From Diphasiastrum complanatum (taxonomy: Eukaryota > Streptophyta > Lycopodiopsida > Lycopodiales > Lycopodiaceae), in the NCBI GenBank assembly GCA_029204225.1, contig CM055096.1:60178957-60242956 (forward strand): a stretch of DNA of 64,000 nucleotides, written 5' to 3'. The notes beneath the pieces are model-generated. The model ran no database searches and was not told where the DNA came from. It saw only the letters and a program-made list of their open reading frames with translations. The first letter of the stretch is position 1, and each line of letters begins with the position of its first letter. The position numbers were made by a program, and so were the translations under genes. This document shows positions 1 to 64,000 of this stretch, piece after piece.

Positions 1-738
1 TTTGCTTTACCATGGAAGTCCTCCAAGGCTTTCAAATTTTCGTCGAGTTGAGACTGCATCTTTTCCAGTTGCATCTGCTACTTTTGACCAAGTTTCTCGA
101 ACTCGTTGTCGATTATCTTCTCTATAGTAGCATTGATATTTGTTGATGCAATGGTGTGGATGTTGTTGTGGTTTGCCCTGAGATATAAGACAAAATTCCA
201 ACATTTGGTTCATCGTCATAATCTTCATCCTCCTCATGAATTAGATCGTCCATAGCGCTATGTATCGTAGCGTATTCATTATGGTGTTTCAACTCGCATC
301 TAATCTATGTAGGTAGACCTGCTAAAAACCACATAATCAAAGCATCGTCATTGATTAGATCGGGATCACACTCAGATCTTACATGTTTAAGCCGTTCAAT
401 ATAACCTTGTACTACCTCTCTCTTTCCCATTTTAATTTTACTTAAAAGGAGAAAGGGATCTTCCATAAATTTCTTGGGCTTAAATCTTGTAATGAGAGTG
501 GCTTCAACCACTTCCCAACCTTGATGTTCTATTCCTCTTGGTTATAAAACCAATCCTGAGCAGCTCCAGTTAAGGCCATAAGGAATAACCTGAAGTTTAT
601 CTTGTAGAAATACTTCGCCATAAATCCTACATGATTCAGAAAAGATCTGGAGAAATCTAATGGGATCAGATAACCCATTGTACTTTGGTATCTTCGGTTT
701 TCCCAACATCGGAGTGTCTGAAGTGTCCCGACGATCAT
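1..738 (-). pseudogene. Ty3/gypsy-type gag remnant
   Basis: The minus strand encodes pieces of a retrotransposon capsid protein. One piece (738-529) ends in LTGAAQDWFYNQEE, the typical end of the first half of a Retrotrans_gag domain. After a frameshift near 511-531 the protein continues as GWEVVEATLITRFKPKKF and then IERLKHVRSECDPDLINDD, ending in FLAGLP, which is the usual second half. A further minus reading frame at 237-7 probably continues the gag but has no recognisable motif. At least one frameshift and no start codon in a plausible place make this a dead fragment. It enters from the left window edge, so its protease and polymerase, if any, lie outside. Superfamily is inferred from the gag type; the identification as gag is firm. 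Confidence 0.75.
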
Positions 739-1249
739 CGAAGGTCCTTATTCAAAATAGAGCAAGCTCGGCATCCACGTCATTGACATCGAAGTCTCTG
801 ACGTCTCCGTCATTGAAGTCATGGATATCTTCTCAAGAGCAGCTCGACATCGAAGTCTTCGACTTCTCAACTAAATTGACTTAGCAGCATGGTGCCTTAA
901 TCCCATTTTGTAAAGTACAAAACCTTAATTAGAGGTCACTAACAGAGCAAGGCGGTTACAACCCAAAGCAGCGATGGTGCCTAATATCCACTCTTCTCTC
1001 TACTAATCATGCATGACCGACTGCTCTCATATACATCTATCATTGTCATGATAAGATCAGTAGATCAGAATAAAGAGTGTAAGATAGAGTGGTAATAAAA
1101 AAAATGAAAGCAAGAGCACAATAATTCGTTCTTCCTCTTTGATATACCAAAGTATTGTTTCAGAAAAAATGCGCCTTGTATCTGCATTCAGACTTGTACT
1201 ATTTGTGATTATAGAATTCCTAATCCAACAATCTGAATCATCTAGTACT

Positions 1250-1425
1250 TGGTCGAATGCATTATCATTTTGTTCTGATTCATCGATTCATGCCATGCAG
1301 ATAGATTATTCTTATATTAGATATTGATATGACTGATAATTTTGTGCTGATAATAAGCTCTAGCTCTTGATTAGATAACGCTTCTACAAAGCGCATTATT
1401 TTTGTGTTTGCGTATAGAATCTTTA
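1250..1425 (+). repeat. Dispersed repeat, inverted partner of 11930-12095
   Basis: About 170 bp here match the reverse complement of 11930-12095, for example TTTTGTGCTGATAATAAGC and CTCTAGCTCTTGATTAGATA. At the second site the sequence is joined to a copia gag fragment, so the repeat is probably a piece of copia LTR or leader. The right edge here abuts a GA tract and a poly-G run. Confidence 0.6.
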
Positions 1426-1437
1426 CTAGTAGATGTT

Positions 1438-1472
<35 letters not shown>

Positions 1473-1483
1473 GGGGGGGGGGG
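1438..1483. repeat. GA microsatellite followed by a G22 run
   Basis: A GA dinucleotide array passes directly into an uninterrupted run of 22 G (1462-1483), which forms the left border of the GC-rich fold-back. A pure G run this long is rare in an AT-rich plant region and may also be imprecise in the assembly. Confidence 0.9.
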
Positions 1484-1818
1484 CGCCCGGCCATTCAGGG
1501 CATGACGGATCGGGGCCCATGGGCCCGATGGGAGACACCTGCCCCCCCTAGCCAGGTGGCCCCACCCCAGCGTCGCGTTGGTGGGCATGCGCGCCCTGAT
1601 AGCTGCTGGCTTCCCCGAGGGGGCGCCGCCTACATGGCCCAAGCACGGGGTGGAGCACCCCCTCGGGGGCACCGGCAGCTAATGGGGCGTGCTAGTGCAC
1701 GCCCGCCAGCGCAACCTTGGGGTGGGGGGGTGGGGCCACCTAGCCCAGGGGGGCAGGTGTCCCGCATCAGGCCCATGGGCCCCAAATGGGGCCCATGCCC
1801 TGAAGGCTGCCCCCCTCT
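1484..1818. repeat. Long GC-rich fold-back (imperfect palindrome)
   Basis: The left arm reads CATTCAGGGCATG, GGGCCCATGGGCCCGATG, GACACCTGCCCCCC and GGTGGCCCCACCCC. The right arm, reverse complemented, gives the same series in the same order. The pairing continues inward (AGCTGCTGGCTTCCCCGAGG against AGCTGCCGGTGCCCCCGAGG) to a centre near 1645. The whole block can form one hairpin of roughly 335 nt. It contains reading frames on both strands, but they are consequences of high GC and not genes. It resembles the shorter fold-backs at 4271, 5214 and 5695 in base composition and design. Confidence 0.8.
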
Positions 1819-2047
1819 TTTTTTTTTATCTTGAATTGTTGTTTTTTTTTTCAAGTTAAAACATTATCTTATCTTAAGGTATTTTTTTTTTCAACTTAAA
1901 ACATTGTGGATTGTAAAAAAATTTGCACCATATTTTCACTTTAATTTTGTTTTTTTTTTTCAAGACTCCTCTCACACTCTTTATCCTCTCTTTTTGTGTC
2001 ATTTATTGTTTAGGAAAATCTAGTCTTATTATACTTGGTTGCCCAAG

Positions 2048-2412
2048 TTTACCACTCAGGAAGCCTATGTGGCAATTGTTATAGGGTCTTTTTACGATCT
2101 AGAACTCCTCTAATGACATGAAGTTGTTTGGTTATGACAGTTTTTTGCAGAGATTGACTTCAGCAGGACTCGAGGGTATCATATTTTGTGATAGCCAGAG
2201 TGGCAGACAACTTGTAAAAAATCACGTTTATCATGCTAGGACTAAGCACATAGAAATTAAATATTACTTCTTAGTAATGAACTTAAAATAGCAATGTAGT
2301 GCCATAGATCATATAGATGATGTTCTTACAAAACCTTTGAGTAAGGACAAGTTTGAGGTTTTTAGAAATAAGCTTTTTGTTTTTGACATTGAGAATAAAC
2401 TTAAGCTTTAGG
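2048..2412 (+). pseudogene. Ty1/copia RNase H C-terminal remnant
   Basis: The plus strand encodes the end of a copia polyprotein: TTQEAYVAIVIGSFYDLELL, then IIFCDSQSGRQLVKNHVYHA with the conserved D of the CDSQS motif, then RTKHIEIKYYF and IDHIDDVLTKPLSKDKF, ending NKLKL followed by a stop. Double stops after LELL and one before QCSAIDH break the frame, so this is dead. The stop is followed at once by a purine-rich GGGAGAG and TGTTAGAATT, which is the expected polypurine tract and 3' LTR start. Upstream pol domains are missing; sequence before 2040 is low-complexity T-rich. Confidence 0.85.
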
Positions 2413-2440
2413 GAGAGTGTTAGAATTGAAAGCCTAAGTT
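2410..2440 (+). other. Copia polypurine tract and 3' LTR start
   Basis: GGGAGAG followed by TGTTAGAATTG directly downstream of the copia pol stop codon marks the polypurine tract and the first bases of the 3' LTR (TG start at 2419). The LTR right end could not be located; it probably runs through 2500-2750, where no gene is seen. Confidence 0.6.
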
Positions 2441-2913
2441 TATCGCGTTGGTATAGTACTTTTTGTTTTTGGTTGTCTTAATGATAACCACAATATGCCA
2501 TGTACGTGCCTCGTAGCGGCACACGTGTCAGGACTTGGTCCTGTCGATGTCAGCCTTGCCTTGCAGGACTACCCCGAGGAGAAGACTCAATGTATATATT
2601 GACTAGCTCTTTTGAGAATGTAATAGACACATTTCTTTTAGTTGCTTGTGAATTGCTTGGTATTTTGTTTAGTTTGCTCTATTTTTGGCTTATGTTGTCA
2701 AGTAGCATACTACATGTACATACATAGAAGATCATGTCAATTCTAATCTTAAAAAAACATGAAGATTTGATTTGAGTTCTTTGCTTGTGACATCTCTTGA
2801 AATTTGTTTGGAAGGCATAAATTTGGCATAAAATTAAGCCTATGTGGTCAAATGTGTGGTCATTTGAAAGCCAAGAAGTACTCTACTCCTTTTGAACGTA
2901 GTGGTTTGTTGGA

Positions 2914-3007
2914 ATCTATGTCTAGAAAATTCTGGGTTCTAGTGGTTGATAACAAAGAAATGACATTGCAACAAACCACTAGAAACTAGAACTTTCTAGA
3001 CATAGAT
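2914..3007. repeat. 34-bp inverted repeat hairpin
   Basis: ATCTATGTCTAGAAAATTCT at 2914 pairs with the reverse complement of the segment ending at 3007; each arm is 34 bp with about four mismatches and the loop is 26 bp. No coding or transposon terminus is evident around it. Confidence 0.75.
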
Positions 3008-3816
3008 GAACTTTCTAGAAGTACTTTATAGATTGAGTGACGATGCTTTATTTCACTTTATGCCATTTGTTGTAGCTTTACACATTGGAAGTGTGTGATT
3101 GCTTCTAAAAATAGAATAATGGACTTTTAATGTAGTTTCAAAATCAATCATGCTGTAACTCAATGAAAAACGAACATTCTTCTCGTTTGGCTGTAGTGAG
3201 AACAACGGTAGTAGTTTACCATTTGCTTTCTTACTAAGATTCCAAAAAATAAAGTTTTGTAAATGCATGAATTCTTATGGATGTGAGAGAATTTTAAGGC
3301 TCCCATACGGGAGAGACACATGAAGTTTCTCATAATAGGAGTTATGCTTCTTGGTTTCCAAGGGAAGCTCTAACTTGGGAGCAAACAAACTTTGGATGCC
3401 AAGATAACCAACTAGGCCAACACGTTGTTCATAAGAGAAGTTATGACGAGAGTGCATCTTAAATCTTTGATAACCTGCAAAACAAGCGTAAACATTACTT
3501 AGAGAGATTAAGAGACAAATCAGCCTGGACTAAAAGGAGGCCTGCTGGTGGTCAGAGGACTGGCTGTAGGCGCTCTTCCATTTTTCAGAGGAATTTGGGT
3601 AAGCTGTAGGCGCGTTCTGTCCATGTTATAGATCTGTTCTAGCACGGAAATCAAGGCTGCAGGGGCACCTCGCTCTAATGTCCTGTTGGAGCTGTCTAGG
3701 TGGTTGAATGTAGTCGAAATGCAAGCGCTTTCAGCACGGAAATTCGGACTACACGAGGCATCCCTCTGATACTCTGCACATGCTCTCCAGGCGGTCGAAA
3801 ACTGGAGCTCCGAGAG

Positions 3817-3820
<4 letters not shown>
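3008..3820. other. No recognisable gene
   Basis: A 60-residue minus reading frame at 3457-3275 has an even amino-acid composition and follows an AG that could be a splice acceptor, but I recognise no family and see no partner exons. Short repeated phrases about a GCTGTAGGCG motif occur near 3560-3610. Nothing else is supported. Confidence 0.4.
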
Positions 3821-3861
<41 letters not shown>

Positions 3862-3940
3862 GCCGAGTCCAGCTCATGGGCCTGGAGTCTGGACCCTCCA
3901 CCAAGCTACCCATGCCCTCCTAATGCCTTGTGCTGAGGTG
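3821..3940. repeat. CT array plus conserved tail (composite repeat unit 1)
   Basis: A (CT)n tract at 3821-3857 is followed by a tail beginning TGCCGAGTCCAGCTCATGGG and continuing CTGGACCCTCCACCAAGCTA. The same tail follows the CT tracts at 5350 and 5832. Unlike those two, this copy has no GC-rich fold-back on its left side. Confidence 0.8.
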
Positions 3941-3970
3941 TCCATCCAATTTTTTCTTGTAGGAAACTGT

Positions 3971-4060
3971 TATTCTCTCTCTTCTCTCCGGTGGAATTCC
4001 CTTTCTCTCTCCTCTCTCCGGTGAAATGCACGTTCTCTCTCCTCTCTCCGGTAAAATGTG
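3971..4060. repeat. Three tandem copies of a 30-bp unit
   Basis: Units start at 3971, 4001 and 4031; each contains TTCTCTCTCCTCTCTCCGGT followed by GAAATG or a close variant. The register is exact, with a few substitutions. The purpose is unknown; it is pyrimidine-rich like the CT arrays nearby. A 25-base A run follows at 4167-4191. Confidence 0.85.
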
Positions 4061-4270
4061 CATGTGCTATGTGGGAGCCTGTCATTGGCTGTCCACATCC
4101 ACATTCATCCACATTTCACGACAAACATAAAAAAATTTGCGAAAAAAAAAACGGCCAAAAAAACCGAAAAAAAAAAAAAAAAAAAAAAAAATTGGTCCAC
4201 GTGTACGGCCGTATGGCCATACTGTATGGCCAAAAAACGAAGGAAAAAAAAAAACCTTCGCACAATGGCA

Positions 4271-4380
4271 TTACGTAGGGGAAGGCCCAAAGCCCTCGGG
4301 CCTTCGTTGCTGGTCGGGGCCTGCCCTCAGGCTCCCACCCTCGGGCAAGGGCCCTCACGCAGGGCCTTCCCCCCATGTAA
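4271..4380. repeat. GC-rich fold-back element b
   Basis: The left arm begins ACGTAGGGGAAGGCC and the reverse complement of the right end begins ACATGGGGGGAAGGCC. The interior (GGGCCTGCCCTCAGGCTCC and its partner) also pairs. Just outside the right end is GTAAAGCACTATCAAAAAAA, whose reverse complement matches the sequence outside the left end of the fold-back at 5214. That shared outer sequence suggests a real terminal inverted repeat. Confidence 0.7.
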
Positions 4381-4700
4381 AGCACTATCAAAAAAATTTG
4401 TGTATTTAGAAGAACTGTTATATGGCATAATTTGACAACTGTACAACACAACTATCGGAGGAACCTTACATTTGTGTAAGGTATCTCCACAAAGACAGTT
4501 TCACCGCAAAGGTAAATTGATAAAAATTTTACCAACTGTAAATGGAAAATGATAGGCTGACAAGCAGAAATTCAAAATGGGATTCCCTGCAGCCTACAGA
4601 AAATGCCCACACATTGTTTAACAACAATTACTTGAACTTTGAATTCCTTATTGACACTATGCGAGTCATACTTCCTCTTGTAATTTGCTGGCTGTGATCA

Positions 4701-4963
4701 GATGGTGCATGCAGATATGGCAACCTCTACAGCTAGGGTTACGGTACAAATATAGCAACACTCAGCACCGTACTGTTCAACAATGGTGCAGCTTGTGGAG
4801 GATGCTACAAAATCAAGTGTTGGAACGATACCCAGTGGTGCAACCCTGGATTTCCATCTGTGTTTCTTACAGCTACAAATTTATGCCCTCCAAACGACGC
4901 CCTTCTGAATGACAATGGAGGTTGGTGCAACGTTCCCAAAGAGTTCATATGTCACAGCCAGCG
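4701..4963 (+). pseudogene. Alpha-expansin pseudogene fragment
   Basis: The plus frame from 4701 reads DGACRYGNLYS, a TAG stop, then GYGTNIATLSTVLFNNGAAC, GGCYKIKCWND, TQWCNPGFPSV, FLTATNLCPPNDALLND and NGGWCNVPKE. This is the N-terminal double-psi beta-barrel half of a plant expansin, with the expected cysteines and the NNG, TATN.CPP and GGWC motifs. The stop replaces the usual glutamine of YSQGYG (CAG to TAG). After VPKE the expected HFDLSQP is broken by a small deletion and frameshift. The signal peptide, the catalytic-like HFD motif and the C-terminal pollen-allergen-like domain are missing. Expansins loosen cell walls in growing tissue; this copy cannot. It sits between two GC-rich fold-backs, so repeat insertion may have broken the gene. 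Confidence 0.9.
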
Positions 4964-5010
4964 TTCTCTCAAATCGTTTTTTGAGTTCACCGAATTTTGC
5001 TGTCAATAGC

Positions 5011-5140
5011 GCCCTGCAGCTTAATAAAATGCGCCCCTCCATCGCCCTACAACCTGCATAAAATGGCGCTCCATCCCCTCCATCGCCATGCAGCCTACAG
5101 AAAATGTCTCCATCCCCTCCATCGCCCTGCAGCAGAAAAC
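5011..5140. repeat. Tandem repeat, about 33-41 bp unit
   Basis: Units begin GCCCTGCAGC or a variant at 5011, 5044, 5085 and 5124, each with an ATAAAATG/AGAAAATG core and a CCATCCCCTCCATC end. A related phrase, CCTGCAGCCTACAGAAAATG, occurs at about 4586, left of the expansin remnant. Confidence 0.8.
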
Positions 5141-5213
5141 GCGGTGAAAACCTCACGAACAGTTAAAAAAACGTATTCACTTCTACGTCGAGTAAAAAAG
5201 TGGGGTTTAAATT

Positions 5214-5346
5214 TTTTTTGATAGTGACTTTATGCAGGGGAAGGCCCACGGGCAGGGGCCTTCCGCGTTTGGAGGCGCCCTCTGGGCTGCCGCCCTCGGG
5301 CGCCTCAAAATGCAGAAGGCCCCCGCCCTGGGGCCTTCCCCTATAC

Positions 5347-5400
<54 letters not shown>

Positions 5401-5450
5401 CATGGCCTGGACCCTCCACCTAGCTACCCATGCCTCGTAATGCTATGTGC
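5214..5450. repeat. Composite repeat unit 2: fold-back c, CT array, tail
   Basis: Three parts in order. First, a near-perfect GC-rich palindrome at about 5231-5348 (GGGGAAGGCCCACGGGCAGG against GGGGAAGGCCCCAGGGCGGG from the other strand). Second, a (CT)n tract at 5350-5397. Third, the tail GGCCTGGACCCTCCACCTAG also seen after 3857 and 5885. Outside the left arm is TTTTGATAGTGACTTTATGC, matching the inverted outer end of the fold-back at 4271. Confidence 0.8.
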
Positions 5451-5577
5451 TCTGGTTCTCTTTGTATTTTGCAGGCACCTCCACTCGCACAATTTTTAAC
5501 CACAATTGCAGTGCCACAATAGTTGGAAAAGCCATGAAAAGCCAACTGTCTTGCTAAGACATTCTACTGAAATCCAC

Positions 5578-5685
5578 CATGACAGCTGACTTACTAGCTT
5601 ATTATGCCAGAATAGCCACCCTTGACAGCTGGCTTACTAGCCTATTCTACCAAAATGGCCACCCTTGACAGCTGGCACTTCACCC
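5578..5685. repeat. Tandem repeat of about 43 bp
   Basis: The phrase TTGACAGCTGGCTTACTAGC and its neighbours recur two and a half times, with spacing close to 43 bp, immediately before fold-back d. Confidence 0.75.
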
Positions 5686-5694
5686 TCGCACCCA

Positions 5695-5828
5695 TTATGC
5701 AGGGAAAGGCCTCTAGCCCTGGGGCCTTTCGTGTTGGTCAGGGCCTGCCCTTGGGCTCCCGCCCTCGAGCAAGTCCCTCCCAACACGGAAGGCCCTTGGA
5801 CAGGGCCTTCCCCCCCACGTCTCTCTCC

Positions 5829-5887
<59 letters not shown>

Positions 5888-5945
5888 GCCGAGTCCAGCT
5901 CATGGGCCTGGACCCTCCAGCGAGCTAACCCATGCCATTATAACT
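5695..5945. repeat. Composite repeat unit 3: fold-back d, CT array, tail
   Basis: A GC-rich palindrome at 5695-5820 (left arm TATGCAGGGAAAGGCC; right arm reverse complement GTGGGGGGGAAGGCCCTG) is followed by a (CT)n tract at 5832-5885 and the tail TGCCGAGTCCAGCTCATGGG. This is the most complete match to unit 1 in the tail. The shared order hairpin-CT-tail shows a dispersed family and not chance proximity. Confidence 0.8.
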
Positions 5946-6404
5946 TTCTCAGCTTAGACCTACACAAACATTTGGCGGAACAAAAGTAAATATGAGATGT
6001 CATTGGATATCAAGTTGTGTAAGCTATGTAATAACAAATTTAAGCAACTTAATTGCTCAATGGTTATTTGTATTCTTGAAATTTTTGAAGGATCAAAGTT
6101 TTACCACACTAAAATCAACATTGTTTTTGAGAAATTCAATGAGTTTTTTTTTGTTCCTTCCACCGAGCAAATTTTTACATTTAGAGAGGCGTAAGTCTTG
6201 TCTCCCGAGTTGCAACTGGCTTCTCCAGTTGTTGGAGGTTACAACTGGCTTCTGTAGCTATTGGGTGTCCGATTGACACGAGCCAATTATTATACACTCT
6301 CAAAAAGGGGGTTTTGGAATCTCACCAAAGTAATCAGCAACATGATAATAAAATGCACAACCTTTGCAATCTATAAATTACCATAACTTGGGGTACCAAC
6401 CATA

Positions 6405-6650
6405 TGCCTTTATAGAGGAGACAAAATATAAATGTCCCAAAGGCATTGAAGATTGGATTGATAGGAGTAGATGTTCTTGTCGAAAATGTATTTACGTTTT
6501 ATTAATTGCCAAATGGGCAACCATGAATTGGACATTTATGTCAAAGGATTCATGGATCATTTGACTAAAGTGCCACTTTTGATAAAGAATTCGTCAATGG
6601 CAATTTATTTTTGGATTTTTCATCAAGTTATCAAAACAAATGTAATGTGC
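6405..6650 (+). pseudogene. Possible CACTA transposase-associated domain fragment
   Basis: The plus frame gives GIEDWIDRSRCSCRKC and, in the next frame, MGNHELDIYVKGFMDH. Together they resemble the small cysteine-rich domain (CxCxxC, then a helix ending in xVKGFM) found at the start of CACTA transposases. A frame change between the halves and no downstream transposase mean it is a remnant. The similarity is modest; a chance match is possible. Confidence 0.35.
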
Positions 6651-7401
6651 TACATATACTTGAGAATGCTATTTGCATGGCAAAAGTGTATGATAGTACC
6701 ATGGAAGATCCGTGATACATAATAGTAGAAAGCCTAAGAACAAAATAAATGATGAATTACTCCCATCATAAGAAAAAGAAAAAGAAATCAATGGCAAATG
6801 ATAAATTGTTGGCACAAGATATAGTTGATTTCCGTTGGACCAAGACATGAAACTGAAAGCCAATAAGTCAAAGTCATGGTGCCAAGAAGCACTTATGATT
6901 GGTTTCAAGGCCACCAACACAAGCTGGTAATGCTTTATGGTAAGGGGAACCAAAACCTAGGCATGGATTCTTAGAGCTAGCTGAGCATTCAAATTTCTAT
7001 TTGTCAAATACATGCCTCCCCATAGTCTTGAAACTTGACATTGTCTGAATTTTTTTTTTGTAGACTTAGAATGTTTTTGGGGCTTCAAGGCCTAAAAATT
7101 TTAATTCCAATTTTGTGCATGAGCTCCGAGAGCTATATAGGCCCGAACTTGAGTTCCTGCTCTAGCTCAACTTCTTTGGCTTAACAAGTTCATCTTAGAC
7201 TTGCTTTGGAACTGGCCTGATCATCCATCAGAGTCTTCTGATAGCTACATGCTCATATTAAATCAATCATTGGCCTTAATATACAAGCAAATGGCTCATT
7301 TAAAAGTTTGAGACCATGAATTAGATCTACTTTACTTCATGGATAAAAAATGCCAACAAAAAAAAACATAGATAGAACTTTTTTAATGTAAAACCTGCGA
7401 C

Positions 7402-7420
7402 CACTACAAGAAAGCGGAGG
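7402..7420 (+). repeat. CACTA-type terminus
   Basis: CACTACAAGAAAGCGGAGG matches the usual CACTA/En-Spm terminal form CACTACAAGAAA. It would be the left (3') terminus of the minus-strand CACTA remnants at 8.1-8.6 kb. No matching inverted end was found to the right. Confidence 0.5.
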
Positions 7421-8298
7421 TTTTCCAGCACTATTTTGAAGCATTTTTGAGAAGATAGCCAAAAACATGGGTACAAGGGTGGTCAATGGTGCAAGGCTTT
7501 TGTGCGTTGACTAATGATATATACCTCAAAATTATTCTTTGTATAATCCTTGTGATAGGCATCTTTTGTCAATGAATATTTCAAGGTATATACCATCAGT
7601 AATAAAAAATTGCAGCCCCTAAAGTAAGCCTTGGCATAGTATAGAATTGATTCTGATTTGGATTTTATGAAAATATGCTTATCAACACATGGAATTTGAT
7701 TTTCTATAAACATTAGGAGCCAATCACACAAGTGGAAACCAGAATGTGATAATATACTATATTACAATATGATGATCAAATGTACTCATTATCACACATA
7801 ATGTATTTTGTGTCATGCCAATTAATAAAATAAATGAGTAGAAGAATTAATATAATTAGCAACAATATAGCAAGTTGTAGTACATTAATATTTTGAATCA
7901 TTTATTCATCATCTGATATTGCATCAACATCGTCGACATCATTTGTTACGATATGATCATGCGACAAAATTGCCAAACTAAATGAGTCTGTCTAACTCTA
8001 CCCAGATATCTCCTATGACTTCATTATTAATAAGCTGCTCTTCAATGGCTAATGGTGATGGTGACAACAAGATCAATAATCATGAAAAGAATGTGGCACA
8101 TCAAAGTCCTCCAATAGATCCAGAGACATATCATCTTCATCTTGTTTAGGTAGTACAATTGGCCGCATGTCATCCACAACATCTCTATCCTCAAATATTC
8201 TTTTAGTATGAGGAGCAACTTGAATCACATACGACCATTATTATGAGATTTGAGTGGTCGAGGTGAAAGGCCACCTATAATTATTAGCATAAACACTA
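7421..8298 (-). other. CACTA 3' region, degenerate
   Basis: Between the terminus and the transposase fragment the minus strand has short acidic stretches (around 8080-8170, QDEDDMSLDLLEDFDVPHS) like the acidic tails of CACTA transposases, with many stops. No intact gene is visible. Confidence 0.3.
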
Positions 8299-8604
8299 TT
8301 AATAACTATGATTTACCTTCATAGCTTGGGGTCTTCGACCAACAAGTCCATCATGTAGAAGGTGGTGATTACTTGGAAGGTAATGAGTGTGACCCTCATA
8401 TACCATCTTTCTAAGATGTTGTGAGTGATGTGCTATAGTCCGCATCAAAATATCCTTCATTGTGAAGTCTCTTTGTTTACGTGGCCTTGAAATATTGGTC
8501 ACTTGAATTCCTTGCCACAAGATCTTAAGCTCTTCTATCAAGGGAGCCATATATGCATAGATATTTTTTTGCCTTGTACTTGTTGAAATAAGAAAGACAA
8601 GCAT
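8299..8604 (-). pseudogene. CACTA (TNP2-like) transposase fragment
   Basis: The minus frame encodes YMAPLIEELKILWQGIQVTN and then RKQRDFTMKDILMRTI, the standard PLIEELKxLWxGxxV block of plant En/Spm transposases. It then jumps to HSQHLRKMVYEGHTHYLPSN. The intervening zinc-binding stretch (normally GYxxCPxC) is deleted. No catalytic residues can be confirmed. This part belongs upstream of the block at 14970-15371 in a normal protein but lies downstream of it here, so the two come from different copies or a rearranged one. Confidence 0.85.
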
Positions 8605-8633
8605 AAAGTGTTTCTTCTTTATACCTAGCCAGG

Positions 8634-8750
8634 GAACTCATACACATAAGAAAAATAGCAATTTATCACAAGAATCCACTATGTCATTACCAAAATGCAA
8701 AAATGGATGTAGAACTCCATACATATATCTTCCATAAGAATGAATGCTAG
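8634..8750. repeat. Direct repeat, partner at 31736-31852
   Basis: ACTCATACACATAAGAAAAA and ACCAAAATGCAAAAATGGAT and TTCCATAAGAATGAATG occur in the same order at both sites. Here the segment lies beside the CACTA transposase fragment, probably a CACTA intron. Confidence 0.8.
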
Positions 8751-8860
8751 TACAATTCCAGCATCAAAATGATTCAAAACGATGTAACTAGTTTCACCAT
8801 ATCTTGACAATTTGCACACATTCACATGAAATTGCTCAAACATCAGATTGAACAACTAAA

Positions 8861-9280
8861 TTAAACCTGGACAACACTTTCTTGCTGCTCCCTTGACTTT
8901 AATTGAGCCTTCAATAGCCTACAAATATATACCCAAAGTATCTTTGCCACCCAGTCGCACTTTTTGCATATTTTGCCACTACCTGGATAATCATTTGGAT
9001 ATGTTAATGTTACATAGCTGCTAAATCTGCAAAGAGAATTTCGCAAAGGATTCTTTGTTCTCGCTTGCCAGTGCTTGTAGGCAGTTCTCATCATGGTCTT
9101 GTTAGCCAATCCATGAGTATACCATGAGGTTACAAAATTTCTTTTTATTCCATTAGGAACATGTAGTACATACTTCCGTAAGGAACTTAGTGCAACATGG
9201 AAGATTTGATTAAAAAAAGATGTTCGAAGAGATGTTTGAGCATGATTTTTTAGTGCTTTTTCCAGAGTCCCGAGAAACAC
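8861..9280 (-). pseudogene. Unrecognised 139-codon minus reading frame, possibly CACTA C-terminal
   Basis: The frame begins MFLGTLEKALKNHAQTS, which is loosely like the MGxLKxYVxNxARPEGS segment of the CACTA transposase C-terminal domain. The rest (WYTHGLANKTMMRTAYKHWQ, then a CKKC pair) does not match anything I know. Composition is protein-like and the frame is open for 420 bp. It sits between CACTA and copia debris. I give it as a probable transposon fragment of uncertain family. Confidence 0.3.
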
Positions 9281-9579
9281 ACATAAGATTTATTCATTCG
9301 CTCCAATGGAGGATTTAAAGTCCTCACTTGGCGAAAGCACTTTCTGCTTTCTTTTGACATACTAATGGAATTCATACAGCTTGACATGCCTTAATTCACT
9401 CGATACGTGTCTAATAAATGTGCTTCTACCATTATTATATCCATAATTTATCAATGGATCCAACACAAATGTGCATGATTTGAAAGGATAGGCCCAAAGG
9501 ACATGAATGAATGGGTGGGGAACTTATTGCTAGTACACTTATGCTAAGGAATCGTGATACTCTAGAACTTGTAAAAATC

Positions 9580-11068
9580 TCATACTCTTCCATGTACCAC
9601 TTTTATTGGCATGGCTGCCGCAACTTCTTTTTCTATCACTGCAGGTCGCCAATGACCTGCGGGGCGGCCGCCACTTGACTTCCCTTTGATGCTCTTGACT
9701 AGCTCCAAATTTCCACTTTTCCTTTTGTGTTGTTGAAGCCCTTGGAGATCAAACTCTTGATCTTCCACTTGACCATAAAAGTAATTGACTAAGACCTCTT
9801 TTACAGATCCATTAGTTGCTTCCATTCCATGAAAACCACCATCCACTTGCATAGCATCATCTACACAAGAAGATGAATCAAAACATGTGAGTAAAGCAAA
9901 GTTTGTACCTTCAACTTACCTTCTCATCATATGTAAGCATAGATGGCTTTTGTCTTTCCCTTGAGATATTTTTAGAACTTGACTTAGAGAGGCATCTCCA
10001 CCATCACCATCCAAGAAAACATCTTCATCACCATCAATAATGTTAGATTGATCAATATCAACAACATCTTACTCAAGCTTATCCACATTCTCCTCTTCAA
10101 AGACAACCTCCTTAAAAATGTGAGCTTTCTTTGAATTAGGAATGTAAACCCTATAAGCTTTCCTTACTTCACTATAGCCAACAAATATTCCCTTCAAGAA
10201 TCCAAAAGATGAGTTGACATAGCAAGTACTACCAAAGATCTTCAAATGCTCCAAGCTTGGCTTCTTACCAAAAAGAACCTCAAATGAACTCTTACCATCC
10301 AAGTCTTCATTTGACTACCTATTGCAAACAAAGTTAGCTCACATCGAAGCTTCACCCCAAAAATGACTTAGGAAGATTTGCATTCACCCTCATGGATTTA
10401 GCTCTTTCAAAAAGATAGATCTTCCTCTCTTCCACACCATATAGAACCTTTGAGTTTGAAAGCCCCCTCTTGATACCATGTTCCACACAAATCTCTTTGA
10501 TAGGTCTTCATTTGCCAACTTTAAGCACTTGATCTTCATGTTGAATTGACTCTCCACAACATTCTTGAACTTGAGAAAAACATCAAATATGAAGTCCTCA
10601 CTCTTTAGAAAATAAGTCCAACAATTTATACTAAAGTCATCAATGCAAGTCACAAACACCTTTTCTCCTCCATTACTCAAAGCACTAGTACAATGCACAT
10701 CCAAATGTACTAAATGAAAATACATCTTAGATCTTGAGCTAGATCTAGAATAAGACAACCTTTGTGACTTTGACATTGAACAACGCTCACCAACTTGTTT
10801 CTTTTCCTTCAAACCACTATGGCTAGAACCAACATATCCATCAAGTTTGTAGAGCTCACCTTGTCTCTTGCCTTGGGCAATCAAGTCTTCATTCCTTTTG
10901 ATCAAAAAAGAATCGCCAAAAAAATTCCACTCTAAGCCCTTTGTCAACCATTTGACACACACTAAGAACATTCTTAGAAATGGAAGGTATGAACACAACA
11001 TTCTTCAAATGAACATTCCTATTTGAAGAAGAGAGAAAAATAGTATCGATGCCCTTGATAACATGTTT
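9580..11068 (-). pseudogene. Ty1/copia remnant: protease end, integrase, linker
   Basis: Read from right to left on the minus strand: end of the protease (VVFIPSISKNVLSVCQMVDK), GAG-pre-integrase, then the integrase core (GGEKVFVTCIDDFSINCWTY, FLKFKNVVESQFNMKIKCLK). Then a frameshifted EHGIKRGLSNSK and, from 10302, FEVLFGKKPSLEHLKIFGST with GIFVGYSEVRKAYRVYIPNS and VVFEEENV. An acidic linker and a 90-codon frame (9852-9580) follow. The D-D-E core is incomplete: the segment between CLKLANED and the GKKPSLEHL block is largely lost. Reverse transcriptase is absent. Several frameshifts confirm decay. Confidence 0.85.
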
Positions 11069-11630
11069 CCTCTTGCCCTATTTGGATGCTCTTGCTCAAG
11101 TTTATCAATTTATGGAATTAGTTTCTAGATCTCTTCCAAACCCTAGATCTAAAATGACTAGATTCAATGCACAGGAATAAGCCAATTACAATAGGTCTAT
11201 ATGCGACCTTATCAGCATGCCTAAGTTTTCAAAAATAGTAAATACACTATTCTTAGGCCTTATTAACTTTGTAAAGGCAATCTTTAAGTTGAAAATGCAT
11301 ATTGGCCTCAAAATTGCCAAATAAACTTAACTTGACTAGTTGATATTTTTCACGCAAAGCACTATAGCACTATACCTGAATCCGAGAATTCACTCCCGAA
11401 GCAAGAATATCGAAATCAGATACCATAATCTCATGGAAAAGGTGCAAAGGAAGGAAGTTTCACTCACTCACTACACGACCGATTTTATGGCAGTAGATTA
11501 TTTCACCAAGGCACTTTCAAAGACAACCACATCAGATTCAATATGATTTCAAGATCCACATTAAGGGGGAGTGTTGGATTTCAAAGCCCAGGACCCAATT
11601 TTAATGAGCATTTTGAAGCTGTAAGTACTC
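11069..11630 (+). repeat. 562-bp repeat carrying a copia 3' end; partner at 31894-32461
   Basis: This block and 31894-32461 align over their whole length with roughly one difference in ten. The right half encodes the copia RNase H end on the plus strand (NPRIHSRSKNIEIRYHNLME, then DYFTKALSK), followed by AAGGGGGAG and TGTTGGATTTCAAAG, a polypurine tract and LTR start (11572). The left half, from CCCTATTTGGATGCTCTTGC, is not recognisable as copia. Both copies therefore share the same chimeric junction near 11340, so the junction predates the duplication. Confidence 0.85.
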
Positions 11631-11929
11631 TATAGGATGTGTATATTCGATGGTGAGCAGCCCTCCGCCTGCTGTCAAGAAGGGTTCGAACACAAAGATA
11701 GGTTCCTAACTATGCTTAGTTGCTAGTTTAGATGCTTTTATAGCACTACACTAACTCTAACCCACTTAACACTCCTCCTAATATTAGCATCCAAGAATGA
11801 GGGTGAAAAGAGGAGAAATAGAGAGAGTTAGAGGGAGGTTACCTCATGTGCTCATCATAATATACTGTTGAAAATTGGAGCAATGTCAGATTTCTCGGTG
11901 CGTGCACAATGTCTACCAATAAAGGTTCC

Positions 11930-12095
11930 ATAATCGAACACAAAAATAATGCACTTTGCGAAAGCGTTATCTGATCAAGAGCTAGAGCTTATTATCAACA
12001 CAAAATTTTCAGGCATATGAATATTTAATCTACGAATAATTTATCTACATGGCATAAATCGATGAATCAGAATAGAATGATAATGCATTCGACAC
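11930..12095 (-). repeat. Dispersed repeat, inverted partner of 1250-1425
   Basis: Reverse complement of the repeat at 1250-1425. Here it runs straight into a plus-strand copia gag fragment at 12096. Confidence 0.6.
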
Positions 12096-12310
12096 TCAAG
12101 ATGAGTGAGGGAACTTCAGGCGGTGATCATTTTTAATGAATTCAAATAGCTGCTTAATCAACTAGTTGTAGTAGGTTCTCGGATGAAGATGCTAATATGT
12201 CTCTTTTATCCAATATTTCTCCCTCTTATGACAATCTAGTGCTGCTCTAGAGCAATACTCCTAAACTGTCTCTCCAAAAGTTAACAACAAGTTTATTAAA
12301 AAGCAAGCTC
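12096..12310 (+). pseudogene. Copia gag fragment, relative of 13997-14965
   Basis: Encodes KMSEGTSGGDHF, SDEDANMSLLSNISPSYDNL and LSLQKLTTSLL with stops between. The same series (RMSEGTSVSDH, PPSYDNLVLLLSN, LSLQKLTASLL) occurs in the better preserved gag at 14.3-14.5 kb, so this is a more decayed relative. Confidence 0.75.
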
Positions 12311-13049
12311 ACATATTTTACTTTTTCTTAGTACTTAACTGTACAAACAATTGATGAGGTGACATATCACTATCATGCGAGGATCCTTGGTAGGAAAACT
12401 TATCTATTCTCTCGTGATTCTGATATGTATGGATATTTGATGATGTGGCATAAGTTCTATTTCACTTTGTTGCAAATGTATAATATATTAGATTAAGCAC
12501 CTCTTTGTGTAGGATTAAGGGTTTGGAAGACAAGGCTAAACCTTGTAGAGGTTCAAATCCTCTTCCCTTAAACTATTAGAATTAAAAATACTTGAAGCTA
12601 GAACTGAATTTTACTACATACTTTTCTCAAATTTGAAAATGTAAATTCAAAGAGATCTCAATTATGAAATAAAAATAAAACCTCTATACTTCTATGGAAT
12701 CATATTCAAGATCTGAGCATTTCATCATATAGCTATCAACGAAGTCGACGAATGACAATGGACCAGAACAGCTTGTGAGTTCCTACGAAGTCCAGCTCCG
12801 TAAGTTATCACTTACGGTTATCAACGAACGAAGCCAACAAGCGACTATGAAAGCGATCGACTGACTTACAAATGACTGTGAACAAGATTACAGCCATAAC
12901 GGCCCAACATCCTTCACGCTCCCGATGCATACGAAGGAGACGTCTTCTTGCTTCACGACACTCCAATAACTGATCTACGGATCTTGTTTAACAGTTGTTA
13001 ATTATCTTGTAAACTATAATTAGAATAAACCAAGAGATTCTTTGACAGC

Positions 13050-13055
<6 letters not shown>

Positions 13056-13116
<61 letters not shown>
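13056..13116. repeat. TG microsatellite
   Basis: About 30 uninterrupted TG units preceded by ATATA. Confidence 0.95.
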
Positions 13117-13118
<2 letters not shown>

Positions 13119-13613
13119 CTGAGTGAAGTGAAGGAGTGGTTGAATAATCTGTAGATGCACAGAGCAATCAAACGACCAAAAGGTCTTCAGTAACTAGCTC
13201 CTCAAAGTTAGTGATTTTACACACACACAGAGAGATCTAGAACTATAGCTATTGTTTTGAGTTTGTAAGTAGGAGCACGTGCTTATCAGCGGTATTGAAT
13301 TGTGTTTCGATTCCTTTTATATATACAAATTCGCTACTGTTCAATCTTTATGTTCTTGTTGAATGCATTTGTCTTTCACTCTCTTACACACAAACATGAT
13401 TATCAGAAGTAGAGGATCGCATGGCTATCCAAGACGCCTAATCTTTCGCAATCCTTCTATTATGGCAGTCTAAAACTCCTTCTTTGATAACCTAAAAAAA
13501 CAAGCTCTTAACTCCATTCTCCAAGCAATCCACGTTCTTGAAATCGCAGTTATTACTGTGTTCACAGTCTTCATTGTTTTTCTTACTATTGGTAGAGACA
13601 TCATTTACATCGT

Positions 13614-13812
<199 letters not shown>

Positions 13813-13892
13813 GTGTTCTACTTCTATCGCGACGACCGTTGCAGTGGCAATCAATCGTAGACCACGCAGACCATCACATACACCAATAGAAG

Positions 13893-13905
13893 TGGTATCA
13901 CAACG
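13893..13905 (+). other. Copia primer binding site
   Basis: TGGTATCACAACGG resembles the TGGTATCAGAGC complement of initiator tRNA-Met used by plant copia elements, with substitutions in the second half. It lies 100 bp before the gag start. Confidence 0.65.
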
Positions 13906-13996
13906 GGTTCAGTGGATTACTAGAGTCCAGGATCTTCAACAGAACTTAATACGTTCTTTTTCAGATGGCTATTCAATTTGTTTGTGCTCGATCACT

Positions 13997-14968
13997 ATGG
14001 AAGGCACCTCAGAAATCCGCTTGATCGACAAATTCAACGGATATGACTTCCACATGTGGAAGTTCAAAATGAGAATGATCTTAATCGAAAAGGAGTTATG
14101 GAGATACGTCAACGGTTCCATATCCAGACCGGCAAAACTCGAACAGCTTCCAGCTTGGGAAGCGAAGGATGGCAAGGCACTTGCCATTGTATATCTAAAC
14201 CTAAAAGACACTCAAATTGCTCATGTATCCAACTGCACCACTTCCAAAGAAGCGTAGGATATACTTACAAGCATCTACGAGACCTCAGATGTTTTGACTC
14301 ATCTCTTCTTGAGGAAGAAGGTACTGACACTCAGAATGAGCGAAGGCACCTCAGTCAGTGACCATATGAATGAGTTCAAACAGTTGCTAAACCAACTGGC
14401 TGCAATAGGTTCCCCTAACTCAGAAGAAGACTCTACGATGTCTCTTCTCGCCAGTTTTCCACCCTCCTACGACAATTTAGTGTTACTTCTTAGCAATACT
14501 TCTGTGTTGTCTCTCCAAAAGTTGACAGCAAGTTTGTTGCAGGAAGAAGTTAGGAAGAAAGGCTTGTCTACGTCAACGAGTACCAAATCCATGGCACTCT
14601 ACTCAAACAAGCTGCAGTCCAAGAAGAAGAAAAACTTCAAAGAAAAGAAGACAAAGCTGGAGCAGCCAGTCGCATCGCAACAACAATAGGAACAACACAG
14701 TTAATCATCATCCAACACCAAGCTATTTTGCAGTATTGCAAAAGAACCAACCACGGCATCAAAGACTATCGTATCCTCAAGCACAATGAAGCGAGGAAAA
14801 AGATGCAGCATCACCAAAAAGGCAACTTTGACACAGTCAGAAGTTCACAACATAATGATAAGACACTGATGGTAATAGATCAACCCAATAGACCCATCAA
14901 TGGTATCTCGATTCAGGTGCTTCTTAGCACATGACGTCATGCAAAGACCTCTTCTCTACACTCACAAT
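13997..14968 (+). pseudogene. Ty1/copia gag and start of protease
   Basis: Gag opens MEGTSEIRLIDKFNGYDFHM with the typical WKFKMRMIL start, followed by LWRYVNGS and KALAIVYLNLKDTQIAHV. One in-frame TAG (14255) interrupts KEA/DILTSIYE. The frame then continues FLRKKVLTLRMSEGTSVSDH to a lysine-rich tail and a stop at 14687. A degraded zinc knuckle follows (QYCKRTNHGIKDYRILK; one cysteine is tyrosine). The protease start WYLDSGAS, a stop, then HMTSCKDLFSTLTIS is cut off at about 14970, where CACTA sequence on the opposite strand begins. Apart from one stop, the gag itself is unusually well kept. It may have been the nucleocapsid of a recently active family. Confidence 0.9.
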
Positions 14969-14969
14969 T

Positions 14970-15371
14970 TCCATCCACTGTGAATGATGACCGTAGAGAA
15001 TGGGCAAAACCAGTTGGTGTTCTAATGTCATGAATAATGGAGCGCACATGGTTAAGCTCCTCCTTAGTGAATGTCCAAGGTACTTTTGGAGCATGATCTT
15101 CACCATCCTTTATCCAATATTCTTTTTTGGTGTTTGATTCTTTTAGATCGTGCCTTGCAGCAATGGTATCTTTTTCACCAATCAAGTGTTTCCAAATAGA
15201 TTCACCCACATTTTTACGTATGTGCATGGGATCAAGTAGGTGATTAATCAAAAGGCTATACCAATATTTCAAACAATGAAGTATAGATAATCTTTTCATA
15301 CCATCAATTGGCTTTGCTTGAGATTCCTCCTGTAGTTTTCGCCAATCTTCCACAACATTCAGTGAAATCAA
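14970..15371 (-). pseudogene. CACTA (TNP2-like) transposase central fragment
   Basis: The minus frame encodes EDWRKLQEESQAKPIDGMKR, then YSLLINHLLDPMHIRKNVGE, SIWKHLIGEKDTIAARHDLK, VPWTFTKEELNHVRSIIHDI and RTPTGFAHSLRSSFTVDG. These are signature blocks of plant En/Spm transposases (HLLDPMHIxKNVGExxWKHL and DIRTPTGF). The frame stays open for 400 bp, so decay is mild. It stops at the junction with copia protease sequence. The N-terminal part and the C-terminal DUF4218 region are not attached. Confidence 0.92.
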
Positions 15372-15739
15372 AGAATTGCACGCTTCTACATATTTACATA
15401 TTTATGAATTTCACATTCATTAGCTTTCACTTAGTATCTTATGTAAACATCTAGGCAAATGACGAATAATGCTTCTAACATTTGACATATTTAATGACAC
15501 AAACCAAATACAATCAAGATGCATGGATTATACATCTCTGCATATCAACAAAATGTGCATTCAATAGACTATACATTTGCATTCATGAATTAAAAATGTA
15601 TGCATTCAAAAATTTTGCAAGAACAATGTGGTGCCAAAACATTATATTGATTGATTTAAAAAAAAATTCATTGATGAGAGAATAAATTCTCCCTTCCTAC
15701 ATTGCCTTCTTCAAGGCCTTACATTTAACTTAAAAACCT

Positions 15740-16890
15740 CTACTCATCATCACTTCCTCCTTCCTCGTCTCCTTCGTCTTGTAGGTGTACATTGGTGTCC
15801 ACATCTTCAAACTCCTCTTCGCTCTCATTCACGTTCTCTTCCACATTTTGCTCTTCAAAATTTTTTACATTTTCTTCCACATCACGAACGCTTGAAGTTG
15901 TAGAGCCTCTCTACAAAATAGAATCAAAGATTCAATTAAATTGAGATTAAACTTACTTGTAAACCACAAACTAAACAATCACAAAACAATAAAGGTTAAG
16001 AGTTTACGATTGGAAACAATCCATGGAATTCCATAAAAGCTTTAAGACCAGCATATCCATGATCGTAACCTTGTTTGTACTCCACGGCGGTCATGTGTCT
16101 TCCAAAATCACTAAGCTACATTCAACAAAAAAACATAGTTTAGCAATACAATATAGTTTAGCAATAAAAAACATTAACAATCTCACTACAAAAATAGAAT
16201 CATAGTAAAAAATATTGCACTTACAAATTGGGCCTCTAGATTGTCCCTTCCTCCCGATCCCAAGTGACTTTGGCCATGTTTTAAGAGCTTCTCGGCGGCG
16301 GCCCTACGTTTTTGTTCATACTTTTGGGGATTGTTTTGCAACAATTCTCCTTTCACCTTCCTCCAATCCCTTTTGGAGCACCATCCAGGCTTCATGGGAT
16401 TCTTGGGATTCCTCACGGCTCTTCTCATCAATTGCCTTTTGTTTCGAATCCAAAGGCACATTGTATTCAAGGCCCAAGTCCTACTAAAAGCATTGGATTG
16501 AGAGAATTCAGAATATAAAGTCTCTAGTATTTTATTTTTGTCTTCAAGCGATTGGGAGGACCAATCGATCATGTAATCTTTACCAAAATATAAAACAACT
16601 AAATCACGCAAACGGGCATGAACTACATTGCCATGTGTATTTTTTATAACTCCACTACGTGGATTAAGATCATAATACACACTACACGATTCCTGGGAAG
16701 GGGCATCATTGGAAGCTCTTCTCTCGGATGATTCAGTCGAAGAAGATAACACAAGATTTTTGATTCTATCTCTTTATTGAGGAGATAGATTCTCAAACCA
16801 CTCTTGATTATATTCTTCGGGCTCCTCACGAGCTCTTCTCCTAGATGGTCTCCCACTTGACCTTCCACTTGGCCTACCACTTGAAGACAT
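15740..16890 (-). CDS. CACTA accessory protein (plant transposase, En/Spm second gene), one in-frame stop
   Basis: Three exons join cleanly on the minus strand. Exon 1 (16890-16225) begins MSSSGRPSGRSSGRPSRRRA and contains YYDLNPRSGVIKNTHGNVVH, WALNTMCLWIRNKRQLMRRA, WRKVKGELLQNNPQKYEQKR and LLKHGQSHLGSGGRDNLEAQ. Exon 2 (16115-16008) gives LSDFGRHMTAVEYKQGYDHG and YAGLKAFMEFHG. Exon 3 (15910-15740) is a strongly acidic tail ending EEGGSDDE. Donors and acceptors are GT-AG and all phases are 0. The predicted protein is about 314 residues. One TAA (16774-16776, after ENLSPQ) interrupts exon 1; translation could restart downstream but no good ATG follows at once. The family is known from CACTA elements as the DNA-binding helper of the transposase, which lies just downstream here as a fragment. 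Confidence 0.8.
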
Positions 16891-17169
16891 TGTAGCAAAG
16901 AAAAACTTTAAAAGTTAGAAAGTAGTGGGAAATGGGAGTGAAAGAGTAGTGAAGACTGTTAGATTAGAAGAGTAAGAAATGACAAGAAAGCAATAGATCA
17001 ATAGTAAACAAGAACAAGCAAGATCAATAGAGCAAGCAATAGCAAGAGCAAGATCACTAGCAAGAAAGCAATCAAGCAAGATCTAAAGAGCTTGGAAGAG
17101 CAATAACAAGCAAGAACATTAAACACTAGATTAGCAAAAACCTATAAAACTTGAAAGCAAAAGAAGAGG

Positions 17170-17275
17170 AGCAAGAATGCTCGCGGAGATGTTGTTTTAT
17201 CGGCATTCAAGTTTCGCGTGGATTATCCACGCATGGATAATCCACGCATGGATGTTCCACGTGGTTTTTTTCTTT
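17170..17275. repeat. CACTA subterminal repeats
   Basis: GTGGATTATCCACGC, ATGGATAATCCACGC and ATGGATGTTCCACGTGG form overlapping direct and inverted copies of a TGGATNNTCCAC palindrome upstream of the accessory gene. CACTA elements carry such subterminal arrays as binding sites for the accessory protein. No CACTA terminus was found just outside. Confidence 0.5.
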
Positions 17276-17279
17276 TCCT

Positions 17280-18127
17280 CTCTTCACATGTGAGAGGGTC
17301 CCCCACATGGGCCTGCATGCTTTAAATTTCATTCAATATTCTCATAGTCTTTTCTAGATTTTATGAGAATATTTTACTGTAGGATTTTACATCAAATATA
17401 TTTTTTAATATGATGGAACATAAAAAAATCAATCATGAGATAAGAAATAGTACATATTATTATTAAACAAGTAATTTGACAAGTTTTTTAAGAATTTATG
17501 ACATAATATTATGTCAAATTGGTGATGTCATTAAACATTTAGTTTATTAATAATCTAGGTGTCTTAGATTTGATATTATTTGATGACATATGGCCAAATA
17601 GAAAATTTTGCTTTTGTCATCTTAAATGGTTGCATGGGGTCATTTAGATTCATGATCAAAAGCATTTATGTTATATTGAGGACCTTAGTGATATGTGACC
17701 TATATGATATATTTTTTAATTGTTGGTGTGTGACCTATATAACCTTATATGAAATCATAGTAATTAGTTGAAATATCATTTAGCATTGTAATAAAGATGT
17801 TGATTAATGGTGTGCTATCTAGTATATGATTGATTGACATTGTCCAATTGCTCGTCTTTTCTTTTCGATTCGAGGAACATCATCTTGCATACAAAGCAAC
17901 TATAGATAGAAAGGGCGAATGCATATTGCTCGTCATGAAAATACCATGGCACACTAGGCCAATCCAAAGAGATTTATCCCTCAGTTGCATGCGACACTTC
18001 CATCCACTTTGCATCCGACACGATTTTTTCAATGTTTCGAGAGCCAAGTATTAATTAATCAAATGAGTGATTGAGTGGGAAATGAATCAATTGAGTATAT
18101 GACTGATTGTTTGATTTTGATCATTCC
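17280..18127. other. No gene seen
   Basis: AT-rich sequence between CACTA debris and the four-gene transposon. The reading frames here are short and show no family motif. Confidence 0.5.
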
Positions 18128-18163
18128 ACATTAGAGGAGTTCTCAATATCAAAAAGACCCTTT
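18128..18163 (+). repeat. Left terminal inverted repeat, copy 1
   Basis: Identical over 36 bp to the reverse complement of 26232-26267. The inner end (AAAAAGACCCTTTAAG) is similar to the copy 2 terminus (CAAAGAGGGCCCTATAAG). Confidence 0.9.
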
Positions 18164-18647
18164 AAGGAATGCCATGTAGGATACACAAAAATATCAAAAT
18201 AAATAAAACAATATTGTTTTGCCCACACCACTCCCAAGGCCTCCCCAACTCCCAATGATCTAACCACAGTGTCTATAGTCACAGTTAAGAACTGTTAACA
18301 GTTCGCAGTATAACTTGACTAAATTCAAAAATATTCCCTCCATTGGTTACGAACAGGGCAATATTTCCACTTGATCTAGAATATGACCGCCATCCCCAAA
18401 TTCGAATCAGAAAAAATTGCAAAATATTTACATATGCATTCCTTCCATGAGAATGGAAATATGAGCACCAACTACCTATTGGAATGAAAAAATGAGCGGC
18501 ATTTCCAAATTTGAATCAAGCATACAAGCATGGAGATTGGATTGATTGTACATAGTATATAATATAATCAAAGATGAGTATTTTGTTTTGCTTCATAGAA
18601 TCTGGTCATAGTACTTTGATGCAACTGATTACTCTATTATTTTTTTT

Positions 18648-20553
18648 ATGATGACATTATATCATCTACATGTGGATATCCCTATTGATTTGGCACCTTT
18701 GCAGAGAAGAGGAGCCAAAGGAGTTCAAATATCTGCTGAAGATCATTCTCGTTACAGGGCAGAAGGAAAGAAAAACGTGGATTTGTGGACAGATGGAACA
18801 TTATATCCACAAGATCCAAGCACTTTGACACATGCCACATTCTCTTCAATAACTCATTTAGTTACATGGATATGCAATGGGCATAGTGGATTACGAGGAT
18901 ATTGTGAAAGATTGCAAAACCTTGGAAAACAACTTTATATGAATAAAGTTCACTTGTTAGAAGGTGAGTTAATTCGGATATCCTCTTATTGTCAGAATAG
19001 AGATTGTCATCTCCAAAAGACGTTAGAAGCTGAAAGTAAGAAGCGAAAGTGACAAAATTGCAAGGATATTCAAACGCTTTCAAAAGGGAATTATTGAAAT
19101 AGGAGGATCCATGCAATCAAGTAACCATATTCTAAATTTTGTAAGTTTTTCAATGACATTTGGATTTAATTTTAGCTATGGTGATATTCTGTTAACTATT
19201 TGTTTTTTTTGCAGATCTGCATTAGTAGCTCCTCGGAATATTAAAGACAATGCTTCACTAGGAATGTCATTGGGCACAATATTGACTTGCAAATCCACTG
19301 AGCGTATCATGATGAACAATAGGATTTCAAATGTAAAGTGTAAAATAGCAGAGTCTTTGATGGTGGACATTCAAAATATTTTAGATTAGACTATAGTTCA
19401 GGGTGCTTGTGATTTTGCAGGTATTAGTAGGGAAGCATATGCAACAATATTTAAACTAATTAGAGAAGCTTTTAAGCAAGTTCAAATTAGAAAAGTCCCA
19501 ATCCCTAGGACATATCACTTGAAGAAAGAGAGAGATACATTAAACATAGGTATGCAGAAGATCATTGGAACTCCATTTCATATTGAGGAGGTGTATGAAA
19601 CTGATGGAAGATCGATATTTTATAATTCATCAAACAATTTATTTGTTGATCTATGCAGATCCAAACTGGAAGCCTGTGCTATCTATCCCCTTAAAAAATG
19701 TGCATGTTTGCACTCTTCATGCAGAAGTTAGATTAATAGTAAAGATCATTTATCTTCATATAATTTTTGCTTGGAATACTAAGCCAGCATCATTAGCATA
19801 GGAACCTATCTCTTGATTAGAAGATGTTTTATCAAAAGCAGGACTCCATAAAGGACATGTCAAAATTCAAAAAGATGAAAAGCTTTCAGGAAAGAATGGG
19901 AACATGCCAACTAAGCCAAGCATAGGAGGAGCAAAAGCACGTCGTTTTCTATCAAATCATACTAGTAAGGCTTCTAATATTCAACACTCAATCTGGACAG
20001 ATATTATTGCTGCCACTCAGGACTTCGAGAAAGACGGCAAAACCAAAGTACTAAAAGTTGATGTATGGAAAAAGCTTGATAGTATTATTGCTATTTTAAG
20101 AAAAGAAAAATACTCTGATATTGATAAGAAAGCTGTCCAAAGGACTTGTGTCGAGTTTGTTAATGCAATATCAAAAGCATGGGGAGAAGATCACATCGCT
20201 CATTACATGGTTAGTATAAAATTTTCAAAATGCTTTCAAATTTTCAGATATATTTAGATCTAAACATAAAACTAACATTATGATTTTGACATATGCAGCA
20301 CATACTAAGAGATCATACAGCATTTTTTGCAAATACATATGGAAGCTTGAGTGTATGGTCATCACAAGGGATGGAGAAGTCACACTGGCAAGCACGAGCA
20401 GCATTTCATTGAAATACACAACATGGAAGAACCAATGAAAAACGAAATTACATTTGTCAATTGTTTCAGTGGTTCTACCGCAGAGTTCAGATTCGACATA
20501 TAACAAAGTCCACACAATACAACAAGTTTAGAAAAGCATGCAAGCTCATATAG
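18648..20553 (+). pseudogene. Gene A copy 1: DDE-type transposase, core deleted
   Basis: Exon 1 (18648-19120) starts MTLYHLHVDI and ends RRIHAIK; exon 2 starts at 19215 (SALVAPRN, SLGTILTCKSTERIM). Exon 3 ends at 20209 (WGEDHIAHYM). Exon 4 (20299-20553) has RDHTAFFANTYGSLSVWSSQ followed by GMEKSHWQARAAFH, a TGA, then QLFQWFYRRVQIRH. The E of GMEKSH is the likely third catalytic residue. Compared with copy 2, about 650 bp are missing at 19655: the sequence runs from NNLFVD straight into DPNWKPVLSI, losing the first two aspartates and the CxxC pair. An in-frame stop (19387) and the TGA at 20410 also break it. Superfamily is uncertain; the GD..CxxC..GxEKSH pattern is seen in several eukaryotic DDE transposases. 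Confidence 0.75.
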
Positions 20554-20683
20554 GAAGAGAAAATTAGATGATTGCTGAGTAGAAGATCATCATGACATGT
20601 TCAGAATTGCTTTGCAAATTCATTGAACAAGAGAGGAGCAATACCCAATGTAAATGTATTGATTGTATCATACAAAGTGTCAA

Positions 20684-22180
20684 CTATTCATCATCAGATC
20701 TTGTATCAGATTCTATGGTAGTATTGTTATGAAGAGATTCTCTGCTAGCGTATGCATCTAATAGATGTGCATTATCCTTATTTCCACTAAGCTCAATATA
20801 AGTGGAATACAACGAATAATGGGAGCTCCTTAAAGGAACATTCCCATCAGTAAAGCCTAAAATGTTCAAAACATAAGATCTTTTGACAAAAATGATCTTA
20901 TTTGTCTTAACAAAGCTATGTCCTCCTAAATAAAATGATAAAGCTTTAACTACCATTATAAGACTCTCCCCGAATGGGCTCAGCTTGGAATGAGCAATAC
21001 ATATCTCACTCTTCAAGAAATGCCAAAGACAGTGGCCCATTCCACTGTCCCTCTGGAACGAGGATGCGTGTTGTCTGAAACCACTCGTCTTGCAGCAAAA
21101 TCATCTATTATGAGAGCATCCTGCAATAGGAAATATGTTAGCAAAAACACATTCAGTGATTGAAAACATTCAAATGCAAGGAAGATTAAACACTTACACA
21201 TTCTTCATCATCAGCAACAACCAGATCAGGATGATCAATATAATGACCACGTACTGAAGTGGAATCATCAGTGAAATGCATTAATGATGGACGAGGGAAG
21301 CCCATCTAGGATTGAAATGTCGTGAATTCTTCATCGGATGGTTTGCCTCGCCCATCCTCAGCTATATTTGATAAAGTCTTATTCAGACATTCTTCACCGG
21401 TCATAAGACCCTCCTCATCATCAAAATCAATACCAGCAACAAGGTCATCTGTCTCAAAATCTACAAAGTCGGAGAATTCAGAAATTGTGCCGGATAATAA
21501 ACATAGAACCTCGTCCTCACGATAGTCAAATAATTTACATAAATCAGTAGTAGTAAAATATACATCATCATTAATATAATATACAGGCAAATTGAAAAGA
21601 CATTTCGAATCCTCCATAGATTTGGATTCATCATCAGATGTATTTTGGCCAATGAAAGAATCCCGGAGAACATCAGTATTTAAATCAATGAAGTCACTTT
21701 CTTTATCAGGAGTGTCAATAAGAAAGTGACTGATATCCTTAATGGCTGATTGAACAAAGGAGGGTCAGCAATAGGAAACTCATCATCATCTGGGATCTGA
21801 ACTAAAAGAAAAAGTACGAAACCACTCTGATATTCAACCAATCAAATTTCTTGTTGCAATACGGACACATAGAACTACTTTTGAAAAGATCAACAATTTG
21901 GTGAACATTCTATCCAGTCTATGTCTAAAAGCTGAGAAGAAATGAACAAGATCAATATAATGCATGTACTGGAGTTGACCTATGGAGAAAACAGGCTTGC
22001 TAAGTATATCTCTGAATCTGACATAATGTTCATAAAATACGTCAGAATTTGGTTGTGCAGTCCTGAAAACATGTAGATATGGCCTGAATAGGCTGTGGAA
22101 GTAGTCCTTTCAGTAATCCCAAATTCACTCAGAAATGAACTCAAGCCCGATTATCATGAGGATGATGAGGAAGAGGCCAT
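20684..22180 (-). pseudogene. Gene B copy 1: unknown conserved transposon protein
   Basis: Read from 22180 leftward: MASSSSSS and stops, then FYEHYVRFRDILSKPVFSIG, DLVHFFSAFRHRLDRMFTKL and a CPYC pair. Later exons include the acidic MEDSKCLFNLPVYYINDDVY (21617) and, after an AG acceptor near 21120, DALIIDDFAARR. The last part reads GMGHCLWHFLKSEICIAHSK and FGESLIMVVKALS. Copy 2 has LDRMFTKL, FLDDFAICR and HALGHYLKFFKNNEISVAHS at matching positions, so the protein was under selection before decay. It converges on gene A (131 bp apart) and diverges from gene C. No known family was recognised; the CxxC pair suggests metal binding. Confidence 0.55.
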
Positions 22181-23009
22181 GGCAGTAGCGTGAATATCAC
22201 ACCTGTGCACGCGGGAGAACTGAACCAAAACTAACTATCAAAATGGTGCAAAAGATGGATATGTATGGCAGACAGATACAAAATATCGCACTTGTGTGCG
22301 AGTAGGTATACTTGCAAACAAACGGACAACAATGAGCGTGCACAAAAGTGATATGTCGCAAATTTCGAGAACGCAAAAGGTAAAAAATTATTCAGTTTCC
22401 GTGCCATTTATACTAAATTTTTGCACGTGTGGTCAACGGACTTATGACACGTGTCTACTTTCAATTCGACAACAGGCACAGGCACGTGTGAGATGACACC
22501 TGCACACGTGTGAAATGACACCTAGACACATGTCACGTGTTCATTCGATTGCTCATAAACATGTGTCACTCTCGCATTCGATCGTACAAATCTCACACGT
22601 GTAGTGTGACAGGGTGACACGTGTCGCTCTCGCATTTGTCCGTACAACTCCCACATATGTGACAGGACGTTCTTTCGCACGTGCGAACCCCAACATAAAA
22701 TCACAAATTTCGATGAATTTTTTCCACTTTTTTTCGCTCCGCATACCACATTTGTGCGCACCCTTCACAATCAAAATTCCTCCTACTACTTCCATGCGCA
22801 CAGGTCCGATACGTCTGCCTACGTGTCACCCCATATTGCACTTGTGCGTCTTTTCTCAAATCTAATCGTTTTCTCTGATATTCGGCTCGCATAGGTCCGA
22901 TATGCCGTACATTCTGTCCGTACATAGTGGTCCTCTGCGAGTTCTTTATCATCCCTTCCTTCTCATCCTAACCTTCACGCACAAGTCCGCTATCACATAG
23001 TTCACGCCC
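22181..23009. promoter_or_regulatory. Divergent B/C promoter region, copy 1, with eight CACGTG boxes
   Basis: Eight CACGTG hexamers lie within 260 bp (22424, 22448, 22483, 22505, 22534, 22596, 22618, 22678), many inside ACACGTGT. A TATAAAT faces gene B at 22412-22406. CACGTG is the plant G-box bound by bZIP and bHLH factors. Copy 2 has four in the same place, so the feature is ancestral. The region also has long pyrimidine/GTG repeats that make small spurious reading frames. Confidence 0.7.
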
Positions 23010-24727
23010 ATGGATAGGAGAAAGCAGACAAGGAGAGACTTCTTCTCTCCTGGCTCATCCTCATCTCCTGCGGTTGCCATCACACCACCTGCTAACCTAG
23101 AACGCGCAACCGCAGCAGGTGGCTCTATGAGATATGCAAGTATCAGAGGTCAACAGCTCTGTTGATCCCAAGAGCTCCATTCTACCGTGTTGTCCGGAAC
23201 ATAACAAGAAATGATCTCGGACAGCACGTTAGATTCACACCGAGTACTCTTTAGTGCCTTCAGGAGGCTGATGAAGACTATATTAGCCTTTTTTTTGAGG
23301 ATTCTTTTTTGCTTGCCATCCATACCAAGAGGGTTACCATAATGCCCAAGGATTTTTAGCTTCTGATGAAAATGAGGGATAGGTACTATAGGTTACATGT
23401 ATCTCAGCCTGCTGCTCCTAGACCAACTCCTGTAGATAGGACTCATCTTCCTACGAAGCGTCCTAAGAAGCAGACAGCCCCCAAGCGTGCTCCTAAGAAA
23501 GTGAAGCCTATCCCAGAATCCATTGTAGATAATGTTGTTGTTGATAATGTTCTAAATATAGCTACCTCTGTTTTGGATACTCCTATAATTGTTGTAGATA
23601 CTACACATTCACCTCCTCCTCCTCCTCCCAATTTCTATACATATATGGATTCGGCTGATTATCTTAAATTTGAGAAAGACATATCGGATGCTATAGATAC
23701 AATTGGTACTCCTTTTTGTTTAAGACTAGAAGAACTTGATTTTAGTATTAATTTTAGAGTTCTAGATTGCCTGGATCTCAAAGACAGATGCGCTTCTATC
23801 AGTGATCCTATGATAGAGTCCGGGCTGACACTCTTGCAATTTGACATTGCAAGAGATTCATCAAACGAGTTGCTGGTGCTGAGTAACTTTCTGCTCCAGG
23901 CCTTCAAGGAGAATAATGACACATTGTCATAGTGTCTGACAAGTGGATTCACACCAGCAACAAAGAATCTGGTCATTCCTTATCATACCAAATAAGATAT
24001 ATTAAGTGCTTCTTCCTATTTTATGCATTAACTTTGACATTTTCAATTTAAATAGTTCTTAGAATTGCCGCTAAAGTACTTTCAATTTTATTTTGCAATG
24101 ACCATTGGAGTTTAAACCTGATCTCTATTAAGAGATTTGTAAATAATATTATTAAATGTTCTTGCAAGATGAATTCGACGAGAAATACGCATAAGGATAT
24201 AGATATATTCATTCCATATCTAAGTAAATATATTCCTACAGACGTTTCCCATTCCGTGGATTGGCAGATTGTCAGCTTGGAGGTAAACTCTGTCTTTCTT
24301 AATAGCATTTTGACATCAGTATTCTAATGAAATATTTTCAATCTAATTTTCTGTTTAATAATTGATTTCTTGTGTGCTGAATTATTTTGCAGTCACCCCA
24401 GCAAAATGATTCATTTAGCTGTGGGTGGTGTACAATGCCAAGTTGTTTTTTGAGTGGTTCATCCTTCAACAAGATGTTGATATTTCTAAGGTAATAAATT
24501 CTGTTTATTCTTATTTTGGAATCATGATTAGTTTTCTATTCTAGTGATGTTATTGGCCATTACTAATACATGAATGTTCTATTTTGCAGTTTACACTTCT
24601 TGAGTACACATCAAGCCAAGTGTACAGATTTAGACAAGAAATTATCCTAAGCATGCTGGCTAGGGCAAGGCTTCAGCCTCCCATTATTGATGATAGTGCA
24701 AAGGATGATGTAGTTGTACTAAATTGA
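23010..24727 (+). pseudogene. Gene C copy 1: histone H3 fold - basic linker - Ulp1-like protease
   Basis: The start MDRRKQTRRDFFSPG is followed, after a small frameshift near 23126, by an H3 core: [67 protein letters not shown] and MRDRYYRLH. It keeps the alpha-N, three-helix order and the KRVTIMPKD loop of H3, with one extra residue in loop 1 and two in-frame stops (TAG at TL/CLQ and DF/LL). A basic stretch (KRPKKQTAPKRAPKKVK) and an acidic/proline linker follow to 23932. From 24057 comes the protease part: FCNDHWSLNLISIKR; exon 24393-24490 SPQQNDSFSCGW; exon 24590-24727 FTLLEYTSSQVYRFRQE to a stop. H of DHW, Q of QQ and C of SCGW fit the C48 (Ulp1/SENP) active site. The usual Asp of the DS motif is Asn (MNST). 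The exon at 24393 is 7 nt short, so the frame is lost. Confidence 0.8.
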
Positions 24728-24922
24728 TATCAGAAAAAATATAGATAGCATAGAACAAAAATACATGTATAGACTTCATAGAAAAATATACATTGATATA
24801 TCAAATGTTGCTCCAGTTTATGAATTTGGGAGCACAAAATACATGTACAGATGCCCAACTTGGACTTTCATTTATTGAATGAAAGAGTGTATACACAAAT
24901 TTTTACTAAAGTTTATTTGAAA

Positions 24923-25823
24923 CTATTGTTCTCCCACAATGGTGATTGTTGTAGATAGATCTTTGCAGCACGTTATCAGCTCCTGTCTTTTTCGCATCTG
25001 TGACATGGCAAATATTAGTGAATGTGCAATTGTAAATGATGACATTTTCTATTATTTTGTTCTATTTTGAAATGGCAATAAACATAAAGTACTTACGAGT
25101 CTTCCATTGATGATAAATCTTAAATATGTTGGTAGATTGGTTTGTAATAGCATGAGCTCTGTTCTGATAAAATCAAGCTTCCAGTGCTCTTCCACCTCAA
25201 CCATAGTCAAATATTGCTTGTATCTCTAGTAGCTAAATGTGAGACTGAGCATTTGCTTTTCGATATGATAACGAAAGATCATTGAGGACTTTTTAATTGT
25301 GCATTCTATGTCATTATTTGTTTTACTATCCCAGCCTTGATCCATGAGATCTGACCAAGTCTCATCTGATAAATCCTTGCAAACAAATAAAGTTGGTGTC
25401 CTACGAACACTAGCACTCGAGAAAAAATCAACAAATGTATGCAATGAGATAAACCAACATAGGTGGACAATTTTCGAGCCTGTGCTTATCTTCATAGCAT
25501 TACAATTACATTTTTGATGATCATGAGGATTGATTTCATGTACTTTGATTTTTGAATGCATATATACATGTTGCACTAAGACTTCTGATATCGATTGGCC
25601 TCCCGGGGTAGTCTTAAACTCCAAAATTGTTGCTTTCCAATAAGATTTGTAAGTCATTTTTGCTCTTTTCTTTTGTCGAAAATTGCCCTTTGATGATGGA
25701 TGCAGCAATACCCATGAGTTCTTCGTATATTGTTGGCTTCCAGTTATCAGCTTCATCTTTCTCATTGTAAAGAATCATAGAATCGATTGTAGATCTGGGT
25801 CTCCTCGCCATTGCTATTTTCAA
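24923..25823 (-). pseudogene. Gene D copy 1: unknown conserved transposon protein
   Basis: Starts MKIAMARRPRSTIDSMILYN, continues DNWKPTIYEELMGIAASIIK, shifts frame near 25690 and continues RQKKRAKMTYKSYWKATILE. Then CNCNAMKISTGSKIVHLC, a CxC...HxC arrangement that could bind zinc. Next come WFISLHTFVDFFSSASV, PTLFVCKDLS, DIECTIKKSSMIFRYHIEKQ, and smaller exons VEEHWKLDFIRTELMLLQ and RKRQELITCCKDLSTTI ending EQ. Copy 2 shares WFISL..FVDFFSS, FVCK.LS, IEC.IK.SSM.FRY.IEK and WSLNYIRWELLLLQ. Gene D converges on gene C (196 bp between stops). The resemblance to a SWIM zinc finger (CxCxnCxH) is only partial. Function unknown. Confidence 0.55.
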
Positions 25824-26231
25824 AGCTTGGGCGCCAAAAATCTCTCTGATATGTTACTTAATTTTAATTTTTCGTATCACATTTAATCTAATGTGAATGC
25901 CAACATAGTCATAGTTACTGCGTATACCATATTTTCATACTATATTTCTATAACTGTAACTAGTATAGTTAGAAAATTTCATTATACTAATCAGCATAGT
26001 AAAGTAAATTTAACTTGAGATATTGACGTCGGGCAGATTAGCACATGTCGGGCAGGAAGAAAAAACCAATGGGATACGTCCATGCTTCCCGGACACAAAT
26101 TTCAAAGTTTTCTATATTGCATTTTTATTTTTTAGTTAATTTGAACTACGTTACGTAGATTTCAAATCTGTGCATTTTGATTGGGCCTGGTGACGGTTGT
26201 AACTAAAGATAAAAAATAAAAGTATCTTTAC

Positions 26232-26267
26232 AAAGGGTCTTTTTGATATTGAGAACTCCTCTAATGT
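26232..26267 (-). repeat. Right terminal inverted repeat, copy 1
   Basis: Perfect 36-bp inverted partner of 18128-18163, ending CTCCTCTAATGT. The inner flank TTTTATTTTTTATCTTTAGT is similar to the inner flank of the copy 2 right end. Confidence 0.9.
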
Positions 26268-26630
26268 CTTGAAAGAAAGATTGAGTGAGATCATCACTCA
26301 TCTTGGACAAGAGTTCAAACTGAAAGCTTCAAATATTGACTGCTATGTGGTCCTTAAATTAGTTGAGATAGGCATGCACGCACTATCTACTGATGTCTAA
26401 CATTTGTCGGTATAAACCTCATTTTGATTGCTCGTCATGTGTTGCCCCACCCAAGCAATTTTCTTGATAGCAATGTTACTAGAATATTAGATTTACATTA
26501 AGCATAAGTAGAATATACATGGATTAGATGTTGGCATGTCTTTAACAAATTTTATTATATTTGTTTAGTACATACGGTCTCATAATGATTACTTATGACA
26601 TGGTATAGAGTGGCTGGCTACAATGTGTAT

Positions 26631-27410
26631 ATGTCATCAACAATGTCATCATCATCAGATAGCGATTCATCTCATGATCGCAACAGCAGGTATATATTGT
26701 TATTGATATTGACATCAATTGCACTTTATTTGTTATTTGAATATGAGTGTATAATTTTTCTTGCAAATTTATTCTTACAATGACATTTGATTAAAATTAT
26801 GAATTCTAGGAAAATTATCGTACCTCCACGTGATTTAGAGAAAGAAAAAAGAATTGAGCTCTATCACATAAAAAAGGAACAAGCAAGACTAAAGTACAAT
26901 GAACAACTATTGACTGGTTCATCTTCAAGCTCTTCTATCAGTCGACGTAGACCGCCTATTGATCCATCACATGTATGTATATTGATTTATGTCATTATTT
27001 TTTTATTTGTAATAGTGATGTACTCCGATTTGGTTGAGGATTGTGATATAGTATATTGCTCTTTGGAAAGCCAAGACACCACTCCATCACAAATGAAGGT
27101 TGCAAATGCACTAAATGTACAAAGACTATTTTGTCAATTTTGACGCATGTTACAATTCGTCACATATTAGAATTTGTCAATTTTCACTTGAATGACACTG
27201 AAAGAATTTGTGCAATTTGCAATTGGATTATTGGACCAGTTTCAACCAGAATATGATGAGAGGATACCATGTACATGCACACAATGCAAAGGCCTTAGGA
27301 TTCGGACAAGGAGGATTGTCAACGATCATATTTGGGCCAATGGAGTGCACACAGAGAATCCAAAAGTACGAGAGGTAAACTCTTTAAAGAGTTTTTTGGA
27401 AATGCTTTAA
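26631..27410 (+). pseudogene. CACTA-like gene, 5' exons with transposase-associated domain
   Basis: Exon 1 (26631-26689) encodes a serine-rich start MSSTMSSSSDSDSSHDRNS. It joins across a GT-AG intron to 26810 (RKIIVPPRDLEKEKRIELYH, IKKEQARLKYNEQLLTG), ending RRRPPIDPSH at a GTATGT donor. From 27190 the frame EFVQFAIGLLDQFQ, DERIPCTCTQCKGLRIRTR, RIVNDHIWANGVH fits the CxCxxC zinc domain at the start of CACTA transposases. The reading frame ends soon after VREVN. The catalytic region is missing. It begins 360 bp right of the four-gene transposon and ends in a tandem repeat. Confidence 0.55.
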
Positions 27411-27486
27411 TCTTTGACCCTTATGACACTTCAAGTATAGTTTGGCCAATAAATATTGAGCGATTGGATGAGTGCCACGATACTTT

Positions 27487-27652
27487 GAAGTTAATCTCTC
27501 ACTTGCTTCTAAAAGGAAAAATCCAAATAGAATAATAAGATGAAGTTAATCTCTCACTTGCTTCTAAAAGGAAAAATCCAAATAGAATGATTAGATGTAG
27601 TTAATCTCTCACTTGCTTCTAAAAGAAAAAATCCAAATAGAATGATTAGATG
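27487..27652. repeat. Three tandem copies of a 55-bp unit
   Basis: Units at 27487, 27542 and 27597 share AGTTAATCTCTCACTTGCTT and AAAAATCCAAATAGAAT, almost identical to each other, so the duplication is recent. Confidence 0.9.
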
Positions 27653-27702
27653 TACCTAATCTTGATTTCCATATCCAATCACCCATAATAGACTCATTCA
27701 TG

Positions 27703-27705
<3 letters not shown>

Positions 27706-27775
<70 letters not shown>
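27706..27775. repeat. GA microsatellite
   Basis: About 35 GA units. Confidence 0.95.
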
Positions 27776-27777
<2 letters not shown>

Positions 27778-28102
27778 ATGAAAGAGTTAAAGGTAACCAA
27801 CACTCCCAATTCTTAAAAGGTGTATAGCCCTTGTTTTCTTCCATTAAAGACGTGGTTTAAATGTTTTTTGTTGGAAGATGAGTTCCACAAAAAAGCCCAA
27901 ACGCCGCAGGGAGGGAGCATGTGGTGACATTTGGAGTAGGATATAATCGTGTGGTTTGGGAGTTTTGATTAGCACTCTATAATGTTCTCTCTGTTTTTCT
28001 CTTCATGTGTGTTTAGGGTGGGTGTGAGTGGCGTGTGTGTGCGTGTGTGTGTTTCATGCTACTGCTTTACGGTTTGTGTTATATATTAGTTTATGTTTCA
28101 TG

Positions 28103-28214
<112 letters not shown>

Positions 28215-28242
28215 TGATACATCTAACATTTTCAATTTTTGC

Positions 28243-28560
28243 AGAAGAAGGAACATAAGTTGGTTTCAAGGAAAAGAGTTGCAAGAGAGATCGAGAATAT
28301 TATTGATAGGATAAATCACATGAATATTGATTTTGGATCATCATTGGCCTTAGATGATGCTCATGTTGATGATGACCCCTTGCATGATATAATTAGTTCA
28401 TCAATGCCTTGTGATTCAATCCTCTCCAAATCTCTAGATCGTTCCCTACACCCAAGCACACCTATCTTGGATGTTGCACATGAGTCCTCCACGATACTCC
28501 ACATGAATTCCACAAACTTGACCACCCCTTTAAAAAAGAGAACACGTCTTGGACGTATTA
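28243..28560 (+). pseudogene. Unrecognised exon-like frame
   Basis: After TTTTTGCAG the frame AAGAAGGAACATAAG encodes KKEHKLVSRKRVAREIENII and an acidic, serine-rich stretch with DDAHVDDDPLHD, ending LKKRTRLGRIM where it meets copia gag sequence of the other strand. It could be a later exon of the CACTA-like gene at 26.6 kb. No family recognised. Confidence 0.3.
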
Positions 28561-29410
28561 TGACTTGCAATACCTGCAAAGCATCTTCATCTTCGACTGA
28601 GGATCTGATGATTGTAATTGACTTTGAGTCTATTTCTGATTCATTGCATCCTTCTTGGAGCTTTTTTGCTTCTGTCACTTAGAGCCTTTGTTGACATATA
28701 GAGCCTGAGAGGAGGAAGTAGACAAAGTGTCTTGAATTCTTCTATTGTCTTCTTGCAGCAACATAGTGATAACTCTAGTAAGAGTTAAATCTGAGTGTGT
28801 TGATATGATCATCACCCAGTTCTCATATGTAGAGGGCAAGCTTGAAAGCAATGTCATAATTGCACCTTGATCGTCTATGACTGCCCATCAGTTGGAAGAG
28901 ATTTTTAAATTAGTTAATGTGACTCTGAAGTAAATCACCAATAGACATCTTTAATGTGAAGAATTTCCTACATAGATGTAACTTAGTAGTTACGTCCCTC
29001 ACATCATATAGTGAGTTCAACATGTCTCAAGAGCCTTTTGACATTTTAGCTTCAGCTATGTGTCCAATCTGTGTATCTGATATATTGAGGATAATAAGTG
29101 TGTAAGCTTTACCTTCCTTCGATTTCCACTTTGTGTCGTCATGCTAAGAATCAAAGAATGATAGATTTGATTAACAAGAGAGAAAAAGTACAAGAATTTA
29201 ATGCATGAGCATAAGCCTCAACTCGAATTAGAGAGAGAAAGAGAGAGAGATATAACGAGCATAATCTCATTAGAGACATTCATTTTAATGAAATGTAGAG
29301 CCATTCTAGCTCTCTTCTTATACTTTGGTATTTCAAGTTGTGCTTGAGGCTCCTCCTCAATACCAAGTACTATGTCCATAACATCCTGGAGTATAAGAAT
29401 AAACTCCATC
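28560..29410 (-). pseudogene. Copia gag remnant
   Basis: From 29409: MEFILILQDVMDIVLGIEEE, ARMALHFIKMNVSNEIM. After a 105-bp insertion: AYTLIILNISDTQIGHIAEA, MLNSLYDVRDVTTKLHLCRK, FFTLKMSIGDLLQSHI, then MTLLSSLPSTYENWVMIIST and a decayed zinc knuckle (CRYCK). The order is that of a copia gag. Stops and the insertion disable it. Its primer binding site is probably the one at 30135-30150. Confidence 0.8.
29143..29250. repeat. 105-bp direct repeat, partner at 30300-30405
   Basis: CATGCTAAGAATCAAAGAAT, AAAAAGTACAAGAATTTAAT and GCATGAGCATAAGCCTCAAC are shared. At 29143 it interrupts copia gag; at 30300 it lies in the leader/LTR side, so a piece of the element seems to have been copied into its own gag. 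Confidence 0.8.
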
Positions 29411-30134
29411 CTTACCTTCCATATTGAATAATTAGAGCTTGTTCCAATCAGACGATGTTGCTACTCTCTTTCACTATAGGTATTTTCAAGGGTGTGCTAC
29501 CTTCCTATGTGAAAAACTTGCAACTATATTTGAGATAGGTCTCAAATATTTCACAAAACAAGATAATCTAGATCAGTCTCTCAAAATGGATTGAGGCACA
29601 TAGACAAGTTTGTTTTCTACTTGTGGCATGTGTTAGATGCTCCAAAAGAAAACACTAAGACTCAAAGGTGTTCAATAATATCAAACTTTGTCTTTAGTTT
29701 CAGTTTTTTGTGTTGGATACTCAAAACAATGGATTAAGAGTCAAGCATAATTGAATCAAATCAAAAAATGGTCACTTGGATTTTGGACCTCTCCCTACTC
29801 TCTTTAAGAGCTTATAACTCTTGATAGACACATCAGATTATTTGGGATCAAATTCTATGGAAAGTACTCTTCATAAGCTTTCCATCAAGCTATAACATCA
29901 ATATCTTTGGACCAAATAACAAGGAATTAAAGGGGACTAAAAATCTCTGATTTTCACACGTGCGAAATTCCAGAATTCCGTACAATGTCAGTTCTGATCT
30001 GAAAATTCAGTTTCTATCCTCTTTGATCCAAACACTTTTCAAGGAAAGATAAAGAAAAGTGATTAACTACTTTTTTTCTTGAATTGGGCTCACAAATTCT
30101 TGAACAATCAGCGAGAATAGCATGCAAAGCTTAA

Positions 30135-30150
30135 TTTGGCTCTGATACCA
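30135..30150 (-). other. Copia primer binding site (minus)
   Basis: TTTGGCTCTGATACCA is the reverse complement of TGGTATCAGAGCCAAA, the standard initiator tRNA-Met site. The LTR lies to its right. Confidence 0.8.
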
Positions 30151-30759
30151 CGACAAAATTTCCAGCAAGTTCACAAATGTGAGGAATGATCCTCAATTAT
30201 GAATGATCTTATTAAGCTTTATGATTAGCACACAAACTGATTCTAGATTGAATACGAAGATCTAGTACAGAATTTAATGGCTTAATCACAATCTAGCATG
30301 CTAAGAATCAAAGAATGATAGCTTTGATTAAGAAGAGAGAAAAAGTACAAGAATTTAATGCATGAGCATAAGCCTCAACTCGAGTTAGAGAGATAAAGAA
30401 AGAGAAATATTCAAGCAAATGATAGTGTAGATCCAAAATGGTATGGAATAGCTTCAAAGCTTGGTAGCTCAAGGTAGAACCACATCCATCCTTCTTCCAT
30501 CCACATCTAAAAGTGAAAACTAGAGTATTAGTGACATTTGTCACTTCTCATGCATGCATTTCTACCTACTTTTACCAAGTGTCATTTTTACAACTAGAAT
30601 TGTACAAATCATCATGCATGTGTCCATGTCACTTTGTGCATGCCTTGCATGTCACTATGGATCACTTACAACCATTGCATGTGATATGCCACGAGTTTCT
30701 ACAAGCATATTAATGACATTTCTAAGTCTATAATCTATATGCAAGTTGTATACTCCAAC

Positions 30760-30974
30760 TAGACTTGAGAAACCCATATAGCTCGAGTTTCTTCTAGGCC
30801 AAATTTGGCATTTACATTATGAAACAGCAAACTTACATAGAGAAAAGCTTGTGGCAAGCCTAAATTCAAGATAGATGATTTTTCATTTTCAACATTCATC
30901 TTAAATTTCCACAAATGATAATTGGATCCATTCAACTTGTCTACAATAAGACCAGCTTTACTTTGAGAATCCAT
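30760..30974 (-). pseudogene. Copia gag N-terminus
   Basis: Starts MDSQSKAGLIVDKLNGSNYH and continues LWKFKMNVENEK, the usual beginning of a copia gag, then loses similarity. It belongs to a second minus-strand element whose primer site is at 31522-31535. Confidence 0.75.
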
Positions 30975-31521
30975 CTGGAACTTAGTTTGTCGATTTTATC
31001 GATGATGCTAAGATGTAGTAATGCCAACATCAGGAATATGATATTGAAAGGTTGAAATGAACTGAAGAGTTTGATATCAGTTTGATATCGTGAAAGATAT
31101 CAAGTATTAGAGCTTTTGCTCTGATATCGAAATAGTACTAGGCCCTGATAGAAATCACAAGTCGAAAAAAGGCAAAAAAGGCGACACTGCATTTTGATTC
31201 CTGACAGGCGAAAAATGCGACACTATTTCAAACTCCGTGCATTTCTGCAGACTGTGTAAAAACACTTGTAAAACTGCAGACTGTGTAAAGACACGAAAAA
31301 ATCCGCAGAATTGGATAAACAATGGATGAAGATTAAAACCGATTAGTAGATTAGTAAGAAGGAGAATAATCCAACACATTGAGTGTTGGATTACAAAAAT
31401 CCCCATTCTACAAATGAAAATGCTTGATTTTTTCAAGAAATCACTCTACCACTCTAGAATTGGTAATACCTCCAAATCACTCACTAGAAATGGCTTCTCC
31501 TCCACTTATAGCCTACAACAA

Positions 31522-31535
31522 AGCTCTGATACCAT
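31522..31535 (-). other. Copia primer binding site (minus), second element
   Basis: AGCTCTGATACCAT, reverse complement of ATGGTATCAGAGCT. Its leader to the gag start is about 545 bp. Confidence 0.75.
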
Positions 31536-31735
31536 GTGAAGAAAATCAGATCACAAAGAGCTAATTATTCCCTTTGATCTTGGCCAAAATGGAAAGTACA
31601 TCTAGCTTCATTAACAATGTAAAAATATTGCATCTACTACACATATAAGATGTAAACTCAATAAGAGCTTTTCAAAATTACAAATGTAAGTTAATTTACT
31701 ATTCCAATTCGTACAACAACAATACTCACATGTGT

Positions 31736-31852
31736 TAACTCATACACATAAGAAAAATAGCATTCTATACACAAAAATCCACTATATCATTACCAAAATG
31801 CAAAAATGGATGTAGAACCCCAAAGAGATATCTTCCATAAGAATGAATGAGA
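31736..31852. repeat. Direct repeat, partner at 8634-8750
   Basis: See the partner for shared phrases. Here the repeat lies only about 40 bp from the 568-bp repeat at 31894, whereas the partners are 2.3 kb apart, so this locus looks like a deletion derivative. Confidence 0.8.
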
Positions 31853-31893
31853 GAGATAAATTTCTTCCACACTTGTATGCCTATGTATAGCAT

Positions 31894-32461
31894 CCTCTTC
31901 CCCTATTTGGATGCTCTTGCTCAAGTTTATCAACTTATGGAATTAGTTTCTAGATCTCTTCCAAACCCTAGATTTAAAATGACTAGATTCAATGCACATG
32001 AATAAGCCAGTTACAATAGGTTTATATGCGAACTTATCAACATGCCTAACTTTTCAAAAATAGTAAATCCACTATTCTTAGGCCTTATTAACTTTGTAGA
32101 GTCTATCTTTAACTTGAAAATGCATATTGGCCTCAAAATTGCTAAATAAACTTGACTGAACTAAACTAGTTGATATTTTTCACACAAAGCACTATAGCAC
32201 TATACTTGACTCCGAGAATTCACTCTCGAAGCAAGAATATTGAAATCAAATACCATTATCTCATGGAAAAGGCGCAGAGCAAGGAAGTTTCACTCACTTA
32301 ATACAAGACCGATTTTGTGGTAGTAGATTATTTCACCAAGGCACTATCGAAAGACAAACACATCAGATTCAATATGATCTCAAGATCCACATTCAGGGGG
32401 AGTGTTGGATTTCAAAGCCCAAGACCCACTTTTAATGAGCATTTTGAAGCTGTAAATACTC
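31894..32461 (+). repeat. 568-bp repeat carrying a copia 3' end; partner at 11069-11630
   Basis: Same content as the partner: copia RNase H end (DYFTKALSKDKHIRFNMISR), AGGGGGAG polypurine tract, and LTR start TGTTGGATTTCAAAG at 32403. Confidence 0.85.
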
Positions 32462-32549
32462 AGAAAACCAGAAAAAATCAAAAAGATATACACAGAAGAT
32501 GAAAGTCTGTTTTCGACTCCTAAGTATCAAAATGGATTTCAATCCTGGC

Positions 32550-33130
32550 CTAGGTCGACGAATCAAATCGACTCGAACCTATTTCTATTTTTAAGATAGA
32601 AACAAATACAATATCTTGTTTCTTACTTGACCAAGAGAAACAACCACTACCAATAGAAGCGTAGCATGTGTTTGATTTCCTATCATCAATACTACATGCC
32701 CAATCAACATTAACATAACTTTGTAGCTCACTGAGCAAACCCTACAATCTTGAATAACCTAGACCAAAATTGGACATTCCTTTCACATACCTCAAAATCC
32801 TCTTAGACTTTGCTTTCAAATGACCCATCAATGATGCTACTATAAATTGACTAATCAAATTTACAACATAGCAAATGTTTGGTCATGGTAGTAAGATAAA
32901 TTAGGCCTCCAACCAATTGACAAAAGAATGTGACATCAACTATACCACTATCATCAATGCATAATAGCTTCTTACTCACTTCACTAGGTGTAATTAATGA
33001 CTTGCAATCAAACATATGAAATCTCTTTAGAGTTTTATAAATTTCTTTACTTTGTAAAAGTCTAATATCATTTGCATTTTGTCATGCTTCTATCTCTAGA
33101 CGATAAGATCTAGATCCGCCATCTCAAACT
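32550..33130 (-). pseudogene. Copia reverse transcriptase end and RNase H
   Basis: From 33130 leftward: FHMFDCKSLITPSEVSKKLL, FCQLVGGLIYLTTMTK, then YVNVDWACSIDDRKSNTCYA with GSGCFSWSSKKQDIVFVS. The DWA and SWSSKKQ motifs are the copia RNase H entry. Opposite in orientation to the adjacent copia 3' end, so two elements meet here. Stops abound. Confidence 0.85.
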
Positions 33131-33139
33131 ATTTGCATA

Positions 33140-34519
33140 AATCAGCTTTAATGGTATTTACAAGGTCTTGATTTTTTTGATTTTTTTTTCTATGTGCAAG
33201 TCTTTCCAATGCTCAAAAGGTGCACGTTAAACAAATATCTTTTTACACTCATAAAAAAATGTGCTATAAAAAAATTTCACGTCAAAAGTGTTTAGAAGTG
33301 TCCCTTGTATTTCATATATTTCTGTTTTTATTTTCTTTTTTGATAAGGAGAAAATAAATCTTAGATATTATTTTTTTATTTCCTTTGAGATTTAGAGAAA
33401 ATGAACCTTATGGTATTCTATTTTTATTTTCTTTCGAATTAAGGAGAAAATGAATCTTATGTGGGGGAAAAGGCCCTCCCTAGAGGGCCTTCTTCCTTGG
33501 GAGGGACAACGCTTGAGGGTGTGTGTCCGAGCAAGCAAAAATATTCTCGTGCTCAATAAGCACGTGATCAGAGAAGAGAAAATCTCAATTTTGGAGATAT
33601 ATAGAATCTCAATTTTGGAGAGAGAATTCTAGTTTTGGGAAAGAGAACATAATAGAGTTTTGAAATGAAAGGGGATAGAAATCTAGGTCCATATTTTGTC
33701 TCTGAAGGAAACAAGGAAACAAGGAAACAAGGAAACCAGAGCACCTGGCATTATGGTAAAGTAAAGCAACCAGTACAATAGCTAGAAGACATTGACTAGT
33801 ACCATCTAACATTGGGGGATGGTAAATAGTTAGAGTTGCACACTTTCAATGTCTAATTTAATTAGTACATTAATATTTTATTGGATATATACTCAACAAA
33901 GAAATCTATCATTGCAAATAAATCTCTTCCCAAAGGTGTTCGTCAATATTATGCTAAAGCATCTTAAGATATATTCAGCTTTCAAGGCTTGGTTGTCACC
34001 AACAAAACTTTCGTATCACCTCACTTATAAACAAAAGAAACTGCATGCATCCAAACATAGTTGCATGTATTTTATATTAAAATAGCATATAATTGACGTA
34101 TTATATAAATATCTATATAGAACCATATTTTTTTCAATAGTTTTATATATTATTTTATCTTAGCGTTAGTCTTTTCAAACATAAACATAAGAACAAAATT
34201 ATGAAGAAAAGTGTTGATCCCACATGAAGTATTTGATGAAAAATTGTCAATCATCAAAGGTAAAGGCAAAGGTATCTATTAATTTGAACTAACCCTATGT
34301 ATTTTTCAGTCAAAAATGTATAACATGCAAATTTTGTGGCAACGTATTATACGCTTGTATTATAAGGTGCAACTGTGCAGTGTGCATCCAAAGGACTTGA
34401 AACAGGCATTTAGCATGACGTTTAATTATCAGTAGAAGCAACAGCTTGAGCCAATGTTTGCTTCCTGCAGTACGATGCAGTCACATGTAGTGGAGTAGAT
34501 AAAATCTGATGTATACTTT
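33140..34519. other. No gene; partial GGGGAAGGCC-type repeat
   Basis: At 33461-33500 TGTGGGGGAAAAGGCCCTCC and GAGGGCCTTC resemble one arm of the fold-back family at 4-6 kb. Otherwise AT-rich sequence. It includes the region downstream of the SAP-like gene. Confidence 0.4.
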
Positions 34520-37500
34520 TTATACACAAGGAGTAAAATCCCACAGGTGGAGGCCAATGTCTGAGACACAAGCTGCCACAAATTGGTCGCTTGCAACTAA
34601 ATCGTATACATCAGATCCTAGTTGCTCGTCTACTCTATACAGGTGAGACCCAGATACCGCATCCCATGCATTGATCACTCCTGATATGCACAAAAATGCT
34701 TGTCGGGTATTCAATGCACCAACGATCTTAGTGCGATGATTGCTATCTGATCCAGCTCTTACATGTTGTAGCCGGCATTGCTCTTGAAGATGCGGCAGTC
34801 GACGAACTTGCGCGTCTCCGTCGTATGAAGATGTAAGCAGCCGATTGTACTTCACGTCAAATGCTTCAACTGCAATTTGCTCTTCCCTTTCAATGTTCAA
34901 TCTGAGCCCAAATGTTTCTAGATCCACTACAGAGATTTTGGTCTGAGTTGTCGAGACTAGGTAGGAATCATTGGAAACACGCAAACTACCAATTCTAGTG
35001 GCTTGCTCCAAAAAGAGATTCCAACCCCTCATAGCATCGTTGTCCATAATGTGTCCCCCTTGAAAAACAGGCTCTCGTGTCGCAGCATCCCAGATTCGGA
35101 TGGAGTTACCTGGACTGCCTGCATACAATCCTACCCACCAGCGACTACATCCAGTAAAACTAATGAGAGCACCGTCTTGGATTACGTTTCCGACATGAAC
35201 ACGTCTATGTAAAGCTTCAACAATGTTACCTACAAACACGCTTCCATCTAGGGATGCAAATGTTACTTTTTCGTTGTCTATTACCAGACCTGTTATGGCT
35301 CTCGACAACGGTCCGAACCGATCCCTGTGCACGGGTTTCATGGTGCACATGCATAGCCTGCTCTTCAGATCAAAAACGCGAATAGCACCATCAGAAAACC
35401 CTCCCGCAAGAAATCTACCAGACAAAGCTAAACATCTGCATTTCTCGCTACGCCCGTTAGAGTCGCCAGAGATTTCATAGTTTAGTTTATAGTGTCGGTA
35501 ATTTCCTGTCCGGAGATTAATTGAAGTCACATGAACCAGCAGATACTCTTGGTACCATGTTCGCCCCTCGTGTCTTGATCTAACGCCCCACACCGCAACG
35601 CAAAGGGTCTCCCATAAAAGTTCCGAGCGGCTAATATTTCTCCAAGTCCAACAAACCTGAAGTTAGCTCACAGTTCATCAGTTCTAACATCTGAAACTGG
35701 TTACGCACAGTTAGCTACATCGTTGAAGTACAAACTTGAAGGAGTAAATCAGCACAACAGCCCACCGAAGTTTGTGTTTACCTAATGTGAAATTGTAGCT
35801 GATGTAATCAATGACATCTTTGACAAAGTAACTTAAACAATGAACTCGAAATATATTTTAAACCTTATAGACTCGTTATGTAGCGATTTAAAAAATAATA
35901 AACCAAAATGAAAGAGCTGTCAGAATTGGAAAAAGAGCATTGTAGTCAAATTATGCAAATAGGTCGTATGTGTTCAATTATACTCAACGATCTTATCTAT
36001 AGCAGCTAAGTAATTATAATCATGAAAGCATCGCGCTTTTTCATCCATCCTCATGTTATGTTCGCCAGTGTATCCTCATGTTATAAAAAAGGACTAACGA
36101 CCGGATGCTCTCGTCCCCACCGGGCCTCCTAGCCACCACCAAAGTGTAAAAGGAGTACCCAAAAAGCTCATACTAAGGGACATTCACTCTCCTAGGATTA
36201 ACTCACAATATACAGGGTGTCAATCTCTTCACCTCTTCGGGCCTTTTTGCTTGTTGGTGTATGCCGGTTTCACCGGTGGTGCGCGCATTGGGCGTCTTGC
36301 TGGCTGGCTTATGGATATTTGCTGGTGCGCAGCTACACCTCAAGACTACCCCTTAGCAAGCAGTTATTCAAGCCGATATAATGTGGTAATAAGGCCATAC
36401 ACTGCTCCCCATTTCTTCTTGCTCGTTGGTTATGACTTGCAAAAACCGGCTTCGATGCTATGTTGGACAAAACAGAGGCCTAACAGGTCGAGGACCCTTA
36501 AAAGTCTATATTTTTCTATTTGCAGCGGCGCATTCAAACCACTCCATATGCTTAAACCTCTTTGGATCTCTTGTTGATTGGTGTGTGGGTTGCGCATGCT
36601 AAACTGCAACACTCTTAGCATTCGATGATGAAGAAAATGTCAAATACGTTAATAACGGTAAGAAATCCTTGTAATGCACTAATAAAGTTTGCAATACATG
36701 AAATGCAGCATCAGTTGAGCATACATCATATCGACGCAACTGCATCTCTAATTGCCTGCCATCAGAATGGAACAACAAGATGTAACACTGAAATACATAC
36801 CTAAATTTCATCAAGCACCAAATTATGTGGAGCAAGCTTTGAAAAGGATAACTTGTGCTCTCTGTGCCATACATAATAAACTACCAAAACTGGCTCCTTC
36901 AACCAGTATACAAAGACATTATGGTCAGAATACTTCAACTTTGACAGCTGCAAAAAATTGTTTGAAAGTATTCCATGAATAGCACATAGTATTGCATCTT
37001 CAACAAGGAGCTAGTGCATCGATCAAACAAGCACAGCACAACTGTAGTTATCTGTTTACTTTCCTATACTTGTTCATTGTGATATACTTACGTTTCCTAT
37101 GAGAAGTTATGTATGTAGAGTTCTTAAACCGATTCTAAATCTCAAAACCCAGATTCACAGAATTTGTACATCGTTAAAAAATATTTGACATGTAAGTGCA
37201 AAAAGAGAAACAACAGCTGATTGTGAGAAAATGTCTATCTTTTTCACGTTCTCTTCAAAATCGTTCTTTGGCTATTGCACTCTTATGTGGTATTCTCACT
37301 TATGTGATATTGTCGAACCAAGCCTAACGCTTTAACTCTACCCAACAGAGTTTCACGTATAAATCTGCGACCTTTCAACTACGTTAAAGTGGCCTTGCAG
37401 CTTCCTGGACACCATTTCAATTGCCTGGCGGTACAATGCCTCAATTAATCTGATGGATGCACATCTCCATAGAAAGTAGCCGACAGCTGTTCAAGCAAGA

Positions 37501-38013
37501 ATAGATATACTACAAATCAAACAAAATAGACTGCTCAATTCATTCTTGGCCTATCTGAAGATTTTTTAGTCTAAACTTGAATAAAATACGTACGGAGTAC
37601 AACCACAACTCTCCAAGCAACGGTTGAAAAAAGCAAGGTATCAGCAATGAAGCGTGCAAGCTAGGCTGCTAGGCGGCAAACGGAAACTCGTGCCTTGACT
37701 CGAACATGATCGATTAGTTCAAACTTTTGTCACCATTAAGCTTATAAAAGGCGTATAGCAATGCCTTACAAAATCAATGCATATCGTTTTCACGAAACGT
37801 ATGATCGACCAACGATAAATAAAATTTGCCTTCTATGAAATCCAGCATTGAAGAAGCTAATTATAAAAGAAAAACCACCTGAAACATATTAGCTATGGCA
37901 GGGGCGGCAGAGAGGGGTCCGGTCGATGCAGAGACATTGAGCGCGAGCTGTAAAGCTATTATCTCTACGACTGATTCCGGTAGAACAACACGCGCTTTCT
38001 CCCCACCATGCAT
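34520..38013 (-). CDS. SAP: STERILE APETALA-like F-box/WD40 protein
   Basis: Two exons: 38013-37879 and 35656-34520, joined across a 2.2-kb GT-AG intron in phase 0. The protein is 423 residues if it starts at the ATG at 38013 (MHGGEKARVVLPESV). The F-box spans the intron: LPESVVEIIALQLAL and SAAPAIANMFQ in exon 1, VCWTWRNISRSELLWETLCV in exon 2. Then VWGVRSRHEGRTWYQEYLLV, CRCLALSGRFLAGGFSDGAI, GALISFTGCSRWWVGLYAGS, IRIWDAATREPVFQGGHI and a final GLHLWDFTPCV, a WD40-like repeat series. This matches the plant-specific SAP family in order and length. In Arabidopsis SAP is the substrate receptor of an SCF ubiquitin ligase that controls organ size and flower development; the role here is inferred. 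No stops or frameshifts. Alternative: an upstream extension without ATG (to 38148) remains open. Confidence 0.9.
35657..37878 (-). other. Intron of the SAP-like gene
   Basis: Begins GTGGTTTTTC after ATGTTTCAG and ends TAACTTCAG. It holds no transposon with visible coding capacity; short reading frames at 36251-36577 and elsewhere have no family signature. The GC-rich stretch near 36240-36330 is unexplained. Confidence 0.8.
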
Positions 38014-40320
38014 GGGAATGCGATGAAGACCCGAAGAGCCCGCAATCGGTGCTGCTGCCGATGAGCGGAAGCGCCTGTGTCTTGAAAAGATGCGCACGGC
38101 AATACTCCACCAGCACAACGAATTCACTGGGACGGGGACAAAATACAATTTCGATCAAAGCTCACCTCTTTCGCTTTGCCAGGATCCAATATGGCTGGTA
38201 CACGATACATTTTTAGATTGCACTTTACAATTCGTGATCGACTTCGTACCAGCTTTGCAATTTTAGGCCGAAGTTCCTTATCTCTCGCAACTGGCAAACG
38301 TAATGAGAACAGGGATAATAATAGGAAAGGCATGTGAATTATCATTTTCATGGAGCTGACTCCTCATGCCTGAGGAAGGCCGGCGCCGCTATGGGCTGGT
38401 GCTGGTGGACCAGTGCCAGTGGTGGTGGCTGCGCTGCCTCATTAACATTGAAGTGGGCTGGGCTCAAGTACAGCAAACTTACGTTGAGACGGCTGAAATC
38501 TTATTTTTATTTTTGGTTGTACGGCAATGTTATATTTAGGAAGACTGCAGTCATACTACTACATTTTTGGTTTGACACGTATCCCTGAAGCTCCAAATCA
38601 ATGGCCTAAGACCTGTCGGACAGTTGGAGGGCATGTCAAGATCTTGCATTCTTGGGACCTTGTATGCTTTAAAAAATGATTGCAACTCACTAATTGTGCA
38701 TGTTCAAATTCTTTCAGAAATTTAACCTTGCTATCAAATATTTGATAAACTCAAGAAAGGAAATCAAACCTTTTTCATTACACATAACACATAGTTTTAT
38801 AATGTCTAAACTCTCAAAATATTATGATTGGAAATAGATCGCTACTCAAGAATTTCTCACTTTTCCTTTTATTAGAATTACATTTCTAGCTTGTGCTTTT
38901 CATGTGAATCTGTATATCAATCTTGCCATTGTGGCGCACCTGTGGCCTTTAGCTTGTCTTTTAACATGTGTGTAGATTGTTCTACTATTTAATTTCTCTT
39001 TAAAACAAATCATAGTTTCATACAACATAACTAGGTTGCAAACAATACTAAATATTAGTCTTATATCATATAAAAAATAGAATATTTGTGATCAATGTAA
39101 CATTATTCACGTATATTCAGATCTTGATATATAAAATTTTAAGCTGTGTGACATAGCTTCAACTATCCAGGGTGCAAGGACAGCCCACCTCATTTAAAGA
39201 TTGAATTAGCGTCAATTTTTAAAAAATTTCATCATTGTTCATAATTACAAATAAATAATTTTAGATCGTTGGATAACGGTGAGCGTTGGGCATTGTATAT
39301 GCGAATAACAAACACATTAATCCTCCTCTCCAATACTTGTGTTTTGAAAGGCAGGCATATAGTTTCTTGGTAAAATGTATCAAGCAGAAGCGAATTCATC
39401 ACTTATTTGAAGATTGACATTAAGTTTTTTATAAGATCAATCACCATCTAATTAAAAGGGTTAAACTAAAACAGCTTTTTTGGGAAATCTTTTTGTGTTA
39501 AAAGTTAAAAGGTTAAGAAAAATACATTTGTATGAAATTTGTGTTTGGTGAAAGGTCGAAATTTGAAAACAAGCTTCAAAACGCAGGCCTGTATTTATCT
39601 CTCTATCTTTGGCCTTGCCTTAAGATTTTAGTACGGAAATTCGTCAGCTACTACTGATTTAGAATGCTGCACTCACCGAATCCCGTGCTATCGATAATCG
39701 CACGCGCCGACCTGGGTTAAATCTTAAAAGCTAAAACCGGTTCGAAGTTTGAGGGTATGATACTTGATAACATTCAGATTTGCGGAGATGGTGAATCGTG
39801 AATCATGATAACTTATGAATCATGATGCCGGACCCGGGTTAGTTAGAAACGTAAATGTAGCCTCGATCTGGACCTTAAGCGAAGATAGGCACTAGGCAGG
39901 GCGACAGTGGTGGCTCCAGGCTGACTCTGAGTACGGCGTTTGCCCACAGAAGAATCTAGAGTATTGTTGTTGTCGGGTACAGGTAGAGCCGAGAATTCAG
40001 AAGCCTGTAGCCGCAGTGTAGCGATCCCCCAAGTTCCAAAAGGATAGAATAAAGTCACGAGACACTGAAACAGTAGCGAGGGCTCAGGACCAGTTCCCAA
40101 GCTGAAGCCTGAGAGCTCCCTCACTTTTCATTAAACTATTTGAGTACAAAACGTAAAGCCCTTCGGAGAGAGCCCAAGCAAGGAGCTATGGGCCAAGGCA
40201 ACAAAAAATTTCTAGAATTTGTTATCTAAGCTTTATGCAAATGTGAAATCAGTTTTTAAATTTTTACAAAGGAATTGGTGGTGCCTCACAAAACGTAATC
40301 TCTGGGGAAAATTTCTTTTT
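38014..40320. other. SAP-like upstream region and intergenic DNA; possible solo LTR
   Basis: The first 300 bp are the presumed promoter; no clear TATA box was identified. Around 39820-40190 the minus strand is moderately GC-rich (TACCCGACAACAACAATACT) and looks like the 3' part of an LTR, but no partner LTR or coding sequence was found. Confidence 0.3.
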
Positions 40321-40330
40321 GACAAATTTT

Positions 40331-40440
40331 TTTTACAGGCACCTTCCAGCCGCCGGAAGGTGCACGTAAAAAAATTTACTTTTGTTTACATGCACCTTCC
40401 ACCTAGAAAGTGCGTGTAAAAAAAATTTTACGTCAAAAAA
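40331..40440. repeat. Two small hairpins (CACCTTCC...GGAAGGTG)
   Basis: GGCACCTTCCAGCCGCCGGA pairs on itself to make GGCACCTTCC/GGAAGGTGC. A second imperfect copy (CATGCACCTTCCACC...AAAGTGCGTG) follows 55 bp later. Related to the palindrome at 41194 and weakly to 33190-33290. Confidence 0.7.
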
Positions 40441-41193
40441 AAAGAAAAAAAAATGTAAAAACAGAATTCACACAAGGGAAGGGCCTCGGAGCAAGACCCC
40501 CCCCCACGTAAAGTCCTTCCGACATGGGATTTTGAGGGTAAAGTCCAGTGTTGGAAAGGTATTGATATTTTTAATACCAACCTCGTCTTAGCTTTTCAAT
40601 TTTTTTTTAATACAAGCTCGGTATGAATGTAACCATGTTTACAGATTGGTTGCTGGTATTGGGTATTGCAAGGGTGATATCAACTCAGTATAGACCCGGA
40701 TATAAGTATATTTTTATATTCTAAGATTAGATTCTTTTTCAAGGGTAGTAGGCATTTATGTAAAGCATGACCCTTTTTAATGTAAAATGCATATGATTTG
40801 AAAGGCCAATGCTTTGTTCTACCAATGTCTTTGGGGCACCATCAATAATTTTTATTACATATGTAAATTTTGGATAACAACTAAAATTGGATACTATATT
40901 GATACCATGCCTCATGCGGGTATAGATAGGTGCATTGATGGGCTAAAACCAGCCCTAGTCAGAGATCAACCCTAATATTACAAAATGATATACCAGCCAC
41001 GTATGTTTTAAGAATACCATTGTTGATACCAACTGGGCACCTATATACCCACTCAACTTTTGTAAAGTCTCTCGACAAAGCCCCCATGCCCAAAACTTTA
41101 CCCTATACATGATATCATTTTAAACTTTTTAACAAAGGACATGGTGATGGCTCGCACAGTAGAATATGTGGGACAAAAGAATTTCTGGTAAAA

Positions 41194-41236
41194 AATTTTA
41201 CATGCACCTTTCGCCCAAAAGGTGCATGTAAAAAAA
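41194..41236. repeat. Perfect palindrome TTTTACATGCACCTTT
   Basis: TTTTACATGCACCTTT, a 5-base spacer CGCCC, then AAAAGGTGCATGTAAAA: 16-bp arms pairing without mismatch. Same family as 40331. Confidence 0.85.
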
Positions 41237-41239
41237 GCG

Positions 41240-43383
41240 ACAAGAGGGAGGATATAAAGAGACAAGTCATAATGTGGTCCTCACATTTTTGCAAAGATAA
41301 AGAGTGAAGTGGAATAAATGGTCTCCACTTGGACAGACATAAAGAGAGAGTAGGTGGTCCCCACACTTGGGAAAAAGAGGCAATTCAATGTGGTCCTCAC
41401 TCTTTTATAGGAAGGATGGAAATTATGGGTCATGGGTGATCCCCATGTAGATTGAATAGAACCTTGCCATTTTGGATAGCATTACTCATCATTTACATAA
41501 GTGAATGGATTTTTTACTCATCTTTGCATTGTGTGATGCCATCAAAGATAGTGATGACGTTATGGCTTCACGTTATGTATTTTATGGTAGGATTTTCCAA
41601 AGGAAAGGTCACTAAAAAATAATTGATCTTAGAACTTTCTTTGGAGATTTAGTTTGATCATCTTGCATTTTAATTAGGTTGTTAGTTTTTAAGCTTTTAG
41701 CTTTGGTGCTATATTGGAAAGGTACATTGATGATTTGTTAAAAACATAAGTGCATATGCTTAGGAGTTTGAGCACTAAAATGTGTTTCTTGTAAATAGTT
41801 TAAAATTGAAGTCGCTTACTTATTGTTTTTCAATTTTCAATGATTTAATTAATTTTTTTAAGTATAAGCATAGAAGTGTATCCTAAAGCTTTTCAAGAGC
41901 TTTCATATCATGTTGAGTTTGTAAAAAGCTCATAATTTTTGTTTATGTTAATTTAGAAAGTGTTTACATAGCAAAACTTCGTCATTACATGGCCACATGT
42001 TATTATAGTCGCAAAGACTTGGGCCCAAAAAAGTTTCTTGATTTTCATGTCAAGGAAAGCCTAGGCGCCTCTAGGCTTTCTCGATTTTGGGAGCCCATGT
42101 TTTATGGGCATAATGCCTTGGGCCCAAAGATAGATATATGTATATATATATATAGACACGCACACACACATATATTTGGATTCTCACATCAAGGAAAGCC
42201 TTGTCCCAAATTTGAGTGCTCGAGCCCTTGGGCTATAAGCCTCGGCCCAGGCTCTCAAAAGGCCCTGAGGGCTTTCTACTATACAAAAAGCCTACGATTT
42301 GATAGTTTTGCATGCTAAAATCTTCCAAATATTAAATTTTGCCCTCAAATATCGAATGAAAAACTTATTACTGAACATAAAATACTTTTTTTCTAAAGTT
42401 GTGGATACGGTGGTGCTTGTGAGTTCGCCCATCAAGATTCTAGTCCTCATGTGATCATTTAAATATATGTTGTGGGGATGTTGTTTGTTGGGAAGTTCAT
42501 CTTCTAGCATGTTGGACAATTGTCCTCTCTGGGTACTGATGTTTGGACAAAGTTTGTGGATTGTAAATGTGGAACATGCGAGGTTGCCCTTTATAGATAT
42601 TGATGGTTGGGCAACATTTGCAGGTTGTCTTGTCCTATTGTTATGTAAATGTTTTCCACAACCCTTTTCTTTTAATCTATTTATAAGTGTTGATGTCTAG
42701 TCATTTTCTTCCATTATTGGGTGTTGATGTCCAACCCTTTTTGTCTATTTATGGATGTTGTTTTTTGCATGAGCTTTGTAGGTTGTCCTTTCCACAACTC
42801 TTTTTGTCCATTTGTATCTCCTAGGGTTGTCCATTGTGTTCTCATTGATTGTTTGATGTTATGTAGATTTAGTGTGTTTGAGAGTCCCAAGTCTACTTAA
42901 CATTAGGATTATTTGGCATTGGCTTTCGAAATACATGTTTGGACTCCTAAGCATTTTTGTTTCATCCAACACTTGGTTCATTTGAGTGTCCTCAATGTTG
43001 CCTTTTGTTTGTGAAACCTTTTCTTGTCATGTTATGTCAAGTCAATTTGTCACATCTAGAGACTCCCGAGACCACAAGAACCCATCTCTAGTGGTCTCAA
43101 TTAGTTTAAGTACTGCAATGAGCTTCATACTTACCTTATTCAATGGAAATTGTTATGGCTAGCACTCACTAGTGGCTCTAAGTTATGATTTTGTCGTTGT
43201 TGAGCTCCAAGAGTGGACACAATTTTGCTAGTTAACTTGTGATAACAAAAGGTAGCTTCTCTATATCGAAACATAAGTTTTATTTTTGGAAACTAAAATT
43301 TTGTGTAACACATGGTGAATGTTCAATGGATGGTTTGGCTTAGATATATAGATCTCTATGCTTGATTACATTAGAGAAAATAT
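41240..43383. other. No gene; imperfect tandem repeats
   Basis: At 42045 and 42178 a TCAAGGAAAGCCT phrase repeats. From 42500 to 42810 a loosely repeated motif (TTGATGNTTGGNCAA, TGTGGANTTGT) recurs. Reading frames here are short and unconvincing. Confidence 0.4.
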
Positions 43384-43763
43384 GGGCCCAAAGAGGGCCC
43401 TATAAGAAATGCCATGTAGGAGAGAGAAAAATAACTATAAAGTAATTATAATATCATTTTCTAACTTCTTTACTCATCTGTCCGCACTACTTTCCAAGTA
43501 AATGAATGCACCTTAGTTTAGTCACATCAAACTTCACTTGTGCTTAACCGTAGTTAGAATATAATTTTCAAAATGGTGAAATATTCCCTCCCAATAGTTG
43601 GGAACACTCAAAAATTTGAATTAGGAGTGACATTTTTGAAACAAAGCCTATGCCATCTCTATCTCCAGGGTCAAAAACAAGTGTTTAGCGCCATCTCAGT
43701 CGTTATCACCATCTCCAGCTTTGTTATTGTCATTGTGTTTTTTGTTACTATACTACTGTACTG

Positions 43764-44863
43764 ATGACAAAGCTTTATCATCTTCATGTGGATCTGTCAC
43801 CAGAATATGCTCCGCTCAAGACAAGAAATTCAAAGCAACTCAAATTGCCAACTTCTGATATGGTCTAATATAGGGAGGAAAAGCTAAAGCATGTAGATTT
43901 ATGGTCATCAGAAACATTGTATCCTATTGATCCATGTTCATTGCAACATCCAGATTTTCATTTGGTGAGTCAGTTAATAATCTATATGTGTCATGGTAAA
44001 AATGGCCTTTTGGGTTACTGTGAGAATTTGATGCTCTATGGGAATGCAAAGAATACATTATTTGGAGGAGGAATCAAGAAAAATATCAAAGGAGTGCAAA
44101 GAAAAATCTACAAAGTTGAAAACTTGTTTGGATGAAAATGAAATTCTCAAGAGGAGATCCAAAGGTTGAAATCTTCTTTGCGTCATTATAAACTAGTAAT
44201 GATGAGATAAAAACTGCATTCCAATCCATGTGTATCTCATATTTGTCTCTTGTTAAAGATATGGATGTGCTTAATAGAAAGGTCCGAAGCAACAAGAGGA
44301 AAAGACTAGTAAACAAGGATATATGTGATCTATCATCCAGAGGAGGTCATAGAAGAAGACGAATCCGTGCATTCAAGTAAGTTATAGCTTATTTGGTATT
44401 GAATATTGCTTGAACTTTTTGATTCATTCATAATCACTAGTTTTGTTATTTATTCATTTCAACTTTCTATTGATTTGCTTATTATATTGTTGTGAATACT
44501 ATGAGTGTCCTAATTTCTACTGACATTTTCATGAACATTATGTTTGCAATGCAGATCAGCATTGGTTGTTGAAGACCATTTGGCTGATGGGATTTTGATT
44601 GGAAACTCACTAGGCTCTATCTTGACTTCTAAATCTATGAAATCAATGTTAAACAATAACAAAATGAAAAAGATTAAGGCTTCAATTACTGATAGCATTA
44701 TGAAGAAGTCAGAAAAATATTAGACACTACATTGTTTTAGGGGGCATGTGACTTTTCTAGCATCAATACAAAAGCATATGCAACAATGTTTAAGATGATA
44801 AAGGAGGCATTTGCACATGTAAATATTAAAAAGTTTCCAATCCCACGACCATTTCATCTTTTA

Positions 44864-44927
<64 letters not shown>

Positions 44928-46206
44928 AAACCAAGGTATGCAGACAATAGTTGGTAATCCATCTCATATCAATGAAGTGTATTGCTCAAAAGAAGAAAGT
45001 CTAGCATATAACAATTCCAACAATTTATTTATTCACATTAATTAGTTACTAACATTCATCATAAATTTTTATGGTATTACAAATGAGAATGTCAAGAATA
45101 AGTTAATAGTTGTTCTCAAGTTAGATGAGTCTAAAAGTATAAAAGGACAAAAAATGAAAAGAGTCAGTCTCACGATCATGAATGGAGCACTTTCAAATTC
45201 AGAAGACTCAGAAGGCCTCAATTTCAGTGTTCAATTAGAAAATGATATCTGGTGGTTGGCAGCATTTCAGGTATAGCAGTTCCTTCACATAATCAATAGG
45301 GATAATCATTTTAATATGGATTTCATTTAGGAAATCTTCTCTGTGTTAATATTATGAGGCTAATCACGTTTTTGTATTCTCTTATAGGTGATGAAAGAAG
45401 ACCATGACATTCTCTCATGGATATTTGATAGAACGTCATATCCTACCACCATAAAAATTCACATGGAGGGAGTTCCACTCGATATTGTTGGAATTGGCAC
45501 TTTCAACATTGAATGGCATTTAGCAGGAGATCTGAAGACATTAAAATGTATGTTCAATGTATCCCATGGCGCTAACTCTAAACACCCTTGTTTGTATTGC
45601 ATGAAGATAGCAAAAGACATGACAAGGAGTACAAGAATATCAAGAGATCGAGAAGATCCTAATTGGAAACCTATACTACCGATTCTTCTTCAGAATGTTC
45701 ATATTTGTACATTGCATGCGGAGGTGCATATTATAGAAAAAAGAATATATCTTCACATCTTGTTTGCATGGAATTCCGAGCCAGAGGTAGATGCGAAGGA
45801 AGCTATTTCCAGATTAGAGGACGACAGTCTAAAGCAGGCTTACGTAAAGGCCACGTTAAAATAAAAAAAGATGATAAGCTATCAGGTAAAACAAGAAATA
45901 TTCAATGCAAGCCAAGCATTGGAAGATCCAAAGCTCGAAGATTTTTATCAATTTATTCTAGCAAACAATCCAAGATTCAATACTCAGTTTGGAAAGAGAT
46001 TACTGCAGCAACTCAAGATTCAAAGAAGAAGGTTCTACTCGTATACACAAGGTAGAAGTTTGGAAAAAAAATTAGACAACATGGTGAAATATTTGAGGAA
46101 AGATAAATTTTCAAATATTGATGTACAAATGATACAAAAAACAACTAGTGAATTTGTGGATGCAGTTCGAAGTGCATGGGGTGTTGATCATATAACACAT
46201 TATATG
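43764..46206 (+). pseudogene. Gene A copy 2: DDE-type transposase lacking its last exon
   Basis: Exon 1 (43764-44376): MTKLYHLHVDLSPEYAPLK, a TAA, VDLWSSETLYPIDPC, ending in a very basic RKVRSNKRKRLVN and RRRRIRAFK. Exon 2 (44555-45270): SALVVEDHLADGILIGNSLG, GACDFSSINTKAYATMFKMI, then an AT microsatellite (44867-44924) inside the frame, then KLIVVLKLDESKSIKGQKMK. Exon 3 (45388-46206): VMKEDHDILSWIFDRTSYPT, EWHLAGDLKTLKCMF, SKHPCLYCMKIAKD, HICTLHAEVHIIEKRIYLHI. The D of LDESKS (45124) and of GDLK are candidate catalytic residues; CLYC (45589) is a likely zinc pair. The exon with GMEKSH present in copy 1 is absent; sequence passes directly into gene B. Stops and the AT insertion add to the damage. 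Confidence 0.75.
44867..44924. repeat. AT microsatellite inside gene A exon 2
   Basis: About 29 AT units between TTTTAAAC and GTTAAACC. Copy 1 has only ATTAAACATAGG at this point, so the array grew here after the copies diverged. Confidence 0.95.
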
Positions 46207-46264
46207 GTAAGATTTCGATGTTACACTACTATAGACAAATATGTGCAATTAAATTGAATACTTT

Positions 46265-47045
46265 TGGTACTTAGACAGAGCCTTGATTGTCATAATCATT
46301 GTCTCACCATGTTGATGAAACTTTGAATGGGCAACACTAATCTCATTATTCTTGAAGAACTTCAAATAATGTCCCAGTGCATGATCTCTTGAAAATTCTC
46401 TTGGAGAAGATCTCTGCCCTCCTCGACAAATTGCAAAATCATCAAGAAAAATTGTTTTCTGAAATGAAAAAATCCAAAGTAAGCTCCAGTATATAACCTA
46501 ACATAACGAATCTATTAGTCCATAATAAGATACAAAACTTATGCATTCAGCATTGTCTTCCTTAATTGTTGTCTCTCCATCAATAAAATTATTATCTATA
46601 TTATAAGTAGGAAATGTGATAAGACATTTATCAGAAGGAGAAAGGGTGTTGGGAGTTCTAGGGCCAATAAACGATGCCATGTTTCAGACTTTGTACCACT
46701 AGAAGAAGCAGCCTCAGAAGTGGAAGGTCTAGCTTCCGAATCGTCAAAAATATTTAACAAAAGAAAAAAAAAACAAATGCAGACTGAAAGTCAACAAATC
46801 TACATTTTTTATTGTGAATTGGACACTCATCTATAGACTTGAAATCATTATGTAACTTGGTGAACATTCTGTCAAGCTTAGCCTTATAACTATGCTTGTC
46901 GAGTGTCACCAGGTCTTAATAATGAAACATGTCCTTATTTTGAGATCTGAATAAGAAAGTACTGAACAGAGACTTAAATCTGAGATAAATCTCAAAAAAT
47001 GCTTACACACCAGGACCCTCAGTAAGAGAAGGAAGAAGAAAAAAA
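46265..47045 (-). pseudogene. Gene B copy 2: unknown conserved transposon protein
   Basis: From 47045: FFEIYLRFKSLFSTFLFRSQ, a stop, DLVTLDKHSYKAKLDRMFTK, DECPIHNKK; then PRTPNTLSPSDKCLITFPTY with NIDNNFIDGE; then TIFLDDFAICRGGQRSSPRE and HALGHYLKFFKNNEISVAHS with HGETMIMTIKALSKY to the end. Shared with copy 1: LDRMFTKL, the ..DDFA.. block, and the GH.L.FFK..EI..AHSK...GE..IM..KALS block. The last of these is the best conserved. No known family. Confidence 0.55.
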
Positions 47046-48024
47046 AAAAAAATTGAAATTTGAAATACCCTAAATTATCACTCATACCAAATTTTATGAA
47101 AAAAAGAAAGCAAATTAGAATCGAAATTAGACATTTTGAGCAAAAAATACATATGTGAAACTCTCAGACGCAAAATGCAGGTCAGACAAGAACCTCAAAG
47201 CAATGTGCGCTTGAAAGAGATATAAGAAAACAGGGTATCGAATCCGAGCACCTGTACAAAGATCAAAAACAAAATGAGATGTAAGGTGCGCTTGAATGTG
47301 ATACCGGCCCAGGCAGTATCGGTTCCAGGCGCAAGTAAGTCAATGGAGCGTAAACAGTAGAAAGAGCACGCTTGAAATCGATCTCTGGATAGAAAATCAA
47401 AAATTTGTGTGAAAATCCGCGTCAGAAATGGCCTATTTATAAAAAAAATTTGCAAGTGTGGAGGAGTTCCAAAGTGACACATGTCGATGCATTATTTGTC
47501 ATTAATATTACGTCGTACAGACAATGATTGGTCTAACATCTATCACGTGCATAATGACACGTGTCCAAATCTGATTTGTGCACGTGTCCCAATCCACGTT
47601 GTCTCATAATTGAGTTATCATTGTCAATAACGGACAATACACATGGACCAGTTAGATGCCGACACATGTCGTAAGCCGTTTTTTCACACGTGCAAAAATT
47701 TCCTATATATACACCCTCAGAATTTTCATTTTTTTCTCAGAATTTTTGATTTTCGCTCCCAATATCGCTCTCAAGCGTGCTCTCTCTTCGCAAAATACTC
47801 TGCCTTCTCACCGTGCGCTCGAGACCGATACCGTTGTGATTCCAATATCGCTTTCGAGCACAAATCTCTTTTCTTTACATATTCACTATCTATCTTGCAC
47901 TGAATCCGATATTTAGTTCTGGTATCGATCTCAAGCGCTTTCTGATCGCAAATTTTTTTGTTTTCGTTCCCTGCGCTTGGGTTCAAACTTTTTTTTTTCT
48001 AATTTATTTTTCTTAATTCTAAGA
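47046..48024. promoter_or_regulatory. Divergent B/C promoter, copy 2: opposed TATA boxes, G-boxes, mirrored 80-bp repeats
   Basis: TATAAATA faces gene B at 47441-47434; TATATATA faces gene C at 47704-47711. Between them lie four CACGTG boxes (47544, 47558, 47581, 47687). Outside each TATA are three repeats at about 80-bp spacing: GTGCGCTTGAA/GCACGCTTGAA at 47205, 47286 and 47366 on the B side, and their inverted form (AATATCGCTCTCAAGCGTGC and variants) at 47761, 47844 and 47921 on the C side. The layout is symmetric about the G-boxes. Confidence 0.75.
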
Positions 48025-49775
48025 ATGATGGCTAGGACCAAATCCATTGCCACTGCCATAACCACTATACAACCATCTCATGCCCGTGTTCCCCCTGGCA
48101 CTAGCCGTAGACATGGCAAAATCAAGTCTGGCTAAGGGAGATTAGAAAACTCCAGAGATCAGATGAACTGTTGATCCCTAGAGCTCCTTTTGGCTGATCT
48201 GTCAGGAATGTCACTCTGTCACTTAGGCTAGATGTTCATTTTAACGTGACAGTCATGCAGGCCTTACAGGGTGCTGCAGAAGACTTTCTAGTCTAGTTTT
48301 CTGAGGATACATGTCTTTTGGTCGTGCATGGTAAGCGTGTCACCATCATGCCAAAAGATTTCATCATTCTCGGAAGAATTTGGGACCGTTATTCTGGGTT
48401 GCATGTGGATAACGGAACAAACTTGCCAACTACTTCTAGGAGGAAAAGGAAGCAGCTTGTTCCCAAGAAAGCTGGATCTCGAAGGCCAGCTGCTTACCTC
48501 CCTCCTAGAGTTATCTCTGCCAAGGGACCGCGCATCGTCCTGAGCTCTAAATCATATGCTGGAGAATTTGATTCAGACCGAGAATCACCCTCTCCTCCTC
48601 GTGTTATTCGTTCAGCTCCTCAGAAGGTTTCTTCACCAAAAGTGATGATTACCCAAGAGGAGCTCGACAAAATAACCGAGAAATCTATAAATATTATATC
48701 TACTTCTCTTTTTGCTCTTGTACATAATCTTTTTGTCAAAATTTCATACAATCCTGTGCAAGTTTATTTTGATTCTGACCATTATAACCAGTACGAGGCT
48801 TACTTAACTAATAAAAGTGATCTTCTGGGCAATTATTTTGATTTCTTTCTTCCAGATTCACATAGAAGCTTTAGATTAGGTTTCCAATTTTGTGTCGAGC
48901 TTAAAGATAAAACATCAGATATTCCAGATGTAATAGTAGAAGTCGGGGGATCCTTTTTGCAGAATAGTATTACTTCCGATTCTCATGGTGTAGTTTTTGG
49001 TGTTAGTCCATTTATTATGGGAGCGGTGAAGGCAAAAGAAGCTGATTTTGATAAGGTTGTATATTTCATCAAATGTAGTCCAGTGGCAAATTTTTATTTG
49101 ATTCCATATGAAAATATTGCTCATATGTTTTTGTTGCTTTAATTTGGATTGTTGTAGTCGGCATTGTTTTAATAAGTAAGGACTGTTTTAATTTTTATTT
49201 TGATTGTTGTAGTCGGCATTAGAGCCTGAACATTCTTTCTGTAGAGATAAATAAGGAGGGAGTATCAAATTTTTTATGTGTAAAAGTAAACTCAGCTGCT
49301 AATACACATAGAGAATTTGATTCTCTACTTCATGATGTCGTTCGGGAAATACCGACAACGGCAACCTCAATTGGAGAGACAACCATTAAATCTCTCAAGG
49401 TATATTTAATTTATTTCTAATATGCATGTATTTTTTTTTTAGTTTAAATTTATCATCATAGCATAAATAAATTTTTTGTCATAATATTACTAATTTTCGT
49501 TCAATATATGCAGTGTGTACAGCAAATGGACGCTTTCAGTTGTGCATGGTTTGTCTTGTACAATACAAAGCTCTTTTTTGAGTGGTATAATTTACAAGTG
49601 GATGTAGATATTGAAAAGGTAATATTTTGTTCATTTGTAATTCCTTTCATTCTGATTCATATTTCTTTACTATCATTGTTTGTAATTTGTTGATTCATGT
49701 GTTTTGTGATGACAGTTCACTCTTGAGCCGTATACTCCTGACGATGTATATAGATTCCGGCAAGATTTTTATTGA
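48025..49775 (+). pseudogene. Gene C copy 2: histone H3 fold - basic linker - Ulp1-like protease
   Basis: Begins MMARTKSIATAITTIQ, keeping the MARTK start of histone H3. After a frameshift at about 48130 the core reads [85 protein letters not shown]. Spacing between PF and ALQ equals canonical H3. Two stops lie inside the fold (PFG/SVR and LV/FSE). The same frame runs on through a basic segment (TSRRKRKQLVPKKAGSRRP) and a long linker to 49142 (NFYLIPYEN), so histone and linker are one protein. The protease follows: degraded His region, VKVNSAANTHREFDSLLHD to 49399; exon 49514-49618 CVQQMDAFSCAWFVLYNTKL and FFEWYNLQVDVDIEK; exon 49716-49775 FTLEPYTPDDVYRFRQDFY and a stop. Q and C of the C48 site are present; the Asp is Asn as in copy 1. 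Confidence 0.85.
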
Positions 49776-49859
49776 TATCAATATAGATTCTTACAATCAG
49801 GTTGTGTCCATAGTGTAATATTGGAATGCAATTTTCTATATTGATAAAAAGACATGATG

Positions 49860-50466
49860 ATTGGCATGTATTTGCTGATAGTGAATCTCAGTGTTCTTCC
49901 ATAAGTTGGATTGTTTCGCCAATATCTCTGCATTTGATCTCGAGCTCATGTCTTTTACGTACCTGCATAAAACTAATACAAAGTGAGTTACAATTAGTAC
50001 ACAGATTGTATTAGAAAGTTTTGATTGAAACTATTCATAAAGAATCGAGTGTTTATAGTTACTTACGAGTTTACCACTGAAATGAATTTGAAGTCTAAAA
50101 GTACATCATCTTGTAGGAGCAATAGTTCCCACCTGATGTAATTTAGACTCCAATCTTCTTTTGAATGTCCACTGGCTTCCAAGTCTTGATCGAGTGGCAC
50201 CCATTTACCTTTATTTTTTTTTTCATCTTTGATAATGAAAGCATAAGCTCAACATTGGTTTTTTCAATTTGATAGCGGAAGCACATGGAAGACATTTTAA
50301 TTCTGCATTCTATTTCTCCATCTGATCTTTTGTCCTGATCTTCATCCATAAGTTCAGATAATAAACTGTGTGATAAATTTTTGCATACAAACATCGTTGG
50401 GATTTTGTGTACATTGACACTTGAAAAGAAATCCACAAATATATTCAAGGAAATAAACCAACTCAA
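49860..50466 (-). pseudogene. Gene D copy 2: unknown conserved transposon protein, N-terminus lost
   Basis: From 50466: WFISLNIFVDFFSSVNVHKI, PTMFVCKNLSHSLLSELMDE, EIECRIKMSSMCFRYQIEK. Then exon pieces DWSLNYIRWELLLLQDDVLL (about 50150-50070) and VRKRHELEIKCRDIGETIQL with MEEH and a stop (about 49965-49885). All have counterparts in copy 1. The part with the CxC...HxC motif is absent because the terminal repeat follows at once on the right. Confidence 0.55.
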
Positions 50467-50580
50467 TCTGACTTTATGTAGAGCCCCGATTTCAAGGTTT
50501 CAATTGGTCCACATGGCAACAAAACTAAGAAAAATAAATAAAAAATCATCTTTTTCAAAGGCCCTCTTCGGGCTCTAAGT

Positions 50581-52380
50581 TTCTCTTATGAATATATGGA
50601 TCTTGAATTTCGGTTGGTAATATTTTTTCTCCTCTAAGTTATGGAATTGTCCCAAAAGCCTTGTCCCTCGCACCATTTTGTTGTTTGGCTTATGAACGAG
50701 GTTGAATGTTGTTATACAACTTAGGTAGCTTGTGAATCATGGAGTCATTGTTTCCATTGCCCTTTGAGGTTAATGTTCTTGCCTTTTACGGTCTCTTATT
50801 TTATATTTTGAAGTTAATGAATTGGGCCTTGGGGCACCTCTTTGTAAATAGTTCAAAATATCCATAGTTAGCTAGATATGGGTCTCACACCAAACCAGGT
50901 TGTCAAAAATAAAGTCAGAATACCTTAGCAATGGATCTATCTTTATAATATTCGAATTTTCAATAGTTTATTTATAACCACATACAGTGGAATGAGTAGG
51001 CTAAATATATTCTATGCCACATTGATGTACACTCGTACCATGCCCAAAGATTTGTTGACATCATGGAGCCATGTGCTCGAGGTTAACATTGTACATTTGA
51101 GTGCGCAAACATGAGAGTACATTGTAACTATTGTGTCGTAAGAAAAGAACTTAATGATATAAGGTTTTTTCTTGTGAGCTTGGCTCTTCTTTTAATGGGA
51201 ATATATTTTTCGACTAAGGTTTAACATGGAGTTTGTAATCTAGTATTTTCATTGTTTGGGTATAGCTTATAGCACCCCTTGTAGGCATGTCATTATTTAT
51301 TCATTTCCTTTTAAAGCTTCTTAGACGTACTAGCATTTTGCTATGTACAATTATACATTGTGCATAGTGATAGGTTGAGGTTAAATAGGAAATAGGGAGC
51401 ACAAGGCTCCAAGTTGTCAACATCATAGCAGGAGATATTTGAGCCATCATTAGTGTGACATGAACTTTATTCTTAAGTTCGTCAACCCGGTTTCCTTGAC
51501 ATTGTGCAAATTTTGTACTGCACATAATAAAACTAGAATGCATTTGCAAAAAGAACAAAACTTTCTATGATTCTAGAAATCATTTCATTAAGATCGATAA
51601 ATCCTACTTACTATAAAACCAAAGGTTGGAAATCATGTCTTCTTTGTAATATGACATTTCTTGCATAAGAGAACTAGCGTCTGTCTTTCAAACATCAACA
51701 TCCTTCAATTCTTTTCTAGAAACCAAAATTTGCAAATATATTTTTCTTTTATCAAATCGTGAATCCAATTTTTTTAATCACGATCGTGAACTTGTAAAAT
51801 TTAAACTATAGGTTTTGATTTACAAGAAAATAGATTACGTATAGACTTTTTCAACATGTAAAATGTAAGTATATGTAGGTAGAGCCTTTTGATTGTTTAA
51901 ATGGGTGACACTTTTTAGCTTTTAGTTGATATATGCTCCTTTTGAAAGTTCTTTATGCCCTTTTATGGGCCATAAAGTACTTATAAGAGTTTTATCCTTT
52001 TTTTGTTTCTATTTTTATAAGAGCTTTATCTAAAGTTTCATTGCATTATCAAAATCATTCTTTTTCAAAACTGGATAATTAAAATACTATATAATAATTT
52101 GCCAATGATCCAGTTACACTAGTAGGTAAGTGATGATTGTATCTCTTCCAATTAACAAGCATTATACTTAAAATGATATAGTTGCATGCACCACTTGCAT
52201 CTACACAATGAATGCCATTCCTCCCAATTGTACACCAAACCTTTGTACACCATCAATATGACAACATTGTCAACTAAGGCATTAGTGATATTAATTGCAA
52301 ATAGCTATAATTTTGAAGCTGATCGAACAACATCGTTCTCTCAAAACACAGCTTTAGACTCTAATAAAGGAAGCTGATTC
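50581..52380. other. No gene seen
   Basis: AT-rich; a few frames of 60-85 codons without recognisable motifs. Confidence 0.4.
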
Positions 52381-54180
52381 TTTGAAGTAGACAAATAAGG
52401 CGATTCAAGCCAAGTCTAACAATTTTCAGACTCAAAACAATTCTTTGAAGCAGCAACTTTTGGCTGCGAATCAACATAATGTCGCGCTTCAGAAACATTT
52501 ACAGGAGGAGCGAATGACAAGACTAAAGGCAGAAGCTGCTTTGTCTCCGAGCACCAATGTAGAGTCAATCACAGTCAATCTCATGAAGCTGAACCAACTC
52601 CAAGGCCAGATGCTCGAAAATTTTCGTGTCGAGTTCTTACAACCGCTCGAGGATGCGAAGGCTCTTGTCGAGGAAGAGTTGGCTGAGCTGAAGGAGCTCT
52701 CCAGTGATGCCACCCGATTTTGCAGCGGGCCCGATGCACATGACGAATACCTTCAGGCCCTTCTTCGAATTGATGACCTCACACAGCAAATACAAGTTGT
52801 CCCTGCCTGCACCGGAGCCTCAGACCATCCAGAATTCTTGGAGGCTGTCGCGAAGATGGACAGCTCGAATAGGAGCCGTCGTATTTTAAACAACAAATGG
52901 AAGATCAGAAGCTGGCTGTTGAGTTGCAAACTCAAGACTTGGCAACTACATCTACACAACCAAAGCGAATGTGGCGAAATCAGTCGAAGGTATGCGCTGA
53001 CAAATTCCATGCATTTGCTGAACGCTTATGGAAATGATGTCCACATGCTTTTGATATTGAGATGTAATGGCGTGTGGATAACATAATGCTACTAGCCTCA
53101 GTAGGCATCGTCTTCAACGAATGGAAGCAACCTTGGGAGAAGGACGACTTTCTCTAGTTATGGGCCCAGCTTTCTATCAAGCAGAAAGGATGTCTCTGTT
53201 GGGGCATAATCCAGGGTAAGTTCCAGGTCCTACCTTTCGGATCAGCAGAGTTATACATGGGCTCTTCGGCTATGTATGCTCTCGAATATATTCATATCAA
53301 AAAACTTCAATTTTTGCGGAACGAAGATAATAAGCAACATTTTTGGAAGCAAAAGTCATAGTTTCGGCTGTATAAACCACAAGCTGTTGCGGATTTAGGT
53401 GCATTCGACGATGCAGGTCTGCTGATTAAAAAAATTTGGCTTATCCGGAATTATTCAGTCTTTATGTGGATTGGGAGCAAAACCTTCTAGAATATTTTGC
53501 GAAGATTCGACATAATTTGCAAGATGGAAGGAAGTCATTCCATTATAAGCAATTCTGTACATATACATTTTGGCAAATTGGTATCTTTGTGGCGAAGACA
53601 TTATTTTTTGTTTAGAATCTTTATGTTAAAAGCAATTTTTTTAGATTTTCGGCTCGTTACTATAAAGAAATCACTCTACGTAGTGATTCAGATGAAGATA
53701 TCAAGTTAACCCAAGAGTTGTTTGATGGAACATTACTCCCGGTTAAGTTAGAAGAATTTGGCAACTTACCAGCTGGCCGCTCTACAAAATCAAAACAAGA
53801 TTTGTTGTTGATCGAAGCTCAATAGAACTTGGAGCTTGCTCATAAATTATATGAAGAACTGAATCATTCATGAATATTCATTTGTGCCTTTGTCGTGGTG
53901 ATGTTTCTATGGGATGCTGACTTTTTGAAGTTTAAAAATGTTTTGAAGTTTGATTCCAATTTTCATCAGCAATTCAAAGATCAACTCAAAACAAACTATT
54001 CAATTAAAGAAACAGCAAGACACATATTCTCTAAGACGAAGAAATATCTAAGGGACGAAATACACGAAGAAATATCTTTTCGCCTCAACGAAAATCTGAC
54101 AAACATGAATGTTTCTCGAATAATCCTCAAAATGAAGATGATATGTTCACGAGGACGTTTCACATTTGAGGAAGGGGATA
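52381..54180 (+). pseudogene. Long decayed coding block, family not recognised
   Basis: A plus-strand protein can be followed across several frameshifts and stops. It starts with a coiled-coil part (LKQQLLAANQHNVALQKHLQ, ESITVNLMKLNQLQGQMLEN, EDAKALVEEELAELKELSSD). A second part reads VDNIMLLASVGIVFNEWKQP, then LSIKQKGCLCWGIIQGKF and SSAMYALEYIHIKKLQFL. A third reads LPVKLEEFGNLPAGRSTKSK, and from 53920 FLKFKNVLKFDSNFHQQFKD. It ends near a GAGGAAGGGGA purine tract followed by TGATGCCACGAAAATG, like a retroelement end and LTR start. A gag-like gene of an LTR element is my best guess, but no diagnostic motif was found. Confidence 0.4.
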
Positions 54181-55390
54181 TGTGATGCCACGAAAATGTT
54201 AAATTTTGAGTATCAACATAAATATGGCATGATATACTTGAAAATGAATATATGAGTTGGTTAAGTATAAATCATGAAGAGGCCTAAGTCATTTTTTAGG
54301 AATATATCTCCTAAGTACTTGTCTTGTAATTAAGGGCAAGACATTTAAAAGGAAAAGACATTGTCTTGGATAACCTTTACTAGGTCGTCCATATGAAACG
54401 ACTAGATACGAAAAGACATGTTAAACTAGAATAAATTTAACTCATAGTTATGTATAACTCCTATGGTATAGTTGAACATATTTTCAGTCTAATTGCTAAC
54501 TAGACCCTTTCGCGGGAGCGACGCACCTGTTGTTTTAGAGGTGTGTTTGTTCGTCCCGAATAGATCTCACACTTCAGTCTCGATCATTAAGAGAGAAGAG
54601 TTTATGCTTATGTAAGAGTTTGAAGAAGTGAATAGAGTTTTGTGAGTTATTCTCTCTTATCTCTATTCTCCGCACTATTGAGTTTGTGTAATCTTGAGTC
54701 TGCTAACAATCTCTAACGTCATGAATTACTCTTTGATCAGACAGACGCTCTAGTGCATTACAGTCGTTTGTTGTGTTTCCGTAAAGCATGCTCTAAAGAA
54801 CTGTCTTAAAACCATCTTATTCGTCTGTCACGAATATTTTTTTTTCGGCACTCGAATAACGACTATCTTTGGTACAGTCTAGCATAATCATTGAATAAAG
54901 CTGTATGTATACATATGAGATGACAGTCCATGTCTGAAGAATTGAGTCTTTGATCTGTTTTCCTGATTGACATTGACATAAGTTTCTAACGTGTTCTAAA
55001 ACTCTTCGTGTTCTTTAACCATTAAGTTGGGCTTTAGTTGTTGAGGACTTCTGTCTAGAAATGAATAGTTCGCAAACGCGATTAATCAATTGTCTGCACA
55101 GTCGCAAATACATCGAACAATTCTCGCTTCTCTATTGACACCTTAATCAGCCAGAGTGTAGTACTGTTGTACTACTCTGATAACATCTCATCTGTAGAAC
55201 GCGCTTCATTCAATTCGATAGAGGCCAGATTGTTCTTCTGAATCTATTAACATTACCCATCCCAAACGTAAGTAATACTTGTTACTTTTTAAAGTCTGTC
55301 GACAACCAGAATAACACTCAAAACCACTTGTCATAAATTGTACCAAAAACATAACTTTCTAGCGCTGTCTTCTGTGGGAACGACGTTATT
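54181..55390 (+). mobile_element. Probable 3' LTR
   Basis: TGATGCCACGAAAATG follows the purine tract. The interior has the mixed composition typical of LTRs with no frames. A possible end lies near CTGTCTTCTGTGGGAACGAC (55361-55380). No second LTR is present in the window. Confidence 0.35.
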
Positions 55391-55432
55391 TACTATAAAA
55401 TCTATATTAACTCTGTCGGTATAGTACAACAC

Positions 55433-55590
55433 TCGTCGGTTGAGAAAAAAAAAAAAAAAAAAAAAAAAACGTCCGTTGAGATGTGAAAAAAAAGCGTCGG
55501 TTGAGATTTGAAAGAAAGTGTCGGTTGAGATATGAAGGAAAGCGTCGATTGAGATTTGACAAAAGCGTTGGTTGAAATTGAAGGGAATGG
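55433..55590. repeat. Tandem repeat GTCGGTTGAGATTTGAAAG
   Basis: Five to six diverged units of about 25-28 bp, the first containing a 25-base A run (55445-55469). Confidence 0.85.
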
Positions 55591-58500
55591 AGCGTGACGG
55601 GGCGACTGAAGCACTGTGGTTCTGTAGGGAGGGAGCGTGTAGGTCTGTCTGGGAGGAATGTAGGAGATGTGTGTGTGGGAGTTAGACGAGTTGTTTTAGA
55701 TCTGATGAGGGTTGGTGTAGGTCATGAGATTGTTGATGCGTGGTCAGCACAGTTTCAAATGTAGGTGTGGTGGTGATCGGAATAGTTTGGCAAAGTCATT
55801 TTGTAACTATTATGAGCAGGTCTGGAGGAACTCATAACGTTTAAAATATTTAGATAACAGTTGCAGAGATCTGAGCATTGACTGTTGCAGCTACAGAGAT
55901 AACTGATGTGTGTTAGTACAAGTGGCAACAGGCGACAAATGTTAACAGATTCTATGTCTTAGAATTTGTTAACTGGTTTTCTTTGTTTCTTTCTTCTTCT
56001 TATGCTTGTTTTACAGCTTTAATAGCTTGGTATTCTGCCTGTTAGCAGAGACTGTGGGCACTTCTTGAGATTATCTTTCTTGTTTTAAGGCCCATATTAG
56101 GTAGAATGGGCTGATAATCATTGTAGTATTGTCCTGCCTGTCTGAGGACATCCAGATGGGTCTCTTGAACTGAATGCACATGTATAATCAACCAAAATAC
56201 AAGCCAATGCGTTCAGCAAATGATCTACGTTACTGCTCAGTTGAACAACGATGGATTCCTACTTCTACTTTGCTGCAAAATGAACTGAAATCAGATTCTA
56301 AGCACTACTATACTTGCATAAATTGACAAAACAAGAAACAAGAACTAATCTACAGTGTGTTAGAAGTCCAAAAATCAAGAAACCAACCAGTTTGATTCTT
56401 GGACATCCCAAGAACATCAAGAACTAGAATGTTAGAGGATATGCAAGATTTATGCCACATTTCTAGCCTATTTAGTTTACTTGAATGCTGATTCTTACAT
56501 TAATTCACAACAAGAAATGAAAACTAATCCACAACTAGGAAAACAAGAAAACTAATCCACTCTAAATCCACAACCACACACAACATGAATGGAAGGGCAT
56601 GATCATAGGGGCATCACTCAAAAAAACCATCATGATCAAGGAGCTCAATGGATGCATCTAACTCATGGAGGCTCTTCTCATTTCAGCATGGATCGTTGAT
56701 ACAATACACAAAAAGCTCCTCTTCACAAAGAGGGAGTCTCTTAAATAAGCAAGAGAGCTCCTTAGGTGGCATCCTAGTGGAATTTTCACATTTCACAAAT
56801 TACAAGTGGAATAATGCTCTCCACTAGAGGTCACCATCAAAAGCTGGCTCACTCTACTTTCTTTAAGAGGGGTCTACTTGCATTTATTACATTTGCCTAC
56901 AAATACTAGTTCCTACATGGTCATTCCATCTTTCGGGATTCACCATGAGGCTTATACAGTTCTTGCTTATCATTACTACTAGTATTTCTCGGCTCTCATA
57001 CTCGGCTCTCAGTCTTCATTCGTCTCGTCTTCTCAGAGACCTCCTCGGTCTAAGGTGAGAGGTGCTCTTGAGTTGCTCTATCCAAATATCTTGGGGATTC
57101 GTCAGATCAGCCCACAACGTTCAATCTTTAATTACCAGTTGTTTATAGAACTTATATCTTGCACTTCAGCTAAAGAATCATGTTTTGGAAGTATTCCTAA
57201 ATTCAGTGTTTTCTTAATGGAAAGATTTTTGGAATGACTCTTACTTATCCTGAGTTATGTAGAACATATACTCCAATATCCTATAAATGGTTAAGTATGG
57301 TTTTGGATTCCAAAAAGTTATGATTGACGAATCATACAAATCTAAATATTTATGATTGACGGATCATAAATAGATACTTAATTATTGTCAGAGGATTATA
57401 AGGAATTGTAATGATTCTTGAGTGTGATGATTAATACTTGATCTATTATTTGAATAAGAAATCAGATCAGTGTTTTGAATCTCTCTACTCCAGTATTTTA
57501 TTTGAGAACCTATGGATCTCACAGACATTCTCACAAGATACGTATTTGTGGAGAATTTAATTTATTTAGTGGATGTTATTCTGCTACAGTTTATGGTCTG
57601 CAGATGCTTGAGTACAGTTCTTCATTTGAATTGGATCTCCAGTTATCTTAGGAGACAGACAACTCTATTAAGATGAATAAATGCTATTTTCTTGCATTTG
57701 GTGCTAAAAACAGGAGCATTTAACTCAAAAGAGTATTTGGGATACTCAGAGTTGAGTTTTAATCATTCTATATCTTAATGATTCTTTTAGAGATTCTAAT
57801 TGAATGAATTTTCATATCTTAGAATTTGGATTCTAAGGGTATTTGTACTTGACAGCTTATGAATTATCTGTCAGAGTTGTGGATAATTTCAGACTGTAAT
57901 TATAATTATTTTATTATTTCTTTAACTTTAGTCTCCTAAGTTAGGTTATTTCACCTCGTGTTTCATGTAAGGGTTTTACATGAGGGTGATGTTACTAACT
58001 TGTGATGAATGTAACCCAAATGGAAAATTTATCGCTTAGTGTGCTTTTCAAACCTGAGGTACTCCAGAGCAGAGATTAATGATTTGAAATAGGTTTATCT
58101 CTGAGTACTTGTTTGATATGAAAGTTAGACGAAGGATAATGATTTTCTCAATTAATATTGAAAGTTAAAGGAACTTTAATTCTTTCTTAGTTTAGAGAGC
58201 TTCTAAGGATAGAAGTAGTTTAAGAAGGGAAGAATGTTATGTCCATGGCCAGTAAGTAGGATTCAGTACACTCCTAGTCTTGGATACACGGTACTCCAGT
58301 AAATCAAGCTGTTAGTTATGCCATGTCATACTGGATGTAACCCAAAAGTAACTAATATCCTTGTGAGGCCAAGAACACACTAAATGGAGTTTAGACAAGG
58401 TATGACACAGTGTATGCATGTGTAGAGTTATCAATAGCAATTCTATGAATAGGTGGTACATGCTTAGGACTCTATTCTAGGTGAATCTATGTATAGGGAA

Positions 58501-58720
58501 CTTAGGGCTATGCATGGCTATGTGCCCAGGTTGATTGAGGCCAAACTCGCCCTACTCCTCATTGTGATCATGGATTCATTTCTAGGGTTTCACTCTACAT
58601 TCATGCTTCTTGTTCCTTGGCTTGGGGGTGAAGCTTCTAGAGTTGATTGGTTGCTTCTACTTGGTTGAGTGGTTGCTCCATAGTGTGTTTTCCATTGTAT
58701 TTTGTCTTGTAAGCAGGATC
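55591..58720. other. No gene seen; possible LTR start at 58233
   Basis: Frames are short. GAAGGGAAGAATGTTATGTCC at about 58223-58243 looks like a polypurine tract joined to an LTR start, but no coding sequence of a retroelement was found to its left. Confidence 0.3.
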
Positions 58721-59231
58721 TTAGGGAGCTTCTCTTATAACAGTCATACTAACACTCAATGCATGGGTTGCTCGTGGTAGATCTAATTCATAATTCAACT
58801 CCCCAATCTTCTTCAAAATTTCGAAAGGTCCATAAAATCTTGAAGCCAGCTTCTTGCTTTTAGTTTTTTTTTAATCTTCGTGTATCTATATGCTTGTAAC
58901 CTTAAATACACAAAATCTTCTTCAACAAAATCATGAAAAGTCTTTTTTTGATTATCATATTGCTTCATTTATATATATGCTACCATGATATGCTTTCGAT
59001 TAGCTTTCAAAATATCATTCATGTGTTAAATTTGGTCCACAACTACTGGAATTATAACCTCTGACAAATCCACGCTAATAGCTTGTAATGTCTCATGGAC
59101 ATGTAATGCAAAGAAGGGTGTCATTCCAATTGACATGTGCTGTTATAACAAAATTCAATGAAATACAACCATGTTATTCACTTCATCTGATGATCTAAAA
59201 CAAAATGTTGTAGATAGAACTCCAACCACTT
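58721..59231 (-). pseudogene. Ty3/gypsy integrase C-terminal remnant
   Basis: From 59231: KWLEFYLQHFVLDHQMK, stop, TWLYFIEFCYNST; then GMTPFFALHVHETLQ, MNDILKANRKHIMVAYI, EEDFVYLRLQAYRYTKI, and LASRFYGPFEILKKIGELNY with ELDLPRATHALSV to a stop. WxxxxEFxYNSxxxxxxxMTPF and RFYGPFxILxxIG are typical of gypsy integrase ends. Two frame changes and stops. Cut at the right by a copia remnant. Confidence 0.85.
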
Positions 59232-59274
59232 GTGCACAGTACGTGAGGGGCTTGATTATGTTTTTGTGAAAATA

Positions 59275-60045
59275 GATCTTGACCATATTTGGATGCACAT
59301 CTACTTTTAGCTACAAGATAGAAATCATCAATTTCAACATGCTAGAATTGCATAAATCACTAAGATCTAATCATAAGCATGTCACATTCATCTTGATCAC
59401 ATGTAGAGCTTTCTTTTTCCTTTTGTCATACCTCAATTGTTCTTGAGGTTCCAAAGGTCTCTCCTTCACACCTAAAACAATATCCATCAAATTATTCATC
59501 TCAAGCAAATATTCCATCCTAAAAATCAACAAATGAAAGGCAAGAAGAAATCACAAAGATATGGAAACAATCTAGACTCTCCTTTTCTATTTCTAGCAAA
59601 TCCTAGCACATAGAATCTCGATTTTTTGATACACAATATCATGAAATTTTGCCAACACCTAAGATTGAATCACACACTTGGAAAGTCCAGCAACTTAAAA
59701 TCAAGAGATCCTATCAAATTTAGGGTTTCTCCAAAAATGCAAAGTATTGAATCAAGCAGACTCTACATGCAAAAGCTAGATTCTAGATATCTCATCTAAT
59801 AGAATGTACCATCCACAATCATGAGCGTGCGCCCTCGAATCCACCTCTAGATTTGGAAAATCCACCACCTTTGGCCTGCAACCTGTGTTGATACCGTGTG
59901 AAAAATATAGATCCAAAATACATTTTATGGATCAGCAAGATCTTGACCAAATTTGGATGCACATCTAGTTTTATCTACAAGATAGAAATCATCAATTTTA
60001 GCATGCTATAATTGCATAAATTGCTAAGATCTGATCATAAGCATG
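59275..60045 (-). mobile_element. Deleted copia element: LTR pieces, primer site, gag start
   Basis: Two 107-bp direct repeats (59275-59381 and 59939-60045; both contain ACAAGATAGAAATCATCAAT) are the LTR parts. Between them on the minus strand lie a primer site (59896-59881, CGGTATCAACACAGGT) and a gag fragment from 59517: MEYLLEMNNLMDIVLGVKER, PQEQLRYDKRKKKALHVIKM. Gag runs into the second LTR, so nearly all of the element is deleted. The gag is related to the one at 29.4 kb (MDIVLG, HFIKMNV). Confidence 0.75.
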
Positions 60046-60295
60046 AAAATACAGTATGGTATTGTCCCTGTCCGTACAACAGCAAAAGCCTACTGTCCTT
60101 CACACGTGTAGAAGTTAGATCTATCATAAAATCAACATTCTACACATAGAAAACCAAGATATCAAGAGAAATACACATGAAATGGACATAGACCAAAAGA
60201 GATGAATTCTCTACATCAAAAGAGAATACAATGATATGTTCTCCATGCAGGTACTACTATTTATAGTTGCTAAAATGTCATTTGGACAATTTCCC

Positions 60296-60985
<690 letters not shown>

Positions 60986-61006
60986 GTGGCGTCGTTGTCG
61001 GGGAGC
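60986..61006 (+). other. Gypsy-type primer binding site
   Basis: GTGGCGTCGTTGTCGGGGAG matches the plant gypsy form TGGCGCCGTTGCCGGGGA with few changes. Confidence 0.8.
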
Positions 61007-63224
61007 GCCACACTCTCGTCTTGCCACATAGCTTCTTCTCTTTTTCTCTCCCTCTCCTCTTCTCTCTCTTCTCTTTTCACACAAAAATCGAATTTTTGGG
61101 GTTAGATTAGTGTGATTTAGTATTAGTTTTGCCATTTTTGTCTTGATTTTTTTGTTTAGAAGTGTTGTAGAGAGAGATTGTGGAGTGGGAGGTTCAGTTC
61201 CTAGCTCCCAACTCTTTCCATAAATCCATAAAAATCCATAAAAATCAGATAAAAAAAATATTCAAATTTGCATTTTGGAGGGAAACAGAGAGCCAAAATC
61301 CCATCAGATTTTGATTTCTCAAAAACTAGTGGACATGAACCTTCGCATGACTGACAGCAGCTGCAAGGTACTGTCCCGGACCTACATAGAAGCCTGCGAA
61401 GTTAGTTCCCAGCAGATTTTGAAAAAACTCAGAAAAACCCATAAAAATTCAAAAAAAATCCTTGTGAAAATCAAAAAAAATTCTCGATACTGAAAACTTA
61501 TGTTCGCAGAGGTTATTGAAGTTCCATCTTAGTGAGACCAGGACACAGTAAATCTTGCGAGAGTTAGTTTGTTGTTTAAGCCCCTATGCGAAGGTTCCCA
61601 AGTTAAAAAAGATGAGAAAATCAGGCTAAACCTTCGCAAACATCAAAATTTTAATTTTTTGTGGTAACCTTCGCAAAAGCTTTTGAAGGTCCATCTCAGT
61701 GAGACAAGGACACAGAAGAGCCTGCAAGAGTTAGTTTGAATTATTGATTGTTTTGTGAGCCAAAAAGTGATTTTGAACTCTCGCAGACATCAATAACTCT
61801 CGCATCACTGAGAAGTAAGCTTTGTAGACCATCCCATTCTCTTTAAAATGTTGTTTTCCATCAATGATGAAGTCTTCAAGAATTAGTTTCCAATATTGAA
61901 TGATCTATAAGCTAAAAAGTGAATTTTTTATCTAAAGAAAACCCTCACAGACATCAATAACTCTAGCACCATTGAGAAAGAACCTTTGCAATCTTCACAC
62001 AAATTATATCTGACCAGATCTAGCTACTGTTAAGAGGGCGAGAGTTAGTTCCCAGTAGATTGCAAGAAAAGTGGTTTTTTGACTACAAAACAGTACAAAG
62101 AACTCTCGCATGACCAACTCTCGCACTGAGTAAGCTTGGCAGATAGGATCAATATAAAGATCTGTCTCAGATCTATCTACTGTAAAAATCTCAGGCCAAG
62201 AGCTAGAATCGGAGAGATATCAGAAAAAAAAAAAACCAAAAGAAAATGGCTAAAATTACATTATTAGCCAACCAAAACTGATCAGATCTTGTCAAATCTA
62301 AGTTGCAATCACAACACCCATTAAGATCCAACACCCCTAGACTGAACCAAGTGAATGAACTTCAAATCAAGACGATCAGTACCGCCATGATACCAACCAT
62401 TCATCAATTTTTTGTTACATCCCTATTCCATCGTCCATCCCCCTTCTTTTGTTAAATCCATTTCTATTTTACTTTTCCATCCTTACTGATCAATCTTTTT
62501 ACTTACTCTTTTCTCTTCTTCTTCTTCTTCTCACTCAAAAAAAAAAAAGTTAGAACATTATCGCCATTGCACCATCACTGAAGCAATCCATCAACCAACT
62601 ACTTTGCGACATTATAGTGTTGAACTATGGAGACCGCTCTTGCAGGATTATCTAGAAAAAAACAATCCGAGACTACACCTATCGGATCTTCTATCTAGTG
62701 AAGGATTATTTGATTCCTGAATAGATCATCATGGTAAAGTACTGTGTCGGACTGCCCAAAAAGATCAGATCTGGTATGGTAAAGTTAGCATCCTATGCGT
62801 CACTTGCACAACTCTGTAAGGATGCTGCCATGATGGAAATCTCACATGGGATGAAAGATTTTCCCTATCGCTCTAATGAATCATCAGACGAGGAATCAGA
62901 GGAATAAGAATCAACAAGAGTGATGATCCAGCAAGAATGGAACCCTATCCAATACAACTAAGTGCAGCAAAGTCAAGCAGATCAAGTGTAGCAGAAGACC
63001 AAGAAACTTGCACTTCAAGTTCAGCCGTCCTCAAGCTGATGCTCGCATGGTCAATTTTCTTGAGAAGGACGAATGTACATACTATTTTGGAAATCATTCG
63101 AGTGCAAGATGTCCAATCAAGAATCCTCGACATGGACCAAAGGTGGAGTAGAAGGCCCGACAGCCAAATCCAGCGGTTCTAAGGTCACAAGCATAATCAA
63201 GCCAACAAGGAGCTCACCAGAAGG

Positions 63225-63593
63225 ATGGATGTCATTGATCCACCTAAATCGCGATTTTCATCAACAAACAGTGGCAAGGTGGAAGTTTTAGTCATATCAT
63301 CTTGCATGTCACCGAACTCAATAGAGGACCATAACAGCCTACCAATCTACTTTGTGGAAGATCCTAAGGGAAATCTATTACCAGTGTATGCCTATCAACT
63401 TAGAGGCAATGGTGTATTGCACTCGATAAGATGCTATGGATGCGGAGGAAAACATTGTCGAGCCGAATGTCCACATCGAGGGGGTCCATCAACATTCGAA
63501 CCCTGTTGTGCGCCAGTGTCAAACAAGCACGTCATATCCACATTACAAATTGGGAGAGTCTACGACATTGGGACCAATTATGCCAATCTATGA
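63225..63593 (+). CDS. Gag-like frame with zinc knuckle
   Basis: An open frame includes LPIYFVEDPKGNLLPVYAYQ and CYGCGGKHCRAECPHRGG, a CX2CX3HX4C zinc knuckle. Just upstream in another frame (63070-63130) is ECTYYFGNHSSARCPIKN, perhaps a second, damaged knuckle. It may be the nucleic-acid binding end of a gag protein of this short element. The frame start is not certain; frameshifts separate it from plausible gag sequence at 62.6-63.0 kb. Confidence 0.5.
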   Translation: MDVIDPPKSRFSSTNSGKVEVLVISSCMSPNSIEDHNSLPIYFVEDPKGNLLPVYAYQLRGNGVLHSIRCYGCGGKHCRAECPHRGGPSTFEPCCAPVSNKHVISTLQIGRVYDIGTNYANL

Positions 63594-63896
63594 GGAGCCA
63601 TATCAACAAGTTTTATCTTGGGATACTATGATGGAATGCCTTGACTATACAATTGTCAATGAACAAGGTAATCCGGAATGGCCACCAGACCCTTATGGGT
63701 ATTATTGAAAATCTGGCAAGTCCAGGTTCTTGTTGATCAATAGCGAATAAAGCCTTAGGTTTTATGTAAGAGAATTCTATCCACGGTTTTCCTGATGCAC
63801 CCATGTCCCAACAATAAACGAACCGACAACAGTGCTCCTCCACAACAAATGCAGGCATAGTGCCGAGGTACCGGCACTACTTTGGGCCGAGGACCC

Positions 63897-64000
63897 TGTT
63901 GAGGGTATTTCTTATACAATATACAATAATAAATTAGTGGATTCCACCACCAAAACTACTATTGGCCAAGCCTTACCAAGTGGGCCCCGCCATAGTACAG
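63897..64000 (+). repeat. 3' LTR, cut by the window end
   Basis: Begins TGTTGAGGGTATTTC after GGGCCGAGGACCC; matches the first 95 bp of the 5' LTR. Confidence 0.85.

What the first reader, a model, noticed from the sequence alone, without database searches (positions are those of the whole stretch)
48025..49775. A transposon-borne gene that fuses a histone H3 fold to a Ulp1-like protease (copy 2)
One reading frame runs from the H3 alpha-N helix (LREIRKLQRSDELLIPRAPF) through the MPKD loop into a basic linker, and a few exons later reaches the C48 motif QQMDAFSCAW. The gene lies inside a transposon next to a DDE transposase-like gene. Histone H3 is not a known cargo of plant DNA transposons to my knowledge. 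A self-encoded histone plus a SUMO/ubiquitin-like protease could alter chromatin or silencing at the element, but that is inference.
Basis: partly seen in the sequence, partly recalled or inferred. Interest (0 to 1): 0.97.

Follow-up and report, generated by a model that had tools for sequence, protein, structure and literature searches.

The report
Plant transposon encoding histone-protease fusion
A family of jumping genes in a plant genome carries its own version of the DNA-packaging protein histone H3, in two lineages joined to a protein-cutting enzyme; the copy found here is broken, but open relatives exist elsewhere in the same genome.

Summary
Window 48025-49775 is a decayed gene in which a histone H3 runs through a basic linker into a Ulp1/C48-like protease. 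It lies in a 7.2-kb element (43369-50590) whose CATTAG terminal repeat occurs 1,274 times in the 1.74-Gb host genome. This copy is dead: one frameshift, at least three stops. Relatives are open: one family-B gene (four exons, 470 aa) has Pfam Histone (1e-27) and Peptidase_C48 (1.1e-10). Three deeply diverged families share a transposase-like gene, P1, P3 and H3; B and C have the fusion, A has H3 without detectable protease. Markers count 209 (A) and 729 (B) H3 copies against 267 and 1,104 transposase copies. All 25 readable tails have Lys at H3 position 4 and none at position 9. H3 differences within B are mostly synonymous. The transposase-like protein, P1 and P3 reach no Pfam cut-off. Best reading: an H3 variant encoded as a standard transposon gene, probably an anti-silencing factor; function is inferred. 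Nearest precedents: fungal hAT capture of H3, and plant MULEs with Ulp1.

The parts
43369..50590 (+). Copy-2 element (family C), 7.2 kb
   Evidence: Terminal inverted repeats at both ends, 26 of 33 bases; left-end sequence repeated 1,274 times genome-wide, control 0
43369..43401 (+). Left terminal inverted repeat of copy 2
50558..50590 (-). Right terminal inverted repeat of copy 2 (diverged)
43746..46218 (+). Transposase-like gene remains
   Evidence: tblastn with family-B pieces, 41-64% identity; no Pfam family over cut-off
46267..47023 (-). P3 gene remains (function unknown)
   Evidence: tblastn, 42-46% identity
48028..48120 (+). H3-like N-terminal tail, MARTKSIATA; an in-frame ATG also precedes it at 48025
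48117..48402 (+). Histone H3 fold, with stops at 48195-48197 and 48294-48296
   Evidence: tblastn E 2.3e-20
48403..49115 (+). Basic linker and first part of the protease region
   Evidence: 74% identity to family-C exon 1
49217..49399 (+). Protease second piece (H-stop-SLN; TAG at 49220-49222)
49514..49618 (+). Protease third piece with QQMDAFSCAW
   Evidence: AG before and GT after
49716..49775 (+). Protease last piece, FTLEPYTPDDVYRFRQDFY-stop
50081..50472 (-). P1 gene remains (function unknown)
   Evidence: tblastn, 34-52% identity
18129..26266 (+). Copy 1: family-B element with 35-bp terminal inverted repeats at both ends
   Evidence: repeat found 2,378 times genome-wide
18612..20251 (+). 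Copy 1 transposase-like gene
20687..22234 (-). Copy 1 P3 gene
23010..23377 (+). Copy 1 H3 tail and fold (two stops in the fold)
23378..24724 (+). Copy 1 linker and protease pieces
25055..25844 (-). Copy 1 P1 gene

Best explanation
Shown: the gene is a decayed member of a multi-copy plant DNA transposon group whose usual gene set is a transposase-like gene, two unknown genes (P1, P3) and a histone H3 variant, which in families B and C is joined in one gene to a C48 (Ulp1-like) cysteine protease. Supported: the H3 fold has been kept by selection at the protein level. Inferred: the fusion is an element-encoded anti-silencing factor. Its H3 part would pair with host H4 and enter nucleosomes, perhaps on the element's own copies. 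It has a Lys at the H3K4 position but none at the H3K9 position, so it could not carry H3K9 methylation, a mark that sustains plant transposon silencing (established knowledge, not tested here). The tethered protease would strip SUMO or another ubiquitin-like tag from silencing proteins nearby. Family A would rely on the histone alone.
For: Histone 1e-27 and Peptidase_C48 1.1e-10 in one four-exon open gene; 122 places with the same long frame; element ends, copy numbers and four-gene layout. Pooled pN/pS 0.24 in the B fold over eight copies, three of them not chosen for H3; B-C dS about 3 with dN 0.36. R69, E97, E105, D106, H113, K115, R116, V117, T118, K122, D123, R129 kept in representative A, B and C folds. 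Lys4 in 25 of 25 readable tails, Lys9 in 0 of 25. Ulp1-bearing VANDAL/KIU MULEs act against silencing (passages).
Against: No expression, nucleosome or protease data. Both window copies are dead. Within A and C the fold ratio is only 0.45 and 0.52. Family A has no detectable protease. The protease's usual catalytic Asp position reads Asn (KMNS, KLNS), and C has CAW where CG is usual (motif knowledge recalled). In A an in-frame ATG lies four codons upstream and in C one codon upstream of MART, so the tail may not start exactly at H3 Ala1. Plant CENH3 tails (recalled) also keep Lys4 without Lys9, so the tail may be inherited and not an adaptation. Some element copies lack H3 (L043).
Confidence: 0.4

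Rival explanations
1. The H3 part is a chromatin-docking or DNA-packaging part of the transposition machinery: it brings the transposase to nucleosomes or organises element DNA, and the protease matures or releases the complex.
For: H3 sits in the same four-gene unit as the transposase-like gene in all three families; DNA- and H3-contact positions are largely kept.
Against: H3 is a separate gene with its own orientation, flipped between A and B/C; no sign of contact with the transposase was testable.
Confidence: 0.18
2. The element histone is a decoy: it binds host H4 and H3-H4 chaperones, slows host nucleosome assembly or silencing, and need not enter chromatin at the element.
For: Fold kept, tail and loop positions changed (R63 to Pro, K79 lost in all three representatives); long Pro-rich or basic additions.
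Against: Residues of the H3-H3' interface (H113, D123, R129) are also kept, which a decoy would need less; nothing here tests chaperone binding.
Confidence: 0.13
3. It derives from and acts like the centromeric histone CENH3, steering elements to, or protecting them in, centromeric chromatin.
For: LLIP-x-APF, AED and, in B and C, KDF resemble recalled plant CENH3 sequences; CENH3 tails also begin MARTK without Lys9 (recalled).
Against: In both trees the element H3s fall outside CENH3 and H3 alike, with modest support (84/87 and 83/85); A has the H3-like KQTAR tail; copies are spread over all listed chromosomes, though centromere positions are unknown.
Confidence: 0.1
4. Passenger: a host H3 was captured once and is carried without function.
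For: Many copies are broken, including both window copies; captured genes usually decay; published fungal hAT-H3 copies are inert.
Against: The fold persists in three families with saturated synonymous sites, and open copies with the same long frame persist in C (12 of 122 scored).
Confidence: 0.12

Closest known systems
hAT transposons with captured histone H3 in Dothideomycete fungi (Pseudocercospora fijiensis; PMC6710886, abstract and part 1 of 2 of Results read)
   Same: A DNA transposon with terminal inverted repeats carries H3 sequence in hundreds of copies.
   Different: There hAT transposase, 8-bp TSD, H3 51-55% identical at DNA level to the original and mostly truncated, inactivated by RIP, no protease. 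Here no hAT match, no consistent TSD, open H3 genes, fusion to C48, three deeply diverged families.
VANDAL / KIU (Kaonashi) non-TIR MULEs with a Ulp1 domain (PMC13317346, four passages seen)
   Same: A plant DNA transposon with a Ulp1-like domain fused to another element-encoded protein; that group is reported to act against silencing.
   Different: There the partner is VANC, elements are non-TIR MULEs. Here the partner is histone H3, elements have terminal inverted repeats, and no tested piece matched a MULE or other transposase family in Pfam. The review's main text has 0 hits for the word histone.
Fungal DNA transposons encoding TET/JBP dioxygenase (PMC12730594, abstract and outline seen)
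   Same: Transposons recruiting a chromatin or DNA-mark gene, proposed to escape silencing.
   Different: Other gene, fungi, several known transposon superfamilies.
CMC supergroup (CACTA/EnSpm, Transib/RAG1) DDE transposases
   Same: Order KLDE, then GDLK/ADLK, then a C-x2-C pair about 20 residues on, as recalled for this supergroup; chains of RAG complexes are 7 of the top 24 rows of a weak fold search.
   Different: No Pfam match; hhalign to one host Transposase_21 protein gives probability 0.2%; all fold hits have E of 0.48 or more on a poor model.

Membership tests
Histone H3 (fold, PF00125) | Pfam Histone over the curated cut-off | tested here: met
   Open A copy 101 bits, open B copy 97-98 bits, cut-off 26.4. 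Copy-2 pieces alone stay below the cut-off
Canonical H3.1/H3.3 | Near-identical sequence and full tail with K9 and K27 | tested here: not met
   45-50 of 88-89 fold residues identical to host H3; no Lys at position 9 in 25 of 25 readable tails
CENH3 | Grouping with plant CENH3 in a tree | tested here: inconclusive
   Element H3s separate from both H3 and CENH3 at 83-84%; 9 or 7 reference rows, all typed from recall except the host H3
Peptidase_C48 (Ulp1-like) | Pfam Peptidase_C48 over the curated cut-off | tested here: met
   Family B, 42.2 bits against 20.7; best PDB sequence match E 9.6e-4, a Ulp1-like SUMO protease
Peptidase_C48 (Ulp1-like) | Catalytic His-Asp-Gln-Cys | tested here: inconclusive
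   His, Gln and Cys present in B and C; Asp position reads Asn by eye. Catalytic set recalled; activity not testable
VANDAL/KIU MULE | MULE transposase and VANC-type partner | tested here: not met
   No MULE or other transposase family at E up to 1 in ten pieces of transposase-like protein, P1 and P3; VANC itself was not searched for separately
CACTA (Transposase_21, PF02992) | Transposase_21 domain | tested here: not met
   No Pfam match; hhalign probability 0.2%; the genome does hold at least 150 true Transposase_21 places
CACTA | 3-bp target-site duplication | tested here: not met
   Matching 3 bp in 2 of 12 end pairs of families A and B, read by eye
hAT (fungal H3-hAT) | hAT transposase domain and 8-bp TSD | tested here: not met
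   No hAT match; no TSD pattern
DNA transposon in general | Dispersed copies bounded by inverted repeats | tested here: met
   2,378, 2,020 and 1,274 repeat ends for B, A and C, reversed controls 0; five complete A or B elements fetched
DNA transposon in general | RNase H-fold DDE transposase | tested here: inconclusive
   Model pLDDT 47, pTM 0.43; fold search no E at or below 0.001

The most novel reading that the evidence does not exclude
A plant DNA transposon group that no Pfam transposase family recognises has, since before three deeply diverged families split, encoded its own nucleosomal H3 variant that keeps Lys4 but cannot be methylated at Lys9, and in two families chained it to a SUMO/ubiquitin-like protease: a selfish histone that builds silencing-resistant chromatin on its own copies.
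Probability: 0.35. Interest if true: 0.97.

Novelty: new variant of a known kind. Interest (0 to 1): 0.88.

Why it matters
In what I read, H3 capture by transposons is known as inert debris in fungi, and Ulp1 in plant transposons has other partners. A transposon with a conserved H3 variant of its own, joined to a Ulp1-like protease, would be a parasite that edits host chromatin by supplying a histone. It would allow a direct test of whether replacing some H3 by a form without Lys9 is enough to escape plant silencing. It also points to a plant transposon group whose transposase-like protein matches no Pfam family. I chose 'new variant' because transposon capture of H3 and transposon-borne Ulp1 are each known; the combination, and the conservation of the H3, are what is new in my searches.

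Tried and rejected
Viral origin: two scans of viral contigs, with a B H3 fold and the A transposase piece, confirmed no relative; 2 of 8 scans used, so weak. Rfam on the window: 0 matches at gathering threshold. P1 structure: pLDDT 34, unusable. Transposase structure: pLDDT 47; fold search no E at or below 0.001. Transposase profile against PDB sequences: 2 rows, best E 0.42, chance. Host species: not identified; 37 chlorophyll a/b-binding places make it a green plant; rbcL gave three short fragments. Chance insertion at this locus: rejected by copy number. Histone and protease as separate genes: rejected for B and C; A has H3 without a detectable protease. Literature: nine searches of the held open-access library, of which I looked only at the listed papers, showed no plant transposon with a histone gene; preprints and most subscription papers are not held, so this is weak.

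Full report
OBSERVATION. A canonical H3 query finds two H3-like places in the window, 23099-23377 and 48126-48380, both near E 2e-20; the next is E 0.86. The second is the finding. The fold follows in another frame after a frameshift near 48117-48120 and holds two stops. The frame then runs through a basic linker to about 49115. Three more pieces follow (from 49217, 49514 and 49716) with a Ulp1-like pattern ending in QQMDAFSCAW; the codon after the HW histidine is a stop. This copy is a pseudogene.

THE ELEMENT. Copy 2 is bounded by a CATTAG inverted repeat at 43369 and 50590, 26 of 33 bases alike. The left sequence occurs 1,274 times in the 1.74-Gb genome with up to 3 mismatches, the reversed control 0 times. 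Copy 1 in the same window is a family-B element at 18129-26266 with a 35-bp repeat at both ends; that repeat occurs 2,378 times. A third family, A, has a related CATTAGGGCCC repeat, 2,020 times. Complete A elements fetched are 7.4-8.7 kb (L041, L042, L043) and complete B elements 8.1 and 9.4 kb (L029, L030). Matching 3 bp lie just outside the ends in 2 of 12 end pairs, read by eye, so there is no consistent target-site duplication. Some places are near-identical duplicates (L012 and L013, 99.4%), so copy counts may be inflated by the assembly.

GENES. In the elements read, the four genes stand in the order P1 - H3 - P3 - transposase-like; H3 and P3 are turned round in A relative to B and C. 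The transposase-like protein has KLDE, GDLK/ADLK and C-x2-C motifs. Ten pieces of it, of P1 and of P3 reach no Pfam cut-off. Its model is poor (pLDDT 47). A fold search has chains of RAG complexes in 7 of the top 24 rows, but all rows have E of 0.48 or more, so a CMC/RAG-like enzyme is only a lead.

THE FUSION. The B copy on C7 (L017) has an open four-exon gene with GT-AG introns, 470 aa. It scores Histone 1e-27 (residues 27-123) and Peptidase_C48 1.1e-10 (316-442), both over cut-off. Its C-terminal part matches Ulp1/SENP chains weakly, best E 9.6e-4. A search with the copy-2 frame (X at its stops) scored 122 of 9,437 first-look candidates; each covers at least 280 of 329 residues, the 121 other than the window are 64-79% identical, and 12 of the 122 have no stop. 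Of five C loci fetched from that list for open frames, four (L050-L053) run open from the tail to the linker and protease start; L054 has a deletion in the tail. QQND-FSCAW pieces are open in L051, L053 and L054, not in L050 or L052; only L053 shows all four pieces open, and its splice joins were not worked out. Family A differs: its H3 frame ends RRERN-stop, and no protease was found in five A loci (best E 1.2).

HOW COMMON. Single 30-base markers with up to 3 mismatches: A-H3 209, A-transposase 267, B-H3 729, B-transposase 1,104; reversed controls 0. Of the first 20 exact A-H3 places listed, 11 have an exact A-transposase place within 3.3 kb on the other strand (by eye, from the exact matches listed). 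H3 is thus a usual part of these elements, though copies without it exist (L043).

SELECTION. In folds chosen for being open, mean dS and dN are 0.354 and 0.049 for four B copies, 0.063 and 0.027 for 11 A, 0.171 and 0.084 for five C; L015 was dropped by the search pattern. The corresponding pN/pS are 0.18, 0.45 and 0.52, so constraint is clear in B and weak or blurred in A and C. Between B and C dS is about 3 (saturated) and dN 0.36. With L029, L030 and window copy 1, which were not chosen for an open H3, the pooled ratio over eight B copies is 0.24 in the fold and 0.37 in the first protease exon; it is 0.41 in P1 and 0.46 in P3 (seven copies each) and 1.0 in the transposase piece (six copies). 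The transposase piece has low dS (0.046), so its ratio mostly shows recent decay and is not a fair yardstick. L017 and L023 are 79-88% alike from about 12.1 to 14.2 kb, around the H3, and 90-97% elsewhere, as if that block had been exchanged between subfamilies.

HISTONE FEATURES. Representative folds share 50 of 89 (A), 49 of 88 (B) and 45 of 88 (C) residues with host H3. R69, E97, E105, D106, H113, K115, R116, V117, T118, K122, D123 and R129 are kept in all three; R63 is Pro and K79 is lost in all. Of 27 copies given, 25 have both tail positions readable: 25 of 25 have Lys at position 4 and 0 of 25 at position 9 (Asp, Gly or Ala). L054 was unreadable, L029 gave no row, and three of the 25 have a stop within the first codons (L022, L030, L019). 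Positions are by homology: in A an in-frame ATG lies four codons upstream (MSEEMART) and in C one codon upstream (MMART). In trees the element H3s form one group (84/87 and 83/85), with B and C together (98/97 and 97/97), apart from both H3 and plant CENH3; their source is open.

MECHANISM. My best reading is an element-encoded histone variant that enters chromatin, cannot take H3K9 methylation, and in B and C carries a SUMO/ubiquitin-like protease, working against silencing. Identity and fusion are shown, conservation is supported, and incorporation, protease activity and anti-silencing are inferred. CENH3 tails, as I recall them, also keep Lys4 without Lys9, so the tail may be inherited and not adaptive.

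KNOWN WORK. H3 captured by hAT elements in fungi was inactivated by RIP; no fusion is described in what I read (PMC6710886, abstract and part 1 of Results). Ulp1-bearing VANDAL/KIU MULEs are reported to induce hypomethylation of related elements (four passages of PMC13317346, whose main text has no hit for 'histone'). Fungal transposons with TET/JBP are a parallel (PMC12730594, abstract and outline). Nine library searches listed no plant transposon with a histone gene.

Noticed in passing
window 2084-2115 (-): A third CATTAG end, close to the family-B repeat (CATTAGAGGAGTTCTAGATCGTAAAAAGACCC), so another B-like element probably reaches into the window start.
   Followed up: no
L017 against L023, about 12.1-14.2 kb of the joined B stretch: The block around the H3 is 79-88% alike while the rest is 90-97%, suggesting exchange of the H3 region between B subfamilies.
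   Followed up: partly
L048 (C1:67871230-67872500): A short element of about 1.1 kb with family-A repeats at both ends, probably a non-autonomous derivative.
   Followed up: no
G000:C1:48.58-50.20 Mb: At least 20 of the listed Transposase_21 places crowd into 1.6 Mb, many with the same frame length, looking like a local array of CACTA-type elements.
   Followed up: no
G000:C11:30.68-31.04 and 50.37-51.80 Mb: Nine of the 13 canonical H3 places listed lie in two groups on one chromosome.
   Followed up: no
L009-L022, family A: The A H3 protein has Gln-rich stretches and a very long, length-variable proline run between tail and fold.
   Followed up: no
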